NCBI RefSeq assembly: GCF_013128195.2
Contig: NZ_CP053452.2
Location: 248,001 to 312,000 of the forward strand
Reading direction: 5' to 3'
Length of the DNA: 64,000 bases
DNA from: Frigoriglobus tundricola
GTDB lineage: Bacteria; Planctomycetota; Planctomycetia; Gemmatales; Gemmataceae
How positions within the stretch are numbered: the stretch's first letter is position 1; the number at the start of each line of letters is the position of its first letter. Below the pieces are notes generated by a model. That model worked only from the letters and a program-made list of their open reading frames with translations, had not been told where the DNA came from and did not search any database. Below, in pieces: positions 1-64,000 of this stretch. A program made the position numbers and the translations under genes.

Positions 1-2024
1 TGGTCGGGGTTCACCACGAACGCCAGGCCGGCTTCGGGCTGGAGCCCGATCGGATCGGGCGCGCCGATGGGCACGATGGCGTACTCGCCGGCCACCACCG
101 TGTCGGCCGTGGTGAGCACCGGCCTCCCGTCCACCTCCTTCGCCTCTCCGAGCTTCACCCGCGGCCGGGACTTGTCGCCCGTGCGCTCGGTCACCGGTCG
201 GGGCTTGATCAGTTCGTAGACCGTATCCGGGTTCGGCGGGACCCAGGTCAGCGTGTCGCCGGCGGTCCGTGTCCCGCCCGGCACCTTCCGCGCCGTCAGG
301 TGGGCGATGACGTGGGTCGTCATGGGGACGGCCAGTTGCCCGACGGACATCATCCGGCCCCACGTCTCGTCCAGCGACGTCGCGAAGAAGAGGACCTCCC
401 CGCGGCCGACGGCGCGGGACGCGACGAGCGGCTTGTTGTCGGTGGTGCGCATCAGCACCCGGGCGCCGCCGGCCGCGGCGGGCGACTCGTCCAGTTCATA
501 GACGCGCGACAGCTCGGCCCGTTCCAGCCACTCGGTGAAGGGCTTGAGCGGCCCGAACACCGACGCCTCTTCGATGCTGGTCGCGGCGGGGACGAAGAGC
601 GCGGCCGCGGTGGCGTTCCGCACGTCGCCGAGGGGCAGCGGGAGCAGCCCGGCGCCGCCGAGAACGCGGTTGTACGCCGGCCCGGCGACGGCGTCCCCGC
701 ACCCGATCACGAGCCCGCCGCCGTTCGCAACGAACTCGGCCAGTTTGGCGACGAACGCGGGGGGGAGCCCCTCCGTCGGGTCGTCGGTGCGGACCGCCGC
801 GTTCAGCAGGTACACGACGTCCTTGTTCAGCAGCTTGTCCGGTCCGGCCTCGTTGGGCGCGACCGACTCCGTCTCGATGAAGTACCGGTCGATCTTCTCC
901 TTGTCCCGGTCCGCATCGAACGGAACGAGCGCCTTGCGCACGAACCAGTCGCCGGCGTCGGTCACGTTCTGCCCGGCGTACGGGTGCGCGACGAGCAGCA
1001 CGCGCACCCGGTCCCGGACGCCGATGACCTTGTAAAAGACGTTGTCGCCTCTCAACCCGTCGCCCCCGACCCGGACCGCGAGGAGCCGCGGTCCGGCCTC
1101 CTCCAGGCTGCCGGTGAGGGTGACGGTCGCGCTCGCGCCGGCGTCGATCTGGTCCACCTGGACCGCGTCCCTTTCGACCGCCCGGCCGTCCAGTTCGAGT
1201 TCCACCGTGATGCCGCGGAGCACCTCGCGGCCGGTGTTCTTCAGCGTCACCACGAAGGGGACGCGCGTCCTGGTGTGGGGGATCGCGGCCAGCAGTTGCA
1301 CGTCGGTGACGGCGACGTTGGGGACCGTGCGCTCCACGTTGCCGCACCGGATGAAGACGAGGTTGGCCTTCGCCTTGATCTCCTCGCACTTGCTCCGCAC
1401 CGCGCCCTGCTGGCGCTCGAACCCGGACTTCTGCATGTCCGTGAAGACGTAAATCTCTTTGGCCGGGGCGGTGCCGGTCTCGGCGGCGGCGAGGGCGTCC
1501 GTGAGCCCCGGCAGGAAGTCCGTCGAGAGGCTGGTCACCTCGAGCGCCTGGACGAGCTGCCGCGCCTGGTCGCGGTTGAACGAGTGGACCGGCCCGAGGA
1601 ACGCGGCGCGGTCCGCGCACGAGTAGATCTGGACCGTCGATTTGTCCGGGAGCGTGTCGAGGATGGCGAGGGCGGCGCTCTTGGCGCGTTCGAGACGGGT
1701 CTTCTCGCCGTCCTTCGCGTCCATGCTGTACGACGTGTCGAAGACGAACACGGCGTCGATGGGCCGGTCGCCGCCGGTCAGGGCGGACTCCCGGCCCGGC
1801 CGCGCCAGGGCCAGCGCGAGCAGGACGAGGGCGAGGCACCGGAGGGCGAGCAGGACCCACTCCTGGAACTTGAGCCGGCGGCTGGTCTGCTCGACGGCCT
1901 CCTTGATGAACTTCATCGGCGCCCACGGGAGCGGCCGGTACCGCGCGCGGTAGAAGAAGTGCAGCGCGACCGGCACGGTCACGGCCGCCGCGCCGGCCAG
2001 CATGATGGGAGCCAGAAGCGTCAT
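1..2024 (-). CDS. BatA/VWA-domain membrane protein, C-terminus beyond window
   Basis: The minus-strand reading from ATG at 2024 stays open to base 1, so the stop lies outside the window (about 674 residues seen). Residues 1-24 form a first membrane segment, followed by a BatA-type (aerotolerance regulator N-terminal) stretch and a second membrane segment at about 57-74. A von Willebrand A domain follows, with an intact MIDAS start DTSYS at residues 96-100. Further on is a glutamine-amidotransferase-like part with the sequence FVANGGGLVIGCGD. The family is membrane-anchored and usually encoded with MoxR and DUF58 proteins, which is exactly the arrangement upstream. The role (MoxR-dependent remodelling or metal-ion-dependent complex assembly) is inferred from that context. 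Confidence 0.88.
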   Translation of the reverse strand, partial: MTLLAPIMLAGAAAVTVPVALHFFYRARYRPLPWAPMKFIKEAVEQTSRRLKFQEWVLLALRCLALVLLALALARPGRESALTGGDRPIDAVFVFDTSYSMDAKDGEKTRLERAKSAALAILDTLPDKSTVQIYSCADRAAFLGPVHSFNRDQARQLVQALEVTSLSTDFLPGLTDALAAAETGTAPAKEIYVFTDMQKSGFERQQGAVRSKCEEIKAKANLVFIRCGNVERTVPNVAVTDVQLLAAIPHTRTRVPFVVTLKNTGREVLRGITVELELDGRAVERDAVQVDQIDAGASATVTLTGSLEEAGPRLLAVRVGGDGLRGDNVFYKVIGVRDRVRVLLVAHPYAGQNVTDAGDWFVRKALVPFDADRDKEKIDRYFIETESVAPNEAGPDKLLNKDVVYLLNAAVRTDDPTEGLPPAFVAKLAEFVANGGGLVIGCGDAVAGPAYNRVLGGAGLLPLPLGDVRNATAAALFVPAATSIEEASVFGPLKPFTEWLERAELSRVYELDESPAAAGGARVLMRTTDNKPLVASRAVGRGEVLFFATSLDETWGRMMSVGQLAVPMTTHVIAHLTARKVPGGTRTAGDTLTWVPPNPDTVYELIKPRPVTERTGDKSRPRVKLGEAKEVDGRPVLTTADTVVAGEYAIVPIGAPDPIGLQPEAGLAFVVNPD

Positions 2025-2067
2025 CGCGTGGGAACCTGCTTAATGCGGTACGCGGCGAATCGGAGAC

Positions 2068-2703
2068 TCATTCGCCGAACTTGCGTTTGCTGATCAAGGG
2101 CTCTTTCTTCACGCGCGTGAGTTCCGCGACGAACACGAGGCTGCTCCCCCGTTTGTTCACCGTCACGAACGGACCCGTGTTCTCGACCACCGCCGCCTTG
2201 AATTCTTTCGGGCGGTACTCTGTTCTGTCCGAAACGGCGATCGTGAGCTTGTCCGAACCGAGCGTGTAGATTCCCTTCGCCGGCGGCTCCTCTTCCTCGC
2301 GCGGCCCGCTATAGCTGGAATACTTTCGGACGCGTGGTTTGCCGGATTCGTCGGCCGGAACGATATCGATTTCTTTGGGCGAGTGGCCCTGGTTCAAACG
2401 GATAAGGAAGGTCTCCCCTTGCCCCCGCGGGGCGCTCACTTTCAACAAGTTCCCTTCGACTTTGAAGACCTCGTTTTTCAACTGTTCCAGGTCGTCCGTT
2501 CGATAGCCTTTCGGATCGGGGTTCTGGTACGAGACCAGTTTCCACTCGCCCCGCGCGGCCTTGAGATCGTCACCGGCCGAGGCCCCGGGGGAACCGGAAG
2601 GATTCGATATTGGCGACGGAACCTCTGGTTCGGTCTTCTTCTTACAAGCGCCGGCGAACGCCAGTGCGACACCGAGGAGGGCAAGGTGCCCGAACGATGG
2701 CAT
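2068..2703 (-). CDS. Lipoprotein with TIGR03067-like domain
   Basis: From the ATG at 2703 the product has 211 residues. It begins with a short hydrophobic signal and a lipobox (AFAGAC, then KKK), so it is probably a lipoprotein. The mature part starts with GEWKLVSYQ and matches the pattern of the TIGR03067 domain, a small beta-rich family of unknown function that is expanded in planctomycetes. A GTG 18 nt upstream is a possible alternative start, but the ATG has a GTGAGG ribosome-binding-like site. It lies 43 nt before the VWA gene and downstream of a second TIGR03067-like gene, probably in the MoxR operon. The function is unknown. Confidence 0.75.
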   Translation of the reverse strand: MPSFGHLALLGVALAFAGACKKKTEPEVPSPISNPSGSPGASAGDDLKAARGEWKLVSYQNPDPKGYRTDDLEQLKNEVFKVEGNLLKVSAPRGQGETFLIRLNQGHSPKEIDIVPADESGKPRVRKYSSYSGPREEEEPPAKGIYTLGSDKLTIAVSDRTEYRPKEFKAAVVENTGPFVTVNKRGSSLVFVAELTRVKKEPLISKRKFGE

Positions 2704-2791
2704 GGGTCGCCTCACTTTCACGGAACACGGAGGTCCACAACCAGTGTCTGGCCATTCTCGGAATCGTCGCGCCTCACCAGTCCCGCTCGGG

Positions 2792-3424
2792 TTATGGTCC
2801 GCGTTCCAGAATCCAGACGGTGACGCCGTCGCTGGTGTCCAGAGACGGCGGGCGCGGTTCGTTGCCGGGCGCGGTCACCACTCGCACCCGATCGCGCTCG
2901 ACCGCGTAGATCCCGCGGAGGGTCACCGGCCGCTCAGGCGGTGGCCACTTCTGCATCAGCGGTTGATCGTCCGCGGCGAGCTGGACCAGATCGATCTCCT
3001 TCGGGTCGGCCTCTGGACGGAGCGTCATCGCGTATTTTTTCTGTTCCATCTCACCGAGCATGAACGCCCACCGATCACCGGTCACCTTAACGACGATCGG
3101 CGTTTGCCGAGCGATTGGCGCGCCGTCGGGGGCTGAACCGGCGGGTACCGCCAGTTGCCACCGACCTTGGAACCGACCAAAGTCGTCCGGCGTTCGGATC
3201 GCGAAAAACCAAACCGCGAGCCCGATCGCGACGAGCACCAGCATCAGGGCGATGAGCCGCCGCGAAGAACCTACCCCCCCGGCCCCCCTCCCTGAAGGCA
3301 GGGGGGTGACGCCGAGTGTTACCTCACCCGGTTCCGCGGAGGCGACCGAGTTCCGAAGGTCTTGCTCCCCCTTCCCTTCAGGGAGGGGGGCCGGGGGGGT
3401 AGGTCTTTCTTCCTCCGCGTTCAT
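2792..3424 (-). CDS. Membrane-anchored TIGR03067-like protein with a repeat-encoded N-terminus
   Basis: The ATG at 3424 overlaps the TGA of the DUF58 gene by four bases (ATGA), which fixes the start and suggests translational coupling. The product has 210 residues. Residues 7-52 are encoded by a palindromic intergenic-type repeat (see the repeat at 3269-3403) and are rich in Pro and Gly, with TPPAPLPEGKG and TPLPSGRGAGGVG coming from the two arms. A membrane segment follows at about 57-75 (LIALMLVLVAIGLAVWFFA), then a TIGR03067-like domain starting FQGRWQLAV. The repeat keeps the frame, so the gene appears intact. The function is unknown; the position inside a MoxR/DUF58/VWA operon suggests an accessory role. 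Confidence 0.72.
   Translation of the reverse strand: MNAEEERPTPPAPLPEGKGEQDLRNSVASAEPGEVTLGVTPLPSGRGAGGVGSSRRLIALMLVLVAIGLAVWFFAIRTPDDFGRFQGRWQLAVPAGSAPDGAPIARQTPIVVKVTGDRWAFMLGEMEQKKYAMTLRPEADPKEIDLVQLAADDQPLMQKWPPPERPVTLRGIYAVERDRVRVVTAPGNEPRPPSLDTSDGVTVWILERGP
3269..3403. repeat. Palindromic repeat (CCTCCCTGAAGGGAGG family), intragenic copy
   Basis: The outer arms of about 27 bp read CCTACCCCCCGGCCCCC inward from 3269 and its near complement inward from 3403. Related copies lie at 31281-31414 with 32475-32510 (split by an IS) and at 51091-51139. Two of the copies share an inner stretch GAGTTCCGRAGGTCTTGC, and three share the outer flank GGTTAGGTCTTTCTTC or a close variant. Here the element lies in frame in the 5' end of a gene. 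Confidence 0.75.
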
Positions 3425-4311
3425 CGGCGCCCCATCTGGAGCCGGCGCACCAGGTACTCGGCCAGGGCCGCTTGCAGCGGGCGGTTGGTCGTCATCGGCA
3501 CGTAATCGACCCCGCTGCCGTCGCAGCCTCGTTGGATGTCCGCGAGGTACTTCTTCACGATCCGCAGGTACGCGGGGCGCAACAAGTGTGGGCGGGTCAT
3601 CAGCTCCTCAAAGCCCTCGAGCCCAATAAATCGGACGTTCCCGTCGAGGGGGAAATTCACCTCGTCCGGGTGGAGGACGTGGAAGAGCACGACCTCGTGG
3701 CCCCGGAACCGCAGGTGCCGCAGCGCCGCGAGGATCGGCTCCAGCTCTTCGAGGCAGTCCGAGATCAGGCACACGATCCCGCGGCGGCTGATGCGGTCGG
3801 CGAGTTCGTCGAGGAGCGGGCCGATGGCGGTGCGGTCCCGCGGCCGGGTGTCTTCGAGCACGTGGGTGATGGCGTTGATGTGGGCGAGCGAGCTGCTCGG
3901 CGGCAGTTCGGCCACCCACCCGGTGTTGAAGACCCGCAGGCTCACCGTGTCGCGCTGGCGGACGATCATGTACGCCAGCGATGCGGCCAGGAGCTTCGCG
4001 TACTCGAGCTTGTTCGTGGCGCCGGCCCCGTACCGCATCGAGTTGCTGCCGTCGAGCAGCAGGTGACAGAGGTAGTTCGTCTCCTGCTCGTACTGCTTGA
4101 TGGTGTACCGCTCCGACCGGCCGTAGCTCTTCCAGTCGATGTGCCGGATGTCGTCGCCGGGGACGTACTCGCGGTGCTGTACGAACTCGACCGAGAACCC
4201 CTTGTAGGGGCTCTTGTGGTCGCCGACGCGCAGCCCCTCCACCACCTGCCGGGCCTTCATGCCCAGGGCTTCGGCGCGGGACAGGACTTGGGGATCGAGG
4301 TAGGACGGCAT
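3421..4311 (-). CDS. DUF58 domain protein of a MoxR/VWA operon
   Basis: The 296-residue product begins MPSYLDPQVLSRAEALGM and carries the DUF58 signature region REYVPGDDIRHIDWKSYGR at about 50-68, followed by a VWA-like fold with LLDGSNSM (DxSxS) near residue 90. I chose the ATG at 4311. The upstream in-frame extension to 4383 comes from a CACAAAG intergenic repeat and is unlikely to be coding. DUF58 proteins act with MoxR AAA ATPases, and the MoxR gene is immediately upstream, separated only by a 140-nt inverted repeat. The stop overlaps the start of the next gene. It is a cytosolic protein with no signal peptide. Confidence 0.9.
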   Translation of the reverse strand: MPSYLDPQVLSRAEALGMKARQVVEGLRVGDHKSPYKGFSVEFVQHREYVPGDDIRHIDWKSYGRSERYTIKQYEQETNYLCHLLLDGSNSMRYGAGATNKLEYAKLLAASLAYMIVRQRDTVSLRVFNTGWVAELPPSSSLAHINAITHVLEDTRPRDRTAIGPLLDELADRISRRGIVCLISDCLEELEPILAALRHLRFRGHEVVLFHVLHPDEVNFPLDGNVRFIGLEGFEELMTRPHLLRPAYLRIVKKYLADIQRGCDGSGVDYVPMTTNRPLQAALAEYLVRRLQMGRR

Positions 4312-4325
4312 GTCTTGGATTTCCG

Positions 4326-4480
4326 ATTTCACCACAAAGGCACAAAGGTCAACACGAAGGGCCACAAAGAAAACAAAGTGCAAAGTTCAGAAATCAGAGC
4401 ACGGAGTAGTTCTTGCCACCGTCTGAGTTCTGCTTTCTTTGTGACCCTTCGTGTGGACCTTTGTGCCTTTGTGGTGAAAT
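4326..4480. repeat. Inverted repeat, CACAAAGGCACAAAGG family
   Basis: Two arms of about 47 nt (4326-4373 and 4434-4480) are near-complementary, starting TTTCACCACAAAGGCACA. They fill most of the space between the moxR-like and DUF58 genes. The right arm ends 9 nt from the MoxR stop codon. A related, more degenerate pair is at 37241-37408. Confidence 0.8.
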
Positions 4481-4489
4481 CTGCGTTGT

Positions 4490-5488
<999 letters not shown>

Positions 5489-5772
5489 GTTGTTAGCGCT
5501 CGCGTGTGGCTGTGACGGTTGACTAACGGACGGGGGCGGAGGGAGAGGGTACGGTCCGGCAGGTTACGGCCTTATCTAACCACACCAGACGAGCGGACGC
5601 AAAGGATTAAACGCGCGCCTCATCAGAAAGTATCGGCCGGCGCGAATGTTCTCGCCCATCATCGCAAGCGGCGCGGCGTGAGCCCGCCGGTGCTTCGCGC
5701 AGCCGAAGACTGGCGGTTCACATCGTCCGCGTGGGCACTTCGACTCGTCTACCTCGACGAGCCGTTCGCTGC
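5489..5772. other. Non-coding gap upstream of the MoxR operon
   Basis: No convincing gene is present. The gap contains one copy (around 5676-5694) of the motif CGTGAGCCCGCCGGTG, whose complement or repeat also occurs near 11266, 15674 and 15740. The side next to 5488 should hold the operon promoter, but no clear -35/-10 pair can be defended. Confidence 0.5.
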
Positions 5773-6756
5773 TCACCCGTCGTACCCGTTCGGGTGCGCC
5801 TTGTGCCAGCGCCACGCGGTTTCGAGGATCGCTTTCAGGGTGTCGTACTGCGGCGCCCAGCCCAGTTCCGCGCGCAGCTTGTCAGCACTCGCGACGAGTG
5901 AAGGCGGGTCGCCGGCCCGGCGCGGGCCTTCCTTGACCGGCACCTTCAGCCCGGTCACGTCCTCGGCGGTGCGGATCACCTCTCGTACGCTGTACCCGCG
6001 CCCGATGCCGACATTGTACGCGAGCTTCATCCCCGGCGCGAGCTTGTCCAGCGCGAGAATGTGGGCCGCGGCCAGGTCGTCCACGTGGACGTAGTCGCGG
6101 ACACAGGTGCCGTCGGGGGTCGGGTAGTCGGTCCCGAAGATCTCGACGTGGGGCCGCTTACCGGTCGCGGCCTGGATCACGATGGGGATCAGGTGCGTTT
6201 CCGGCGTGTGGTCCTCGCCGATGCTGCCGTCCGCGGCGGCGCCGGCGGCGTTGAAGTAGCGGAGCGCGCAGAACCCGAACGGGTACGCGTCGGCGTAGTC
6301 CGCGAGCGCCCGCTCGAAGGCCAGCTTGGTTGCCCCGTAGGGGTTGACGGGCAGTTGCCGGGTGGTCTCGGTGATGGGCACCACCTCCGGCACGCCGTAG
6401 GTGGCCGCGGTGCTGGAGAAGACGAACTTCTGCACGCCGTTGCGGCGGCAGCGATCGAGCAGTTGCAGCGGGTACAGCAGGTTGTTCGTGTAGTACTTCG
6501 CCGGATGGGCTACCGACTCACCAACCGCCGCGTACGCCGCGAAGTGGACGACGGCCTCGATGCGGTGGGCGACGAGCAACTGATCGACGTGGTCGATGTC
6601 GCGGAGGTCGCCGACGACGAGCCGGTCGGCCGGCACCGCTTGCCGGTGCCCCAGTTCGAGGCTGTCGTACACGACGACCTCGTGCCCGCCGGCGATCAGT
6701 TGCCGGACCGTGTGCGAGCCGATGTACCCGGCCCCGCCGGTGACGAGAATTCTCAT
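5773..6756 (-). CDS. galE: UDP-glucose 4-epimerase
   Basis: The 327-residue product is a short-chain dehydrogenase-type sugar epimerase. It has the N-terminal NAD-binding motif TGGAGYIGSH (residues 6-15), the catalytic SSTAATYG stretch, and the YGATK catalytic Tyr-Lys pair. The C-terminal part has the GalE features DYVHVDDLAAAH and YNVGIGRGYSV. GalE interconverts UDP-glucose and UDP-galactose for polysaccharide and glycolipid synthesis in the cytosol. Length and motifs are those of an intact enzyme. It lies downstream of an ABC ATPase, from which an inverted repeat separates it, so co-transcription is uncertain. Confidence 0.95.
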   Translation of the reverse strand: MRILVTGGAGYIGSHTVRQLIAGGHEVVVYDSLELGHRQAVPADRLVVGDLRDIDHVDQLLVAHRIEAVVHFAAYAAVGESVAHPAKYYTNNLLYPLQLLDRCRRNGVQKFVFSSTAATYGVPEVVPITETTRQLPVNPYGATKLAFERALADYADAYPFGFCALRYFNAAGAAADGSIGEDHTPETHLIPIVIQAATGKRPHVEIFGTDYPTPDGTCVRDYVHVDDLAAAHILALDKLAPGMKLAYNVGIGRGYSVREVIRTAEDVTGLKVPVKEGPRRAGDPPSLVASADKLRAELGWAPQYDTLKAILETAWRWHKAHPNGYDG

Positions 6757-6761
6757 ATGAG

Positions 6762-6889
6762 TGGTCAGTGAGCAGTGGGCAGTGGGCGGCCGGCAAGATC
6801 CAGAAGCCGGGTTCGGCCCACCGCCTTGGGATTGAAGCCCAACAGGCGCGTTGGTGTCTTATCTGTCCACTGCCTACTGTCCACTGCGC
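6762..6889. repeat. Imperfect inverted repeat (GCAGTGGGCAGTGG type)
   Basis: Left part GTCAGTGAGCAGTGGGCAG (about 6763-6785) and right part TGTCCACTGCCTACTGTCC (about 6864-6889) form an imperfect inverted repeat between galE and the ABC ATPase gene. The right arm ends about 4 nt from the stop codon of the ABC gene. Confidence 0.6.
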
Positions 6890-6893
6890 ACGC

Positions 6894-7835
6894 TCAGCTC
6901 GTGATCCCCTTCGTGATCGTCAGGAAGATGTCCTGAATGTTGATCTGCTCCTCACGAAAACTGTACAGCTTGAAGCGGTCGGCGATGAGCCGTTCGGGGA
7001 TGAAGCTGCCGTCGCCCAGCCCGGCGCGCAGCACCACACGGATGTGCCCCGTCTTGGGGCTGAGTTCCGCCCCGGACACCTCTTTCCACCCGCCGATCTT
7101 CTGCGCGGCTTCGGTGTTCCGCTCCCCGACCGAAATCAGGAAGACGCTGCCGCCGCGCACCTTGCGGACCTCGTCCTCGGCCTGCTGGACGGTGCCGTTG
7201 AAGATCAGCCGGCCGCGCTCGATGATGCCGAGCACGTTGCAGATTTCGGCCAGTTCCGGCAGGATGTGCGACGACAGCATGATCGTCTTCCGCTCCTGGC
7301 GGAGCCGCTTGATGAGTTCCTGCATCTCGATGCGGGCCCGCGGGTCGAGGCCGCTGGCCGGTTCGTCGAGCAGGAGCACCTGCGGGTCGTGGAGCAGCAC
7401 GCGGGCCAGCCCGAGCCGCTGCGTCATGCCGCGGCTGAGGCTCGTCACGAGCGCGTCCCGCTTGTACCCGAGGTCGACGTAGTCGAGGACCTGCTCCACC
7501 TTCTTCTTGCGGTCCGCGCCCTGGATGCGGTACGCGGCGGCGAAGAACTCGAGGTACTCGGTCACCTTCATGTCGTCGTACACGCCGAAGGCGTCCGGCA
7601 TGTACCCGATCGCGCGGCGGATCTCCTTGGACCCGGTGTAGATCGAGTGCCCGCACACGGTGGCCTCGCCCCAACTGGGGTTCAGCAGGGTGGCGAGCAT
7701 GCGCATGGTGGTGGTTTTACCGGCCCCGTTCGGGCCGATGAACCCGTACACGTCGCCCGGTTCCAGTTTGAGCGAGAGGCGCTCCACCGCGAACAGCTCG
7801 CCGTATTTCTTCGTCAGGTCGCGGCATTCGATCAT
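6894..7835 (-). CDS. ABC transporter ATP-binding protein
   Basis: The 313-residue product is an ABC-2-type ATPase. It has Walker A GPNGAGKTT at about residues 34-42, a signature LSRGMTQRLGLARVLL, and Walker B VLLLDEPASGLDPRAR. The C-terminal 90 residues form the extra domain common in exporter-type ATPases of the CcmA/GldA group. It would power export of an unknown substrate. No permease gene is adjacent: the next upstream genes are a four-helix-bundle gene and a 798-residue membrane protein, so its partner is either distant or unrecognised. All nucleotide-binding motifs look intact. Confidence 0.9.
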   Translation of the reverse strand: MIECRDLTKKYGELFAVERLSLKLEPGDVYGFIGPNGAGKTTTMRMLATLLNPSWGEATVCGHSIYTGSKEIRRAIGYMPDAFGVYDDMKVTEYLEFFAAAYRIQGADRKKKVEQVLDYVDLGYKRDALVTSLSRGMTQRLGLARVLLHDPQVLLLDEPASGLDPRARIEMQELIKRLRQERKTIMLSSHILPELAEICNVLGIIERGRLIFNGTVQQAEDEVRKVRGGSVFLISVGERNTEAAQKIGGWKEVSGAELSPKTGHIRVVLRAGLGDGSFIPERLIADRFKLYSFREEQINIQDIFLTITKGITS

Positions 7836-7840
7836 AGGGG

Positions 7841-8358
7841 CAGTTCCAGAGTTCCAGAGTTCCAGAGTCCCAGAGTTCCAAGCTGAAGACGTGAGGCCAC
7901 GAAATCGGTTCTGGAAAACCGAGCTACGAGTCTGAATATTTCCGGCCCTTCAAGTCAGACTGTTCAATGTACCGGATGAATCCTTTGACGAGTCGGACCG
8001 TATCGAGCGCGAGAGCCGAAAGACGGTCAAAAGTCGACTGATCTATGTACTCCGCGTCGAGAGCGGCATAGAGTTGTGAACGCACCTCTCCAGCCGATCC
8101 CTTCGCGATGGAGAGGAATTGCCGAAACTCCACGTTCCCGTCCCGTTCGTACCCCTCAGCAATGTTCGACATTATGGAAATCGACGCGCGCCTGATCTGG
8201 ACGCGTAGGGCGAAATCGCGCGCGAACAATTCTCCGCGCGTCATTTGATACACCTCGCGGTTTAGCTCGCGAGCTTTTTTCCAGGCTTCGATCTCCTCAA
8301 AGCGATCCATTGTGGCCAATGTGTGCTCCGATTGACTTCAATCTGGAACTCTGGAACT
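7841..8358. repeat. TTCCAGAG inverted repeats flanking the four-helix-bundle gene
   Basis: At 7841-7882 the motif AGTTCCAG is repeated several times in tandem (CAGTTCCAGAGTTCCAGAG). At 8343-8358 lies its inverted copy CTGGAACTCTGGAACT. The pair encloses a single small gene, and the right arm overlaps the TAG stop of the neighbouring 798-residue gene. The arrangement suggests an insertion unit, but no transposase is present. Confidence 0.65.
7924..8310 (-). CDS. Four-helix-bundle protein (S23/23S rRNA IVP family)
   Basis: From ATG at 8310 the product has 128 residues and reads MDRFEEIEAWKKARELNREV, typical of the small four-helix-bundle family first found in 23S rRNA intervening sequences. 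Conserved features are the early AWKKARELN helix, the IRRASISIMSNIAEGYER stretch in the middle and the EVRSQLYAALD helix. A TTG at 8319 is an alternative start. The family has no enzymatic motif; related proteins act as accessory RNA- or DNA-binding factors in retroelements. Here no reverse transcriptase or rRNA is nearby. Inverted TTCCAGAG repeats flank the gene. Confidence 0.85.
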   Translation of the reverse strand: MDRFEEIEAWKKARELNREVYQMTRGELFARDFALRVQIRRASISIMSNIAEGYERDGNVEFRQFLSIAKGSAGEVRSQLYAALDAEYIDQSTFDRLSALALDTVRLVKGFIRYIEQSDLKGRKYSDS

Positions 8359-10753
8359 ACCGAACCGGCAGGTAAAATCGCACCCACGTCTCCTGGCGGG
8401 CGGTGCCGGGGGTCGGTCGGCGCTCCCCGGCGCCGGGCAACCCCTTGAGCCACGCTTTTGCCGGCGCGTTCGGGCCGGTGAGGATGTCCTCTGCCGGACC
8501 GGCCACCGGGGCGACGCGGCCGACGACGATCACCTCGTCGCGGTTGTCCGGCGTGAGCCGCCACGACTGGTCGAGCCGGCGGAGCGACGCGTTCCGCGGT
8601 ACCACGCCCTCCTCGTTCTTCAGCGCCCCCTCGTGGAACAGCACCCCCCACAGGGGCAGCGCGCCGGAGAACGCCGCCACTTGTTGCGCCGGCCGCTGGC
8701 CCGCCTTCGGCCCCGGCCGTTCCGCGTAGGACTGCACGCGGTTCAGGAGCGCGTCCAGTTGCCCCTTCGTCTGGAGCCACTGGTTCGTGGCGGTGCCCTG
8801 GTCGAGTACGACGCGGACGGGTTCGTTGCGGAGGATCACGTCGCCCGTCAGCGGGTACGCCTGCCCCGCGTAGAACACGACGCACTCGGTCAGCGCCGGC
8901 ACCGGCAGGTCGTGTGCGAACGTGCCGATCACCTTCGTCGGATCGCCCGGCGGGTGGACGAGCGCCGATCGCACCGCGGACGCGCCGAGCCGGTCCGACC
9001 AGTTCGCGGAAAACGCCTTGGTGGACCACACCTGAATCGGCACGTTCTCCAACCCGTCCGCCACGTCCGCGCCGTCGGAATGGATGGCGTATTTCCGCCG
9101 CACGAGGCCCGGCCGGCCGCCGCGCGGCGCGCCGAGCCAGTTGACCGTCGCACCCTTTGCGAGGGCGTCCGCCCCCCACCCGTCGTTCGGTGAGACGCCG
9201 ACCGTGTACGTGTCGATCCGCGGGCTGAACACGGTGAACCAGGTCGTCCCGTAGACCCGGTTCGACGCGGGATCGATGTCCACCACGTCCACCTTGTTCA
9301 CTTTGAGCTCGCGCCCCTTGATCGCGTCGGCGGTGAAGTAAGCGGCGGCGCTGACCGTCAGGACGATGACCGGGAACGTGACCCAGGTGAGTTCGAGCCG
9401 GCCGAGGACGCGCTTGAGGAAGAAGTATTCGACCGGCCCGATGAGCAGGATGTACAGCACGATCAGCACCGCGATCCACCCGAACGACACAACGGCGACG
9501 CCGTCGAACGTGTCGTTGTGCTGGCGGATCGCCACCGCCGCTTCGTCCTCTTCCTCCGACAGCGCGCCGGCGGGCCGCGCTTTCCCGTCGCCGCCGCCCG
9601 ACGCGCGGTTCGCGCCGCCCTCGCGCAGCACCCAGTCCCAAAACTCGGGCCGCTGGGCGAACTCGGCGAACGGCGCGCGGTCGAGGTCGAACCCGATCAC
9701 GGTGACGCGCCCGAGGCCGAACGCCGACTGCGCGGCCACCGGCCGCGGGTCGTCCGTACTCCGACCGGGCGGCGGGATCAGCACGCGGGCGGGCTTGCCC
9801 GGCTGGGGAACGATGTTCGCGAGTGGGAACGGCGGGCCGCCCCGCGCGCCGAGCGCGCCGCTGACGATGCCCGTTTGCCCGCCCGACCCGGCGGACCAGT
9901 ACAGAGCGACCGCGTCCGCGGTGCGCGTCGGTCCGGCCGCGTTCACCGCGTAGGGGAGCAGCGGAGCCAGGTGTTTGAACCGCGCGACAAGGGCCGCGTT
10001 CGCACCGACCGAGACGACCAGACGACCGCCGCGGCGCACCCACTCGAACAGGGCGTCCCGCTTCCGCACATCGGCGGGCGCGTCCGAAACGAAGAGCTGC
10101 TCGAGGAACTCGGGGGCTGCGGTGCCCGTGTTGAGCACCACAAGGTCCGCGGCGTCGTAGCCGAACCACTGGTCGGGCAGTTGGGCCAGAGTGCTCACGT
10201 GCCCGAGATCGATGCGACCGTTGCGGAGCGGGCCGACCTCACCGCCCGTCGAGGGCTTGGGAAGCTCGAAGCCGGCCGGCCGCCCCCCCACTGCCAGCAC
10301 CACGTAAGCCAGCGCCTCCCGCGGCCGGAGCCGGAGCCGGAACGGCTCCGACAACAGCGCGCCCTTCGCGGTCCGCACGGTCACGGTGACTTCGGCCGAG
10401 CTGCCCGCCGGGCGGACGTAGCCGAGGGCGCCCCGGTCCGGGGCGAACACCTTCGTTCCGGGCGCGAGACCGGTCAGGTCAACGGGCACGGCGAGGGTGG
10501 TGCCGATTTCATCGGCGTCGGGGGCTTCGATGAGCAGTTCGGCGGGCTCGGACACTTCGCCGAGCAGTTCGAACGAGACGAACACCGGTGCCCACGCGCC
10601 GAATTTGGCGACGCCCTCGTCGCGTCCCGCGACGGGGAAGCCGACGCCGACGCCGGTGATCTTCACCTTGTCTTTGGCGGGCGCGGGCGGGGCGAGCAAC
10701 AGGAGCGCGAACGCAGCCGACAGGAACCGCCGAATCGTGACCACCGTTGACAT
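8357..10753 (-). CDS. Large membrane protein with glutamine-amidotransferase-like region
   Basis: From ATG at 10753 the product has 798 residues. It starts with a signal peptide (FLSAAFALLLLAPPAPAKD). A beta-rich extracytoplasmic part follows, then a GATase-like region (FEWVRRGGRLVVSVGANAA), then two membrane segments around 430-490 with the marker IVLYILLIGPVEYFFLKRVL. The same marker occurs in many planctomycete proteins near ABC exporters and VWA genes. A long C-terminal extracytoplasmic part follows. It is upstream of the ABC ATPase, with only the four-helix gene between, so it may be linked to that transporter. The function is unknown. The longer reading back to 11095 would overlap the MazG gene and is rejected. 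Confidence 0.8.
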   Translation of the reverse strand: MSTVVTIRRFLSAAFALLLLAPPAPAKDKVKITGVGVGFPVAGRDEGVAKFGAWAPVFVSFELLGEVSEPAELLIEAPDADEIGTTLAVPVDLTGLAPGTKVFAPDRGALGYVRPAGSSAEVTVTVRTAKGALLSEPFRLRLRPREALAYVVLAVGGRPAGFELPKPSTGGEVGPLRNGRIDLGHVSTLAQLPDQWFGYDAADLVVLNTGTAAPEFLEQLFVSDAPADVRKRDALFEWVRRGGRLVVSVGANAALVARFKHLAPLLPYAVNAAGPTRTADAVALYWSAGSGGQTGIVSGALGARGGPPFPLANIVPQPGKPARVLIPPPGRSTDDPRPVAAQSAFGLGRVTVIGFDLDRAPFAEFAQRPEFWDWVLREGGANRASGGGDGKARPAGALSEEEDEAAVAIRQHNDTFDGVAVVSFGWIAVLIVLYILLIGPVEYFFLKRVLGRLELTWVTFPVIVLTVSAAAYFTADAIKGRELKVNKVDVVDIDPASNRVYGTTWFTVFSPRIDTYTVGVSPNDGWGADALAKGATVNWLGAPRGGRPGLVRRKYAIHSDGADVADGLENVPIQVWSTKAFSANWSDRLGASAVRSALVHPPGDPTKVIGTFAHDLPVPALTECVVFYAGQAYPLTGDVILRNEPVRVVLDQGTATNQWLQTKGQLDALLNRVQSYAERPGPKAGQRPAQQVAAFSGALPLWGVLFHEGALKNEEGVVPRNASLRRLDQSWRLTPDNRDEVIVVGRVAPVAGPAEDILTGPNAPAKAWLKGLPGAGERRPTPGTARQETWVRFYLPVR

Positions 10754-10802
10754 GAAGGGGACTCGGGCGTTCGGCCCCGGGGCTGCGCCCCGGGACACAG
10801 GT

Positions 10803-11105
10803 TCACGGTTTCGCCGCACCGCACACGCAGGGCGTGGCGCCGCACTTGGGGCAGCCGGCGCCGTACTTCTGCCGCACCGCGTCGTCGAGATCGACGCCGG
10901 CGATGTTCGCGAGGGTCGCCAGCCACGCCAGCACGTCCGCGAACTCGAGCGCCAGGTTGCCGGGATCGGCCGCCGGGTCGCGGAGCGCCGCGGCCAGCTC
11001 GCCGACCTCCTCCATGAACCACATGAACGTACCTTCCACGCCCCGCCGGCCGTCCTTCGCGCCGAACAGATCGCGGATCCGTTGTTGGAGTTCACCGAGC
11101 GTCAT
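10803..11105 (-). CDS. MazG-like nucleotide pyrophosphohydrolase
   Basis: The 100-residue product has the MazG/all-alpha NTP-pyrophosphatase helices: the metal-binding EEVGEL (EExxE-like) at about 31-36 and EFADVLAW (ExxD) at about 54-61. The C-terminus carries CPKCGATPCVCG, four cysteines that probably bind zinc, an addition outside the usual core. Enzymes of this type hydrolyse non-canonical or excess NTPs in the cytosol. The gene lies 49 nt upstream of the large membrane-protein gene on the same strand. The substrate cannot be told from sequence. Confidence 0.85.
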   Translation of the reverse strand: MTLGELQQRIRDLFGAKDGRRGVEGTFMWFMEEVGELAAALRDPAADPGNLALEFADVLAWLATLANIAGVDLDDAVRQKYGAGCPKCGATPCVCGAAKP

Positions 11106-11300
11106 CGGCGTCCGGGGTCGGCGGGCGGTCCGCCGAGGATTCTACGGCGGGCCACACGCCACGGCAGCGTTGCCCGGACACAACCGGTACGCACGAAAGA
11201 AGTGTCGGGTTCGTTCGAGTGGCGAGCGGCGCGGCTCGCGCCCGCCGGGGCCGCACAATTTGACCCACCGGCGGGCTCACGCCGCACGCGGGTCGCACGC

Positions 11301-11978
11301 TCACTCCGCCGGGGTGGTGCCCAGAATGATGACGAAGTTCGCGCTCAATTCGCCGGCCTTCGACCCCTTCACTTTCTCGAAACCCACCGTGATCGACTCG
11401 CGCTGCTTGGCGTCCCTTACCCCCTTCCAGATGCCGTCCTTCTCGTTGCCGGGGTGCCCCTTCACGTAGAGCTGGGTGGTCAGCAGTTCCTTGCGTCCCT
11501 GTTTCACCTTGAAGTGAATGTGCGGGGTCCGGCCGGGGTAGGGTACCGGCTTGATGGTCCGGAAATAGTACTCGCCGGTGCTCCCGGTCACGAACCGCCC
11601 GAACCCCTGAAAGTTCTTGTCCTGCTTGTCCTTCTTGCCGTTGCTGTCCGCCGTGTGCAGGTACACGCCGTTCGCGTCGCACTGCCAGATCTCGACGACG
11701 GCGTTCTTCAGCGGGTCGCCCTTCGCGTCGAGGATCTTCCCCGTCAGGTGGGCGACCTCACCCACCGCCGGCGTGATGCCGTCGTTGATGACGAGCAGGT
11801 CGTTGTCGGTATCGAGCGGGAGCTTGTTCGGGTAGAACGGCCCCTCCGTTTGGGCCGGCGTCCGGGTCAGTTCTTCGGCGAACGCGCCCCGCACGGTCCA
11901 GAACGGCGCGGTGGCGGCGGTGACCGCGCTGGAGGCCAGGAACAGGCGGCGGCTCGGCAGGTGCAACGGGCTACTCAT
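11301..11978 (-). CDS. Secreted intradiol ring-cleavage dioxygenase-like protein
   Basis: From ATG at 11978 the product has 225 residues, preceded by a strong GAGGAG ribosome-binding site. It starts with a TAT-type signal (SRRLFLASSAVTAATAPF). The fold matches protocatechuate/catechol dioxygenases: GPFYPN near the start, EIWQCDANGVYLH, and PYPGRTPHIHFKV, which supplies the metal-binding Tyr and the two His. Classical enzymes of this family use Fe(III) to split catechol rings in the cytosol; exported members in planctomycetes have unknown substrates. An in-frame extension to 12050 lacks a ribosome-binding site and is rejected. No aromatic-degradation genes are nearby. Confidence 0.87.
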   Translation of the reverse strand: MSSPLHLPSRRLFLASSAVTAATAPFWTVRGAFAEELTRTPAQTEGPFYPNKLPLDTDNDLLVINDGITPAVGEVAHLTGKILDAKGDPLKNAVVEIWQCDANGVYLHTADSNGKKDKQDKNFQGFGRFVTGSTGEYYFRTIKPVPYPGRTPHIHFKVKQGRKELLTTQLYVKGHPGNEKDGIWKGVRDAKQRESITVGFEKVKGSKAGELSANFVIILGTTPAE

Positions 11979-12278
11979 CGGAAGCTCCTCGTGACGGGCG
12001 CGTGAGAGTGATGTGAGGGCAGGGCTGAGTGGGAGTGTACTCGGCCGCACGCGCGAGCGAAAGAAGAACCCCGGCAGCTCACGAATAGGGGCAAGCGAAG
12101 AACCGAACCCCCAACCCCCTTACCGAAAAAAGGAAGGGGGTTATGACCGGCCGGCGGTCCGTAGCCCCCTCCCCGCCCCGGCCCACGGGAAAGTTTGCTG
12201 GCCGCGCCAGGCAGAAAAGTAGAAGGGGTTGGAAGGGGTTCTGTCCGCCCGTCCTACACCTCGTGTTCGTCCCGCGGT
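11979..12278. other. Intergenic region with hairpin
   Basis: No gene is seen. A perfect 9-bp stem (AACCCCCTT at 12114-12122 with AAGGGGGTT at 12135-12143) has a 12-nt A-rich loop. It lies between the LolA-like gene, which ends at 12279, and the dioxygenase start. The region also holds C-rich tracts but no T-run after the stem on either strand, so a terminator call is not supported. Confidence 0.45.
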
Positions 12279-13034
12279 TCACGGCTTGGCGAAGGTGCTC
12301 GCGTCGAGCTTCTCCGCGAGTTGCACGTCGGTCGATTCGCCCTCCATGTACAGCTTACCGTTCCGCTTCACGGTGAATTTCATGGCTTGCTTGGTCCCCT
12401 GGATCTCCTTGTACTCGCTCGGGAACGACTCTTCCGTTACTTCCTGGCCGCTCCCCTCCTCCTTCACGCGGCTCTCGGATTTCACCAGGAGGCCCGTTTC
12501 TTTGTCGAAGTACAGGTCCACGTCACGGTGCCCCTTGCTGGACACCTTCACGCCCAGCGCGGGCCGCTTCTCGATCATGATCTCGCCGACGGTCGCGAGT
12601 TTGAACTGCTTCCCCTTGAGCGGGGCCAGGGTCGCGACCCACCCCGCGTAGGCTTGCTCCTTGGCCTCGCCGAGTTCGTCCTTGCCCAGTTCGTTGGTGT
12701 CCTTGGCGATCTTGGACCAGCCCTTGTCACCGTCCACAACGATCAGAATCGGAATCTTCTGACCGCCGGCTTCCACTTCGATGTCGATCCGCTGCTGGTC
12801 CGGCCCCTGGGTCGTGACTTCGCCGGTCATGGGGATACCGTCGCCCATGCCGTGGAACGTGCCCTTGAACTTGACCGTAATCGCCGGCAGCTTGTCGAGC
12901 TTCTCTTGCCCGCCGTGCGCCTTGACGGCCTTCTCGACGAGCGCCCGCGCGTCCGCGGCGTCGTCGGCCCGCGCCGGGACCGTGGCCGCGATTACGAACC
13001 CGAACGCCAGTACCGCGTGCCGGAACTGTGACAT
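12279..13034 (-). CDS. Secreted LolA/LppX-like outer-membrane lipid-carrier-type protein
   Basis: From ATG at 13034 the product has 251 residues. It starts with a Sec signal peptide ending ...VPARA, then DDAADARALVEKAVKAHGG, a beginning frequent in planctomycete periplasmic proteins with a LolA-like beta-barrel fold. Alternating beta strands fill the rest (DVDLYFDKETGLLVKSESRV). The fold assignment is from pattern only. The reading extends upstream to 13307 through non-coding sequence, which I reject. It is divergent from the DUF4058 gene, so promoters for both should lie in 13035-13213. The ligand is unknown. Confidence 0.65.
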   Translation of the reverse strand: MSQFRHAVLAFGFVIAATVPARADDAADARALVEKAVKAHGGQEKLDKLPAITVKFKGTFHGMGDGIPMTGEVTTQGPDQQRIDIEVEAGGQKIPILIVVDGDKGWSKIAKDTNELGKDELGEAKEQAYAGWVATLAPLKGKQFKLATVGEIMIEKRPALGVKVSSKGHRDVDLYFDKETGLLVKSESRVKEEGSGQEVTEESFPSEYKEIQGTKQAMKFTVKRNGKLYMEGESTDVQLAEKLDASTFAKP

Positions 13035-13213
13035 CGCTGACTCCGTGATTGAGGACGTGACGCGGGGCCGGTCGGACGATCCGCCCCGCCAGTGATTCGC
13101 CACACGTGCGACCGGATTGGTTCGGCGGCGATATTTTACGCCCGGCCCATCGGAACTTCGAACCCGTTGAGTGTTCGCTCGCGACCGTGGTATCATGCCC
13201 GCGGGGGTGCGCC

Positions 13214-13864
13214 ATGCCCATGCACGACTGGACAACGGTCCCGGACGGCATCGTCCATGTGTTCCATCACGGTTGGGTGTCGGCGCTCTGCGACGCCCTG
13301 AACGCAAGCACCTTCACACCGAACCTGTACGCACTGCCGGAGCGCGTTGCGGACGATTCGAGCGATGTCGCGAAGGCACCATCGGAAGCCGAATTCTACC
13401 GGCGGAAAAAGAGCGCGATCGCGATTCGGCACGTCAGCGGGGATCGCGTCGTTGCGATGATCGAAATCGTTTCGCCGGGCAACAAGGCGAGCAAGAACGG
13501 GGTGCGGGCGTTCGTGAACAATGCGTGCGAACTGCTCGAAGCCCGCAGCCACCTGTTGATCGTCGATCCGTTCCCGCCCGGCCCGCGCGACCCCGGCGGC
13601 GTCCACGGCCTCATTTGGGACGAAGTGACCGACACGGAGTTCCGGCCGCCCGCGGACAAGCCCTTCACGCTCGTGGCGTACGAATCGGACCTCATCACGC
13701 GGGCTTACGTGCAGAACATCGCCGTGGGCGACGCGCTCCCCGACATGGAACTGTTCCTGGAACCGAACGGCTGCGTGATGGTCCCGCTGGAAGCAACTTA
13801 TACCGCTGCGTTCGACGTGCAACCCCGCCGCTGGCGCGACGTGCTTCAGCCGCCGAGGAGATGA
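13214..13864 (+). CDS. DUF4058 family protein
   Basis: The 216-residue product starts MPMHDWTTVPDGIVHVFHHG, the hallmark beginning of DUF4058. Conserved inner features are YRRKKSAIAIRH, IVSPGNKASKNG and HLLIVDPFPPGPRDP. The family is common in planctomycetes and cyanobacteria and its core (EIVSPGNK) suggests a PD-(D/E)xK-like nuclease fold, but no activity is established. I chose ATG at 13214 because homologues begin with this motif; the open frame starts at 13106. It stands alone between a divergent LolA-like gene and the DUF1549 gene. Confidence 0.88.
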   Translation: MPMHDWTTVPDGIVHVFHHGWVSALCDALNASTFTPNLYALPERVADDSSDVAKAPSEAEFYRRKKSAIAIRHVSGDRVVAMIEIVSPGNKASKNGVRAFVNNACELLEARSHLLIVDPFPPGPRDPGGVHGLIWDEVTDTEFRPPADKPFTLVAYESDLITRAYVQNIAVGDALPDMELFLEPNGCVMVPLEATYTAAFDVQPRRWRDVLQPPRR

Positions 13865-14043
13865 ATGACTTCCCCTAAAAGTCAGTCGCCCACCACTCAC
13901 CCGCCCTCGCTCCCGACTTCTGCCAAATACGCTCTGGCATTCGCCGGTGCCCAGATTATACTTGGGTGAGTAAGAATCCCGCCGGTAGCTCTCCCGCACG
14001 ACTGCTGACCCACCGACCACCCGCCTTGTCAGGAGCACCCTTC

Positions 14044-15666
14044 ATGCGGCTCCGTCTGCTGCTCACTGCGGCCGCTTGCACCCTCGCGCCGTGCGTCATT
14101 CGTGCCGCTGAGGGTCCGGCGGCTTCCGAGCCAATCGAAAAGGTTATCGACCAGCTCGTTGACGCCGCCATCGCGGACGCGGGCGTCACTTCGGCCGGAC
14201 GGGCGGACGACGCCACTCTCATCCGCCGCCTCACGCTCGACCTCGTCGGCCGCATCCCCACCACGGGCGAAGTGGACGCCTACGTCAAATCGACCGACGC
14301 CGACAAGCGCGCGAAGCTCGTGGACCGGCTCATCGCGTCGCCCGGCTTCGTGCGGCACCAGGCCGCGCTCTTCGAAGTGATGCTGAACCCCGACGGGAAC
14401 GGGCGCGGCGGGGCGCTCCGCGAGTACCTCACGGCGGCCCTCAAAGAGAACAAGCCGTGGGACAAGATGTTCACGGAAATGCTGTTGCCCGACGAGGGCA
14501 ACGCGAAACTGAAGGGCGCCGCCGATTTCCTCCGCGGTCGGCTGTCGGACGCCGACAAGCTGACCAGCGACGTGAGCGTCGCGTTCTTCGGCGTGAACGT
14601 GAGCTGTGCCCAGTGCCACAACCACCCACACGTCAAGGATTGGACCCAGGACCACTTTTACGGCATGAAGGCGTTCCTCTCCCGCACTTTTGACAACGGC
14701 GGGTTCCTCGGCGAGCGCGGGTACGGCGTCATCAAGTACAAGCCGACGCGGGGACCCGAACGCACCGCGAAGATGATGTTCCTCACCGGCGCGACCGTCG
14801 AGGACGCGAACGCAAAAGACCCGGCCCCCGAGGAGATGAAGAAGGAGAAGGAGGCGCTCGAAAAGGCGAAGGCCGCCAAGACGCCGCCGCCCGCCCCGAA
14901 GTTCAGCGCCCGGGCCAAGCTCGTGGAAGTCGCCCTCAAGGGCGAGAACGCCGAGTTCTTCTCGCGGTCCATCGTGAACCGCATGTGGCACCGCTTCCTC
15001 GGAACCGGCCTCGTGTCCCCGCTCGACCAGATGCACGCCGAGAACGCCCCGAGCCACCCCGAACTGCTCGCGTGGCTGGCCCGTGACACCGCGACCAACG
15101 GCTACAACCTGAAGCGCCTCGTTCGCGGCATCGTGATGAGCACAGCGTACTCCCGCAGCAGCCGGTACGAGTCCGAGAACCGGCCGGGCGCCAAGTTGTT
15201 CGCGGTCGCGAAGCTCAAGCCGATGACGCCGCTACAACTCTCCACCTCGCTCAAGATCGCGGCCACGGACCCCGCCAGTTTCAACGGTTTGAAGCCGGAG
15301 GAGTTCGAAAAGCGGATGGAGCAGATCGAAAGTTCCGCCCGCGGGTTCGCGGGGCTCATCGCGCAACCGACCGACAACTTCCAGATCGGCGTCGGTGAGG
15401 CGCTGTTGTTCAGCAACGGCGACCGCGTGCTGAGAGAGGTTCTCACCGACGGCGGCGGCACGGCCCTCGGTCGCGTCAAGGCGCTGACCGACCCGAAGGA
15501 GGCCGCCGGGTTCCTGATCCGGACCGCCTACGGCCGGACCGCGACCGAAACGGAAACCGAGGCACTCGTCGCGTACGTCGAGAAGCGCAAGGGCCGTGAG
15601 GCCGACGCGTACAAGCAGATCCTCTGGGCGCTCGTGACCGCACCAGAATTCCGGTTCAGCTACTGA
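14044..15666 (+). CDS. DUF1549/DUF1553 secreted protein
   Basis: The 540-residue product begins with a signal peptide (MRLRLLLTAAACTLAPCVIRAAEG), with AGGAG just before the ATG. The N-terminal DUF1549 region has RRLTLDLVGRIPTTGEVDAY and a cysteine/histidine motif VSCAQCHNHPHVKDW, a CxxCH-type site. The middle carries a charged, Ala/Lys-rich linker. The C-terminal DUF1553 part starts around FFSRSIVNRMWHRFLG and includes YSRSSRYESENRP. These proteins pair with DUF1501 proteins, as here (the partner starts 116 nt later), and are abundant in planctomycetes. An outer-surface or periplasmic polymer-degrading role has been proposed; the substrate is unknown. Confidence 0.92.
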   Translation: MRLRLLLTAAACTLAPCVIRAAEGPAASEPIEKVIDQLVDAAIADAGVTSAGRADDATLIRRLTLDLVGRIPTTGEVDAYVKSTDADKRAKLVDRLIASPGFVRHQAALFEVMLNPDGNGRGGALREYLTAALKENKPWDKMFTEMLLPDEGNAKLKGAADFLRGRLSDADKLTSDVSVAFFGVNVSCAQCHNHPHVKDWTQDHFYGMKAFLSRTFDNGGFLGERGYGVIKYKPTRGPERTAKMMFLTGATVEDANAKDPAPEEMKKEKEALEKAKAAKTPPPAPKFSARAKLVEVALKGENAEFFSRSIVNRMWHRFLGTGLVSPLDQMHAENAPSHPELLAWLARDTATNGYNLKRLVRGIVMSTAYSRSSRYESENRPGAKLFAVAKLKPMTPLQLSTSLKIAATDPASFNGLKPEEFEKRMEQIESSARGFAGLIAQPTDNFQIGVGEALLFSNGDRVLREVLTDGGGTALGRVKALTDPKEAAGFLIRTAYGRTATETETEALVAYVEKRKGREADAYKQILWALVTAPEFRFSY

Positions 15667-15673
15667 CCCCGGC

Positions 15674-15760
15674 CCGGCGGGCTGTGAGCCCGCCGGTGCG
15701 ATCCCGAACAACACACCCGGTGAGACCCCAAAGACACAACCGGCGGGCTCACGCCGCGCC
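15674..15760. repeat. CGGCGGGCTCACGCCG-type inverted repeat
   Basis: GGCGGGCTGTGAGCCCGCCGG at about 15676 is nearly self-complementary, and AACCGGCGGGCTCACGCCG follows at about 15740. They fill the gap between the DUF1549/1553 and DUF1501 genes. Single related units lie near 5676 and 11266. Confidence 0.6.
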
Positions 15761-15782
15761 GCTACCCGATCGGAGTTCCACG

Positions 15783-17087
15783 ATGGCTCGCAAGACCTTC
15801 TGCGGCTCACTCGCTCACGCAATGGACCGCCGGGCGTTCCTCGGCGGGGCCGCGGCCGCCGGCGCGACGCTCGCCGCCGACATGACCGCCCTCAACGCGC
15901 TGGCCGCGCCCGACGTCAACAAGTCCCTGAAGAAGGCGCAGAAGCGCGTCATCCTGTTGTGGCTCGCGGGCGGCGCGTCGCAACTGGAAACGTGGGACCC
16001 CAAGCCGGGCGCGCCGACCGGCGGCCCCTTCCGCTCCATTCAGACCGACGTGCCGGGACTCCGCATCTCGGAACTGATGCCGAAGATGGCGACCCGGATG
16101 AAGACCACCTGCGTGATTCGCGGGCTGAACACCAAGAACGGCGACCACGGCTCCGCCGCCGAGACGATCATGCGCGGCCGCCGCGACGAGGCCGCCCTCC
16201 GCTACCCGGACCTCGGCGCCGTCGTCGCCCGTGAAATGGGCCTGCCGGACAGCAAGGTGCCGGACTACGTCACCTTCTACACCCAGACCGAGGGCCGCGG
16301 CATGGCCCCCGGCAACGCGGGGTTCCTCGGCGCCCGGTACGCCCCGATGGAGCTGACCACGAACAACTACCCCGAGCACATCAAGAGGCTCGACGGCATC
16401 ACCGACCGCGACCACATCGAGCGCGGCCAGCTCCGCGACCTGCTCGGGAAGCAGTTCGCCCAGGGTCGCAGCTCCGAAACGATGAACAGCCAGACCGAGG
16501 CGTACCAGCGGGTCCGCGGCATCATGGCCAGCGAGAAGCTGTTCGACGTCTCGCAGGAGCCGCAGAAGGTGCGCGACCGCTACGGCCCCACGCAGTTCGC
16601 GGAACAGGTCCTCATCGCCCGCCGCCTCGTGGAAGCCGGCGTGCCGTTCGTCCGCGTCGGCCGGGCGTGGTGGGACAGCCACGGGCAGAACTTCGAGACG
16701 CACCAGGAGATGGTGCCCGAACTCGACCACGTGATGGCGACCCTGATCGACGACCTCTTCGAGCGCGGGATGCTGGACGACGTGATGGTGCTCACGCTGT
16801 CGGAGTTCGGCCGCACGCCGGCGATCAACGCCAGTTTGGGCCGCGACCACTTCGCGAGCGCCTGGAGCAGCACCATCACCGGCTGCGGCATCAAGCGCGG
16901 GTCGGTGTACGGCAAGACCGACCCGAAGGGCAACACGGTGACGGCCGAGGAGGTGGACGCGGGCAGCCTGTTCGCGACGATCTACTCGGCGCTGGGCCTG
17001 GACCCGAACAAGAACTACTACGTCGGCAGCCGCCCGATCCCGCTCGTGAACCCCGGCGTGGAGCCGATCAAGGCGCTGGTGGGGTGA
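15783..17087 (+). CDS. DUF1501 family secreted protein
   Basis: The 434-residue product has a TAT-like signal with MDRRAFLGGAAAAGATLAA. It shows the DUF1501 core related to the alkaline-phosphatase/sulfatase fold: VILLWLAGGASQLETWDPKPG, GDHGSAAETIMRG, RVGRAWWDSHGQNFETH and TLSEFGRTPAIN. Several metal-ligand-type residues of that fold are visible (D in WDSHGQN, H in GRDHFASAWS). DUF1501 proteins are exported and usually encoded after a DUF1549/1553 gene, as here. No substrate is known; a hydrolase of sulfated or phosphorylated polymers is only an inference. Confidence 0.93.
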   Translation: MARKTFCGSLAHAMDRRAFLGGAAAAGATLAADMTALNALAAPDVNKSLKKAQKRVILLWLAGGASQLETWDPKPGAPTGGPFRSIQTDVPGLRISELMPKMATRMKTTCVIRGLNTKNGDHGSAAETIMRGRRDEAALRYPDLGAVVAREMGLPDSKVPDYVTFYTQTEGRGMAPGNAGFLGARYAPMELTTNNYPEHIKRLDGITDRDHIERGQLRDLLGKQFAQGRSSETMNSQTEAYQRVRGIMASEKLFDVSQEPQKVRDRYGPTQFAEQVLIARRLVEAGVPFVRVGRAWWDSHGQNFETHQEMVPELDHVMATLIDDLFERGMLDDVMVLTLSEFGRTPAINASLGRDHFASAWSSTITGCGIKRGSVYGKTDPKGNTVTAEEVDAGSLFATIYSALGLDPNKNYYVGSRPIPLVNPGVEPIKALVG

Positions 17088-17180
17088 GATCGGTGTGCGG
17101 ATCCGGAGCGCGTGACCCGTGCTCCCTCCGAGATGCGGCGAAGAAACACTAAACTCAAAACACGAAATACCGACGCAACC

Positions 17181-18182
17181 ATGAACGCTCCCAACCCGGA
17201 CACGCTCAAGCTCGCGAAGGACTTCAGCCGCCCCGTCATCACGTTTGCGATCGCCCGCGCCGACGGGTCCGAAACCGCGTACCTCGGCTGCTCCGACTTC
17301 AAGGTGTACGCGGCCGACTTCGCCGCCGCCAGGTTTGAACCGAAGGAACTCTACGCCCACGAGAGCTACGTCACCGGCGTGGCGCTCGCGGGCACCACCC
17401 TCGTTTCGGGCGGCTACGACGGCAAGCTCACGTGGTACGACACCGCGGAGAAGAAGGTGATCTGCACGCAGGACGCCCACGCGAAGTGGATTCGCAAGGT
17501 GATCGCGTCCCCGGACGGCACAACCGTCGCCAGTGTCGCGGACGACATGGTGTGCAAGCTGTGGGACGCCAAGACCGGTCAGCTCACTCGCGAATTGAAG
17601 GGGCACAAGGAGAAGACGCCCAACGAGTTCACGTCGATGCTCTACGCGGTCGCGTACTCGGCCGACGGCAAGCTCCTCGCCACCGGCGACAAGGTCGGGC
17701 ACGTCGTCGTGTGGGACGCACAGACCGGCAAGCAACTCGGCACCTGCGAGGCCCCGGTCATGTACACCTGGGACAAGGTCCAGCGGCTCCACTCCATCGG
17801 CGGCGTCCGGTCGCTCGCGTTCTCCCCGGACGGAAAGTCGCTCGCCGCCGGCGGCATGGGCAAGGTCGGGAACATCGACCACCTGGAGGGCAAGGCCCGT
17901 GTCGAAGTGTTCGACTGGAAGACCGGCAAGCAAACGGCCGAGTTCCCCGGCGACAAATTCTCGGGGCTGGTGAACCGGCTGGCGTGGGCGCCGGACGGCT
18001 CCTGGCTGGTCGGCGCCGGCGGCGCCGGTGAGGGCTTCCTCTGCTTCTTCGACGCGGCCAACAAGAAGACGCTGCGCCAGGAGAAGGTGGCGATGCACGT
18101 TCACGACTTCGCCATCACCGCCGCGGCCGATCAGATCACCTGCGTCGGCCACAACCGGATCACGGTCCACCGCCTGGGCTGA
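17181..18182 (+). CDS. WD40 repeat protein
   Basis: The 333-residue product consists of WD40-like beta-propeller blades (for example LVSGGYDGKLTWYDTAEKK, VASVADDMVCKLWDAKTGQ, LLATGDKVGHVVVWDAQTGK and LAFSPDGKSLAAGG). It has no signal peptide, unlike the second WD40 protein in the window. It follows the DUF1501 gene by 93 nt, a common neighbourhood for DUF1549/DUF1501 pairs. The gap carries an AACACTAAACTCAAAACACG repeat and no clear ribosome-binding site. Propellers serve as binding scaffolds; the partner is unknown. The gene is convergent with the REC/HATPase gene. Confidence 0.85.
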   Translation: MNAPNPDTLKLAKDFSRPVITFAIARADGSETAYLGCSDFKVYAADFAAARFEPKELYAHESYVTGVALAGTTLVSGGYDGKLTWYDTAEKKVICTQDAHAKWIRKVIASPDGTTVASVADDMVCKLWDAKTGQLTRELKGHKEKTPNEFTSMLYAVAYSADGKLLATGDKVGHVVVWDAQTGKQLGTCEAPVMYTWDKVQRLHSIGGVRSLAFSPDGKSLAAGGMGKVGNIDHLEGKARVEVFDWKTGKQTAEFPGDKFSGLVNRLAWAPDGSWLVGAGGAGEGFLCFFDAANKKTLRQEKVAMHVHDFAITAAADQITCVGHNRITVHRLG

Positions 18183-18217
18183 ACCCAAGCGTCTTTATTC
18201 GTAAAGACGGTCGAAGA

Positions 18218-18310
18218 AGTCTCAAGTCATAAAGTCGAAAGTCGCAAAGTCGAAGGCCTTAACTATGGTGGTCTTCGACTTTACGACTTTCGACTTTGTG
18301 ACTCGAGACT
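18218..18310. repeat. Inverted repeat, AAAGTCGAAAGTCG family, between convergent genes
   Basis: Arms of 38 nt (18218-18255 and 18273-18310) are near-perfect complements built from GTCGAAAGTCGCAAAGTCG units, with a 17-nt loop. The right arm overlaps the TAG stop of the REC/HATPase gene. It could act as a two-way terminator between the WD40 and regulator genes. A relative is at 35298-35396. Confidence 0.78.
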
Positions 18311-19307
18311 AATCCGCAGAGCGGAGCTTCACCAGTGTCACCCGGTTGCCGGTGGCGTTGTACCGGACTTCGTCCATGAACGACCGCATGAGCAGGAGCC
18401 CGCGGCCGCTGGGGATTTCCAGGTTCTCGAAGTCGGTCGGGTCCGGCAGGGCCGCCACGTCGAACCCCGCCCCCCCATCGGTGATGACGAACGTCGCCCG
18501 CTGGTGGGTGACGCGTGACAGCACCTGGACCCGGCGGCCCGAGTACGGCTCCTGGCTCCGCCGCTCGCGGACGAGCGCGTGGAACGGGCCGTCGCCGTTC
18601 TCCTTGAGCTTGGAACTGACTTCCAGGTTGCCGTGGTAGATGGCGTTTAGCAGCGCCTCTTCCAGCGCGATGCCGACGCGGGTGACGCTGTGGCGGTTGC
18701 ACACGCCCACGGCCAGTAGGTCCTCGCGAATGTGGGCGACGAGCGGACCGACCAGGCGCGGGTCGTTGTCCAGCACGTACCGACCGGACCGGCCGGTGAT
18801 CCCGCTCATCAGCCGCATCCGGTCGGACTCGGCCCGGGCGTTGGTCAGCACGCGCTCCAGGATCGGCCCCAGCTCGGTCACCATCGACCGCTTCGGCACG
18901 TAGTCGGCGGCCCCCGCCTTCAGCGCGGCGACGGCCGTGTGTTCGCTCCCCATGCCGGTCATCAGGACCACGGGCACGGTCGGGAACCGGTCGCGGATCT
19001 GCTCGACGAGGGCCAGCCCGTCCATCCGCGGCATGTACACGTCGGTCAGCACCAGGCTCGGCGGCGCCGCCTCGATCAGGTTCAGCGCGGCGAGGCCGTC
19101 GTTCGCGTGGACCACGTGCCACGCGCCCGCGGCCTCGAGCAGGCTGTGAACGATCCGCCGTTGAACGGACGAATCGTCCACCAACAGGACGGTCGGCGCG
19201 TCCGCCGGCACGCCCCGCAACGGCGCCGGGCTCCGGGCCGGCGCCGGGGGCATCGAAAGGACCAGCCCCGGTTGCGTGTCCGAGGCGACGCCGGGATGGG
19301 TGGCCAT
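18309..19307 (-). CDS. Response regulator receiver fused to RsbW-like ATPase domain
   Basis: The 332-residue product has an N-terminal Pro/Ala-rich tail, then a REC domain at about 38-155. The REC domain has acidic pair VLLVDDSS, phospho-acceptor D in LVLTDVYMPRMDG, and the Lys of YVPKR. The C-terminal part (about 185-330) is a GHKL ATPase of the anti-sigma type: ALEEALLNAIYHGNLE (N box), ITDGGAGFDVAAL (G1) and PSGRGLLLMRSFMDEV (G2). This layout fits phosphorylation-controlled regulation of a sigma factor or anti-sigma antagonist. No sensor kinase or sigma gene is adjacent, so its partners are unknown. Confidence 0.88.
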   Translation of the reverse strand: MATHPGVASDTQPGLVLSMPPAPARSPAPLRGVPADAPTVLLVDDSSVQRRIVHSLLEAAGAWHVVHANDGLAALNLIEAAPPSLVLTDVYMPRMDGLALVEQIRDRFPTVPVVLMTGMGSEHTAVAALKAGAADYVPKRSMVTELGPILERVLTNARAESDRMRLMSGITGRSGRYVLDNDPRLVGPLVAHIREDLLAVGVCNRHSVTRVGIALEEALLNAIYHGNLEVSSKLKENGDGPFHALVRERRSQEPYSGRRVQVLSRVTHQRATFVITDGGAGFDVAALPDPTDFENLEIPSGRGLLLMRSFMDEVRYNATGNRVTLVKLRSAD

Positions 19308-19488
19308 GAGCAGTGTTTGACTGTGAGGAATGGGGCGCCGGCAGCAGCGGGGGTTGTTGCCCCGATCCTAGAACGGCCGACAGCCCGGTGAACCAATGGC
19401 GACAAGCAGTGAAGAGAATTATTGAGGGCCGGCCAAACGAATTCGCACGCCGAACGACTTGTTTGGGCCGGCGCGAACGGCCTTCCGA

Positions 19489-20688
19489 TCACACCTTTAC
19501 GAACATCCTCCGACGGTACATCCACCACAGAACGAGCCAGTATACCGCCAGCAGCGTGAACCCGGTCGCCAGGGGTTTGTATGCCCCGGCGCGATCGAAC
19601 AGGTCCGGCCCAAAGTGGGTTCGGATCGAGCCGAGGATGAAGTCATCGAGGAGGTGGACACCGACGTACGCGGCGATGGAGTTCGCCCCGATCACGACGA
19701 GCGGGTACGCCCACGCGCCGTTCAGCCCCGTATCGAGCAGCGCCGCGAAGCCGGCGAGGAACAAGAAGCACCACCCGCCGCTGAACAGCACCCACGCCGG
19801 CGTCCAGATGCGTTTCACGCTCGGGCACACCCCGGTCGCGTCGAGTGCCCACCCGGACGCCAGCAGCACGAACCCGACCGCAACAAAAAGCGACACTTTC
19901 GCCCACGGCCGGCGGTCCGATCGGAGCCACCCGCCGGCGATCAGGCCGAGAACCATCGTCGCCAGTGTGGGAACGAAACTGAGAGTCGCGTACCCGCCGC
20001 TCTCGTGCGTGAACGGCGTGTCGCGCGGGAACTGGTTGCGGAACCACACGTCGAACGCCCACGCCGCGTTCGTGTTCTTGTCCCAGTGGGCCGCGAACCC
20101 GGTCGGGCGCGCCTCGACCGGGAGCCCACTGACGGCCTTGTAGTCGAAATCCGGCGCCGGCAGCGGGTACAGCGCGAACGCGGCCCAGTACCCGACGAGA
20201 ATGGCGCCCACCGCGGCCCATTGCCAGACCGCGCGAACGTGCCCCAGGGCGAACAGGAACACATAGCCGAGCCCGATCTGCGAGAGCGTGTCCGTAAAGA
20301 GCCAGTTCGTCTGCTGTTGGCCGACGGAGCGCAGGAAGATGCCCAGCGCGACGAGGACCACGGCGCGCCAGACCGCGTGCAGCCAACTGACCCACACCGA
20401 CTGCCCGCGGGCGTGGCGCGACGCGAGCGAAAAGGGCAGCGCCACGCCGACGAGGAACGAGAACGACGGCTGAATGAGATCGTGCAGCGAACACCCGCGC
20501 CACGCGACGTGGTCCTGGTGATACGCGAGGAACGCCCAGAACCCGGAGCCGGGGAACGCCTTCTTCATCGCCGCCAGGTGCAGCACTTCGGCCATCATCA
20601 GGAACATGACGAGCCCGCGGTACGCGTCCACCGACGCGACACGAGCCGGCGGAGCGGGCGACGCAGAAGTTGGAGCGAGTGCGGGCAT
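19489..20688 (-). CDS. DUF5009/heparan-alpha-glucosaminide acetyltransferase-like membrane protein
   Basis: From ATG at 20688 the product has 399 residues and about ten membrane segments. The beginning RVASVDAYRGLVMFLMMAEV is the typical first-helix motif of the HGSNAT/NagX-like acyltransferase superfamily (DUF5009). Other features are the loop DLIQPSFSFLVGVALPFSL and the late GANSIAAYVGVHLLDDF. Members are thought to move acyl groups across the membrane onto sugars. An internal extended loop at about 165-220 lies outside the membrane. The open frame continues upstream to 20826, but the chosen ATG follows a GGTGG site and starts the homologous part. Confidence 0.82.
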   Translation of the reverse strand: MPALAPTSASPAPPARVASVDAYRGLVMFLMMAEVLHLAAMKKAFPGSGFWAFLAYHQDHVAWRGCSLHDLIQPSFSFLVGVALPFSLASRHARGQSVWVSWLHAVWRAVVLVALGIFLRSVGQQQTNWLFTDTLSQIGLGYVFLFALGHVRAVWQWAAVGAILVGYWAAFALYPLPAPDFDYKAVSGLPVEARPTGFAAHWDKNTNAAWAFDVWFRNQFPRDTPFTHESGGYATLSFVPTLATMVLGLIAGGWLRSDRRPWAKVSLFVAVGFVLLASGWALDATGVCPSVKRIWTPAWVLFSGGWCFLFLAGFAALLDTGLNGAWAYPLVVIGANSIAAYVGVHLLDDFILGSIRTHFGPDLFDRAGAYKPLATGFTLLAVYWLVLWWMYRRRMFVKV

Positions 20689-20897
20689 GGAACCACCAAG
20701 GTGAGGACGTTGGCCCGAAAAAAGGAGGCCCACCCTGGCGGGGCGGGCTCTGCTCGGGTGGCCGACCGTCTCCGACAGTCGGTGGTCGCGCCCCAGATGC
20801 CGCCATCCGGTTCTCGACGACGCCACCCCATCCCATCGCCGTCGCTGTCAGCGACCCACCCGAGTGCCCGGCCACTCGGCTCGCGTCACCGGCCCGG

Positions 20898-22757
20898 TCA
20901 GTCCACCTTCTTCATACCGGCGGCCAACACCGTGGAGAGCCGCCACTTCCGAATCGATCGATCCCAGCTCGCGGAGAACACGAACCGCCCGTCCGGCGCG
21001 AAGCACGCACCTTGCACGCCGTCGGTGTGCCCCTCGAACTTCTTCAGCTCCTTCCCGGAGCGAACGTCCCAGACGCACACCGTCTTGTCCGAACTCGCGG
21101 AGAGGAGCGACTTGCCATCGGGACTGAGGGCGAGTTGGTACACGTAATCGGAATGGCCCTTGAAGCGCCGGATCTCCTTCCCGGTGGCGATGTCCCAGAC
21201 GTGGATGTCCTTGTCGCGGCCGCCCGAAATGGCCGTCTTACCGTCGGCGGTCGTCACGATCGTGGGCACCCGCGCGCCCTCGTGTTTGTCGTACGTACTC
21301 ACCACGTCGCCGCTCTTCGCTTCGTACACGGTGACGCCCCCCGCGTCGTTGCCGGCCAGCACGTACTTTCCGTCCAGCGTTACGGCCACGCTCTCGACCG
21401 CGTCCTTACCGGACCCGTACCGTTTGAGTTCCGTTCCGGTTGCCAGATCCCACGCCCGGCACGTTTTGTCGCCGGCACCGGAGATGAGCGTTCTCCCGTC
21501 GGCCGTGAGCGCGAGTCCGCGGACCGCAACGGTGTGCCCCTCGATGACTTTCAGCTCCTTTTGCGCCTTGAGGTCCCACACGCGAATGGTGTTGTCGCCT
21601 CCGGCGGTCACGGCCCGAGCACCGTCCCGCGTGAGAACCAGGCTCCCGACCCAGTCGGTGTGCCCGTCGAGGACCTTTCGGAGCTTGCCGGTGCCGCCGT
21701 CCCAGAGACGAACCGTCTTGTCGTTGCTGACGGACACGAGCGTCTTGCCGTCCGGGGTGACGGCCACGGCGGCGACCGCGCCGGTGTGGCCCTCGAGTGT
21801 CTGGTCGAAGAGTTCGGGGTACGTCTCCTGAATCTCTTTGATCCGTTCCGCGGGCTTCAGGTCTTCGTCCCCCGCGGCGACCGCCAGTGCGGCCGAGTAC
21901 CACTCCCACGCCCGGTCGATCAGCACCCGGTGTTCGGCCCCTCTGTAGTCCTTGGCCAACTTGAACCACGCGTCGGCGGCGGCGGTTCGCTCCTTCGCCG
22001 TCTTCGGCTCCGCGGCGTCCTTGACCGCTGCCGCCGCCAACAGCACGTTCGTCCCCCGCGCGAGGTACTTCACCCCCACGTCCCAGCGCCCGCGCGTGAG
22101 CGCCCAGTACCGGCCGAGAACCTCATTGGCAAAGGGATCGTCGGGCTTCGTCTTGATGGTGTCCACCGCGGTCTTCAGTGACTCGGCGCGGGCCAGTAAC
22201 TTCTTGGCCTCGGCGTGGCGGGTCGGATCTTCCGGCGGTTCGGACACCTTCACGAGCAACTTGCCCAGTGCGACGGCCCCGGCGTAGTCCTCGCGGTCCA
22301 GGGCATCGGCCGCCGCCTCTGAGGCGAGCGCGATGAGACCGGCCGCGGCGCCGGGGGGCAGGCCGGCGGCGCCGAGCAACTTGAGCGTTTCGCTGGCGAG
22401 TTCGGGCGGCGCGCCCTTGAACCGGGAGGTGAGCGCCACGAGCGCGTCCAGGGCGAGCCGCGAGTCACCGCCGGTGGCCGCCAGGCGCCGGGCCTCGTCG
22501 TAGAACGCGTACTGGAGCACGGCCGTCTTCCGCTTCGGCGCGCCGTCGAACAATTTGCGGGCCAGTACCACCTTGGCCTTGGCGTCGATCTCGGCGGCCT
22601 GGTAATCCGTTTCGTACACGTCCCTCAGGACACCCACCGCCTCCTTGAGTTCCTTGGGCGTCGGCGCGTCGGGCTCTTGAGATTCGACCGACCCGACGAC
22701 CACGAGGGCCAGGGCCGCCACCGCGGCCAATCGAACCCGGAGCACCGAACCGGTCAT
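20898..22757 (-). CDS. Secreted protein with C-terminal seven-blade WD40 propeller
   Basis: From ATG at 22757 the product has 619 residues. A signal peptide (VRLAAVAALALVVVGSVES) is followed by an alpha-helical, TPR-like N-terminal half of about 300 residues. The C-terminal half has seven WD40 blades, from LEGHTGAVAAVAVTPDGKTL to FEGHTDGVQGACFAPDGRF, a complete propeller. The N-terminal helices (DEARRLAATGGDSRLALDAL) recur in planctomycete secreted propeller proteins. A scaffold role is likely, but the ligand is unknown. It is divergent from pdxA, with about 140 nt between the starts for both promoters. Confidence 0.85.
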   Translation of the reverse strand: MTGSVLRVRLAAVAALALVVVGSVESQEPDAPTPKELKEAVGVLRDVYETDYQAAEIDAKAKVVLARKLFDGAPKRKTAVLQYAFYDEARRLAATGGDSRLALDALVALTSRFKGAPPELASETLKLLGAAGLPPGAAAGLIALASEAAADALDREDYAGAVALGKLLVKVSEPPEDPTRHAEAKKLLARAESLKTAVDTIKTKPDDPFANEVLGRYWALTRGRWDVGVKYLARGTNVLLAAAAVKDAAEPKTAKERTAAADAWFKLAKDYRGAEHRVLIDRAWEWYSAALAVAAGDEDLKPAERIKEIQETYPELFDQTLEGHTGAVAAVAVTPDGKTLVSVSNDKTVRLWDGGTGKLRKVLDGHTDWVGSLVLTRDGARAVTAGGDNTIRVWDLKAQKELKVIEGHTVAVRGLALTADGRTLISGAGDKTCRAWDLATGTELKRYGSGKDAVESVAVTLDGKYVLAGNDAGGVTVYEAKSGDVVSTYDKHEGARVPTIVTTADGKTAISGGRDKDIHVWDIATGKEIRRFKGHSDYVYQLALSPDGKSLLSASSDKTVCVWDVRSGKELKKFEGHTDGVQGACFAPDGRFVFSASWDRSIRKWRLSTVLAAGMKKVD

Positions 22758-22897
22758 GAGAGGTTCCCCCAGCGCGCGAGCCGGGCGTCTACAATACGCT
22801 CGCGGTGTCCGCATTCTAACGATCGCGGGTGTATCCGCAAGCGACCGATCCTCCGACCCGCCTTCTGGGACAGGTACGGGGGGACTTTGGGATTCTT

Positions 22898-23908
22898 ATG
22901 TACGCGCTCCCTCGGGTGGCGATTACGATGGGCGATCCGGCCGGCGTCGGCCCGGAATTGTGTCTGCGCCTGCTCCGCGACGAGCGCGTTCTGAACCTGT
23001 GCCACCCGATCGTGTTCGGTGACGCCGGCGTGTTGAACCGGGTCGCCCGACAGCTCGACTGGCCCGCACCGGGGCGCGTCATCGACCGGACGGACTGGGC
23101 GCGTGCGGGTGCTGTGATTGACGGCCCATGCGTCCTCGACCTGAAAGCACTCGATGCGCGTGCCGTCGAACCGGGGCGGGTGTCTGCCATCTGCGGAAGA
23201 GCGGCGTACGACTTCGTGACTCTGGCCATTGATGAAGCGCTCGCGGGCCGCGTGGACGCCATCGCCACCGCCCCGCTCCACAAAGAAGCGCTCCACGCGG
23301 CCGGCGTCCCCTTCCCCGGCCACACCGAGATTCTCAGTAGCCGCACCGGCGCGGACCGCTCGTGCATGATGCTCACGGCGGACGCGATCACGTGCAGCCT
23401 CGTCACCGTTCACGTCGGGTACGGGGCGGTGCCGGCACTCCTCACCGAAAAGAGCGTGCGTGACACCATCGACCTGACGGCCGAAGCGCTGCGCCGCATC
23501 CGCGGCCGCGCGCCGCGGCTGATCGTGTGCGGTCTGAACCCGCACGCGGGCGAACACGGGCTGTTCGGCGAGGGCGAAGAGGAACGCATCATCGCCCCGG
23601 CGATCGAATCCGCCCGGGCGGCCGGCACCGACGTGCGTGGACCGCTCCCGCCGGACACGGCGTTCCTACCCAAGTACCGCGCCGCGTGCGACGCGTACGT
23701 GTGCATGTACCACGACCAGGGACTGATCCCGCTGAAGGCGCTGGCCTTCGAAGAGGCCGTGAACGTGACCCTCGGGCTCCCGATCGTCCGCACCAGTGTC
23801 GATCACGGCACCGCGTTCGACATCGCGTGGCAGGGGGTCGCCGACGTCTCCAGTTTCGTTCAGGCCGTGAAACTCGCCGTGAAATTGTGCCGCCCCGGAA
23901 TTGGATAG
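22898..23908 (+). CDS. pdxA: 4-hydroxythreonine-4-phosphate dehydrogenase
   Basis: The 336-residue product begins MYALPRVAITMGDPAGVGPEL, the signature start of PdxA. Other hallmarks are TAPLHKEAL, the metal-binding H in FPGHTEILS, HVGYGAVP, CGLNPHAGEHGLFG and CMYHDQGLIPLK, all intact. The enzyme oxidises 4-phosphohydroxy-L-threonine in the DXP-dependent pyridoxal phosphate pathway (cytosol, divalent metal). I chose ATG at 22898 rather than 22829 because family members start at this point. No other pdx gene lies in the window. Confidence 0.95.
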   Translation: MYALPRVAITMGDPAGVGPELCLRLLRDERVLNLCHPIVFGDAGVLNRVARQLDWPAPGRVIDRTDWARAGAVIDGPCVLDLKALDARAVEPGRVSAICGRAAYDFVTLAIDEALAGRVDAIATAPLHKEALHAAGVPFPGHTEILSSRTGADRSCMMLTADAITCSLVTVHVGYGAVPALLTEKSVRDTIDLTAEALRRIRGRAPRLIVCGLNPHAGEHGLFGEGEEERIIAPAIESARAAGTDVRGPLPPDTAFLPKYRAACDAYVCMYHDQGLIPLKALAFEEAVNVTLGLPIVRTSVDHGTAFDIAWQGVADVSSFVQAVKLAVKLCRPGIG

Positions 23909-23986
23909 GGAGCGTCATGAATTCCAACTGGAGCCGGCCCCTGTGTGGCCGGTGCGACACGCGAAGTTGGTCCGCTCCCGCTGCGC

Positions 23987-24913
23987 TCAAAGTGCCGAGA
24001 TGTGAAGCATGGCGCGCGTTTCTCGGAGCGCCTTGATGACCGCGCCCGAAACCGCCGCCGGGAACCGATCGATCACATCGGGCGGCAGCCTCTTCTTCAA
24101 GATCTTATAAGCGGGACAGGCCTCGAGTTTGAACCCGGCCAGTTTCCTTTCCCTCTGCACGTGATTGGCCAGCGCGTCGGCAAGGTTGACGAGCGCGACC
24201 AGATCGCGGTGGTGCTCCTCGGCGCGGGGGAAATGGTGGTTGAGGATCGTTGCGGCCACGGAATCGGGCAGGCCGTTGGCTTGTGCAAAGCGGTAACCGA
24301 CCTCACAGTGATCGATGTTCAGAACCTCGCGCTCCTGGGACAGCACGGTAGCGTCCTCGCGGAACGACATCGGGTCGGCGCGAAAAAACGCCTCCGGTAC
24401 ACGGACGCAAATAATGACGCGGCCGATGTCGTGAAGCAGGCCGGCTGTGAACTCCTCTCCCTGATAGCCGAAGTCGCCGAGGATATTGAGGTGCGCGGCC
24501 AGGCTCGCCGTGAAGAGGGCGTGCCGGTGCAGGCTCTCGCACGCCGTCCGGGCTTCCGCGACGCGGTGCCGGAACACGGTCTTGAGGCCCAGGGAAGTAA
24601 TCACGCGGAGGCAGCCCCGTTTCCCAAGTCTTACGGCGGCCTGTCGCACGTCGTCGATCTCGTGCTTGCCTCGATACGCAATCGAGTTTGCCATTTTCAG
24701 GAGCGACACGGCCAGGACGGCGTCGCGCCGCACAAGATCGGACACCTCCGCCAGCGCGGAACTGGGGTCGTGGATGAGTTCGAGCGCGCGAATGGTGGTA
24801 TCGGAAAGGGTCGGGAAGGTTTCGACCTTGCCCAGGTCCTTGAGCAGGTTCGCCGGCTCGATCGGCAGCCGGGGAGGCCCACGAAACAGCGATGTAAAGG
24901 TTTTGAAGAACAT
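23987..24913 (-). CDS. HDOD domain regulator
   Basis: The 308-residue product contains an HDOD domain at about 25-230: FPTLSDTTIRALELI, then DAVLAVSLLKMANSIAY, AAVRLGKRGCLRVITSLGL and GLLHDIGRVII. The last has an HD pair as in true HD phosphohydrolases, although catalytic activity is generally doubtful in HDOD proteins. The family takes part in signalling tied to motility, cyclic nucleotides or stress. It has no receiver or other output domain. It is divergent from the DUF2807 gene across a 423-nt gap. Confidence 0.88.
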   Translation of the reverse strand: MFFKTFTSLFRGPPRLPIEPANLLKDLGKVETFPTLSDTTIRALELIHDPSSALAEVSDLVRRDAVLAVSLLKMANSIAYRGKHEIDDVRQAAVRLGKRGCLRVITSLGLKTVFRHRVAEARTACESLHRHALFTASLAAHLNILGDFGYQGEEFTAGLLHDIGRVIICVRVPEAFFRADPMSFREDATVLSQEREVLNIDHCEVGYRFAQANGLPDSVAATILNHHFPRAEEHHRDLVALVNLADALANHVQRERKLAGFKLEACPAYKILKKRLPPDVIDRFPAAVSGAVIKALRETRAMLHISAL

Positions 24914-25336
24914 TTTTTCGACGCGGAGAGGGAGAAAGAAGCGTGGAGCGGGTCAGTTTTCAATTATGATCGTGCGGACATCTCTTTTTTTGCCCGGGGT
25001 GCCGACTTTGCCCATGTACCAGGGGCGGTGCCCCGGCTGAGAACGCGCAAACGGACGTCGGCCGGACAACCGAGGCCCCGTCCGGGTGACATTCTCAGCC
25101 CAGACAATGCACGGGTTCGATGGGCAAAGCTGATATTCTGCCCAGATCCGACATTTCTCCAAAATCTACTCACCCGGCCTTCGAAATACCAACCGTGGTC
25201 GGACTTCGGCACCTGGCACAATCTCGCGGCCGCTCGCGTGTTCAGGCACCGGAGCTGCGAAAGCGGACGGCTCGCCCCGCGAGCCCCTCTTTCCGTGAGC
25301 CACCCGTCCCTCGTCGTCCGTCTTTGGGGTGTGCCA
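24914..25336. other. Intergenic region between divergent HDOD and DUF2807 genes
   Basis: No gene is seen. The A/T-rich part next to the HDOD start (CATAATTG read on the minus strand at about 24962-24969) could hold a -10 element. A GGGGCGGTGCCCCGG hairpin lies near 25025, and a short inverted pair TTTGCCCAT/ATGGGCAAA spans about 25008-25127. None is strong enough for a firm call. Confidence 0.4.
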
Positions 25337-26074
25337 ATGATTCGTCGCATGATCCGTTTCGGCTTCCTGTCCTCCGCCCTCATCGGCGGCGGGCTGCTCG
25401 CCCTGGCCACCACCGCCCGCGACCCCGTGGACGGGTCCGGGGTTCCGGCCACCGAAGAACGCTTCGTGGGCGACGTCACCGAGGTGACGTTCTCTGGCAT
25501 CGGTGAAATGACCATCGTTCAGGGCGTGGTGCCGTCGCTGAGCGTGACCGCCGACGACAACGTGCTCCCCGCCCTCGAAACGAAGGTGAACGGCCGTAAG
25601 TTGACCGTACAAACGCGCTCGCGCAGCACGATCAGCCCGAAGACGAAAATCACCTATACACTCACGACGCCCCGGCTCGAATCGGTGACCGTTTCGGGCG
25701 CCGGGAACGTGCGGACCGAGAAATTCATCGGCGACGCTCTCACCGTCAAGCTCTCGGGGGCGGGAAACGCGCGCCTCCGGGATGCGAACTTCAAGTCGCT
25801 CAACGTGAACGTGAGCGGGGCCGGCACCGCGTCCGCCAGCGGGTCGGCGGAGAAACTGACCCTCCGCATCTCCGGAGCCGGCGACGTCGAAGCGGCCGCT
25901 CTCAAGACCGGGACCTCCGACGTGCAGATCTCCGGCGCCGGGAACGCGACCGTTTGGGCGACCGAGGCGCTGAAGGCCCGCGTCTCGGGAGCCGGCGGCA
26001 TCAAGTACAAGGGAGCCCCGCAAGTCGAGCAGAAGGTGAGCGGGGCCGGAAGCGTTCGCGCGCTGAACGGGTAA
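25337..26074 (+). CDS. DUF2807 (GIN domain) secreted protein
   Basis: The 245-residue product starts with a signal peptide (IRFGFLSSALIGGGLLALAT). The mature part is a right-handed parallel beta-helix-like DUF2807 domain with the motif SGAGN or SGAG repeated at least seven times (VSGAGNV, LSGAGNA, VSGAGTA, ISGAGDV, ISGAGNA). The family is called putative auto-transporter adhesin head GIN domain. It is periplasmic or surface located. The function is unproven. A strong hairpin lies 49 nt after the stop. Confidence 0.9.
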   Translation: MIRRMIRFGFLSSALIGGGLLALATTARDPVDGSGVPATEERFVGDVTEVTFSGIGEMTIVQGVVPSLSVTADDNVLPALETKVNGRKLTVQTRSRSTISPKTKITYTLTTPRLESVTVSGAGNVRTEKFIGDALTVKLSGAGNARLRDANFKSLNVNVSGAGTASASGSAEKLTLRISGAGDVEAAALKTGTSDVQISGAGNATVWATEALKARVSGAGGIKYKGAPQVEQKVSGAGSVRALNG

Positions 26075-26122
26075 CGCCCCGAACCGCGCCCGCCGCTCGT
26101 TACGAACGTGCGATGATCGACC

Positions 26123-26147
26123 AACGGGGGGCCGAACGCCCCCCGTT
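26123..26147 (+). terminator. GC-rich hairpin after the DUF2807 gene
   Basis: A perfect 9-bp stem AACGGGGGG/CCCCCCGTT has a 7-nt loop and is followed by CGCGTTTCTG, a short, poor T-run. It lies 49 nt after the stop of the DUF2807 gene and before the GTPase gene, fitting a weak intrinsic terminator. Confidence 0.6.
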
Positions 26148-26216
26148 CGCGTTTCTGTAAGATGTTCTCATGGCGCGGGCGCGCCACTCTCCTCACATCG
26201 CGCGGTGGGCCTTCCA

Positions 26217-27257
26217 ATGAAGATGGGCCTCGTCGGGTACGCCGGAACGGGCAAGAGCACGGTGTTCGAGTGGCTCACGGGCGAGAAGCCGGACCCGGCG
26301 AAGGTGCAGCAGGGGCAAACGGCGATGGCCGACGTGCCCGACGAGCGGCTCGCCACGATCGCGTCCGTCCTCAAGCCGAAGAAAACGACCTACACCAAAG
26401 TCGCGGTCCTGGACACCCCCGGTCTCATGGTGGGTGAGCAGAAGGACAACGCCCGGCGGCTCGGCGTCATCCGCGAAGCGAACGGCATGGTCATCGTGCT
26501 CGACGGGTTCACCCGGACCGACTTTGCGGAACAACTGAAGAAGTTCCGCGAGGAGCTGCTGTTCGCGGACCTCGAAGTGGTGTCGAACCGCATCCCCAAG
26601 GTGGCGGCGGGGCTGAAGAAGGCGAAGCCGGCCAAGGAGCGCGAGGCGGACGAGGCCGAACTCGCCCTGTTGCAGCGCGTCGTGGCCGCGTTCGAGGCCG
26701 GCACCCCGGCGTCGGCGCTGGGGCTGACCGGCGACGAGGAAAAGGCGCTGCGCAGCTTCCAGCTCCTCACGCTCAAGCCGGAGATCGCGTTCGTGAACCG
26801 CGGCGACAGCGGCTTCAACGACCCGCTCCCGGCCGACCTGCTCGCGCTCGAACCGCACGCCGTGCAGGCCCCCGTGAAGCTCGAAACCGAACTGCTTGCA
26901 CTGAGCGACGAGGACCGGGCGACGTTCATGGCGGACCTGGGCGTGACGGAGTTCCGCCGCGGCCCGACCATCCGGGCGATGTTCTACGGCGTGGGCCGCG
27001 AGGTGTTCTTCACGGTGGGCGAGGACGAGTGCCGCACGTGGTCGATCCCGAAGGGCTGCGAGGCGGTCGAGGCGGCCGGGTGCATCCACAAGGACCTGAG
27101 CGAGCGGTTCGTCCGCGTGAACGTGATCGGGTACGACGACTTCGTGGGCTGCCACTACTCGGAGAAGGAAGCAAAGGCCAAGGGCCTGAACCGCACCGAG
27201 GGCAAGACCTACATCGTGAAAGACGCCGATATTCTGCACATCCTGGCGAGTAGCTGA
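26217..27257 (+). CDS. YchF-like (Obg family) GTPase paralogue with TGS domain
   Basis: The 346-residue product has a P-loop GYAGTGKST at about 7-15, a G3-like LDTPGLMVGEQKDNA, a helical insert at 110-190, and a C-terminal TGS/DUF933 domain (SIPKGCEAVEAAGCIHKDL, VIGYDDFVGCHYSEKEA, RTEGKTYIVKDADI). Canonical YchF has GxPNVGKST, DIAGLV and an NMDE-type specificity motif. Here these are changed, with VNRGDSG where the NxxE motif would be. It is therefore a divergent paralogue whose nucleotide preference cannot be assumed. The start at 26217 is the first ATG before the P-loop. Confidence 0.82.
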   Translation: MKMGLVGYAGTGKSTVFEWLTGEKPDPAKVQQGQTAMADVPDERLATIASVLKPKKTTYTKVAVLDTPGLMVGEQKDNARRLGVIREANGMVIVLDGFTRTDFAEQLKKFREELLFADLEVVSNRIPKVAAGLKKAKPAKEREADEAELALLQRVVAAFEAGTPASALGLTGDEEKALRSFQLLTLKPEIAFVNRGDSGFNDPLPADLLALEPHAVQAPVKLETELLALSDEDRATFMADLGVTEFRRGPTIRAMFYGVGREVFFTVGEDECRTWSIPKGCEAVEAAGCIHKDLSERFVRVNVIGYDDFVGCHYSEKEAKAKGLNRTEGKTYIVKDADILHILASS

Positions 27258-27320
27258 GCGACCGGGCGCGCGGCGCGGAGTGAAGCTGACGAGCTGCGGT
27301 CCCAGGGAATGCCGTCCCAC

Positions 27321-27881
27321 CTACCCCCCGGCGCGTTTCACTTTGTAGCCGAGCTTCTCCAGCTCCTGCGCGATCTTGTCGCGGTGGTCGCCCTGGATCT
27401 CGATGCGACCATCCTTCGCGGTGCCGCCGGTGCCGCACTTGTTCTTGAGCTGCGTGGCCAGTTCCTTCAGCTCGTCCTCGTTTAACGGAAGCTCCCAGAC
27501 CACCGTCACGCCCTTCCCCTTCCGCCCCGCGGTCTCGCGGCCCAGCTTGACCGTATAGACCTTTTTCGGCGCGGGTGGCGGGGACGCGGACGCCGGCTTT
27601 GGCGGGAGCGGCTCGTCGCTCCCGCCCAGGAGGCGGGCGATCAGCCCGTTCACCGCGTCGTTAGGATCGCCCCCGGCCCACTTCTCCACGCGACCGGTCC
27701 AGTCGGCCGGCGCGGGGCCGTCGAGCGGAACCAGAACTTCCGCCGACGCGAGATCGCCGGAGGTCACACCCGTCCAGGGCAGACCGAGCCGACCGGCCGC
27801 CGTGTTGAACGCCACTGCGGCGGCACCGGCGGTCGCCGCGCTCGCGGACTGGAACCGGATGATCCGTTTCGCTTTCGCCAT
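27321..27881 (-). CDS. SUI1/eIF1-domain protein (YciH-like) with N-terminal extension
   Basis: The 186-residue product ends in a SUI1 domain at about 113-186: RETAGRKGKGVTVVWELPL, then LKNKCGTGGTAKDGRIEIQG, the most conserved eIF1/YciH block. YciH-type proteins bind the ribosomal small subunit and affect start-codon fidelity. The N-terminal 70 residues (RIIRFQSASAATAGAAAVAF, then GLPWTGVTSGDL) resemble a low-molecular-weight phosphatase fold that has lost its Cys and Arg; this is inference only. A Pro/Ala linker joins the parts. The gene is divergent from the HtrA gene. Confidence 0.8.
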   Translation of the reverse strand: MAKAKRIIRFQSASAATAGAAAVAFNTAAGRLGLPWTGVTSGDLASAEVLVPLDGPAPADWTGRVEKWAGGDPNDAVNGLIARLLGGSDEPLPPKPASASPPPAPKKVYTVKLGRETAGRKGKGVTVVWELPLNEDELKELATQLKNKCGTGGTAKDGRIEIQGDHRDKIAQELEKLGYKVKRAGG

Positions 27882-28009
27882 GCAACTCAGAGTAGGTATG
27901 GTCATGCGCGGCGGCTTGCCCGGCGCGCGTAGAATGGCTCACCAGTACATGGAGCGGCCGTGACGCAGCGCTTCGCTGCGACAGGCCGCGAGGAACGAAG
28001 GGGTTGCCC

Positions 28010-29029
28010 ATGTCACGCTTCTGGCAGCACTTCATCACGAATGGCGAGACGCCCGGCGAACCACAGGACCCGAGCCCGGCGCCGCACACCGATCACGAAG
28101 ACGTACTCGACGCGTTCTCGCGGGCCGTCGTCGGCGTGGCCGACAAGCTCCGCCCGGCGGTCGTGAACCTCCGCGTCGGGAAGGGCATGCGCGGCGGCAG
28201 CGGGTCCGGCGTGCTGTTCACCCCGGACGGCTTCTTGCTCACGAACCACCACGTCGTACAAGGGCACGACAAGGTCCGCGTGCGCCTGAGCGACGGGACC
28301 GAGCTGGGCGGTACGGTCGTCGGCAACGACCCGTGGACCGACCTCGCCGTGGTCCAGGCCGATGGCGACGCCTTCCCGTTCGCGACCTTCGGTGACTCCG
28401 CGAAGCTCAAGGTGGGGCAGCTCGCGGTCGCCATCGGCAGCCCGCTCGGGTTCGAATCGACCGTGACGGCCGGGGTCGTGTCGGCGCTCGGGCGGACGCT
28501 CCGCAGCGTGTCCGGTCACCTGGTCGATAACGTCATCCAGACGGACGCCGCGCTCAACCCCGGCAACTCGGGCGGGCCGCTCGTGGACTCGCGCGGCCGC
28601 GTGGTCGGGATCAACACGGCCGTGATCCAGCCGGCGCAAGGCATCTGCTTCGCGGTGCCCATCAACACCGCCAAGACGATCCTGCCGCAACTGCTCAAGC
28701 ACGGCCGCGTGATCCGCGGGTATCTGGGGCTGCACGTGCGCCAGGTGCCCGTGGCCCCGGACCTCCGCGACAAGTTCCGCATCGAGCAAAAGAGCGGCGT
28801 GGAACTGCTGATGCTCGAAGAGGACGGTCCGGCGCAGAACGCCGGGCTGTGGATCGACGACATCATCGTCGGCTTCGGGGGCAAGCCCGTGGCGAGCGTG
28901 GACGACCTGCACCGGGCGCTCACGCAACTGCCGGTCGGGCTGCCGGCCAAGGCCGCGGTACTCCGCGAGGGGCGGTTGATCGAGCGCGCGGTCGTGCCCG
29001 CGGAGTACCCGAGTCCGGTTCGGGGGTGA
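28010..29029 (+). CDS. HtrA/DegQ-type trypsin-like protease with PDZ domain
   Basis: The 339-residue product has the complete serine-protease triad: His in LLTNHHVVQG, Asp in PWTDLAVVQ, and Ser in LNPGNSGGPLVDSRG. A PDZ domain at about 235-330 has RGYLGLHVRQVP and GPAQNAGLWIDDIIVGFGG. No signal peptide or membrane segment is visible at the N-terminus (MSRFWQHFITNGETPGEPQD), which is unusual for the family and suggests a cytosolic location or a missed upstream export signal. The ATG at 28010 has AAGGGG upstream. It is divergent from the SUI1 gene. Confidence 0.92.
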   Translation: MSRFWQHFITNGETPGEPQDPSPAPHTDHEDVLDAFSRAVVGVADKLRPAVVNLRVGKGMRGGSGSGVLFTPDGFLLTNHHVVQGHDKVRVRLSDGTELGGTVVGNDPWTDLAVVQADGDAFPFATFGDSAKLKVGQLAVAIGSPLGFESTVTAGVVSALGRTLRSVSGHLVDNVIQTDAALNPGNSGGPLVDSRGRVVGINTAVIQPAQGICFAVPINTAKTILPQLLKHGRVIRGYLGLHVRQVPVAPDLRDKFRIEQKSGVELLMLEEDGPAQNAGLWIDDIIVGFGGKPVASVDDLHRALTQLPVGLPAKAAVLREGRLIERAVVPAEYPSPVRG

Positions 29030-29054
29030 TTCACTCGCCCCGTCAATCAACCTC

Positions 29055-29171
29055 GGCGAGCGGGGGGCGTAAGCCCCCCGAGGGAACGAATACCCAAGCG
29101 ATATGCGATCGGCGCGTTGATATCACCTGATGCGTATCTGATCCTCGAGGGGCTTACGCCCCCCGCTCGCC
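29055..29171. repeat. Inverted repeat with perfect 23-bp arms
   Basis: Arms 29055-29077 and 29149-29171 are perfect complements starting GGCGAGCGGGGGGCGTAAG. Each arm also contains an internal hairpin (GGGGGGCGTAAGCCCCCC in the left). The repeat lies 26 nt after the HtrA stop. Confidence 0.8.
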
Positions 29172-29203
29172 TTGATCGGGCTCTTTCCCTCAATTCCGCA
29201 CAA

Positions 29204-29237
29204 TTGCACTTTTTATTTCGCGGATGTATCGTATGAT
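29204..29237 (+). promoter_or_regulatory. Possible promoter of the RRM gene
   Basis: TTGCAC at 29204 is spaced 17 nt from TATCGT at 29227, overlapping a better TATGAT at 29232. This AT-rich patch is the only one in the gap and would give a leader of about 275 nt before the RNA-binding protein gene. It is a match by eye only. Confidence 0.3.
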
Positions 29238-29515
29238 GCATTCGACGGGCGGCGAGTGCTGCTCGCTCAGGAGCTACGAATCGCTTTGCTGCTATCTCGC
29301 TTCGACACTTCTTGGTCTTCCGACTCTGAGCTACCCCTCACGGCCTCCAAGACAGTCAAGCTAGCATCGTCGCAGAGGAACTGCGTTGCCGGATCGTGTT
29401 CGAATTACCCACGCGAACGATCTCCGCAGCCGCAGTAACCCGTCCGCCCCTGTCTACCCCGCGCGGGGTTTCCGCGCACAGTGTTTTTCGGGCCGCAGGC
29501 CCAGAGTGAAGTTTC

Positions 29516-29896
29516 ATGGCGAAGAAGTTGTACGTCGGTAACATTTCGTTCCAGACCACCAGCGACGACCTGGTCGCGGCGTTCTCCCAGTACGGCACCG
29601 TGCTGGGCGCGCAAATCGTCTCCGACCGCGAGACCGGCCGCAGCCGCGGCTTCGCGTTCGTCGAAATGCACGACGGCGCGGACGAGGCGATCGCGGCGCT
29701 GAACGGCGCCCAGCTCAGCGGACGGACCCTGACCGTGAACGAGGCCAAGCCCCGCGAAGAGCGCCCCCGCACCGGTGGCGGCGGCGGTGGTGGCTACGGC
29801 GGCGGCGGCGGCGGCAGCCGCGGTGGTTACGGTGGTGGCGGCGGCGGTGGTGGCTACGGCGGCGGTGGCGGTGGCGGTGGCGGCCGTCGCTACTAA
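29516..29896 (+). CDS. Single-RRM glycine-rich RNA-binding protein
   Basis: The 126-residue product has one RRM at residues 4-80 with RNP2 LYVGNI and RNP1 [10 protein letters not shown]-terminal tail of about 45 residues is built almost only of Gly with Tyr and Arg (RGGYGGGG units). It resembles cyanobacterial Rbp and plant glycine-rich proteins, which respond to cold and bind RNA. A long non-coding stretch lies upstream, so leader-based control is possible. RRM proteins of this type are also common in planctomycetes. Confidence 0.93.
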
Positions 29897-30169
29897 GCAA
29901 CAGATCGGGTGATCGATCGGGCGCAACTCGCCCGACGAACCCAGAAGATACGGCCAGGGGCTCGCGCTCACTGGCTACGAACGAGTTCCCGCCGGGGCGT
30001 GCAGAAGTATACCCTCTGCAGTTTCGAGATGGCGACTCCTCGTAGCCGGCGTGTGCGGGCCGCTGGCCCGTTTGCGTTGTATGTGTTTGGTTGTTCGGCC
30101 GGGCTTTGCTTTTTCCGCGCATACAGGGTACGCTCGTTCCCGGTCCTCTCACCGTCCGGGAACCGAACC

Positions 30170-31219
30170 ATGCTCAAGCGCCTCTCGCTCCTCGCCGCGG
30201 TCGGGGCCGCGTTCGCTCTGGTCGTCTACGCCGCGGCCGAAAAGCCGGCCGACGAGCCGAAGCAACTGCCCATACCGGAAATGACCTTCAACGTCGTGAA
30301 GGAGATCGCGCCGGGCGTCTTCTTCCGCTACTCGTCCATCTCCGCCAACGACCCGAAGATCCCGTTCGGCGGCAGCAACCACACCTGGGTGGTGTTCAAG
30401 GACTACGTCGTCGTCATCGACGCCAACTTCCCCAAAGAAGCCGCGGACGTGATCGCCGACATCAAGAAGACGACCAAAAAGCCGATCAAGTACGTTCTTG
30501 ACACGCACCACCACGGCGACCACGCCTACGGCAACGCGGTGTGGGCGAAGGAGGGCGCCCAGATCGTCGCCCACAAGAACGCCGCCCGGCTGCTGAAGTC
30601 CAGCGGGCCGAAGCAGTGGGAGGACGCGGCCAAGGACCGCGCGGACGTGAAGAACAGCACGCTCAAGCAGCCCGACATCACCTTCGACGACGAGTACGAG
30701 CTGAAGGACGAGACGCAGCACGTCGTGTTCAAGCACTTCGGCCACATGCACACGGCCGGCGACGCCAGCGCGTACCTGCCGAAGCACAAGATCCTCTGCA
30801 CCGGCGACGCCTGCGTCAACGGCGCGTTCAACTACATGGGCCACTCGAACTCCGCGAGCTGGATCAAGTGCCTCGACGCGATGGACAAGCTCGACATCGA
30901 CATCATCTGCCCCGGTCACGGGAAACCGGCGCGAAAGGCGCTGCTCGCAAAGGAGAAGCGCTACTTCACCGAACTCCGTGCCGCGGTGAAGAAAGGGATC
31001 GACGACAAGAAATCCGTGGCCGACATCACCGCGGGTCTGGACCTTCCGTGGTACAAGGAGTGGACCGGCGTGGGCGTGGTCGAGACGCCGATGAACAAGG
31101 ACAGCGTCAAGCACGTCTACGACGAACTGATGGGCAAGATCGACCACGACCGCATCGGAACGCGTTCGGCCCCGATCGACCTGGGCGCCGGACCGAACAC
31201 GGCTCTTGTGGGGAAGTGA
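30170..31219 (+). CDS. Secreted metallo-beta-lactamase-fold hydrolase
   Basis: From ATG at 30170 the product has 349 residues with a signal peptide (LSLLAAVGAAFALVVYAAA). The metal site is complete: THHHGDHAYGN (HxHxDH), a later His in FGHMHTAGDA, Asp in LCTGDACVNG and His in CPGHGKPA. It is close to the glyoxalase II/SoxH-like branch by pattern; the substrate is unknown. The open frame begins at 29909, but the earlier part is non-coding. An IS1595 element and a palindromic repeat follow the stop. Confidence 0.88.
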   Translation: MLKRLSLLAAVGAAFALVVYAAAEKPADEPKQLPIPEMTFNVVKEIAPGVFFRYSSISANDPKIPFGGSNHTWVVFKDYVVVIDANFPKEAADVIADIKKTTKKPIKYVLDTHHHGDHAYGNAVWAKEGAQIVAHKNAARLLKSSGPKQWEDAAKDRADVKNSTLKQPDITFDDEYELKDETQHVVFKHFGHMHTAGDASAYLPKHKILCTGDACVNGAFNYMGHSNSASWIKCLDAMDKLDIDIICPGHGKPARKALLAKEKRYFTELRAAVKKGIDDKKSVADITAGLDLPWYKEWTGVGVVETPMNKDSVKHVYDELMGKIDHDRIGTRSAPIDLGAGPNTALVGK

Positions 31220-31280
31220 CAGCAAGATCTAGACCTACCGCCTGGCCCCATCGGTTCCCTCCCCGGCCCGCGAGAAGAAG

Positions 31281-31414
31281 CCCCCCCGGCCCGCCTCCCT
31301 AAAGGGAGGGGGGTGAACACACTCAACGCCTCCCACGGCACTCATGAGGTCTCTGAGTTCCGGAGGTCTTGCTCCCCTCCCTTCAGGGAGGGATTGGGGA
31401 TGGGTTGTCTTTCT
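31281..31414. repeat. Palindromic repeat, left part, interrupted by an IS
   Basis: This copy of the CCTCCCTGAAGGGAGG family carries the inner GAGTTCCGGAGGTCTTGC. The continuation at 32475-32510 (CCCTCCCTGAAGGGAGGGG) is separated from it by the IS1595 element and its target duplication. The end of the repeat is about 3-8 nt from the stop codon of the TIM-barrel gene. Confidence 0.7.
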
Positions 31415-32466
31415 GGCTCATGAGGCCGTCGGGGTGGAACTGGTCTTTTCCCATTCCCCGGTCGAGCGTTAGAGTACGCCGGTGTTCGGTAGCCGTGGTT
31501 TTGGAGGCCGGGAGATGGACTTCCCGATCGTGGACCTGATGGACCCAGGCGCGTGCTACCGGTATCTGGTCGATTTGCTGCACCCCGACGGTCTGTCGTG
31601 CCCGCGGTGCCACCGGTCCGATGGGATGGGGGTTCAGGCCCGGCATCGGGCACCGGTCCTGGACTACCGATGCACCCATTGCGGTCGGGTGTTCAATGCG
31701 TACACCGGAACCCCGCTCCACGGCACCCGTCGGCCCCCGGCCCAGTGGGTTCTGATCTTCCGCGGGTTCGCGCAAGGAACCCCGACCGCTCAACTGGCGC
31801 GAGAACTGGGGTGCGATCGGATGCACCTGCTGGATCTGCGGCACCGGTTCCAGGAACGCGCCGCGGGAGCCGCCACGCAGGTCGGCGCGATCCCCGGCTC
31901 GGAGACCGAAGCGGACGAGATGTTCCAGAATGCGGGGGAAAAAAGGGGTCCGGCACCCGAACCCGGACGACCCGCCCCGACGCCGGGCCAACAAGCGGCG
32001 CGGGCACGGGAACTTCGCCAACGACCGCCCGCCGGTGGTCGGGGTGGTGAGCCGGGACACCGGGGCCATCGTCCTGGAGGTCGTCGAACGAACGGACCAG
32101 GAGACCCTGATCGCGTTCGTGACCGAACATACCGATGATGGCGCGACCGTATACACGGATGAGTGGTCGGGGTACGCGCGGCTGTCCGCGGAGGGCCGCG
32201 GGCATGCCACGGTGAACCACACCCCGGGCCAACGGGAGTGGGCTCGGGATGACGACGGGGACGGGATCCGCGAGGTCCACGATAACACGCTCGAGGGCCT
32301 GTGGGCGGCCCTCCGCACGTTCCTGCGACCGTTCCGCGGGATCAGCAAGCACTACCTCCACCAGTACGTTGCCGTCTTCCAATGGGCATACAACAAGGTC
32401 GGCGTTGCGGGCATGGTCCGCACACTACTGGGCCTGCCCCTGTCCACCCCGACGGCCTCATGAGCC
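31415..32466 (+). mobile_element. IS1595-family insertion sequence, 1052 bp, with perfect ends
   Basis: Terminal inverted repeats of 24 bp (31415-31438 and 32443-32466, beginning GGCTCATGAGGCCGTCGGGG) are perfect. An 8-bp direct duplication GTCTTTCT flanks the element at 31407-31414 and 32467-32474, the size expected for IS1595. The perfect ends point to recent movement. It inserted into a palindromic intergenic repeat. Confidence 0.95.
31515..32463 (+). CDS. IS1595-type transposase in two overlapping frames
   Basis: The first frame (31515-32138; open from 31482) gives the zinc ribbon CPRC...CTHC, the helix-turn-helix region and DEMFQNAGEK with the first catalytic Asp. The second frame (31930-32463) continues with HPNPDDPPRRRANKRRGHG, VYTDEWSGY (second Asp) and DNTLEGLWAALRTF. 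Typical transposases have these blocks in one frame. The switch lies in GGGGGAAAAAAGGGG at about 31933-31947 and needs one base skipped (+1, or -2). It is either programmed slippage or an inactivating indel; the perfect ends favour a functional element. Confidence 0.85.
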
Positions 32467-32512
32467 GTCTTTCTTCCTCTCCCCTCCCTGAAGGGAGGGG
32501 TTGGGGGGGTCT

Positions 32513-33307
32513 TCAGACCGGCAGCGCGAACCGCTTCAGAAACGTCACGCCGTTGATCACATCGTTCAGTTTGTCCTCGCCCTGCTCGCGTTCCACCACC
32601 AAGAACCCGTCGTACTCCAATACCTGAAGTGTTGCGGTGAAGGCCATCCAGTCGGTGTCGCCGGCCCCGACCGGCACCTCCTGGAGCCCGCGACTCAACC
32701 CCGCCGAGCGGGCGTCACGGGCGTGGACGTGCGCCAGCAGCCCGGCGAGTGGCATCAGGTTGGCCAACGGGTCGTGGCCGTGTAGAAGGAAGTTCGCCGG
32801 GTCGTAAGTTACCTTCAGGCTCCCCGTGTCGAAGCCGGCCAGGTACGCTTTCACCTTCTCGCTCGGGTCGTAACCCACTTCGAGCGCGACAACGCAGCCG
32901 ATCCGATCGCCATAAGTGCCGAGCGCCGCCAGCGACTCGCGCATCAGGTTCGCCCGCGGCGTGGCGGGATCGTCCGGGAGCTTCGGGCAGGCCACCACGA
33001 TCCGGCGCGCGCCGAGGTCGAACGCGAGTTGCATGCTCTTGCGGACGCGTTCGAGGCGCGGTTGCAGGTCTTCAGCCACGTCCAGCCCGCGGCGCAGCGG
33101 AACGTTGAGCGCGGCGAGTTCCAGATCGAAGGAGCGGAGCAGGTTGCGGAACTCGCGCCGCCCGGTGGCCCCGAGGCCGTCCGGCGCGAGGTCGCGCAGG
33201 GCATCGACCTGGATGCCCTGCGCACCCATTCGCGCGGCGGCGACGAGCGCCGGACGCACGTCTAAACCGGTCGATTCGACGACGATACCGATGCGAAGAG
33301 GCTTCAT
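32513..33307 (-). CDS. Sugar phosphate isomerase/epimerase-like TIM-barrel protein
   Basis: The 264-residue product starts MKPLRIGIVVESTGLDVRPAL and has the xylose-isomerase-like (AP endonuclease 2) fold. Metal-binding positions are visible: Glu in VVALEVGYDPSEK, Asp/His in ADPYD-like TYDPANFLLHGHD, His in LLAHVHARDAR, and a late Glu in FLVVEREQG. Such proteins isomerise or epimerise sugars; the substrate is not evident. It is the last gene of a group with hisS and HYExAFE on the minus strand. The open frame upstream to 33730 overlaps the HYExAFE gene and is rejected. Confidence 0.85.
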   Translation of the reverse strand: MKPLRIGIVVESTGLDVRPALVAAARMGAQGIQVDALRDLAPDGLGATGRREFRNLLRSFDLELAALNVPLRRGLDVAEDLQPRLERVRKSMQLAFDLGARRIVVACPKLPDDPATPRANLMRESLAALGTYGDRIGCVVALEVGYDPSEKVKAYLAGFDTGSLKVTYDPANFLLHGHDPLANLMPLAGLLAHVHARDARSAGLSRGLQEVPVGAGDTDWMAFTATLQVLEYDGFLVVEREQGEDKLNDVINGVTFLKRFALPV

Positions 33308-33357
33308 GGGTGCTTCACCGCAGAGACAGGAGAGACCGCGGAGACGAGAACAGGTTC

Positions 33358-33930
33358 TCAGCTCTCCGCACGGCCCGCACCGTCTGCGCTGCATTCTACA
33401 ACGTCTCGCGCGGGCGCGAGGAAGTGCGAGATCGGCTTGACCAGTGAGCGGAAGTCGTCCGTCAGCATGTGAACGGTCCCCCACCGCGGGCTGCGGGTGC
33501 GCATGTGCGCGCGGTAGTCGGTCACCGCCACCCCGCGGAGCAGGTACACCCGACCACGGAAAACGAACTGATCGGGCGTGCCGGCGGGCAACTCGACGTG
33601 AAGGGCGAGGTCGTAGACGAACGCCAGGACGCCGCGGAACCCGCCGCCGAACCGGTCGGCCCAGCGGACGAGGCTCTCGACGTCTTCGCGCTCGCACCAG
33701 TTCTGCCAGGTGGTTCGCGGCTTCCCGCACTTGGTCGGGCCGGCGAACTTGCGCCCCTTCACGTCCACCACGAGTTTCGCGTCGTGCGGGGCGACAACGA
33801 TGAAGTCCGACGACTTCACCTCGCCGGGGTCGAGGTAACTGCGCCGCGCCTCCACCACGGGAACGACCGCGGCCCCGCGCTCGCGTAGGTACGCGTCGAA
33901 CGCCGCTTCGTAGTGGTTGTCGGACTTCAT
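33358..33930 (-). CDS. HYExAFE family protein, nuclease-like
   Basis: The 190-residue product starts MKSDNHYEAAFDAYLRERGA, the HYExAFE signature. It continues with VKSSDFIVVAPHDAKLVVDVKGRKF, a clear PD-(D/E)xK-type pattern (Asp ... Asp-x-Lys), so a nuclease-like fold is likely. The family is known mainly from planctomycetes and has no assigned function. It begins 20 nt after the hisS stop, probably co-transcribed with it. Two Cys in the middle (KCGK, NWCERED) are conserved-looking but cannot be judged alone. Confidence 0.85.
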   Translation of the reverse strand: MKSDNHYEAAFDAYLRERGAAVVPVVEARRSYLDPGEVKSSDFIVVAPHDAKLVVDVKGRKFAGPTKCGKPRTTWQNWCEREDVESLVRWADRFGGGFRGVLAFVYDLALHVELPAGTPDQFVFRGRVYLLRGVAVTDYRAHMRTRSPRWGTVHMLTDDFRSLVKPISHFLAPARDVVECSADGAGRAES

Positions 33931-33949
33931 GGCACCGGCGGGTGACGGG

Positions 33950-35287
33950 CTAAATGGACTGCTTGATGCGTTCGACCAATTCGGCCTCCGGCACCGCGGC
34001 CTCTTCGCGCTTGGCCAGGTTCTTCACGTTCCACACGCCGGCCGCGAACTCGCGGTCTCCCGCGATCACGGCCAGCTTGAAGCCGCGTTTCTCGGCGTAG
34101 CCGAGTTGCTGGCCCACCTTCTTCGTGTCCGGGTACACCTCCACGAACACGCCGGCCGCGCGGAGCGCACGGGCGATGCGCTGGTAATCGCCCAAGCGGG
34201 CCGCGTCGAAGTTCACGACGAGCACCTGGGCCGGGGTGGACTGCCCCGTGAGGAGCGGGTGTTTCAGTTCCTCCATCGCCGCGATGAGCCGGTCCACACC
34301 GAGCGACGCGCCCACGCCGGGGAGCACCTGCTTCGTGTACTTGCTCGCGAGGTTGTCGTACCGACCGCCGCTACACACGCTGCCGATGCCGGGCAGGTCG
34401 GTGAGGAAGGTCTCGTAAATGGCGCCGGTGTAGTAGTCCAGCCCGCGACAGATGCTCAGGTCGATCTTGATGCGACCGTCGGGAACCCCGGCCGTTTTCG
34501 CGACCGCAAGCAGTTCGCGCAACCGGCGAATGCCTTCGGCGGCCCGATCGTTCGGAGCCGGCGCGAAGAACGCGTCGAGTTTGTCCAGCACCTCCGCATT
34601 GGTGCCGGCCGTTTCGGCCAGCGCCAGCACCGCGTCCGCTTGCGGCGCGGTCACTTCGGCTTCCTTCACCATCTCCTCGGCCACCTTTTCGCGACCGATC
34701 TTCGGGAGTTTGTCGAGCGAGCGCAAGAGCGGAACCGCCTTGTCCGCCAGGCCCTTGATTTCCAACAGCCCGTTCAGCACCATCCGGTTATTGATCCGGA
34801 TCTCGAACGTCTCGAAGCCGATCGCGGTAAAGAGGTCGTTGATGACGAGCGCCGTTTCGGCATCGGCCGCGTTGGACGTGGTGCCGATGGTGTCGAAGTC
34901 GCACTGCCAGAACTCGCGGTAGCGGCCCTGACCGGGGCGCTCGCCGCGCCACACCGGCCCCATCGCGTACCGCTTGAACGGCGTGCCGAGTTCGTTGATG
35001 TACTGCGCGCTGAACCGCGCGAACGGCACCGTCAGGTCGAACCGCAGACCCATTTCCGCCTTGTCGCCCCGGGCACTGAGGACGCGGTACACGAGCTTGT
35101 CGGACTCGTCGCCGCCCTTCCCGAGCAACACGTCCAGTGATTCGCACGCCGGGGTATCGATCGGGGTGAAACCGTACGACCGGTACACGTCGCGGGCGCG
35201 GCGCAGCACCTCTTCGCGCGCGAGCATGACCGACGGCAGGTAATCGCGGAACCCGGACAGGGTGCGCGGGGTGATGAGCGTGGACAC
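33950..35287 (-). CDS. hisS: Histidine-tRNA ligase
   Basis: The 445-residue product is a full class II synthetase. It has motif 1 region, motif 2 MGPVWRGERPGQGRYREFWQCDFD, histidine-specific GLDYYTGAIYE and SGGRYDNL, motif 3 GASLGVDRLIAAM, and the C-terminal anticodon-binding domain (VLVVNFDAARLGDYQRIA onward). It charges tRNA-His in the cytosol. The start is GTG at 35287 with GGAGGG spaced five bases before it. It is followed by HYExAFE and a TIM-barrel gene on the same strand. Confidence 0.96.
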   Translation of the reverse strand: MSTLITPRTLSGFRDYLPSVMLAREEVLRRARDVYRSYGFTPIDTPACESLDVLLGKGGDESDKLVYRVLSARGDKAEMGLRFDLTVPFARFSAQYINELGTPFKRYAMGPVWRGERPGQGRYREFWQCDFDTIGTTSNAADAETALVINDLFTAIGFETFEIRINNRMVLNGLLEIKGLADKAVPLLRSLDKLPKIGREKVAEEMVKEAEVTAPQADAVLALAETAGTNAEVLDKLDAFFAPAPNDRAAEGIRRLRELLAVAKTAGVPDGRIKIDLSICRGLDYYTGAIYETFLTDLPGIGSVCSGGRYDNLASKYTKQVLPGVGASLGVDRLIAAMEELKHPLLTGQSTPAQVLVVNFDAARLGDYQRIARALRAAGVFVEVYPDTKKVGQQLGYAEKRGFKLAVIAGDREFAAGVWNVKNLAKREEAAVPEAELVERIKQSI

Positions 35288-35297
35288 GATCCCTCCA

Positions 35298-35396
35298 AAA
35301 GTCGAACGTCGTCAAGTCACAAGCCGTACCGTCGAAGACCTGAGCCGTTGAAGTCTTCGACTTTACGACTTTCGACCTTCCGACTTTCGACTTATG
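35298..35396. repeat. Inverted repeat, AAAGTCGAAAGTCG family
   Basis: AAAGTCGAACGTCGTCAAGTC at about 35297 and CGACTTTACGACTTTCGACC at about 35357 form an imperfect inverted repeat between hisS and the M50 protease gene. The end at 35396 overlaps the TAA stop of the protease gene. It belongs with the repeat at 18218-18310. Confidence 0.7.
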
Positions 35397-36600
35397 AAGT
35401 GTTCCGCTTGCGGGCACTAACGCGGCGCATGAACTGGCGCTCCTCGTCGGTCAGTGACCCCGGCCCGGAGCGGCTGATCTTTTCGAGGAGCTGGTCCATC
35501 CGCTCCTCGTCCCGCAGCCGCTGCTCGGCCGCGCGGGCCGCCTTGCGGGCCTTGCGGGCCTGCCACCACCGCGTGAAGGCGCCCGGCCGCTTCGGCTGCG
35601 GGACCGGCTCGTCGTCCTTCTCCAGGCTCGTGTAGCCCGCGGAGAAGTCGTACCCGAACGGCCCCTCGTCCATCTCCAACTGCATCAGCTTCATCGACGC
35701 CGAGTACAGCATGAACAGCGCCAGGCCCAGGAACAGCGCCTCGTTCGCCGCGATCGAGACGATGAGGAAGATCACCGCCACCGCGAACCCGGTGTACGCA
35801 GCAACGACAACGCCACGCCGGTGGTCGGTTCGCGCCCAAACGACCGCTTGCAGTAATTGGCCGCCGTCGAGCGGGTACGCCGGGATCAAGTTGAACAGGA
35901 ACAGGATCCAGTTCAGCCAGAAGATCCGAAACGCCCACACCACCCAGAGCGGGGCCACGGCCCGCTCGTAGCCCATTTCGGCCAGGTACGCGTCGTACTC
36001 GGCGTCGGTGACCTTCGGCGTCGATTCCGTGTTGTGCCGCTTTCGGTAGTCCGCTTTTTTCTCGTCCAGTTCCCGGGACGTCGGCTCCTCGTTGGTTGTG
36101 GTGCCGATTTTGTACAGTTTCGCCGTGACCGAGCTGGTGAAGACGCGCCCGTCCTTGAACCGGGTCACCTCGGTCTTGTACGGGTCCGCGAGCGGGTTCA
36201 GGCTGGGGACGAAGCCCGCCGCCGAAATGCCGATCGCGCACACCAGACAGATGAGCAAGTTCACCGCCGGCCCGGCGGCGACCGTGACGAACAGCGCCCG
36301 CCACCGGTGCGGGATGTCCGTGAACGCCAGCCCGCCGAGCGGCCAGATGAGGATCTCGCTGGCCTCGCCGCCCACGTGCCGCGCGCCGAAGCAGTGCCCG
36401 AACTCGTGGAGCAGGACGCTCACGAACAGCACCACCACGGTGAGCAGGAAGATGTCCAGCCACCACACGTTCTGGTACTGCAACAGGGTGAGCTGGCGCA
36501 GGAACAGACCGATGGTGATGACGAAAAAGAAAATGTGAACCTTGACCTGGATGCCGAACGCCCGGAACACCGGGATCGACCAGCTCATCGGATCGCGCAT
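35392..36600 (-). CDS. Site-2-protease-type (M50) membrane metalloprotease
   Basis: The 402-residue product has the zinc-binding HEFGH motif within a membrane segment (VSVLLHEFGHCFGARHVGG) and the third ligand region NLIPAYPLDGGQLL later, both characteristic of M50 proteases of the SpoIVFB/S2P group. About six membrane segments are visible. An insert of about 75 residues (EPTSRELDEKKADYRKRHN) lies between the two motifs, and a basic, coiled C-terminal tail follows. It likely cuts membrane proteins such as anti-sigma factors. Start choice is between ATG 36600 and ATG 36588. Confidence 0.87.
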   Translation of the reverse strand: MRDPMSWSIPVFRAFGIQVKVHIFFFVITIGLFLRQLTLLQYQNVWWLDIFLLTVVVLFVSVLLHEFGHCFGARHVGGEASEILIWPLGGLAFTDIPHRWRALFVTVAAGPAVNLLICLVCAIGISAAGFVPSLNPLADPYKTEVTRFKDGRVFTSSVTAKLYKIGTTTNEEPTSRELDEKKADYRKRHNTESTPKVTDAEYDAYLAEMGYERAVAPLWVVWAFRIFWLNWILFLFNLIPAYPLDGGQLLQAVVWARTDHRRGVVVAAYTGFAVAVIFLIVSIAANEALFLGLALFMLYSASMKLMQLEMDEGPFGYDFSAGYTSLEKDDEPVPQPKRPGAFTRWWQARKARKAARAAEQRLRDEERMDQLLEKISRSGPGSLTDEERQFMRRVSARKRNTS

Positions 36601-36709
36601 CGGTCTGGCTCGCTCACACGCGCCGCAAACGGGTTGTCGGCGGACAACTGATAATCTACCATCGCGGGGGCGTCGTCGCAATTCCGCGGCCGATGAGAAG
36701 GAGGTCCCG

Positions 36710-37222
36710 ATGTCCGCTGAAGTCGTTCACGTCGGCCGGCGCATCCGCGTCGAGGTGGACACGCTGCACACGCCCGACGGGAAAACGATCCGCCGCGACG
36801 CGATCCGCCACCCCGGGGCCGTGGTCGTCCTCCCCGTCCTCGACGCCGACCACGTGGTCCTGCTCCGCAACTTCCGGTTCGTCGTCGGCGACACCCTCTG
36901 GGAGGTGCCGGCCGGTACCGTGGAGCCGAACGAGGGCCTCGAAGCCTGTGCGCGGCGGGAACTCCTCGAAGAAACCGGCTACACGGCAGCCAAGTGGCGG
37001 GGCATGGGCTTCATGTATGCATCGCCGGGGGTCATGGACGAAAAACTGCACCTGTTCATTGCGGAAGAGTTGACCCCGGGGACCGCACGACCCGAACCCG
37101 ACGAGCAACTCGAACCGGTTACGGTGCGACTGGACGACGCCGTGCGGATGTGCCTCGACGGCACGATCCGCGACGCAAAAACCATCACGTTGCTGCTGCT
37201 GTGGGAGCGGATGCGGCGGTGA
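36710..37222 (+). CDS. Nudix hydrolase, ADP-ribose pyrophosphatase-like
   Basis: The 170-residue product has a complete Nudix box at about 70-92: GTVEPNEGLEACARRELLEE followed by TGY. The preceding HPGAVVVLPVLDADHVVLL and following SPGVMDEKLHLFIAEEL match the ADP-ribose pyrophosphatase branch. It hydrolyses a nucleoside diphosphate linked to another moiety, probably ADP-ribose, in the cytosol with Mg2+. The start is secure: a perfect AAGGAGGT lies five bases before the ATG at 36710. Confidence 0.93.
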   Translation: MSAEVVHVGRRIRVEVDTLHTPDGKTIRRDAIRHPGAVVVLPVLDADHVVLLRNFRFVVGDTLWEVPAGTVEPNEGLEACARRELLEETGYTAAKWRGMGFMYASPGVMDEKLHLFIAEELTPGTARPEPDEQLEPVTVRLDDAVRMCLDGTIRDAKTITLLLLWERMRR

Positions 37223-37240
37223 GTGAGATCGAAGATGAAG

Positions 37241-37408
37241 GTTTCACCACAAAGACACTAAGATCGCACAAAGGAACACAATGAAGACAGAAGTCAGAGC
37301 TTCTAAGGCCAAAGACCCGCAAGTCTCCGGCAGTCTTCGAACTCTGCCTTCTCGGTCTTGTCTACTTTGTGGCCCTTTGTGCCAACTTGGTGCCTTTGTG
37401 GTGAGATC
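37241..37408. repeat. Inverted repeat, CACAAAG family
   Basis: GTTTCACCACAAAGACACTA at 37241 and TGGTGCCTTTGTGGTGAGAT at about 37388-37407 form the ends of an imperfect inverted repeat between two convergent genes (the Nudix gene and the next minus-strand gene). The right end is about 11 nt from the stop codon of the 37420 gene. It matches the repeat at 4326-4480. Confidence 0.7.
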
Positions 37409-37419
37409 CTTCGCTCGGA

Positions 37420-37905
37420 TCACTTCACTTCGGCTGTGCCCGCAGCCTTGCCGTTCTCGATGAACGCGACCTTCTTCACCTTGTCCTTCGGCGCGGTCAC
37501 GATCAGCGGGCTGGCGAACGTCGCGGTACCGGCCGGGCCGGTGGTCGCTTTGTACCGCACGTTGAGCGTGTCGCCGTCGAGCGTCACCGCTTCCACCTTG
37601 TAGGTCGTGATCGCGTTGCCGCGCTTCACGACGGCCGCGACGAGGTGCTTGTCGAACGTGTCGTTCGCGAGCAGAACCGCCTTCTTGCCGCCCATCAGCG
37701 GCGGCCGGGCGGCGAACACCTTGTCGAACGCGTCCTTGTCGGTCAGTGCCAGGAACGACGCGTCGCCCTTCAAGCCGGCGTTGTTCTTTTCGAAGTAGCC
37801 GTCGTACACGGTGTACTCGACCTTCTCCCCCTTCGCCTCATCGGCGGCGCGAGCCGAGAACGAGAGGGGGCTCAAACCCAGAGCGAGAAGCGCGAGCCGA
37901 ATCAT
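37420..37905 (-). CDS. Small secreted protein of unknown function
   Basis: The 161-residue product has a signal peptide (LALLALGLSPLSFSARAA) and a compact beta-rich mature part: VEYTVYDGYFEKNNAGLKGD, then FLALTDKDAFDKVFAARPPL and LVAAVVKRGNAITTYKVEAV. I do not recognise a named family, though similar small exported proteins occur in planctomycetes. It shows normal codon use and good GC3. It is convergent with the Nudix gene and upstream of nothing obvious. Confidence 0.7.
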   Translation of the reverse strand: MIRLALLALGLSPLSFSARAADEAKGEKVEYTVYDGYFEKNNAGLKGDASFLALTDKDAFDKVFAARPPLMGGKKAVLLANDTFDKHLVAAVVKRGNAITTYKVEAVTLDGDTLNVRYKATTGPAGTATFASPLIVTAPKDKVKKVAFIENGKAAGTAEVK

Positions 37906-37995
37906 GGGGCACCTCGGGCGGTCTGCGATGCGGAGGGCGTGAAGGGGCGCCCCCGCACCAATTCACAAGCGATAACGAATCGACACGACGGCGCA

Positions 37996-39258
37996 TCAGT
38001 TCGGAAGCGGGTTGGGCGCCTGGAAGGTCTCGGGCGGCTCGGCCTTCGACACCACGACCACGCCCTGATCGGTAACGGTGAAGCCGCGGCGGCGGTCGAA
38101 CTCGGAGTCGTACCCGAGGACCGTGTACGGCGGCAGCCGCACGTCCTTGTCGATGATCGCCCGGCGGACGCGGCAGTACCGCCCCACGTCCACGCCGTCC
38201 AGGAGGATCGAGTCCTCCACCACGGCGTAGCTGTTCACCCGCACGCGGGGCGACAGGATGCTCCGCCGCACCTGGCCGCCGGACACGATGCTGCCGGAGC
38301 ACACGATGCTGTCGAGCGCCTCGCCGCGGCGCGCGTGGCCGATGACCCCCTCGCCGGTGAACACGAACTTCGGCGGCGGCAGCTGGGGCTGGAGGGTGCG
38401 GATGGGCCAGGAGGCGTCGTACATGTTCAGCACCGGCTCCACCGCCACCAGGTCCATGTTCGCCTGGTAGTACGCGTCGAGGGTGCCCACGTCCCGCCAG
38501 TACGGCACCGCCTTCCGGTTCTCGTCCCGGAACCGGTGGGCGTACACCTTCATCCCGGCCTCGATCATGCCCGGAATGACGTTCTTGCCGAAGTCGTGCT
38601 CGCTGCCGGTCCGGGCCGCGTCCTGGCACAGCAGCTCGAACAGGAGCCGGGTGCTGAACACGTAAATGCCCATCGACCCGAGCGCGTGGTGGGCGTCGCC
38701 CGGCATGGGATCGGCGGTTTTGGGCTTCTCCAGGAAGTGGTGGACGCGGTCGTCGGCCGCCGTCTGCATGATGCCGAAGTGCCGCACGTCGGCCAGGGGG
38801 ACCGGGATGCAGCCGATGGTCACGTCCGCCCCGCGGTCCCGGTGGGCGCGGATCATGTGGCCGTAGTCCATCTTGTAAATGTGGTCACCGGCCAGGATCA
38901 GCAGGTACTCGGCCCGCTCCCGTTCGATCGAGTAGATGTTCTGGTAGATGGCGTCGGCCGTGCCCTTGTACCACGTCTCGTCGATCCGCTGCTGCGGCGG
39001 CAACAGTTCGACCGACTCGCCGAGTTCGGTGCTGAGGAAGTTCCAGCCCAGGCGGATGTGCCGGTCCAGGCTGCGGGACTTGAACTGGGTGAGCACCAGG
39101 ACCCGGCGCAAGCCGCTGTTCAGACAGTTCGACAGGGTGAAGTCGATGATGCGGTACAGGCCGCCGAACGGCACGGCCGGTTTCGCCCGGTCGCGGGTGA
39201 GAGGTTCCAGGCGGGTGCCCTTCCCGCCGGCCAGAATCACAGTAACCACGCCGCGCAT
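37996..39258 (-). CDS. glgC: Glucose-1-phosphate adenylyltransferase
   Basis: The 420-residue product has the ADP-glucose pyrophosphorylase landmarks: AGGKGTRLEPLTRDRAKPAV at the N-terminus, the substrate loop WYKGTADAIYQN, GDHIYKMDYGHMI, the glucose-phosphate-binding FLEKPK, and a C-terminal left-handed beta-helix (hexapeptide-like SIVCSGSIVSGGQV). It makes ADP-glucose for glycogen synthesis and is usually allosterically controlled by sugar phosphates. No other glg gene is in the window. Confidence 0.95.
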   Translation of the reverse strand: MRGVVTVILAGGKGTRLEPLTRDRAKPAVPFGGLYRIIDFTLSNCLNSGLRRVLVLTQFKSRSLDRHIRLGWNFLSTELGESVELLPPQQRIDETWYKGTADAIYQNIYSIERERAEYLLILAGDHIYKMDYGHMIRAHRDRGADVTIGCIPVPLADVRHFGIMQTAADDRVHHFLEKPKTADPMPGDAHHALGSMGIYVFSTRLLFELLCQDAARTGSEHDFGKNVIPGMIEAGMKVYAHRFRDENRKAVPYWRDVGTLDAYYQANMDLVAVEPVLNMYDASWPIRTLQPQLPPPKFVFTGEGVIGHARRGEALDSIVCSGSIVSGGQVRRSILSPRVRVNSYAVVEDSILLDGVDVGRYCRVRRAIIDKDVRLPPYTVLGYDSEFDRRRGFTVTDQGVVVVSKAEPPETFQAPNPLPN

Positions 39259-39405
39259 AACGCCCCCGCGAATCGCCCGTCACGCCATTCTGCGGTCCGG
39301 AGCGCGCGGGGGAAAGGGCCGGGGCACAGAATGCGGAACATCGGCGGACCGGAACCGGGGGGAGGACCGACTTTAACCGCGTCGGGGTGCGGACCCCACT
39401 CCGCG

Positions 39406-39978
39406 TCACGCGCGGCGCACGCGGCCGGCGTATTTGGCGGTCCGCGGGTCGATCACCACGACGTCCCCGGCACACACGAATTGTGGCACGGTCACCCGCA
39501 GTCCCGTTTCCAGGAGCGCGGGTTTGGTCACGACCGAAGCGGTGCCCCCGCGAACGACCGGTTCCGTCTCCCGCACCGTCAGCTCCACCGTCGCGGCGAG
39601 TTCCAGCGCGACCGGGCGGTCGTTAAAGACGATCAGTTCGGCCGCCGCGTTCTCTTTCAGGAAGTTCGCACCGGCGGCCACAAACGGTGCCGGCAACTCG
39701 TGTTGGTCGAACGATTCCTCGTCCATGAACACGAAGTGGTCCCCGGTGCGGTAGATGAACCGGACCGAACGGGTTTCGAGAACCGCCTCTTCGACACGGT
39801 CCTCGGGGTGAACCCGGTGATCGGTCACCGCGCCGGTGCGCCGGCTCTTCAACCAGATGCGGAGCTTCGACGGGAGGGTGCCCGGGGTGCGCAGTTCGTG
39901 ATCGACGACGGAGTACAACTGCCCGTCGCGGACGACGTGCGCGCCGCGGCGCAGGTCGGAATAGGGGATCGACGCCAT
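39406..39978 (-). CDS. Elongation factor P-like protein, non-lysine loop
   Basis: The 190-residue product has all three EF-P domains: the KOW-like N-terminal domain (PYSDLRRGAHVVRDGQLYSV), the middle OB domain (ETRSVRFIYRTGDHFVFMDE) and the C-terminal OB domain (PALLETGLRVTVPQFVCAGD). At the tip of domain I, where E. coli EF-P has modified Lys34, this protein has Thr34 (PGTLPSK). It may be a second, non-canonical EF-P or use another residue (Lys38 nearby). The start at 39978 follows AAGGAGG. It is divergently placed from nothing; the next upstream gene is GNAT on the same strand. Confidence 0.85.
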   Translation of the reverse strand: MASIPYSDLRRGAHVVRDGQLYSVVDHELRTPGTLPSKLRIWLKSRRTGAVTDHRVHPEDRVEEAVLETRSVRFIYRTGDHFVFMDEESFDQHELPAPFVAAGANFLKENAAAELIVFNDRPVALELAATVELTVRETEPVVRGGTASVVTKPALLETGLRVTVPQFVCAGDVVVIDPRTAKYAGRVRRA

Positions 39979-40227
39979 CGCGGCGCCCTCCTTCTCGGGT
40001 GCGGAATACGGCCACGCCACCGCGGTCGCGGGCCCTTTGGAGCAGCGTTGTCGCCCGCACATTCGGGCACCACAACCGCCCCAAAGCGGTCCGCGGAACT
40101 ACGGCGGCACGGGCCGCATTCCGATCCCAGGAAACGAAGGGCGCGACATGAGAGGCCCCGGACCCGCTACGAAAAAACGTGCACCGCAGCAGATTAAGGG
40201 ACAGGGCAAGTGCGCGACGGGTTCGCG

Positions 40228-40683
40228 CTACCGTCCGGCGGTGAGGCCCTTCTCGAACAGGATGAGGTTGTCGCCGCGGTCGGCGTCCCAGCGCAGGCCG
40301 ATGATGTCGTAGCCGAGTTCGATGGCGAGGTGGAGCATCGGGCGGTGGGTGTTGTGGCACTCCAGGCGGATCGTCTCGTACTCGTGCTGCGCGGCCCAGC
40401 CCTGCGCCGCTTCCATGAGTTGCGACCCGATCCCCATGCGCCGGGCGTCCGGGAGGACGCCGTAGAACCACGCGAAGAACGTGTCCGGCTTCAGCTCGAA
40501 GCCCAGGAAGAAGCCGGCCGGCCGGTCCTTCACCCGCGCGACGAGTTGGAGGACGTTGTGGCGGCCCTGGTACCGGCGGCGGAACGACTCGATCGTCTTC
40601 GCCGGCCGGAAGATCTGGTTGTACATCTCGACGATGTGCGGGAGCTCGTTCGCACCCACCACGTCGATGATCGCGTCCGCCAT
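40228..40683 (-). CDS. GNAT N-acetyltransferase
   Basis: The 151-residue product has the GNAT core with acetyl-CoA-binding motif A as GVLPDARRMGIGSQLMEAAQ (Q/RxxGxG/A variant RRMGIG) and the following helix. The N-terminal part (IVEMYNQIFRPAKTIESFRR) would form the acceptor site. It is a single-domain cytosolic enzyme; the acceptor is unknown. The start is ATG at 40683. The next gene upstream on the same strand is the acidic poly-Arg protein. Confidence 0.88.
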   Translation of the reverse strand: MADAIIDVVGANELPHIVEMYNQIFRPAKTIESFRRRYQGRHNVLQLVARVKDRPAGFFLGFELKPDTFFAWFYGVLPDARRMGIGSQLMEAAQGWAAQHEYETIRLECHNTHRPMLHLAIELGYDIIGLRWDADRGDNLILFEKGLTAGR

Positions 40684-40748
40684 AGCGCACCGGAATGTCG
40701 AGGTTCGCGACCCGGCCCGGATCGCGAACCGTGTGGGGTGGGTCGCGT

Positions 40749-41324
40749 TCAACCGGGCCGGTACAGCCCGGTCACGATCTCGTCCCAGGAGGGGACGTTC
40801 CAGTGGGCGATGAGTTCGCGGAGCACTTCGCTCGCGGTGTCTTCCTCGGCCGACAGCGGCGCCGGTTCGGTGTCCAGATCGTCGGCCGGGGCGTCGTAGT
40901 CGTCCGCCTCGGCGACCGGCTCCTCTTCGGGCTCCGCAGCGACTTCGGGTTCACCTTCGCCGGCTTCGTCGGCCTCGGCCGGCGCGGTGGCCGTTGCGCC
41001 CTCGGCCGGGGCCCCGGCCTTGCGGCGGCGGCGGCGGCGGCGGCGGCGCTTGCGACCGGTGCCGGGCTGCTCGCCCTCGCCCGACGGTTCGCCGGTGTCG
41101 CCCGCGCCCTCGTCGGCGTCGTCGAAGTCCTCGTCCGCGGCGGCTTCGGCATCGCCCTCCGCGGCAGCGGCGTCTTCGGCGCGGGGGTCGCCGTGGTGCG
41201 GTTCGACGGCCTCGACGAGGTCGTCGCGCATCGCCTCGACCGGTTCGGGAACGGGCGGCTTGTCGCGGGCGAGTTCGCGGGCGAGTTCCGCCCAATCGTC
41301 TTCGTGATCGAGAGGGTCAGTCAT
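40749..41324 (-). CDS. Acidic disordered protein with a poly-arginine block
   Basis: The 191-residue product is mostly Asp/Glu/Ala-rich and predicted disordered. A sharp basic block KRRRRRRRRRRK lies at about 92-103. The C-terminal 27 residues (SEVLRELIAHWNVPSWDEIV) look folded and are probably the conserved part. Such charge patterns suggest RNA, ribosome or DNA binding. I recognise no named family. Codon use is normal and the frame is long, so I judge it real. Confidence 0.65.
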   Translation of the reverse strand: MTDPLDHEDDWAELARELARDKPPVPEPVEAMRDDLVEAVEPHHGDPRAEDAAAAEGDAEAAADEDFDDADEGAGDTGEPSGEGEQPGTGRKRRRRRRRRRKAGAPAEGATATAPAEADEAGEGEPEVAAEPEEEPVAEADDYDAPADDLDTEPAPLSAEEDTASEVLRELIAHWNVPSWDEIVTGLYRPG

Positions 41325-41411
41325 TGCGGGATCAATTTTCGTTGGGCCGTGGGACCGCCCGGCACGGTGGCGCGTTCACGGTCGAGAGAGGCGAACCGTG
41401 GTAACGGCATC

Positions 41412-41732
41412 TTATCGCGCCGCGGTCGCGCCGGACACGCCAGCCGGCAGCGCCCACGCCCGCGCCGGCCGCGCCAGGCTGACCTCGATTACCCGGTCGG
41501 CGGGTTCGGCGCCGTAGCCGCCCGCGAGCGCCTCGCTCACGTCGCCCTCGGGCAACTCGTCGCGCGGCACGAGGAACACGTCGTCGCCCCAACCGGCACT
41601 CGTACCGATGTGCGCCGCCAGCGTGTCCCAGGAATCGACCGGGAGCGGGAGACCGGGCAGCAACTTGCCGAACAGGTCGCTCACCGCCTGCTCCAGACAC
41701 GCCCGTGGCGGCAAAACGTAGAAGGTGGCCAT
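41412..41732 (-). CDS. Small protein of unknown function
   Basis: The 106-residue product begins MATFYVLPPRACLEQAVSDL and contains DSWDTLAAHIGTSAGWGDDV and VFLVPRDELPEGD. It has no signal peptide or membrane segment. I do not recognise the family. GC3 and the balanced composition support coding. It lies between the argA-type gene and the poly-Arg protein gene on the same strand. Confidence 0.6.
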   Translation of the reverse strand: MATFYVLPPRACLEQAVSDLFGKLLPGLPLPVDSWDTLAAHIGTSAGWGDDVFLVPRDELPEGDVSEALAGGYGAEPADRVIEVSLARPARAWALPAGVSGATAAR

Positions 41733-41886
41733 GCCGATCCCCCCGTAAGAGTGACGAACCGGGGTATCGACACAACTTGCGGATCGTGCGGAAACGAAGT
41801 GCCCTCGCGATTGTAGGGACTATAGGGGCAGGGCGGTACAACCGGCACAGTTTGCCAGAAACCGTCCCGATACCGATCTTAACAGA

Positions 41887-43173
41887 TTACGTCATCGACT
41901 TGATAAGCACCTGTGAGCGGCGCCCGTGCTGGTCGTACTTCTCGCGGCGGGGCGGCGGGAGGTCGTCCGGGCTGCCGAGCTTGTACCCGCCCTTCTGGAC
42001 GAAGTAGTTGATCGCCTGCGTCGAGAGACAGAACAGCTTCGCGATCCCGCGCCGCCGGGCGACCTCCTCCGAAAAGTGGATCAACTTCGCCCCGATCCCC
42101 TGGTTCTCGTACCGCGCGTCGACGAACACGCTCGCCAGTTCGGCCATGTTCTGTTCGGGGTACATGTGCAGGGCGGCGCACGCCACCGCGTTGCGGTCCA
42201 CCTCGAACACGAAGTAATCGCCGATGATCTTTTCCAGTTCGGCGCGGGTCCGCTTCACCAGCTCGTCGTTCTGCACGCCCTGCTGGATCAGGCTGTACAC
42301 GGCCCGGACGTCCTTCTTCTGCGCGGCGCGGATGGCCTGGTACTCGTTGGCGTAGACGAGCGTGCCGATGCCCTCGTTGGAAAACACCTCGCCGAGGAGC
42401 CCCTCCTGCTCCCGGCCGTCGATGATGTGGATGCGCTCGACGCCCTCTTTCCCGGCCCGGATCGCGTGCGTGAGCTTGGTCACCGCCTCGGGGCTCATCT
42501 CGCTCCGCTGCTTTTTCAGGAAGTTGTCGGCCTCCTGCACGGTCATCTGCCGCACCACGCCCTTCGCGTCCCGGACCCCGCCCTCGGTGTTCAGGTACAC
42601 GAGCTTCACCGCCCGCAGCGCCTTCGCCACCTCCACCGCGACCGCGTCGGAGTTGAGCCGGTACGACGCCCCGGCCCCGTCGATCCCCACGGGCGGGATC
42701 ACCGGCACGATGTCGTTTTCGAGGAGCGTCTGGAGCAGCGGCACGTCCACGCGCTCGACCTTGCCGGTGAACAACTGGTCCACGCCGCCGAGGATGCCCG
42801 CCGGGTGCGCGACCACCGCGTTCGGGCACGCGGCCCGCAGGTCGTTGGCCGACAGCCCCTCCAGGATCTCGTGCGTCACGCGGTTGGCCGCGGTGATGGC
42901 GACGTTCAGCGTCTCGCGGTCCGTGATGCCCGTGCCCACCAGGTCCGACGGCGTGATGTGGATGAGCTGCGCGTACCGCTTGATCTGGTGCGCCGCGCCG
43001 TGAACGAGCGCGACGCGGATGCTCAGGCTCCGCAGGAGCGCGATGTCGAGCAGCAGGTTGGGAAAGTTGTCGTCCTCGACGACCGCGCCGTCCACGGCGA
43101 TGACAAACACCCGATCGCGGAACCGGGGGACGTACCGCAGGATCTCGCGAAAGTGGGTCAGGCGCTCGTTCAT
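41887..43173 (-). CDS. argA: Amino-acid N-acetyltransferase (N-acetylglutamate synthase, ArgA type)
   Basis: The 428-residue product joins an amino-acid-kinase-like domain (about 1-275: FRDRVFVIAVDGAVVEDDNF, VALVHGAAHQIKRYA, VIPPVGIDGAGASYRLNSD) to a GNAT domain (about 285-428) with the CoA-binding ARYENQGIGAKLIHF. This is the bifunctional-looking architecture of ArgA-type enzymes, where the kinase-like domain binds arginine for feedback inhibition. It catalyses the first step of arginine synthesis. No other arg gene is nearby. Confidence 0.92.
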   Translation of the reverse strand: MNERLTHFREILRYVPRFRDRVFVIAVDGAVVEDDNFPNLLLDIALLRSLSIRVALVHGAAHQIKRYAQLIHITPSDLVGTGITDRETLNVAITAANRVTHEILEGLSANDLRAACPNAVVAHPAGILGGVDQLFTGKVERVDVPLLQTLLENDIVPVIPPVGIDGAGASYRLNSDAVAVEVAKALRAVKLVYLNTEGGVRDAKGVVRQMTVQEADNFLKKQRSEMSPEAVTKLTHAIRAGKEGVERIHIIDGREQEGLLGEVFSNEGIGTLVYANEYQAIRAAQKKDVRAVYSLIQQGVQNDELVKRTRAELEKIIGDYFVFEVDRNAVACAALHMYPEQNMAELASVFVDARYENQGIGAKLIHFSEEVARRRGIAKLFCLSTQAINYFVQKGGYKLGSPDDLPPPRREKYDQHGRRSQVLIKSMT

Positions 43174-43357
43174 CTGCTGGGTGTTCGGGGTTTCGTGTGG
43201 GGTGGTTCGGTACGGATCGCGCGTCGACGGCCGATGGTTTGCCTATGTAATCCCGATCCGGACGACGGGCCGTGTTCGTCTAGAATAGCACGAGCGCCAC
43301 GGGCGGCGACTCCCCGCCGGCGAGACACGAAACACAAAACTCGAAGCACCACTCCCC

Positions 43358-44428
43358 ATGCCAGAAAACGTCATCATCATCGGTTCCGGTCCGGCCGCGT
43401 GGACGGCGGCCATTTACGCGGCCCGCGCGAACCTGAACCCGCTCGTGTTCGAGGGCAACCCGGACGACGAGCGGAACCGCCAGAACGGCACCATGCCCCT
43501 CGGCCAGCTCGCCCTCACCACGGAGGTCGAGAACTTCCCCTCGTGGCCGTCCGGCGACACCCGCCAGTACCTCAAGACCGCGCTCAAAGCGGACGACCCG
43601 GACTTCCCGTATTGGGTGTCCGCGAACAAGGATCAGCCGACGCACGGCATCAACGGCCCGGAACTGATGGCGCTGATGCGCCAGCAGGCGAAGAACTTCG
43701 ACACCCGGGTCGAGTCAAAGGACGTGGTGAAGGTGGACCTGAAGCAGCGGCCGTTCACGCTCACGCTGCACGACGGGAAGACGGTCCAGACGCACACCCT
43801 CATCATCGCCACCGGCGCGCGGGCCAACTACCTCGGCCTGCCCAGCGAGGACAAGTTCAAGAACAAGGGCGTCTCCGCGTGCGCGGTGTGCGACGGCGCG
43901 CTGCCGCGGTTCCGGAACCAGCCGATCGTGGTGGTCGGCGGCGGCGACACCGCGGTGGAGGAGGCGGGCTATCTGACCAAGTTCGCGAGCCGCGTGTCGC
44001 TGCTCGTGCGCCGCGACGTGCTCCGCGCGAGTAAGATCATGGCGGAGCGGGCCACATCGAACCCGAAGATCGACATGAAATGGCACACGGAAGTGGACGA
44101 GGTACTCGGAGAGGACAAGAAGGGCGTGACCGCGGTGCGCGTGAAGAACAACAAGACCGGGGCGAAGGAAGAGCTGCCCGCGGCCGGGCTGTTCCTCGCG
44201 ATCGGCCACACTCCGAACGTCGCCTTCCTCGACGGCCAGGTGGAGCTGACCCCCACCGGTTACATCAAGTGGACGACCCTGGCCCGCACGTACACGAGCG
44301 TGGACGGTGTGTTCGCCGCGGGTGACGTGGCCGACGATTACTACCGCCAGGCCATCAGCGCATCCGGCACGGGGTGCATGGCCGCCCTGGACGCCGAACG
44401 CTACTTGGGGCACCACGGGCTAATTTGA
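43358..44428 (+). CDS. trxB: Thioredoxin-disulfide reductase
   Basis: The 356-residue product has FAD-binding [16 protein letters not shown] at about 8-23, the redox-active CAVC at about 173-176, NADPH-binding [12 protein letters not shown] at about 189-200, and the second FAD motif [16 protein letters not shown]. These are the defining features of low-Mr thioredoxin reductase, which uses NADPH to reduce thioredoxin. It is slightly longer than the 310-320 usual because of an insert after the first FAD motif ([12 protein letters not shown], then [20 protein letters not shown]). It is divergent from argA. No thioredoxin gene is nearby. Confidence 0.93.
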
Positions 44429-44472
44429 TTCACCGGATCGCCGCCATTGGTGGCAGCGGCATAGAATTGCGC

Positions 44473-44536
44473 AAAAAAAGACCGACCGCGAAATTACCAC
44501 ACTGTCGCCCATTCAGTGTGATAACCGCGGCCGGTC
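44473..44536 (-). terminator. Intrinsic terminator, minus strand
   Basis: Read on the minus strand, a long stem with two small internal loops (GACCGGCCGCG and TTA.CACACTG pairing with their complements, loop 9 nt) is followed by TTTTTTT. It lies about 420 nt beyond the last gene of the DAB operon and 45 nt beyond the convergent trxB stop, and should end leftward transcription. Confidence 0.75.
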
Positions 44537-44954
44537 CGGCAGAGGATACCGCTCCCCGAAAGGGCGCTAACACGACCCTGTCCGGATTTTGATATTTTCG
44601 CCACTTCTAGCCATAAATACCGACATGGAATCACCTTGCATAAAATCCACTTCATCCGATCCGTGACTCGGTATCGACACCCTGCGGCGGTGATGGCGGC
44701 TCAGAGTACCACTTCTCGGGGACGACCTCATACAGATGAGCCTCTTAGCGGGCCTCCGGTCTTTCGGTCGCGGTCGAGCGTGGTTTTGCACGCGAGGCCC
44801 GACTGCGGATCACCGAGGCGGGCCTCGGTTGCGCCGAATCCGCTGAGCCAAGGGCCGTCGGGCCTCGTCGCAAAGCCTCCTCGACCACGTCCTACACCAC
44901 GTCTCCGCGCGGACCACGCTCAAACAGATGTGCCATCAGTCCGCAACGACACGC
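44537..44954. other. Non-coding region between DAB operon and terminator
   Basis: No convincing gene is seen. Two imperfect direct copies of about 38 bp (44708-44743 and 44896-44935, sharing ACCAC and ACAGATG blocks) lie 190 bp apart. A minus-strand mini-ORF with an AAGGTG site encodes about 19 residues starting MSVFMARSGEN at about 44625. The region is either a long 3' leader of the operon or holds a small RNA; neither can be shown. Confidence 0.4.
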
Positions 44955-46343
44955 TCAATTTGGCGGCACCCCCTTCTGGCCTTCGATCGTTCGAGCTTGG
45001 AGGATCGCTTCCGCCGCCTTGTGGCTCGATTCGACGTTCGGTTGCGGAAACAACCCGGCCATCAGGATGATGGCCGCCAGCGTCAGCACCGCGACCCGCT
45101 CGCGCGGGGTGATCGCCAGCGAAACGGTACTGACGTGCTGGCGGCCGGTGAACAGGAGCAGGTACGCGCGCAAGACGGCGATGCCGTTCAGTGCCGCTGC
45201 CCCAATGGTCGCGATCCCAACGAGAGGGTTGGCCGCGACCACGCCGTCCACCAGCACTTCCGCCGCAACGTACCCCATCGTCCCGGGAAAGCCCACACTC
45301 GCTAGCCCGGTCAAGAGGAAGCACACGGCCAACGCCGGGGAGTGTTCGTAGAGCCCGTGGTACCGGGTGAGGGAGAGCCGGCCCAGGCGGGCTTCGAGCG
45401 CCCGGAGCGTCAGCCCCAACCCGCACAGCGACAACATGACCGAGTGCCACAGCGCCAGCGACCCCGTCAGGGTGATCGGTGTGTGGAGCTGCATCCCCAC
45501 AAGGATGAGCGAGGCGTGACTGAGAAACAGGTACGCGAACAGCCGGCGGCCGTCCGTTTGCACCGTCGCCATGCCCGCGGCGTAGAGGGCCGTAATCGTC
45601 GAAACGGTTCCCAACCCGGTCAGCACCCAGTCCGGCGCGACGGGCAGCACGAGCCGCACCGCGAGATAGGCCCCGCTCAGCGGGGTGATGTACAGCAGGG
45701 AGTTCCCGAACGTGCTGCTCTCGCACAGGTCCGCGACCCACAAGTGGAACGGAACGGTGCCGCTGCGGACCAGCACCGCCAGGAGGAGCAGCGCGCCCGC
45801 GAGCGACCGCAGGTGGGGGAAGTTCGCGGCCGTGATCCACCCGGCGAACAGGAGGGCCACGAAGCCCCCCATGTGGAGCGCGTACACCCGCGTTGGCTTC
45901 GCCCGGCTCCGCAACTCGAAGTACGGCGGAACCGTCGAGACCGCCATGAGGCCGATCAGGAGCCACGGGTCCACGCACGCAAAAGCGGCCATGCGCATCG
46001 CCTCGCCGAACAGCATCCAGGCGAACGAGAAGCGGCCCATCTTCGTCCGCACCGTCGCGAGCGCGGTCAGAAAGTGGAGGAGCGCCACCAGCGGCAGGAG
46101 CGAGACGCTCAGTTCGTCCACGGCGAAGATGCCACCCGTCTCGGACGCGGGCCGGCCCCACCCGATCGGGAGGTTGAACGCAAACGCGGCCGCCGCGAGT
46201 ACGCTGCACGCCAGTGTCGCCCCGCTGAACCCCAGGCACCACCGCGACGCGGTCTCGGGGGCCCGCATGCGGCTGACGCACAGCGCCCCCACAAACGGGA
46301 TCGCGACCGCCAACTCGACCCAGGACGGCGCGAACGGGGTCAT
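44955..46343 (-). CDS. Second proton-antiporter-like membrane subunit of the DAB operon
   Basis: The 462-residue product is a polytopic membrane protein of the NuoL/NuoM/MrpA superfamily, with helices such as VYALHMGGFVALLFAGWITA, SGTVPFHLWVADLCESS and TLTGSLALWHSVMLSLCGLG. The charged residues expected in the ion path are partly visible (E in VAAEVL, K rare). Its ATG overlaps the TGA of the preceding subunit by four bases, so it is tightly coupled to it. It probably joins the DAB complex as an extra ion-conducting subunit. The wider gene is not part of a Nuo operon. Confidence 0.85.
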   Translation of the reverse strand: MTPFAPSWVELAVAIPFVGALCVSRMRAPETASRWCLGFSGATLACSVLAAAAFAFNLPIGWGRPASETGGIFAVDELSVSLLPLVALLHFLTALATVRTKMGRFSFAWMLFGEAMRMAAFACVDPWLLIGLMAVSTVPPYFELRSRAKPTRVYALHMGGFVALLFAGWITAANFPHLRSLAGALLLLAVLVRSGTVPFHLWVADLCESSTFGNSLLYITPLSGAYLAVRLVLPVAPDWVLTGLGTVSTITALYAAGMATVQTDGRRLFAYLFLSHASLILVGMQLHTPITLTGSLALWHSVMLSLCGLGLTLRALEARLGRLSLTRYHGLYEHSPALAVCFLLTGLASVGFPGTMGYVAAEVLVDGVVAANPLVGIATIGAAALNGIAVLRAYLLLFTGRQHVSTVSLAITPRERVAVLTLAAIILMAGLFPQPNVESSHKAAEAILQARTIEGQKGVPPN

Positions 46344-47806
46344 ACGTCACTCCGCGCCGCGGCGGCGGCTGCCGGTTCAGGAGGAGCCGGGCACGGCGCG
46401 GCGCCCGAACCGGGCTCGCGCGGATCGGGCGCCGCGTTCAGCCACGCGGTCAGCCGCCACTCCCGGTCGTCGAACCACTGGAACACCGCCACGAACGGGC
46501 GCACGACGAACCGGTCGAGGGCGACGTCCAGGTAGCCGCGTTCGAGCGCGAACCGGTAGACCCACTGCCGGAGCGCGACCGGGAGCAGCCCGAGCCAGAA
46601 CCCGGTCCGGTGCTGGAGCCGCCCGCCGATGGCGTTTTCCAGCCGGCGGTAGTCCTGAAGGAGCGACGGGGCGCGGACGAACTGGAGCGTGCGCATGCAC
46701 GCGTGCCCGATCAGGTGGGCCAGCGCGACGTACCACAAGAACGGGACCCAGTGGCCGGCCCCGATCTCGATCACGATCAGCCCCACCTGGGTCAGCGAGG
46801 CGAACGAGAGCGCGGACTTGATGTCCGTCTGCACGCTCCCGGCCAAGTACGCGAACGCGGCCGTCAGCAGCCCCAGGGCGACGACGGCCACCGCCAGCCA
46901 CACCGAGGCCGCGATCAGGGCGTTCGCCCGGAGCAGCAGGAACGCGCCGAGGTGAACGGACAGCGCGCCGTAAAAGACGGCGCTCGACGGGGTCGGCCCC
47001 TCCATCGCCCGCGGCAGCCAGCCGGAGAACGGGAGCAGCGCCGACTTGCCGGCCGCCGCCAGGAGCAGCAGCAGCCCGACCAGCAGGGCCTGGTCGCTCG
47101 TCGTGGGCGCGGCCCCGCCCGGCCAGCCGGAGCCGAGGAGCCGGTCGAAGTCGCCCTCCCCGGCCATCTGGTGCATCACCACCGCGGCCGTCAGCAGGGC
47201 GGCGTCGGACACCCGGTACACGGCCCAGATCCGCAAGCCGTTGCGGGCCGGCGCCGGGCGCTCCTGGAAGTACGCCACGAGCAGCGCGCTCGACAGCCCG
47301 ACCAGTTCCCAGCCCGTGAACAGCGTCTCGATCGTGCCGGCGGCCGAGGCCGTTACCATGCCGCAAAGAAACACACCGAACAGGACGAAGAACCGGTTGT
47401 ACCCCGGCTCGCGGTGGAGGTACTTCACCGCGAACGCGCCGATCGTGCCGCACAGCAGGTACGACAGAATGACCAGCGGTATGGACAACCGGTCGAAGAC
47501 GAACTTGGCCGAGAAATGGTAGTGCTCGTGACCGGCGCCGGCGTGGGCGTGGATCTCGACCCAGTTGCCCAGGTCGAGAACGACGTGCCGGTGGCCCGAG
47601 ACCAGCATGGACAGGAACAGGCCGCAGGCGGCCAACAGGCCGACGAACGTGAGCCACCGCGTCGCGCGCGCGGAGGTCGCCTCGGTCAGCCGGTACCCGA
47701 GTAAAGACGGCAGCCCGAGCAGCCCGAGCAGAAGGAAGGGCACGGTGACCGTCACCCCGCCGACCCACGTCATGAACTCGATCGTGTCAGGCAGTGTGTC
47801 AGACAT
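46340..47806 (-). CDS. dabB: DabB-type proton-conducting membrane subunit (NuoL-like)
   Basis: The 488-residue product is a NuoL/MrpA-like antiporter subunit with many helices. Family markers are the TGWELVGLSSALLVAYF segment (conserved Glu), KSALLPFSGWLPRAMEGPTP (the classic Lys and GPTPVSA-like turn) and HLIGHACMRTLQF. The C-terminal part turns hydrophilic and Pro/Ala-rich. Its start overlaps the end of dabA by eight bases. In DAB systems this subunit conducts cations that power the DabA hydration of CO2. The pairing with dabA supports the name. Confidence 0.88.
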   Translation of the reverse strand: MSDTLPDTIEFMTWVGGVTVTVPFLLLGLLGLPSLLGYRLTEATSARATRWLTFVGLLAACGLFLSMLVSGHRHVVLDLGNWVEIHAHAGAGHEHYHFSAKFVFDRLSIPLVILSYLLCGTIGAFAVKYLHREPGYNRFFVLFGVFLCGMVTASAAGTIETLFTGWELVGLSSALLVAYFQERPAPARNGLRIWAVYRVSDAALLTAAVVMHQMAGEGDFDRLLGSGWPGGAAPTTSDQALLVGLLLLLAAAGKSALLPFSGWLPRAMEGPTPSSAVFYGALSVHLGAFLLLRANALIAASVWLAVAVVALGLLTAAFAYLAGSVQTDIKSALSFASLTQVGLIVIEIGAGHWVPFLWYVALAHLIGHACMRTLQFVRAPSLLQDYRRLENAIGGRLQHRTGFWLGLLPVALRQWVYRFALERGYLDVALDRFVVRPFVAVFQWFDDREWRLTAWLNAAPDPREPGSGAAPCPAPPEPAAAAAARSDV

Positions 47807-50800
47807 GGGCGGGCGCGGGGCTCCGTGATTGTGCCGGGGCGATTTCGGCGAACTCCAGGTGCTCGCGCCACCCCCGGTACCAGTCCAGCGAACTGGTGGC
47901 GGTCGGCAGCGCGGTCGCGGTCGGGCGGTACTCGCGGAACTCGCCCCGCTCGAACAATCGAATCCGGGCCGAGTCGGGGTCCAGCACGGCCAACTGGACC
48001 CACCCGTTGCGCGTCATGCTGTCGATCATCTTGCCGACCGGGGTGTCCTGCTTCATGACGCCCAGCATCACCTCCGGCGTCGTTTCGCACACGATCAAGA
48101 GCCGCACCGGCTCGTGGATCTCGACCATCTGCCAGGGCAGCCCCGTCCGCAGGTCGCTGGCGGCGCCGTCCATCACGCCGAGTAGGGCGGTAATGTTGTG
48201 CGGCAGTTTCGTCCCGCAGCCGTAGCCGGGCGAATCGACATGGGAGAAGAAGTATTCCAGATTGATGCCGCCGCACACCGGATAGACGGCAGACAGGGTG
48301 CGGGCCAGGATTGCGGCGTCCGGCGTCTCCTGGGTCGGGTCGTAGGACGTCAGGAACGCGCGGCGGTCGAAGAACAGCCCGCGGGTCCGCGCCCGGCGGC
48401 CGACCACGCAAATCGCGTTCGTCGCGTGCCCCAGTTCGGGCCGCGTCTGGGCCAGGTCTTCCGACCGGCCCTCGACGTGCCGCCGCGCCTCGGCAAAGGA
48501 CTGCGTGAGCGACGCCGACATGAACCGGCGGGACCGCTCGTGCGCGTTGCGGGCGCCCGTCGCCTCGAACACCCACCGGTGGTCGGCCAGTTCGGCGCGG
48601 TGCGTTTCGGGCACCCGGTCCAGGTCGAAGAAGGTGACCGAGTCGTCACAGGTGCCGTGGTACCCGCCGACGAACCAGGTCTCGGCGGGCACGACGATCC
48701 CGCGCCCGACGAGCCCGGCCCGGACGCGGGCGTCGTTCATCATCTGGGCGAACGCGCGGGCGTTGGGCGCGCCGGGGCTGCCGCCGCACGCGCCGCAGTC
48801 GTACGCCGATTTGTGCGGGTTGTTCAGGCTGTCCGACCCGTGCCCGATGACGAACACGATCCGCGCGAACCCGCCGGTGAGCCCGATGTCGCGTAACAGG
48901 CGCTCGCCGGACGCGACCATCTCGTCGACGGTGAACCCGACCCGCCCGCACTCGGGGCCGGGGGCCGCTTCGGTCCGCTCGAGCCGCAGCCGGGTGCGCG
49001 GGGTCGGGCGCACGAGCATTCGGCCCAGCCGCACGCGAACCCTGGCGGTCAACCGCGGAAATAGGATGCGGGCCACGAGCGGCACCGTCGCCACCACCCC
49101 GGTGAGCGCGGCCAGCGCGCCGAGGACGACGGCGCGGCTGGCCGTGTGGACGCGGTGGGCGAGCGTCCCCAGCGCCCACCCCGCCCGCTGCTGGAACTCG
49201 TGCGCGCCCTCCAGCCCCTCTTCCGGCTCCTCGCGCACCCAGTGGTTCGGCACGATGACGATCGGGCACAGCGGCACGAAGTGCGCGTCCGTCGCGCCGC
49301 GGTAATAGATCGGAACGGCGAAGAACCCGGCGGCCCCGAAGGTCTCGCAGTCCGGTGCGACCTCTTCCAGGTGGCGGCGGAACGACTCTTCGCGCTCGTC
49401 GAGGCACGTGACGACCTGAAAGCGCGGCGCCGCCGGCTTCTGACTGGCGTGAAGCGCGAGTGCGTCCAGCGTCTGGGCGAGGAACCGGCGCTCGTAGGCC
49501 CGGTGGAAGATGCTGCGCCGCTCCAGGGCGTTGAACGCTTCGATCTCCGCCAGCAGCGACCGCCATTCAGACGGGGAGAGCCGTTGCAGGTTCTCCGGCA
49601 CCCAGCCGAATAGTTGCGCGAGCTGAAACACGGGGAACGCCCGCTCCTCGATCTGCGGCGCGGGCCGCACGAGGCGGGCGCGGAGGTGCGCCCGAACGGT
49701 CGAGAGGGGACCGCGGAAGCCGAGGCACTCACGGGCGGCATCGGCCACCGCGTAGCGGTCCAGAAGGAGCCGGATGGCGACGAATTCGATCAGGCTGCCC
49801 GGCCGGATGGGCCGGGCGACGCGGTCGCCCCGCTCCTCGACCTGACGGAGCATCCCGGCCCACCCGCGAAGGGCCAAGAACGTCGCGGACAGAAAATCGT
49901 CCCACTCGTCCTCGACGACCCCCAGCCCGGCGAGCGCGAGGAGCGCCACTTCGAGCGGGGTCGTTCCCGTGTCCTGAAGCCGAGCGAGTTCCGCACTCAG
50001 GCCGGAGAGCCACGGCGCGGGCAGGCCGCCGCCCCGCCGGTACAGGGAGCAGAACGACTGGAAGAAGCCGCGGTCGGTTTCGGGCAGCGCCCAGTGCGCC
50101 ACGCCCTGATCCAGATACGCGGCACAAAAACGGACGAGCAGATCGTTTACCGCCAGATCGGTGTCGAACCCCGTTACGGCCAGCACCAGGTCGCGGTGGC
50201 GAACCGGGTCGGCTTCTGCCGGCGGTGGTGGAGCGTGGGCGGCGCCCTGCTGGCACACCGCCCAGAGCGATTCGAGCGCGAACGCTTCCCAGGTCTTTTC
50301 GTTCCAGTTCTCGATGTCCGCCTCGCCGAAACGGGCAAGCAGCGCCCGCGCCCAGGCGGGGGTCGCACCGTTGCGGCCCCGCAGATCGCGCATGACCCAC
50401 CGCCGCGTCTCGGCGATCAACATCAGCCGCGCGTCCGCCGACGCCTCGGGCCGCACTTTCTTCAGCGCGTCGGTCTCGGCGACGAACCAGTTCAGTTCGA
50501 CCGCCGGGGCGGTCACGACCGGCGATTGCAGCATCGCCAACCGCAGTTCCGACCGGGAACACAGCCCGCCAACCGGTTCGGCGGCCCAGGCGCCGAGGTC
50601 ATCGGCCAGGACCGCCTGGAGTTCCGACAACCGGATGCGCCCGCGTGCCAGCGCCGCCCGGTAGCGGTCTTCGGTCAGGTACGGTTGGCACCCGAACACC
50701 TCGGCGGCGTGGCGCACCGCCTGATCGAACGACAGGTGTTCGAACGCGTGCAGCGTGTTGTGGTGGATGAAGACGGTGATCGGCCCCTGGGCCGGGAGCA

Positions 50801-50876
50801 GGTGCGCGGCGTGTTCGATCGCGTGCCGCAGCCGGTCCTGTCCCACGTCCGGCGTATCGGACCGATCAGCGGGCAT
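47799..50876 (-). CDS. dabA: DabA (DUF2309) inorganic carbon uptake protein
   Basis: From ATG at 50876 the product has 1025 residues (GTG 50897/50900 are alternatives). It shows the DUF2309 start FIHHNTLHAFEHLSF. The beta-carbonic-anhydrase-like zinc site is complete: Cys and Asp in VTCLDEREES (about 491/493), His in VIGHGSDS (about 679) and Cys in AYDCGACGG (about 694). The Cys-x-Asp and the His-to-Cys spacing of 15 equal those of characterised DabA. With DabB it forms an energised CO2-to-bicarbonate pump at the inner membrane face. First gene of a three-gene operon. Confidence 0.92.
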   Translation of the reverse strand: MPADRSDTPDVGQDRLRHAIEHAAHLLPAQGPITVFIHHNTLHAFEHLSFDQAVRHAAEVFGCQPYLTEDRYRAALARGRIRLSELQAVLADDLGAWAAEPVGGLCSRSELRLAMLQSPVVTAPAVELNWFVAETDALKKVRPEASADARLMLIAETRRWVMRDLRGRNGATPAWARALLARFGEADIENWNEKTWEAFALESLWAVCQQGAAHAPPPPAEADPVRHRDLVLAVTGFDTDLAVNDLLVRFCAAYLDQGVAHWALPETDRGFFQSFCSLYRRGGGLPAPWLSGLSAELARLQDTGTTPLEVALLALAGLGVVEDEWDDFLSATFLALRGWAGMLRQVEERGDRVARPIRPGSLIEFVAIRLLLDRYAVADAARECLGFRGPLSTVRAHLRARLVRPAPQIEERAFPVFQLAQLFGWVPENLQRLSPSEWRSLLAEIEAFNALERRSIFHRAYERRFLAQTLDALALHASQKPAAPRFQVVTCLDEREESFRRHLEEVAPDCETFGAAGFFAVPIYYRGATDAHFVPLCPIVIVPNHWVREEPEEGLEGAHEFQQRAGWALGTLAHRVHTASRAVVLGALAALTGVVATVPLVARILFPRLTARVRVRLGRMLVRPTPRTRLRLERTEAAPGPECGRVGFTVDEMVASGERLLRDIGLTGGFARIVFVIGHGSDSLNNPHKSAYDCGACGGSPGAPNARAFAQMMNDARVRAGLVGRGIVVPAETWFVGGYHGTCDDSVTFFDLDRVPETHRAELADHRWVFEATGARNAHERSRRFMSASLTQSFAEARRHVEGRSEDLAQTRPELGHATNAICVVGRRARTRGLFFDRRAFLTSYDPTQETPDAAILARTLSAVYPVCGGINLEYFFSHVDSPGYGCGTKLPHNITALLGVMDGAASDLRTGLPWQMVEIHEPVRLLIVCETTPEVMLGVMKQDTPVGKMIDSMTRNGWVQLAVLDPDSARIRLFERGEFREYRPTATALPTATSSLDWYRGWREHLEFAEIAPAQSRSPAPAHV

Positions 50877-51197
50877 TTCGGGTTCCGCGCGAGTCACCAC
50901 AAAACGCCGAGGCGTCTTGGGTGCAGAGGTAAAGAACGTGATTCACTCCGAAAGGTTACTCGGTTGTAACCGCTGCGCCGAGCCTGATCGTGTCGAAGAC
51001 TCGGTTTTTCAAAGAGTGTAGCAGCAGGCGGGAGCGAGTCCGGGATCGGGAGGACCGGGCGGGGACCCGTCTTCGGATCTGCACAAGACCTGCCCCTCCC
51101 CCCTCCCCGAAGGGAGGGGGCGGAGGGTTAGGTCTTTCTTCACTTACGCACCGGAAGACGCTGCGCAACCCGCTCAGCCCCGATTGCTAATGTATCG
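50877..51197. other. Intergenic region upstream of dabA
   Basis: No gene is seen. It contains a copy of the palindromic CCTCCC/GGGAGG repeat at 51091-51139 with the flank GGTTAGGTCTTTCTTCAC, close to the porin gene fragment. The dabA promoter should lie between 50877 and about 51080, but no clear core elements can be named. Confidence 0.5.
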
Positions 51198-52000
51198 CTA
51201 GAACTGCCAGTGGAGTCTGGCCTGGAAGACGTTGACCGGGCCGCGGTCACGGTTGAACGCCGGGTTCGCGAAGAGCTGGTAGTTGAACGCCAGGTTTACG
51301 CCCTTCGTGATGGCAAAATCATAATACGCTTCCAAAGACATCTCGGGGGCGTAGGTCAAGTTGCTGTCGCCGTTCAGAATGCCCGTGCCACCGGCCTTCA
51401 GGAAGGCCTGCTGCTGGGACGAAGCGCCGACCAGGTTCCCGACCAAACCGAAGGTGTCGCCGGGCCGGCGCCATGCGGCGCCTTTGACGCTCAGGCCCAG
51501 TTGTACCGTCCAGTCCACGTCGGTGTACGCCGCTGCCGAAACGTGGCCGTCTTGCCAGCCGAGCCGACCGAACAGGCCGAGGTTCTTCGCAACCTCCTGT
51601 TCCCAGTTCACCCCGAAGCCGTACTTGTACCGGAACGCGAAGGCACCCCTTGGGATGGTCGCTTCCGTTCCTTGCGGGCTGTTGAGAGGCGGAGGAGAGG
51701 CGAGCAGCAGCGGGGTCGCCACGTTATAGCTGGCGAGGTACCCGTGGTCGACCCAGGCCTGGAGCCGGACGGCCCCGGGACGGTCCGCTACGCGCCACCG
51801 GCGCTCCCATTCCAGTATCATCCCCCACTCTTTCCAAAACTCCCCGTCGGAGGTAACCTCCCCGGATTCGATGGGGTACGCGAAGATGCGGTCATCGGCG
51901 GTGAGGCCGTTCGGGGTGCCGGGCAGTTGGAACCAGCCGTAGCGCAGGGTCCAATCCTTCTGGTTCAGTTCAAGGGCAATTCCCGTGGTGTACCCGATGG
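51198..52000 (-). pseudogene. OprB-type porin, 3' fragment
   Basis: This fragment gives the C-terminal half of a carbohydrate porin: IGYTTGIALELNQKDWTLRY, DGEFWKEWGMILEWERRWRV, LGLFGRLGWQDGHVSAAAY, and the typical last strand NVFQARLHWQF ending in Phe. The 5' part lies at 54962-55810. The two halves join in frame if 52001-54969 is removed (two ISs plus one target copy), giving 547 residues. The upstream in-frame residues to 52043 belong to the IS. The gene is inactivated by insertion. Confidence 0.9.
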
Positions 52001-53738
52001 GGAGGTCACGCCGCGGTTTGCGCCGGGACATCCTCTGATTCATGGCAGAGTGTATCTCGTTTGCGGAACGGGCACCCGGGCCGTTCCGCGAAGAACCGGC
52101 TCATGCGGTCGTCTTGGCTCAGCACGGCGGCACGCAGTTGCAAGATCGATTCGGCTCCCGCGGGACGGTTCCAATGCTTCTGCTTGCTCTTCACCCGAGC
52201 GTTGACCTCGCCCACCAGTGATTCGACCAAACTGCTCGTCGTTGGCAATCCCTCCCGTCGGTACCGCGGGTACGCCATGCGGTCCCGATTGTTCCCCAAG
52301 TAGCTCCGCGCCTGGGCCACCACGCGACGCGGATCTCGACGCTCCTCGGCCGTCTGTGCCTCACCCGGCGGGGACTCGCCCAGGCGCTCCTGCCAGTGGT
52401 CCAATTCGGTCAGCACGTCCCCGACGCGACCCTGCCAACACGCGCGCATCCAGACCAAGTATTGGGACCAACCCGATGTCTCATCGGCGCTCACCGCCGT
52501 AGCCGACGAGAACACGTAACAGACCGCGTGCAGGAAATCCACGATCGGTTCGAAGGTCCCGAAGTACCCCCGATGGATCGACCAGTTGTATGCGCTACCG
52601 TCGGCCACGAACGCCCGACGCGGGGCCTCATAAAAGTGCCGCTCTTGGGCCTCCGCACCCATCATCGGACCGAACGAGGCACTCGTCTCCAGGCTCGCCA
52701 CACAGGTCCTCACCAACCGCTTCGGGGACCAACGTTCGGACCCTTCGGATTCCCCGACCAGCGGCACCGGAGGCGTCGGTTCGTCCGGGTTTTCTTGGGC
52801 CGCCGCTTCGCCCGCCGATCCCTTCATCAGCTGCACCAGACGCTGCACGCGACGCGGACATCGGAACGATTCGGGCGGCTCGGGACACGGGTCCGCGGCG
52901 AACGCGGGACCGCTCAACGTGGCCAGACACGCGACCTTGTCCTCCTTGTTCTGGGCCTGGTGAACACCCGGACCGGCGTCCGCGGCGCGGGTCCGAATCC
53001 GCCCCCCGTCGATCTCGACCACCACGGCCTCGGGCACCACCGCGGTCCGGGGTTCCAACTGGCGGCGCCGGTGCTCGACCACCTTCTGGTCGCGCGCGGC
53101 GATGAGTTCGCGCCCGACCTCGTGAGCCAATCGGCGCACCTGGTTCTCGCTGATGTGGACCCCGGTCATCTGCACGGCGTCGGTGGCATCACGGAACGAG
53201 GAGAACCGTGCGGCGGCCGTGACGATGCGCTGGATGACCGAGGAACTGAAGGCGTGCTCATCCAACCCCAGAGTCGCCCGCAGGGGGAAAAAAGTCCCGT
53301 CGGCAGGCGGGACAGTGGGCGATCCGTTCGGCCTGTTGAACCGTGGCCCCTTGCGCCGCGAGTGCCCGAGTGTGCGTGCGGGTGGGGCAACGCTCGCCAC
53401 ACACGGGACACGGGGACTCGTCGGGCACCTTCTGGGCCTGCTGTTGGAGCATCTGTTGGAGGGCGCCCTCGGTCAGCCCTTGTGCCGCCGCGGTGGCGAT
53501 CTGCTCCATCGTTCGGAAATCGACGTCCAACCCCGGCCCGTCCTCCCCGAACGCTCGCTTGGAGACGATTTTGCCCCACTCGGCCGCCAACGCCCGCAAC
53601 CGGTCGAGTTCCTCGGCTGTGAAACGCGGTGTGCTCATGACTCGTCCTGCACTGCACTTGCGACGAATGCGCCCCATGCGTTTCCTATCCCGCTTGCACA
53701 GCGTCGCAAAGCCCACTGCAAACCGCGGCGTGGCCTCC
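52001..53738 (-). mobile_element. ISKra4-family insertion sequence, about 1738 bp
   Basis: Ends at 52001-52021 (starting GGAGGTCACGCCGCGGTTTG) and 53718-53738 are inverted repeats with one mismatch in 21. Flanking copies of CCGATGG (51994-52000 and 53739-53745) mark a 7- or 8-bp target duplication; one base is ambiguous. It lies in the OprB-type porin gene, directly next to an IS1-like element. Confidence 0.9.
52006..53638 (-). CDS. ISKra4-type transposase in two overlapping frames
   Basis: The first frame (53258-53638; open from 53716) gives MSTPRFTAEELDRLRALAAE and a zinc-binding CPVCGERCP...CPACRRDF. The second frame (52006 to about 53290) continues with FFPLRATLGLDEHAFSSSVI, VVVEIDGGRIRTR (first Asp), FVADGSAYNWSIHRGYFG (second Asp) and SSLVESLVGEVNARVK (Glu). 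The frame change is within ACTTTTTTCCCCCTG on the coding strand at about 53283-53297 and again needs +1 (or -2). Each part looks otherwise intact. Confidence 0.85.
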
Positions 53739-53745
53739 CCGATGG

Positions 53746-54961
53746 GGTGGTGTCTTCTTAGCCTTGCACGAGTTACCGGAGGTGAGGTATGGTAAGGGAT
53801 TCCGCTTCTCGGTTGGCATTTGCTCCCACGGATTGAGATCCGTCATGGACGACCTGAGCCGCTTCTGTTGCCTCAATGCCCATTGTCCCGACCATGGGAA
53901 ACGGAACCACGGGAACCTGACCGTGCCGGCCCGTTATGGGCCGAACAAGACGCGGGTGCTCCGGTGCCGGACCTGCAAGGCCCGGTTCTCCGAGCGCAAG
54001 GGCACCCCACTGTTCGACGCCCGACTGCCGGCCGCGCGGGTGACCGCGGTTCTGGCTCACGTGGCCGAAGGGATCGGGACCCGCAAGACCGCACGGCTCA
54101 CCGGGGTTCATACCAATACGGTGACCCGGTACATCCGACGGGCCGGCCAACATGCCCGCGCGTTGCACGACGAGCTCGTGGCTTTTTCCCCCGACGACCC
54201 GCGAAGTGCAGTTCGATGAGAAGTGGGATTTCGTGGGCCGTAAGGAGAAGAACTGCGGCCCCGACGAGACCCGGCGCGGGGACTGCTGGGACCACGTGGC
54301 CCTCGATCCCGAGAGCCGATTGGTCGTGAGCCTGTTGGTCGGTAAGCGGACCGAGGACGCGACCCACGCCCTGGTCCGTGACTTCCACCGGCGCACCGGG
54401 GGCCGAGTGATGCGGCTCATGACGTCCGACGAGTACCCGGTGTACGCCTCGGCGATCCGGGACACCTACGGGCACTTGGTGACCCCGCCGCGAACCGGGC
54501 GACCCGGTCGGCCGCGCAAGGCCCACCGGGTCATCCCGCCCGAGGTCACCTATGCGACCGTCCACAAGGAGCGGGAGAACAACCGGGTGGTGGCGGTGAG
54601 CACGCGGGTGGTGTTCGGGGCGGTGGTGGCGGTCACGGCCGCGCTACTCGCCTCGGCGGTGAGCACGGCGGTCAACACGTGCTTCGTGGAGCGACACAAC
54701 GGGACGGACCGGAATCGGTGCAGCCGCAAGGTGCGCAAGAGCTATGGGTTCTCGAAGGACTGGGACACGCACCGTGCGGCCACCGCCTTCAGCTACTTCA
54801 GCTACAACTTCTGCTGGCCGGTCCGCACGCTCCGCCACAAGGGTGCCGACGGGCGCTGGCACCAGAGAACACCGGCAATGGCCGCGGGACTGACCGATCG
54901 GGTGTGGGCGCTATCCGAATGGTTGACCCTGCCAGCGGTGCAATGCAGGTAGCCCACCACC
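53746..54961 (+). mobile_element. IS1-family-like insertion sequence, copy 1, 1216 bp
   Basis: The left end starts GGTGGTGTCTTCTTAGCC and the right end, read inward, starts GGTGGTGGGCTACCTG, with seven terminal bases identical and further partial match, as in IS1. An 8-bp direct repeat CCCGATGG flanks it (53738-53745 and 54962-54969). A second copy begins at 63301. Confidence 0.9.
53845..54952 (+). CDS. IS1-like transposase in two overlapping frames
   Basis: The first frame (53845-54219) gives a zinc-finger and helix-turn-helix part: CCLNAHCPDHGKRNHG, RCRTCKARFSERKGTPLF and RKTARLTGVHTNTVTRYIRR. The second (about 54190-54952) begins REVQFDEKWDFVGRKEKNC (first Asp), then LMTSDEYPVYASAIRDTYG (second Asp), FVERHNGTDRNRCSRKVRKS (Glu) and the C-terminal region. 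This matches InsA/InsB of IS1. The shift occurs in GCTTTTTCCCCCG at about 54181-54193 and is +1 (or -2), unlike the -1 shift of E. coli IS1. Copy 2 has the same arrangement. Confidence 0.85.
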
Positions 54962-55810
54962 CCCGATGGTATCGGCGGGAAAATCCCAGGTGAGCATGGT
55001 GCTCGACCAACTCATGAATTGAGTGTGCGCGTCGTGGTTGTAGGTGTTATTGTCAAATATATCCATCACGCTCATCCGGCCGGCCGTGACCGTTAATCGC
55101 GAAACGTCGCGTGTGCCGGGAAGCGTCAAGAAGCCGTCGGGCACGTCCTCCTGTTCCCCGCCAAGGCCGAAGGTTTGGCGAACAAAGAAGTGTGCGAACA
55201 TGAACCGGGGATCGACGGTGCCGGCTTTGTACGCGTCACTATCGGGAGACGCCTCCAGGCCAAAGGCGTTGCTCAGGCCGAAGCCCTGCCACATCAGCAG
55301 GTCCGCGTGAAACTCGGCACCCCGCCACAACGGCGCGCCGAGATACAGGTCGGCGCTGATCGTTCCCGCGCGCTGGGCCTCCGGGCTCAGGCTGTTGGGG
55401 CCGGAGTACTTGGCCCCGAACCCGGCGTCGAAAATCGGGGTCAGGGTCGTCTGAGCATGGAAGTTCCATCCCCCGGGCAGTAACTTCCATCTATCCTCTT
55501 TCTTCTCTTTGTCGTCATTGTCTTTCTTATCGCCTCCGCCTTCGTTCACGTCTTTGCCCCCGGCTCCATTCCCGTTCTTATTGCCTGGCAGTTTGGGCAG
55601 GTCCTCGTCGGGGTTCGGAGATTTTTTCCCTATCGAGTCCTGACTTCCCCCGCCGGCCGGGATCACGCTCGGGAGGCCGGCCGGGAACCCGGTCGGCAGT
55701 CCCGGCGGCGGTCCGGTGCCGAGTTGCGCACGGGCGCCAGCGGCGAAGCCCCCGAGCACCGCGCAAACGACCAGCCAGTGCACGGCAGTGCGACCGGAAT
55801 ACAGGACCAT
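54962..55810 (-). pseudogene. OprB-type porin, 5' fragment
   Basis: The fragment begins with a signal peptide (AVHWLVVCAVLGGFAAGARA), then a Gly/Pro-rich region and a highly charged low-complexity linker (GGGDKKDNDDKEKKEDRW). The porin barrel starts at WNFHAQTTLTPIFDAGFGAK, with HADLLMWQGFGLSNAFGLEA and GRMSVMDIFDNNTYNHDAHT, all typical of OprB. It is broken after WDFPADTIG by the IS1-like element. OprB porins let sugars through the outer membrane. The 3' part is at 51198-52000. Confidence 0.9.
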
Positions 55811-56180
55811 ATCTCCCCGCCCGACCGAAGTTCCGCCGTCTGCCGGGTGCCCAGCCCGCGCAGCGAAGCTCGAAAGGTCGGCCCCCCATTTATCGCGATA
55901 TCGCGACCCCGCCTCCGCGTGTCAACCGCGACCGGTCCCTGGCCACCGCCCGCGTGCGCCCCCGCGCCCGCCGGCCGGGTCACAATGCGATTTTCGGCCG
56001 CCCCGACGAGCGGCTCTTCGTCGAGTTCGCGGAGGGGATTTTGGACGCCGGCGAGCCGCGGGTGGCCAGTAGCAGCACCCAGGCCGCGCCGCTACAGGCC
56101 ACCCGCTAGTGAGATCGGATCGGATCGATGAGGGTAACGGGGCTCTGTGCGACCGGTGCCGTTCGAGCTTGTACCGCCCC
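55811..56180. other. Gap between porin and phosphatase genes, with a possible gene remnant
   Basis: In the plus frame, 55921-56109 is open and ends HNAIFGRPDERLFVEFAEGI, followed by LDAGEPRVASSS and a TAG stop at 56107. Its GC3 pattern resembles coding sequence, yet there is no start codon or ribosome-binding site, so it may be the 3' remnant of a lost gene. The porin promoter should lie at 55811-55920. Confidence 0.35.
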
Positions 56181-57419
56181 TCACCCCTTCTTGGCGGGTC
56201 GTTTACCACACGTCGAATACGCGTCTGCGAGTTTGCCGCCCTCTTCCATCGCGATGTGGTACCGCTGCTCGCCTTCGAGTCGGTGAACGGTCATGTGGTA
56301 CGCCTGTCCGACGGCGGCCAGGTACGGTCGTTTTTCCGGCGAGTTGGGCGCCCGCAGTTGGCCCCACGAGCCGTCGCCCAGGTACGGTACGCCGTACCGA
56401 TTGCGGAGCCCGCCCGTGAGCGGGTGGGTCCGCTTGAAGGTGTGGTCGTGGTGTTCCAGAACGGCGTCCACGCCGTACCGTTCGAACAGCGGGCACCAAT
56501 ACTTCCGGTTGTCCGCGCCGGTCCCGTCCGAGCCGTCCGGTGCCCGGTAGGACGGGTACGCCGGCACGTGGTTCGCCACGATCAGGTGCGGCCGGTCGGC
56601 CCGCTCGCTCAGCACCTTGCGGAGCCAGTCGGTTTGATCGCCGCCAATGGCCGACACGTGGCCGGTGTCCAGCAGAACGAGGCTCAGGTAGTCACCGAAA
56701 TCGAGGGCCGCGTAGCTGGTGTCGCGGAAGAGGCCGTCGAACAACGACAGGAACAGCGGCGCGTCGGCCCGGGACCGACTGTACCCGCCCGCGACCTCGT
56801 GGTTCCCGACGCACGCCAGCATCGGGACGAGCCGACCGGCGGAATCGGTCATGTGGCGGTTGTAGCTCCGCAGGAAACCGAGAACCGACTCCGGCGAAGA
56901 GCCATTGTCATATGCCAGGTCGCCGCCGATCACGACGAACCGCGGGTCCTGCTTGGCGGCAAGAGCGTTGACCACCGCCGCGTGGGCGTTCACGCCACAA
57001 TCGCCCCCGGACACGAACGAGAACGTATCGGTCGCCTTCACCGGCATCGTCCGGAACCGGTACGTAGCGGGCTGCGTTCCGATCCGGAACTGGTACTCGG
57101 TGTCGGGGAGCAGACCGGTCACCTCGACGCGGAACACGCGCAGGTTCGTGAGCGGGAACGGCCGAACGCTGGCGTGCGTGGCGCTCCAAGCCGCCCCTGT
57201 TGCGCCCCATTTGGACACGTAAACATCCGGCACCTCGCTCTGCGTACCGATCCACTGCACGGTGATAGTCGTGGTAGGATCGCGCTGCCATGTGAGGAAC
57301 AACGTGTCCGGGCGCTGCGCGGAAGGGGCGCCAGCGCGCACGAGAGCGGGGCCGACTAACGCCGCGGCCAGCCCCGGGATCGATGTCCCGAGGAACGAGC
57401 GGCGATCAACCGCAAGCAT
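56181..57419 (-). CDS. Purple-acid-phosphatase-like metallophosphoesterase, secreted
   Basis: The 412-residue product has a TAT signal (DRRSFLGTSIPGLAAALVGP). An N-terminal fibronectin-like domain at about 40-125 is typical of purple acid phosphatases (TITVQWIGTQSE...LLPDTEYQFRIG). The catalytic domain shows GGDCG, GGDLAYDNG, ACVGNHEVAGG, VANHVPAYPSY and LEHHDHTFKRTHP, the five metal-binding blocks. It would hydrolyse phosphomonoesters or diesters in the periplasm using a two-metal centre. It is convergent with nothing; the neighbours are on the same strand. Confidence 0.92.
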   Translation of the reverse strand: MLAVDRRSFLGTSIPGLAAALVGPALVRAGAPSAQRPDTLFLTWQRDPTTTITVQWIGTQSEVPDVYVSKWGATGAAWSATHASVRPFPLTNLRVFRVEVTGLLPDTEYQFRIGTQPATYRFRTMPVKATDTFSFVSGGDCGVNAHAAVVNALAAKQDPRFVVIGGDLAYDNGSSPESVLGFLRSYNRHMTDSAGRLVPMLACVGNHEVAGGYSRSRADAPLFLSLFDGLFRDTSYAALDFGDYLSLVLLDTGHVSAIGGDQTDWLRKVLSERADRPHLIVANHVPAYPSYRAPDGSDGTGADNRKYWCPLFERYGVDAVLEHHDHTFKRTHPLTGGLRNRYGVPYLGDGSWGQLRAPNSPEKRPYLAAVGQAYHMTVHRLEGEQRYHIAMEEGGKLADAYSTCGKRPAKKG

Positions 57420-57978
57420 GTGAGGGTCCGAGAGGCGGTGAGGCGGGGATCGAGGCGGGAGGGCAGTGGGTGAATTCTACAGCGCAGTTCCGATCACTTG
57501 CCACGAGACTAAGAATCCTCTCATATTCAGGGCAATCGGTGGTGTCGCGTGCCGTGGTGCCCTTACGATCCGGAACCAAACGGGGTTTGCAAATCGCCCC
57601 AATTGCCACTCTTCACAATTGGCCCGACTCGCCCATCTCGCCCATTCGGGTGAGATTATCGATAATTTCGCCCGTGCAGGTGAGCCGAGATAAGAGAGGC
57701 AGAACGGCAAAGAGGCCGAGAATGCAGTACGGAATGGACCGTTGCCCATGCCCCAATCTGCACTCTCGGTGACGGCCTGTGGGAACTGACAAGCTCGCGA
57801 CGTAACGCCCAGCGAAGGACGGGATGAACAGATCCCCTTCGACCCGCGGACTGATGGCCCGTTCGTCCATCGGAACGTGTCACGCGGGTGTTCCGCATCT
57901 CTGATGCGGAACACCCGCGTGACAGTGTGAAAACAGGCACTCGAGCAGGTTGACCGTGTCTCAGGCTTCGATCCGCAT
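57420..57978. other. Intergenic region with a strong hairpin
   Basis: No gene is supported. A palindrome ATTATCGATAAT lies at 57655-57666 and a 22-bp perfect stem at 57878-57924 (separate entry). The A/T-rich part near 57640-57680 could hold the phosphatase promoter but no clear core elements are seen. Open frames here lack homology-like features. Confidence 0.5.
57878..57924. terminator. Perfect 22-bp stem, 3-nt loop
   Basis: TGTCACGCGGGTGTTCCGCATC pairs perfectly with its complement across a TCT loop. It lies 54 nt beyond the stop of the PEP-CTERM gene (minus strand). There is no T-run on either side, so it may be a Rho-independent-like structure, an mRNA stabiliser or a short palindromic repeat. 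Confidence 0.55.
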
Positions 57979-58680
57979 TCAGGACACTTTCCGGCGGAAC
58001 AACCGCACGGCACCCGCGAGCGGCAACCCAATGACCGCGAGCGCCAGGGTCGCCGGTTCGGGCGTCGCATTCGTCGCGGGTGGCGACGGGTTCGAGGGCG
58101 AGCCGGGCGAACTCGGCGTGCTGGGCGGGGTCGAGCTCGCCGATCCGGGGGTGAGCCCCAGCACCCACCAACCCGTGCCCGGAACGTCGATCTTGCCCGA
58201 GCCCAGCACGTTCCCGTTCTGGTCGGTCACACTCACCGCGAGCGATTCGGTCCCGTTCGCGTTCGCCGTCTCGGTCACGTTGAGGAGCGCGGAACCGGCC
58301 GGCGCCGCGATCGGTTGCGGCGAGGCGGACGCGAGCCCGGTGGACGGGACGGCCCCGCTCGGTGCGCCCGAAGACGCGAGGTACGCCGACCCGTCGGCCA
58401 CGTTCAGCAGCATCGGCACCCCGGTCGGGCCGAAGAACGACACCCCTCCACCGGTCGTCGCCTGGACCGACCCGATACCGACCATCTGGTTCACCGTCAC
58501 CAGCGCCGAAGTGGAGGGGCTGGTGAACTGGAACTTGCCCGACGACGCGGTCGCCGTTGACCCGCCCTCGCCGGCGGTCAGTACAACCGATATGAGCCCG
58601 GCGCGGACCGGTCCGCTCGCGGCCAACACGCTGAAAAACGAGATGCCAAGTACGATCCGAGCCTGCATCGCCCGCGCCAT
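57979..58680 (-). CDS. PEP-CTERM sorted secreted protein
   Basis: The 233-residue product has a signal peptide (IVLGISFFSVLAASGPVRAG), a Ser/Thr/Gly-rich beta-like middle, a Pro/Ser-rich spacer, and a C-terminal sorting tag TPEPATLALAVIGLPLAGAV followed by RRK. This is the PEP-CTERM layout (PEP motif, hydrophobic segment, basic end), handled by exosortase, which in some bacteria goes with exopolysaccharide. Start is either ATG 58680 or ATG 58668. The adjacent GT2-NodB gene on the opposite strand fits an envelope or polysaccharide theme. The function is unknown. Confidence 0.85.
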   Translation of the reverse strand: MARAMQARIVLGISFFSVLAASGPVRAGLISVVLTAGEGGSTATASSGKFQFTSPSTSALVTVNQMVGIGSVQATTGGGVSFFGPTGVPMLLNVADGSAYLASSGAPSGAVPSTGLASASPQPIAAPAGSALLNVTETANANGTESLAVSVTDQNGNVLGSGKIDVPGTGWWVLGLTPGSASSTPPSTPSSPGSPSNPSPPATNATPEPATLALAVIGLPLAGAVRLFRRKVS

Positions 58681-58865
58681 TTCGTCTGCCCCTCGAGTCG
58701 AATCGGGCTATCGCAACCATTACAACGGCGGTTGTGTACCCACGGCTCGTGGCGCGTGTCAACCCGAACAGCCGGGCCTGATCAAATTCGGGCTTGATAT
58801 GAGGGCACGAGAGTTCTCATAATTCCGCTGCACCGCTGCCGTATCCGCGGAGATGGAGTTCCCGC

Positions 58866-60695
58866 ATGTTGACCGCCGTCGCCTCTCTCGCCTTTCTGAT
58901 ACCCGCGACCATCGCCTGTCTGTATTACGTGGCGTTCACGCTCGCCGCCCGACGCGCCCGCCCGCACCGCGCCGCCTCCGGACCGACCCGGACGTTCGCC
59001 GTCCTGATTCCCGCGCACAACGAACAAGACGCGTTACCCGCGACCCTCCGATCGGTTCTCGCCCTCGACTACCCGCCGGAAATGGTGCGGGTGTACGTTG
59101 TCGCCGATAACTGCACGGACCGCACCGCGGACGTCGCGGCGGAAGCCGGGGTCATGTGCCTGGTTCGGGACGACCCGGCCCGTCGGGGCAAGGGCTTCGC
59201 GCTGGAGTTCGGGCTGAACGCGGTCTCGGCCGATGGTCCGGACGCGGTCCTGGTTCTGGACGCGGATTGCACGCTCGACCCGTGCGCGCTGTGGGAACTC
59301 GACGCCACATTTGCAACCGGGGCCGAGGCCGCTCAGCTCACCGTTCGCTCCGCGAACGCCGATGCCGGGGCGACGGGGTACGTGGCCGCGGTGGGCGACG
59401 CGGTGGACGGCTTGGTCGCCGCCGGTCGGGACCGGCTCGGCTTCTCGGTTCCGCTCCGGGGCACGGGGATGGCCTTCAGCCGGAACGTCCTCACGCGGGT
59501 GCCGTGGGTCGCGTTCTCAACGGTCGAGGACGCCGAGTACGCCGTTCGTCTGCGTGCCGCCGGGATCCGCATCCGGTTGGCGGCCGGTGCGCGGGTGTTC
59601 TGCGCGGCCCCGCCCCAGTTAAACGAGCTGTGTCGCCAGCGGCGGCGGTGGCGATCGGCCCTGTTTACCGGCGGCCGGGCGAAACTACCAGTCCGAGCGG
59701 TTCACAGTAAGCCGCTGGTTCTGGTTCACCTTTTCGTGACGGCCGCCGGCGTTCTGGCGGCGGGGGAACCCGCCCTGGTCGTGTGGGCCGCGTGGCTGGT
59801 CGGGCTGACGGCCGCGGTGTATCTGCGGGCAATGGCCGCCGTCGGTTTGACGCCGCACCGGATCGCGTTACTCGTGATTTCGCCCGTCGTTATCGCGCGG
59901 CTCGCCTGGGTGACCGCCGTGGGGGTGTTCCGCCGCCCGGCGAGCTGGGATGCGACTTCGGCCCGCGCCGATCGGCTGGTCTCGACGGACGCACCCGCAC
60001 TCGACCCGAAAAGTGCGACGGACATGCCGTTCGCGCGCCGCCCTTCCCGGGTGATGCGGCTCCTGCACCGCCCGTTCGTGCGCAGCCGGAACGAGGGGTC
60101 ACCCTTCGTGTCGCTGACGTTCGACGACGGCCCGCACCCGGTCCACACGCCGGAGGTTCTGGCCCGGTTGCAGCGGTACCGGATCCCGGCCACCTTCTTT
60201 CTGGTCGGGAAACGGGTCGCAGACACCCCCCACTTCGTTGAACGGATCACCGCGGCCGGGCACACGGTCGGGAACCACACGTTCTCGCACCCGCGGTTCG
60301 GGCGGTTCGGATTTATGGAACCGCGACTCGAACTCGAGCGGTGCCGTGAACTGGTCCCGGGCGCGACCAAATTTCGGCCGCCGTTCGGCCTGGTGACGCC
60401 CGGCGTGTGGTTCGCGGCCCGGCGGTTGGGGCTGCCGGTGGTCACCTGGTCGGTGGACAGCGGTGACTGGCAGTGCCGGAACGAGGTCGAAGCCGCCGCC
60501 GCCGCCCGGCAGGTGTTGGAGCTGGTCCGGCCCGGCGACATCGTTCTGCTCCACGACGACCGCCCGTGGATCGGGGTCATTCTGGATGTGCTGCTCCCCG
60601 GTCTCGCCGCGCGCGGGCTCCTGGGTCCGGTCCTCGAAGCGACGCCAGAGCAGAAGCGTGCCGCTCGCCCGGCCCGTGCGCTCGCCAGCCGGTAA
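58866..60695 (+). CDS. Fusion of GT2 glycosyltransferase and NodB polysaccharide deacetylase
   Basis: The 609-residue product has an N-terminal membrane segment (LAFLIPATIACLYYVAFTLA), then a GT2 domain at about 40-290 with VLIPAHNEQDALPATLRSV, the metal-binding LVLDADC and the processivity-like motif CRQRRRW. A central set of membrane segments follows (about 280-370). The C-terminal NodB domain (about 405-590) has SLTFDDGPHP, GNHTFSHP and RPPFG, all intact. A single chain could thus extend and deacetylate an N-acetylhexosamine polymer. It is divergent from the PEP-CTERM gene. The fusion looks genuine because both halves share one frame and good GC3. Confidence 0.9.
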   Translation: MLTAVASLAFLIPATIACLYYVAFTLAARRARPHRAASGPTRTFAVLIPAHNEQDALPATLRSVLALDYPPEMVRVYVVADNCTDRTADVAAEAGVMCLVRDDPARRGKGFALEFGLNAVSADGPDAVLVLDADCTLDPCALWELDATFATGAEAAQLTVRSANADAGATGYVAAVGDAVDGLVAAGRDRLGFSVPLRGTGMAFSRNVLTRVPWVAFSTVEDAEYAVRLRAAGIRIRLAAGARVFCAAPPQLNELCRQRRRWRSALFTGGRAKLPVRAVHSKPLVLVHLFVTAAGVLAAGEPALVVWAAWLVGLTAAVYLRAMAAVGLTPHRIALLVISPVVIARLAWVTAVGVFRRPASWDATSARADRLVSTDAPALDPKSATDMPFARRPSRVMRLLHRPFVRSRNEGSPFVSLTFDDGPHPVHTPEVLARLQRYRIPATFFLVGKRVADTPHFVERITAAGHTVGNHTFSHPRFGRFGFMEPRLELERCRELVPGATKFRPPFGLVTPGVWFAARRLGLPVVTWSVDSGDWQCRNEVEAAAAARQVLELVRPGDIVLLHDDRPWIGVILDVLLPGLAARGLLGPVLEATPEQKRAARPARALASR

Positions 60696-60734
60696 CGGCG
60701 AGAATGGGGGCGGGTTTCTGCCGTTACAACGAGC

Positions 60735-60832
60735 AAGACGCCGGGGATCGCGGCGGGGCCACAGATCAGAACAAGAGCACTGTTGCTTCTTCTTGTTCTG
60801 ATCCGTGGCCCCGCCGCGACCCCCGGCGTCTT
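60735..60832. terminator. Long inverted repeat between convergent genes
   Basis: Arms of 42 nt (60735-60776 and 60791-60832) pair with two mismatches, with a 14-nt loop. They start AAGACGCCGGGGATCGCGGC. The element lies 39 nt after the GT2-NodB stop and 36 nt before the DUF4139 stop, so it could act as a two-way terminator. Confidence 0.65.
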
Positions 60833-60868
60833 CCCGTTCGGTTTTTCTCGTGAGTGCGCCCGCGCTTC

Positions 60869-63211
60869 TTAGTCGGAAATGGTAGTGATGTACTCCTCGT
60901 AGGTATTTTTGGCGGCGAACTCAGCGGTCATCAGCGCCTTCTGCTTCGTTGTCAGCGCGTCGATTTCCTTCTCCTGGGCCGAGAGTTTCTTGAGGTACGT
61001 GCCGTACACCTCGGCCTCTTTTGGTGTCTCGCGCAGGTTCTTCCGGATGCGGTCCTGATCCTGACCGAGGCGCTGGAGATCGGCCACGACTTGGCCCAAC
61101 TCGCGTCGCACCTCGTCCCACGCGCTCTTGAGTTTGAGTGCCTCCTGCAACTTCGCCCTCAGACCGGGACCGGCTTCCGACAGGCTGATGAAGTACCGGA
61201 CGTGCGCTTCGTCTGTGTTCGTGAGCGCGACACTTGTAGAAATGTCCCGCTCCTCTTTGACCGTCAGTGTTTTGGTTTCCCCGGCCTTTACTGAGGTCTG
61301 GAACCGGTACACCTCGGGCGTGTCCTCGACCGGCTTCTCGGTGCCCACCAGTTTGAACTGCTCGCCCGTCCGGTTCGGGTGCTCGATCAACAGCGTCCGG
61401 TCCGTCTGACTCCGGTTCACCACCCGGTACGTCTTCTCGTCCGTCACCTTCGTGACCGTGGTCACGATCCCCTTCACCGCCTTCACGCCCGTGATCTTCT
61501 GGGCGCCGGCCCCGGCCTTGGGATCAACCTCGGTGCCCAGGTCGATGGCGTAGGACAGGAGCCGCTCCTCGTTCGGCTGCACGTCCAGAACACGCGTGTC
61601 ACCCGCATACGTGCTACCCTCGAACACCGTCATCGGCCCCTGATTCAGATGCGCCCCCGACGTGTTCTTGAACCGCAGGCCCAACAGCGGGTGCTTGGCC
61701 TGCACGCGCTCGTTGTAGATCGACACCCGCGCCCCCTCGATGTCCTTGCCCACGATCGGAAGCAGCGCGCTCTTCTGACGCGACAGGCTCACCGGGAAAT
61801 CGATCACGTACTGGAACGTGTCGCCGAGCGCGGCAGCGGTGGCCGCGTTACCGACGGCTCCGGTGCCGAGTCGTGCGGCGAGTTCGCGACCCACGTCTGT
61901 CGCCGTGCTCTTGCGGAGGTGCGAGTTCTCCAGTGACCCGCGGGCACGGGACCGCGCCAGGGCATTGAGTTGGTTGCTGGAGACGAGCGGCCCCATCTCC
62001 TCGGAATTGTTCAAGCCGTCAACGAAGTTCGTCTCTCGGTCGCTTTTGGCGTTTTCCGGTTCCTTGACCCGCTTTTGGAGTTTCGCCATTTCGGCCAGCG
62101 CGGTGACGGCCGGGTCATCCGGGGCGAGTTGTCTGGCACGTTGCGCGACACGCTCGGCACCGGCAAAGTCGTTCTTCCGCACGAGGTCGTGGTACAGGCG
62201 GACAAGAGCCGCCACTTCGGCATCCTGCTTGCCAGCCTCGAATCCGAACCCGCCGCGATAGGTAACGGGCCGCAGCGAGGCGAACAGCTCCGGTTCCACC
62301 ACCGGACGCTCCACGTACAGCGGGTTGTACAGGTCCATCCGGAAGCTCATCGGCCGACCACTCACCAGCGCCAGCTTCACACCGCCCCAGTCCTCGTCCG
62401 TCGGGTTCTCCACCAGCGCCCACCCCTGCAAGTACGGTTTCGCCTGCTCGTCCAGCACCAGCCGGTAGCTCGTCTTCCAGATCGGCGCCTCCACCACGTA
62501 ACCCACCTGCACCTTCCGCTTACCTTCACCCGCGAACTGCAACTGCACCGCCTTCTTCTGACTATCGTGGCCCTGAGCCAGCACCTCCAGCGCACGACGG
62601 AACTCACTCTCGATCAACGGGTTTACGAACCGCAGGCTCTGGATGTCCCCGAACTTGACCGCCCGCATGCCCTCCGCGCACCACAGGTTCAGCACCTCCA
62701 CATCGATCGCCTGCCCACCCACCGGCAACTTCTGCCGCTCCACACCCACGATCGTGCCCGTCAGCTTACCCGGCTGGTTCGAAGCCGTCGCGCTCACCGA
62801 CACCTCGATCCGCTCGCCCCGCAACTGGCCCACGATCCCCGCGTACGTCGGGTTACCCGTCAGGTTCACCGCGAACGAACCCAGCGTCCGGGCCAGCGGC
62901 TCACGTGAGTCGTAGCTCACCGCCGACACCCGGCCCTTGCCGAAGTCCTCCAGCACCATGCTCTTCAGCAGGTCGTTGATGTCCGACTCCGGGAACGTCA
63001 GGTCCACACGCGCCTCGCCCTCCACCTCCCCGCTCCGCGAGAAGTACCCCACCCCCGAGTTGAACAGCACCACCCGCGTTAGCGGAAGGCTCACCGATGG
63101 CTTCAGATCCGGCTTCACCTCGCCCGCAGCGAACAGACCGTTCGCACCCCGCCCGGCCCCGAGACCCACCGCCCCCGCCACCGGGGCCACCAACAGCCAC
63201 TTCCTCAGCAT
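60869..63211 (-). CDS. DUF4139 domain protein, secreted
   Basis: From ATG at 63211 the product has 780 residues, with AGGAGG in good spacing. A signal peptide (WLLVAPVAGAVGLGAGRGAN) is followed by a beta-rich N-terminal part (TRVVLFNSGVGYFSRSGEVE) and the DUF4139 core (VGYVVEAPIWKTSYRLVL, then LQGWALVENPTDEDWGGVKL). The C-terminal end is a long coiled coil (about 690-770). The family is of unknown function and common in envelopes of varied bacteria. The reading back to 63970 would run into the IS1-like element and is rejected. The IS copy ends up 90 nt upstream of its start. Confidence 0.85.
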   Translation of the reverse strand: MLRKWLLVAPVAGAVGLGAGRGANGLFAAGEVKPDLKPSVSLPLTRVVLFNSGVGYFSRSGEVEGEARVDLTFPESDINDLLKSMVLEDFGKGRVSAVSYDSREPLARTLGSFAVNLTGNPTYAGIVGQLRGERIEVSVSATASNQPGKLTGTIVGVERQKLPVGGQAIDVEVLNLWCAEGMRAVKFGDIQSLRFVNPLIESEFRRALEVLAQGHDSQKKAVQLQFAGEGKRKVQVGYVVEAPIWKTSYRLVLDEQAKPYLQGWALVENPTDEDWGGVKLALVSGRPMSFRMDLYNPLYVERPVVEPELFASLRPVTYRGGFGFEAGKQDAEVAALVRLYHDLVRKNDFAGAERVAQRARQLAPDDPAVTALAEMAKLQKRVKEPENAKSDRETNFVDGLNNSEEMGPLVSSNQLNALARSRARGSLENSHLRKSTATDVGRELAARLGTGAVGNAATAAALGDTFQYVIDFPVSLSRQKSALLPIVGKDIEGARVSIYNERVQAKHPLLGLRFKNTSGAHLNQGPMTVFEGSTYAGDTRVLDVQPNEERLLSYAIDLGTEVDPKAGAGAQKITGVKAVKGIVTTVTKVTDEKTYRVVNRSQTDRTLLIEHPNRTGEQFKLVGTEKPVEDTPEVYRFQTSVKAGETKTLTVKEERDISTSVALTNTDEAHVRYFISLSEAGPGLRAKLQEALKLKSAWDEVRRELGQVVADLQRLGQDQDRIRKNLRETPKEAEVYGTYLKKLSAQEKEIDALTTKQKALMTAEFAAKNTYEEYITTISD

Positions 63212-63300
63212 CAGAACACCCTCCTGGATAAGCCCGACGGTATCGGGCGGTTGCTTCGAACACACAGCGGCCCGATCATAACACGCCGGTGACGTTATCA

Positions 63301-64000
63301 GGTGGTGTCTTCTTAGCCTTGCACGAGTTACCGGAGGTATGGTAAGGGATTCCGCTTCTCGGTTGGCATTTGCTCCCACGGATTGAGATCCGTCATGGAC
63401 GACCTGAGCCGCTTCTGTTGCCTCAATGCCCATTGTCCCGACCATGGGAAACGGAACCACGGGAACCTGACCGTGCCGGCCCGTTATGGGCCGAACAAGA
63501 CGCGGGTGCTCCGGTGCCGGACCTGCAAGGCCCGGTTCTCCGAGCGCAAGGGCACCCCACTGTTCGACGCCCGACTGCCGGCCGCGCGGGTGACCGCGGT
63601 TCTGGCTCACGTGGCCGAAGGGATCGGGACCCGCAAGACCGCACGGCTCACCGGGGTTCATACCAATACGGTGACCCGGTACATCCGACGGGCCGGCCAA
63701 CATGCCCGCGCGTTGCACGACGAGCTCGTGGCTTTTTCCCCCGACGACCCGCGAAGTGCAGTTCGATGAGAAGTGGGATTTCGTGGGCCGTAAGGAGAAG
63801 AACTGCGGCCCCGACGAGACCCGGCGCGGGGACTGCTGGGACCACGTGGCCCTCGATCCCGAGAGCCGATTGGTCGTGAGCCTGTTGGTCGGTAAGCGGA
63901 CCGAGGACGCGACCCACGCCCTGGTCCGTGACTTCCACCGGCGCACCGGGGGCCGAGTGATGCGGCTCATGACGTCCGACGAGTACCCGGTGTACGCCTC
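63301..64000 (+). mobile_element. IS1-family-like insertion sequence, copy 2, cut by window edge
   Basis: It matches copy 1 from its left end (GGTGGTGTCTTCTTAGCC) onward and is near-identical for the 700 bases seen. It lacks five bases (one of two GAGGT units) at about 63337 compared with copy 1. The flanking 8 bases before it are CGTTATCA. It sits upstream of the DUF4139 gene, in the opposite orientation. Confidence 0.9.
63395..64000 (+). CDS. IS1-like transposase, copy 2, partial
   Basis: The first frame (63395-63769) and the following second frame (from about 63740, open to the window edge) repeat copy 1 with the same +1-type switch in GCTTTTTCCCCCG at about 63731. The catalytic part beyond EYPVYAS lies outside the window. 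Confidence 0.85.

Follow-up and report, generated by a model that had tools for sequence, protein, structure and literature searches.

The 64,000-nucleotide stretch of Frigoriglobus tundricola DNA analysed here (the window) contains, on the minus strand at positions 44955-50876, three overlapping genes encoding DabA, a NuoL-like DabB and a NuoM-like protein with 14 transmembrane helices (TMs), named DabC here. We lean towards the view that their products form a single DAB-type membrane complex (DIC-accumulating, vectorial carbonic anhydrase) with a shared proton path: DabC would provide its outer half and DabB its inner half, and the flow through it would drive CO2 hydration by DabA.

Architecture and conservation of the locus

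The first gene, dabA (47799..50876, minus strand), encodes a long form of the zinc-binding cytoplasmic subunit with the hydrophobic finger (1025 amino acids); an alternative GTG start is found at 50900. It is followed by dabB (46340..47806, minus strand), which encodes a truncated NuoL-like protein of 488 amino acids with TM1-11 and a C-terminal amphipathic helix, TM12-15 being absent, and by dabC (44955..46343, minus strand; 462 amino acids). The dabA/dabB overlap is ATGTCTGA (8 nt) and the dabB/dabC overlap is ATGA (4 nt). DabA matches PF10070 end to end (747/747 profile positions, E 2.7e-230). PF00361 (294 positions) is matched by DabB over 6-226 and by DabC over 81-288; a search of the window range with this profile matches only these two genes, which rejects a complex I locus as the setting of DabC. 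A scan of the region yielded five terminator-like sites against 4.6 expected, which is chance level, and no promoter. The original prediction of a DabA with a complete zinc site, two distinct membrane proteins and overlaps of 8 and 4 nt is borne out by the gene coordinates and the alignment.

In a survey of 148 Planctomycetia genomes, 66 of the 75 long DabA genes have DabC just downstream, against none of the 32 short (canonical) ones. Of the 141 DabA rows listed, 20 are short fragments; the other 121 were used, less 14 incomplete ones in the case of the long/short count. Three of these 14 (G032, G086) have DabC downstream. DabC is also present in contigs labelled as phyla other than Planctomycetota. 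Of 80 loci fetched by means of a DabC motif, 75 have dabC directly after the truncated dabB, and the dabC start codon overlaps or abuts the dabB stop in 55/72 loci. In two genomes dabA is found elsewhere on the same contig, with dabB and dabC still together. No dabB was detected in between in L160 (dabA-dabC) and L211, and no dabA within 2-5 kb upstream in L196, L199 and L201. The linkage, which is directly established, and the overlaps recur widely; this rules out chance neighbours, and the three genes are a conserved unit.

Concerning fused forms, G105 and G125 have a DabB of 711 and 745 amino acids, respectively. In hhalign its C-terminal part matches the DabC family (probability 94.6, E 7e-8), with an Asp opposite DabC E362; a separate DabC match was sought in both and none was found. 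Judging from this single moderate profile match, DabB and DabC are apparently fused there. Open frames of 934-1055 amino acids had hinted at dabB-dabC fusions elsewhere; in the loci examined (L052-L055) dabB occupies its own, different frame, and this candidate was rejected.

Absence of the third gene from most related loci had been named as an outcome that would speak against the original prediction; instead, most loci with a long DabA have this gene, it overlaps dabB, and in two genomes the two seem to be fused. A larger complex, one of the two consequences foreseen for a third gene, is therefore likely, and DabC is very likely an integral third subunit of it. A phylum-level search at E 1e-25 gives matches in 67 of 294 genomes; many of those that score about 90-130 bits probably represent NuoM of complex I, and one locus from this search (L124) is a nuoL-nuoM-nuoN run. 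Plasmid searches with DabB and DabC returned, among the 40 matches listed for each, only distant antiporter-type proteins (best identity 35.3% and 30.3%, respectively).

Residue patterns of the three proteins

DabA residues C491, D493, R495, H679 and C694 align with C351, D353, R355, H524 and C539 of DabA2, whose roles are given in the accessible text of PMC13144422. The zinc Cys and the Asp-Arg dyad form the motif C491-x-D493-x-R495 (49392..49406), while H679 (48840..48842) and C694 (48795..48797) are the other zinc ligands, all on the minus strand and all assigned by alignment. The five residues are kept in 94/94 long and 25/25 canonical DabA; these come from 104 long and 30 canonical rows, from which 8 and 5 duplicates were dropped and two gapped long rows left out. 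The finger is the point of divergence. In DAB2 the finger glutamate E444 of DabA is essential and stands in for NuoL K399/D400, according to the accessible text of PMC13144422; the finger helix of the window protein (residues 582-603; 49068..49133, minus strand) has Ala590 at its place. None of the 94 long DabA has an acid at the E444 column, whereas 24 of the 25 canonical ones have Glu (the exception is L002); an acid occurs somewhere in the finger window in 3/94 long DabA. The long DabA also exceeds DabA2 by about 150 residues (1025 vs 870), and S580/R581 at the base of its finger are conserved (S 21/24, R 23/24) in an alignment of 23 of 53 candidates plus the window protein.

The predicted model of DabB has 11 TMs, as assigned in this analysis, and aligns to NuoL 1-562 over 409 residues. 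The truncation is directly established: the TM12 positions are missing, and NuoL K399/D400 are absent, in 42/42 rows. E167 (47306..47308, minus strand), which corresponds to the TM5 Glu E144 of NuoL, is present in 42/42 truncated and 0/7 canonical DabB, and K254 (47045..47047, minus strand), which corresponds to the TM7 Lys K229, in 42/42. NuoL H254 and K342 are replaced by Tyr and Arg, respectively, in all 42 rows; the inner half of DabB is therefore altered as well. DabB2 (9rd0) was absent among the 50 matches listed for DabB and was located by sequence instead. The alignments of the two membrane proteins, of 42 rows each, consist of 41 of 60 candidates in one and 41 of 65 in the other, plus the window protein.

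Both membrane proteins had been described as NuoL/MrpA-like. This stands for DabB, which is NuoL-like, but not for the third protein, which is NuoM-like by NCBIfam score, predicted fold and tree. The predicted structure of DabC shows the whole 14-TM NuoM fold, and its score of 124 bits is below the curated NuoM NCBIfam cut-off (263.8). In the tree DabC groups with NuoM (100/99) and forms a sister branch beside the three NuoM rows, not within them (NuoM 100/97, DabC 100/99), while both DabB types are placed together (92/80) beside NuoL; this rejects DabC as a second copy of DabB. Being outside the NuoM rows, below the cut-off and with channel residues lost, DabC is not assigned to NuoM itself. 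The TM5 Glu is found in 0/43 DabC rows and the TM7 Lys is replaced by Arg in 42/43; a Lys occurs somewhere in the TM7 window in 5/42, though not at the K234 place, and in TM8 in 0/42. The acid of TM12 is kept: E362 (45258..45260, minus strand), Glu in 38 and Asp in 4 of 42 rows, aligns with NuoL D400 and lies one residue past NuoM E407, at whose column an acid is found in only 4/43 rows (E 3, D 1). A further acid, E143, is also conserved (Glu in 34 and Asp in 4 of 42 rows); it lies nine residues past the TM5 Glu position and might serve a separate half-channel. These residue patterns, like the linkage, are direct observations.

Proposed proton path and alternative readings

In DAB2 a single 15-TM DabB and the finger glutamate of DabA form the whole channel (PMC13144422, accessible text), and in complex I proton hopping links TM5 of NuoL with TM12 of NuoM (PMC10212512, accessible text). 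In our proposal DabA would hydrate CO2 in the cytoplasm, driven by the entry of an ion, most likely the proton, through the membrane part. DabB (TM1-11, with Glu167 in TM5 and Lys254 in TM7) would be only the half open to the cytoplasm; the NuoM-like DabC, in which the inner-half residues are lost, would supply the outer half and the acid E362. Protons would pass from the outside to E362 in TM12 of DabC, then to E167/K254 of DabB, and through the cytoplasmic half of DabB to DabA. We infer the physical contact of the subunits, this path and CO2 hydration, the DabB-DabC contact by analogy with complex I. In its stricter form, which we put forward tentatively and hold with less confidence than the shared path as such, the channel is split over two homologues: the outer half and its acid would have moved from DabA/DabB to a NuoM-derived subunit, and the contact between TM5 of the NuoL-like and TM12 of the NuoM-like protein would be the only ion path.

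DabC has lost most channel residues, as expected of a structural or regulatory subunit; ions would then pass DabB and DabA otherwise, e.g. by DabB dimers or by another polar residue of the long DabA, which has its additional length and the conserved S580/R581 to offer. This is rather unlikely, given that the TM12 acid of DabC is kept in every row, that DabA has lost the acid where DabC is present, and that DabB retains the TM5 Glu, which faces a neighbour in complex I.

To judge from its residues, DabC does not seem to be a complete pump in its own right. It is without the TM5 Glu, the TM7 Lys and the TM8 Lys, and DabB is truncated; the shared channel therefore fits better than the additional or different ion coupling which the original prediction had offered beside the larger complex. 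On another reading DabC would be an extra ion-translocating unit, and the complex would move more ions per CO2 than DAB2 does. Such a scheme was put forward in 2017 for operons that encode several membrane subunits (PMC5700660, accessible text), and the predicted 14-TM fold, the TM12 acid and E143 agree with it; we regard it as improbable, since the residue losses speak against it and the adjoining DabB is without an outer half of its own, so that a gain in complete channels does not necessarily follow.

A role other than CO2 uptake is the least probable, whether an ion gradient from an exergonic reaction, as the accessible text of PMC5700660 suggests, or Na+/bicarbonate import, as in the sodium bicarbonate cotransporter proposed for MpsAB (PMC6689103, accessible text): a SulP permease does follow dabC in 32/70 loci, but the zinc and Asp-Arg site is full, and a divergent upstream beta-CA gene, found in at least 14/75 long loci and in 0/32 short ones among the rows entered (the upper part of the match list, so that the first count is a lower bound and the second no proof of absence), points to CO2/bicarbonate.

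Relation to known systems and physiological context

The trio shares with DAB2 of Halothiobacillus neapolitanus (DabA2/DabB2, PDB 9rd0; PMC13144422, accessible text) the DabA family, the zinc Cys/His/Cys, the Asp-Arg dyad and a NuoL-like DabB, in which the places of NuoL K229, K305, H334 and H338 are kept. It differs in the extra NuoM-like subunit, in the DabB without TM12-15 (15 TMs in DAB2) and with the TM5 Glu (Ile151 in DabB2), and in Ala590 of the DabA finger (E444 in DAB2). The gene order is dabA-dabB-dabC, whereas dabB precedes dabA in the canonical planctomycete loci examined. The original prediction rightly gave the classical DAB one DabB; yet a three-subunit system, DAB1 of H. neapolitanus (hneap_0907-0909), is already described in the accessible text of PMC13144422. 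The third protein of DAB1 (hneap_0908) is a small hypothetical transmembrane protein by the description there, unlike the 462-residue, 14-TM, NuoM-like DabC.

The 'Clade C' ybcC operons (COGNAT, 2017; PMC5700660) are very probably the same group as this trio. In them a homologue of dabA precedes one of nuoL, and genes for NuoM (COG1008) and SulP (COG0659) are nearby; the group was named from gene neighbourhoods, and the accessible text does not analyse the function, residues or subunits of the membrane proteins. It does record that nuoM is often close by where a homologue of dabA lies upstream of nuoL, and the layout is therefore not new. A literature search, with most subscription papers outside its reach, found no published account of the anatomy (DabB truncation, residue pattern). 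MpsABC of Staphylococcus aureus likewise combines a DAB homologue with a third gene downstream of it, in an organism that is no autotroph. This third gene, mpsC, is separated from the preceding ones by a weak terminator and can be dispensed with (PMC6689103, accessible text), unlike dabC, which has an overlap with dabB and is retained in many loci. As to complex I, DabB is on the NuoL side and DabC on the NuoM side of the tree, and the acids of the NuoL TM5/NuoM TM12 interface are kept; unlike NuoL and NuoM, DabB and DabC each keep only part of the channel residues, and DabA is the presumed cytoplasmic partner.

No RuBisCO large-chain match was found in the F. tundricola genome, which is consistent with the remark in the original prediction that the surrounding genes look heterotrophic; 27 of the 148 Planctomycetia genomes have such a match. 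Beta-CA matches number five in this genome and occur in 135/148 genomes, which rejects a lack of beta-CA as the explanation of the operon. Bicarbonate supply for carboxylation is a plausible role.

How the entry of ions powers CO2 hydration is a question posed by the DAB2 structure of 2026, which identified E444 as one essential acid. The trio stands for a sizeable natural group, found chiefly in Planctomycetota, which is without this acid and the surrounding TM helices and has a third subunit with an acid at the matching place. The coupling model of DAB2 thereby becomes testable by residue swaps, which also bears on the proton relay between complex I subunits. If the stricter form of the proposal, the split channel, is true, the trio works as a proton-driven carbonic anhydrase of three subunits, and what is a relay between two pumps in complex I has been turned into the only ion path. 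The group would be a distinct type of inorganic-carbon uptake, in organisms mostly without a RuBisCO large-chain match.

Organisation and distribution of the three genes

Three coupled minus-strand genes are found in the window: dabA (50876..47799, 1025 aa), dabB (47806..46340, 488 aa) and a third, here called dabC (46343..44955, 462 aa), with overlaps of 8 nt (dabA/dabB) and 4 nt (dabB/dabC). DabA matches PF10070 over the whole profile and retains, in the alignment, the residues of the zinc site and of the Asp-Arg pair of DabA2, from the two-subunit system DAB2 of Halothiobacillus neapolitanus. The original prediction of three coupled genes with these overlaps and a DabA zinc site is correct on the sequence. 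PF00361 (294 positions) is matched at positions 6-226 by DabB and 81-288 by DabC; the two are distinct membrane proteins, as predicted, but the third had been described as NuoL/MrpA-like and is nearer to NuoM.

PF10070 is present in 96 of 148 Planctomycetia genomes and a DabC match (E 1e-20) in 76. Based on a span of at least 2550 nt, the 107 full-length DabA matches were split into 75 long and 32 short; DabC lies downstream of 66 of the long ones, at 1.6-1.9 kb, and of none of the short ones. The gene order is dabA-dabB-dabC in long loci, and dabB precedes dabA in the short loci examined (L084-L090). Among the nine long DabA without DabC behind them, five are at a contig end (genomes G141, G064, G097, G080 and G147), and in two (G034, G062) dabA is apart from a dabB-dabC pair on the same contig. 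In the other two (G105, G125), DabB has 711 and 745 aa and hhalign matches its C-terminal portion to the DabC family (probability 94.6, E 7e-8), so that a dabB-dabC fusion is likely. We consider DabC very probably an integral subunit of the complex.

Some unusual forms were also seen. In G032 (L091:4736-8049) DabA lies in two overlapping frames, the gene being broken or misassembled. Frames of ~590 aa (G033:C1:3629368-3630900, G049:C1:2595114-2596643, G088:C31:157671-159200) match DabA profile positions 2-282 and 570-747, with the middle missing, in genomes which have a full DabA as well. In one planctomycete genome (G093), DabB and DabA of the canonical type are fused into a single protein of 1480 aa (L132:2247-6689).

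A phylum-wide draw gave further clear trios or trio parts (loci L113-L118, L120-L123) and a lone C-terminal DabC piece (L119). A scan of genome contigs (genome_contigs) with a DabC alignment (a single motif of ten residues) yielded 216 confirmed relatives; the best 80 loci were kept. In these loci, selected for having DabC, the DabC gene is directly behind a truncated dabB in 75 of 80, and a long dabA is found on 65 of 80. The five others begin at contig edges (L135, L152, L163) or are odd (L160, L211). One Schlesneria bin (JAQGHU01; L160, L201) carries dabA-dabC and dabB-dabC on separate contigs, hence two dabC copies. Of 72 measurable loci, 55 have a dabC start that overlaps or directly adjoins the stop codon of dabB; taking the nearest in-frame start biases this count towards short distances. 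Seven of the 80 records, all metagenome bins whose taxon labels may err, are labelled as a proteobacterium, Thermoanaerobaculia, Myxococcota (two), Verrucomicrobiota, Eremiobacterota and Wallbacteria; the trio order is identical in all seven.

Conserved residues and descent of the subunits

In DAB2, the finger residue Glu444 of DabA2 occupies the place of NuoL K399/D400, and both E444A and E444Q abolish activity (PMC13144422). Among distinct aligned sequences (after removal of 13 duplicates and 2 rows with gaps), this column holds Glu in 24 of 25 canonical DabA and an acid in none of 94 long DabA (A 49, G 32, S 4, T 3, L 3, V 2, W 1); in the window protein it is Ala590. If misalignment is allowed for, 25/25 canonical and 3/94 long proteins have an acid somewhere in the finger window. 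The five site residues are conserved in all 119 (94 long, 25 canonical).

In the AlphaFold2 model of DabB (mean pLDDT 87, from 42 rows) we assign eleven TM helices, and an amphipathic helix at the C-terminus. The model spans residues 1-562 of E. coli NuoL (7p7c_L), with 409 residues aligned (3.2 A, Z 39.9) and ~150 NuoL residues skipped, a stretch we take as TM12-15. NuoL K399/D400 are absent in 42/42 rows. NuoL E144, R175, D178, K229, K305 and H334 are conserved in 42/42 and H338 in 41/42, and H254 is replaced by Tyr and K342 by Arg in all 42. Canonical planctomycete DabB lacks Glu at the E144 position (0/7), as does DabB2 of DAB2, which has Ile151 (PMC13144422).

The DabC model (mean pLDDT 90.5) superposes on Thermus 4he8_G with Z 45.5 and 2.1 A over 430 residues, and is a complete NuoM fold. 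The TM5 Glu is found in 0/43 rows, the TM7 Lys is replaced by Arg in 42/43, and a TM8 Lys is found in 0/42. The TM12 acid, E362, is retained (E 38, D 4 of 42 rows); it aligns with NuoL D400, one residue beyond NuoM E407. A second conserved acid, E143 (E 34, D 4 of 42), is found nine positions beyond the column of the TM5 Glu, and Lys occurs elsewhere in the TM7 window in 5/42 rows.

In a tree of 53 proteins every protein class forms a single group. Truncated DabB forms one clade (100/100) that also holds the N-terminal portions of both fusion proteins; it is joined to canonical DabB (92/80), beside NuoL (93/82). Because the tree joins DabC to NuoM (support 100/99), DabC is NuoM-derived and not a second DabB.

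Neighbouring genes and host

In 32 of the 70 loci that offer 1.5 kb or more of room, dabC is followed on its own strand by a SulP permease gene, which begins no more than 2.5 kb away, mostly within ~100 bases, and may be a fourth operon member; the representative at L206:8060-10117 (PF00916) also has a STAS domain. At least 14 of 75 long loci (e.g. L074:4754-5227, L204:476-949, L083) carry a divergent beta-carbonic anhydrase (beta-CA) gene upstream of dabA, and none lies beside the 32 short dabA among the matches listed. A tblastn search of the window with a single query for each found neither a SulP nor a beta-CA gene. The host genome gives five matches to beta-CA and none to alpha-CA or to the RuBisCO large chain. 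Of the 148 genomes only two have RuBisCO large-chain matches that score more than 400 bits (G044:C231:8092-9015, G147:C508:4972-5895), both with trio genes.

Beyond dabC, and convergent with it, is a pyridine nucleotide-disulphide oxidoreductase gene (43358..44428). Upstream of dabA (51198-53716), an OprB-type porin covering only profile positions 132-372, its first third missing, abuts an ISKra4-like transposase, which is read in two frames and scores below its model's cut-off; an insertion probably cut the porin gene. Ahead of dabA, on the opposite strand, are genes for a histidine kinase and a winged-helix response regulator at L145:99-1517 and L205:1250-1993; by BLAST clustering, relatives occur anywhere within 18 and 13 of 80 loci, respectively.

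Proposed working of the complex and relation to known systems

According to a review of complex I, every antiporter-like subunit builds its cytosolic half-channel from the N-terminal repeat and its periplasmic one from the C-terminal repeat, and protons cross between NuoL TM5 and NuoM TM12 (PMC10212512). The trio retains the parts of this interface: the TM5 Glu and TM7 Lys with the cytosolic half in DabB, and TM12 with the periplasmic half in DabC. A single composite channel would feed DabA. We lean slightly towards this proposal as a whole; gene linkage, truncation and residue patterns are observed directly, and the DabB-DabC contact, the ion path, the identity of the ion and CO2 hydration are what we infer. 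The conservation of E143 and the TM7-window Lys in 5/42 DabC rows speak against a simple half-channel arrangement.

A 2017 paper described this layout under the name 'clade C' of ybcC operons, mentioned NuoM and SulP genes in the vicinity, and suggested that ion number might be linked to how many membrane subunits there are (PMC5700660); this clade is very probably the same group as the trio. The third protein of three-subunit DAB1 is, by its description, unlike DabC (PMC13144422), and mpsC, the third gene of the mpsABC system, is dispensable (PMC6689103). Our literature search found no published account of the trio's anatomy (DabB truncation, loss of the finger Glu, DabC residue pattern). The trio is a variant within the DAB kind, real, widespread and only partly known, and our reading of it is open to a clear, cheap test.
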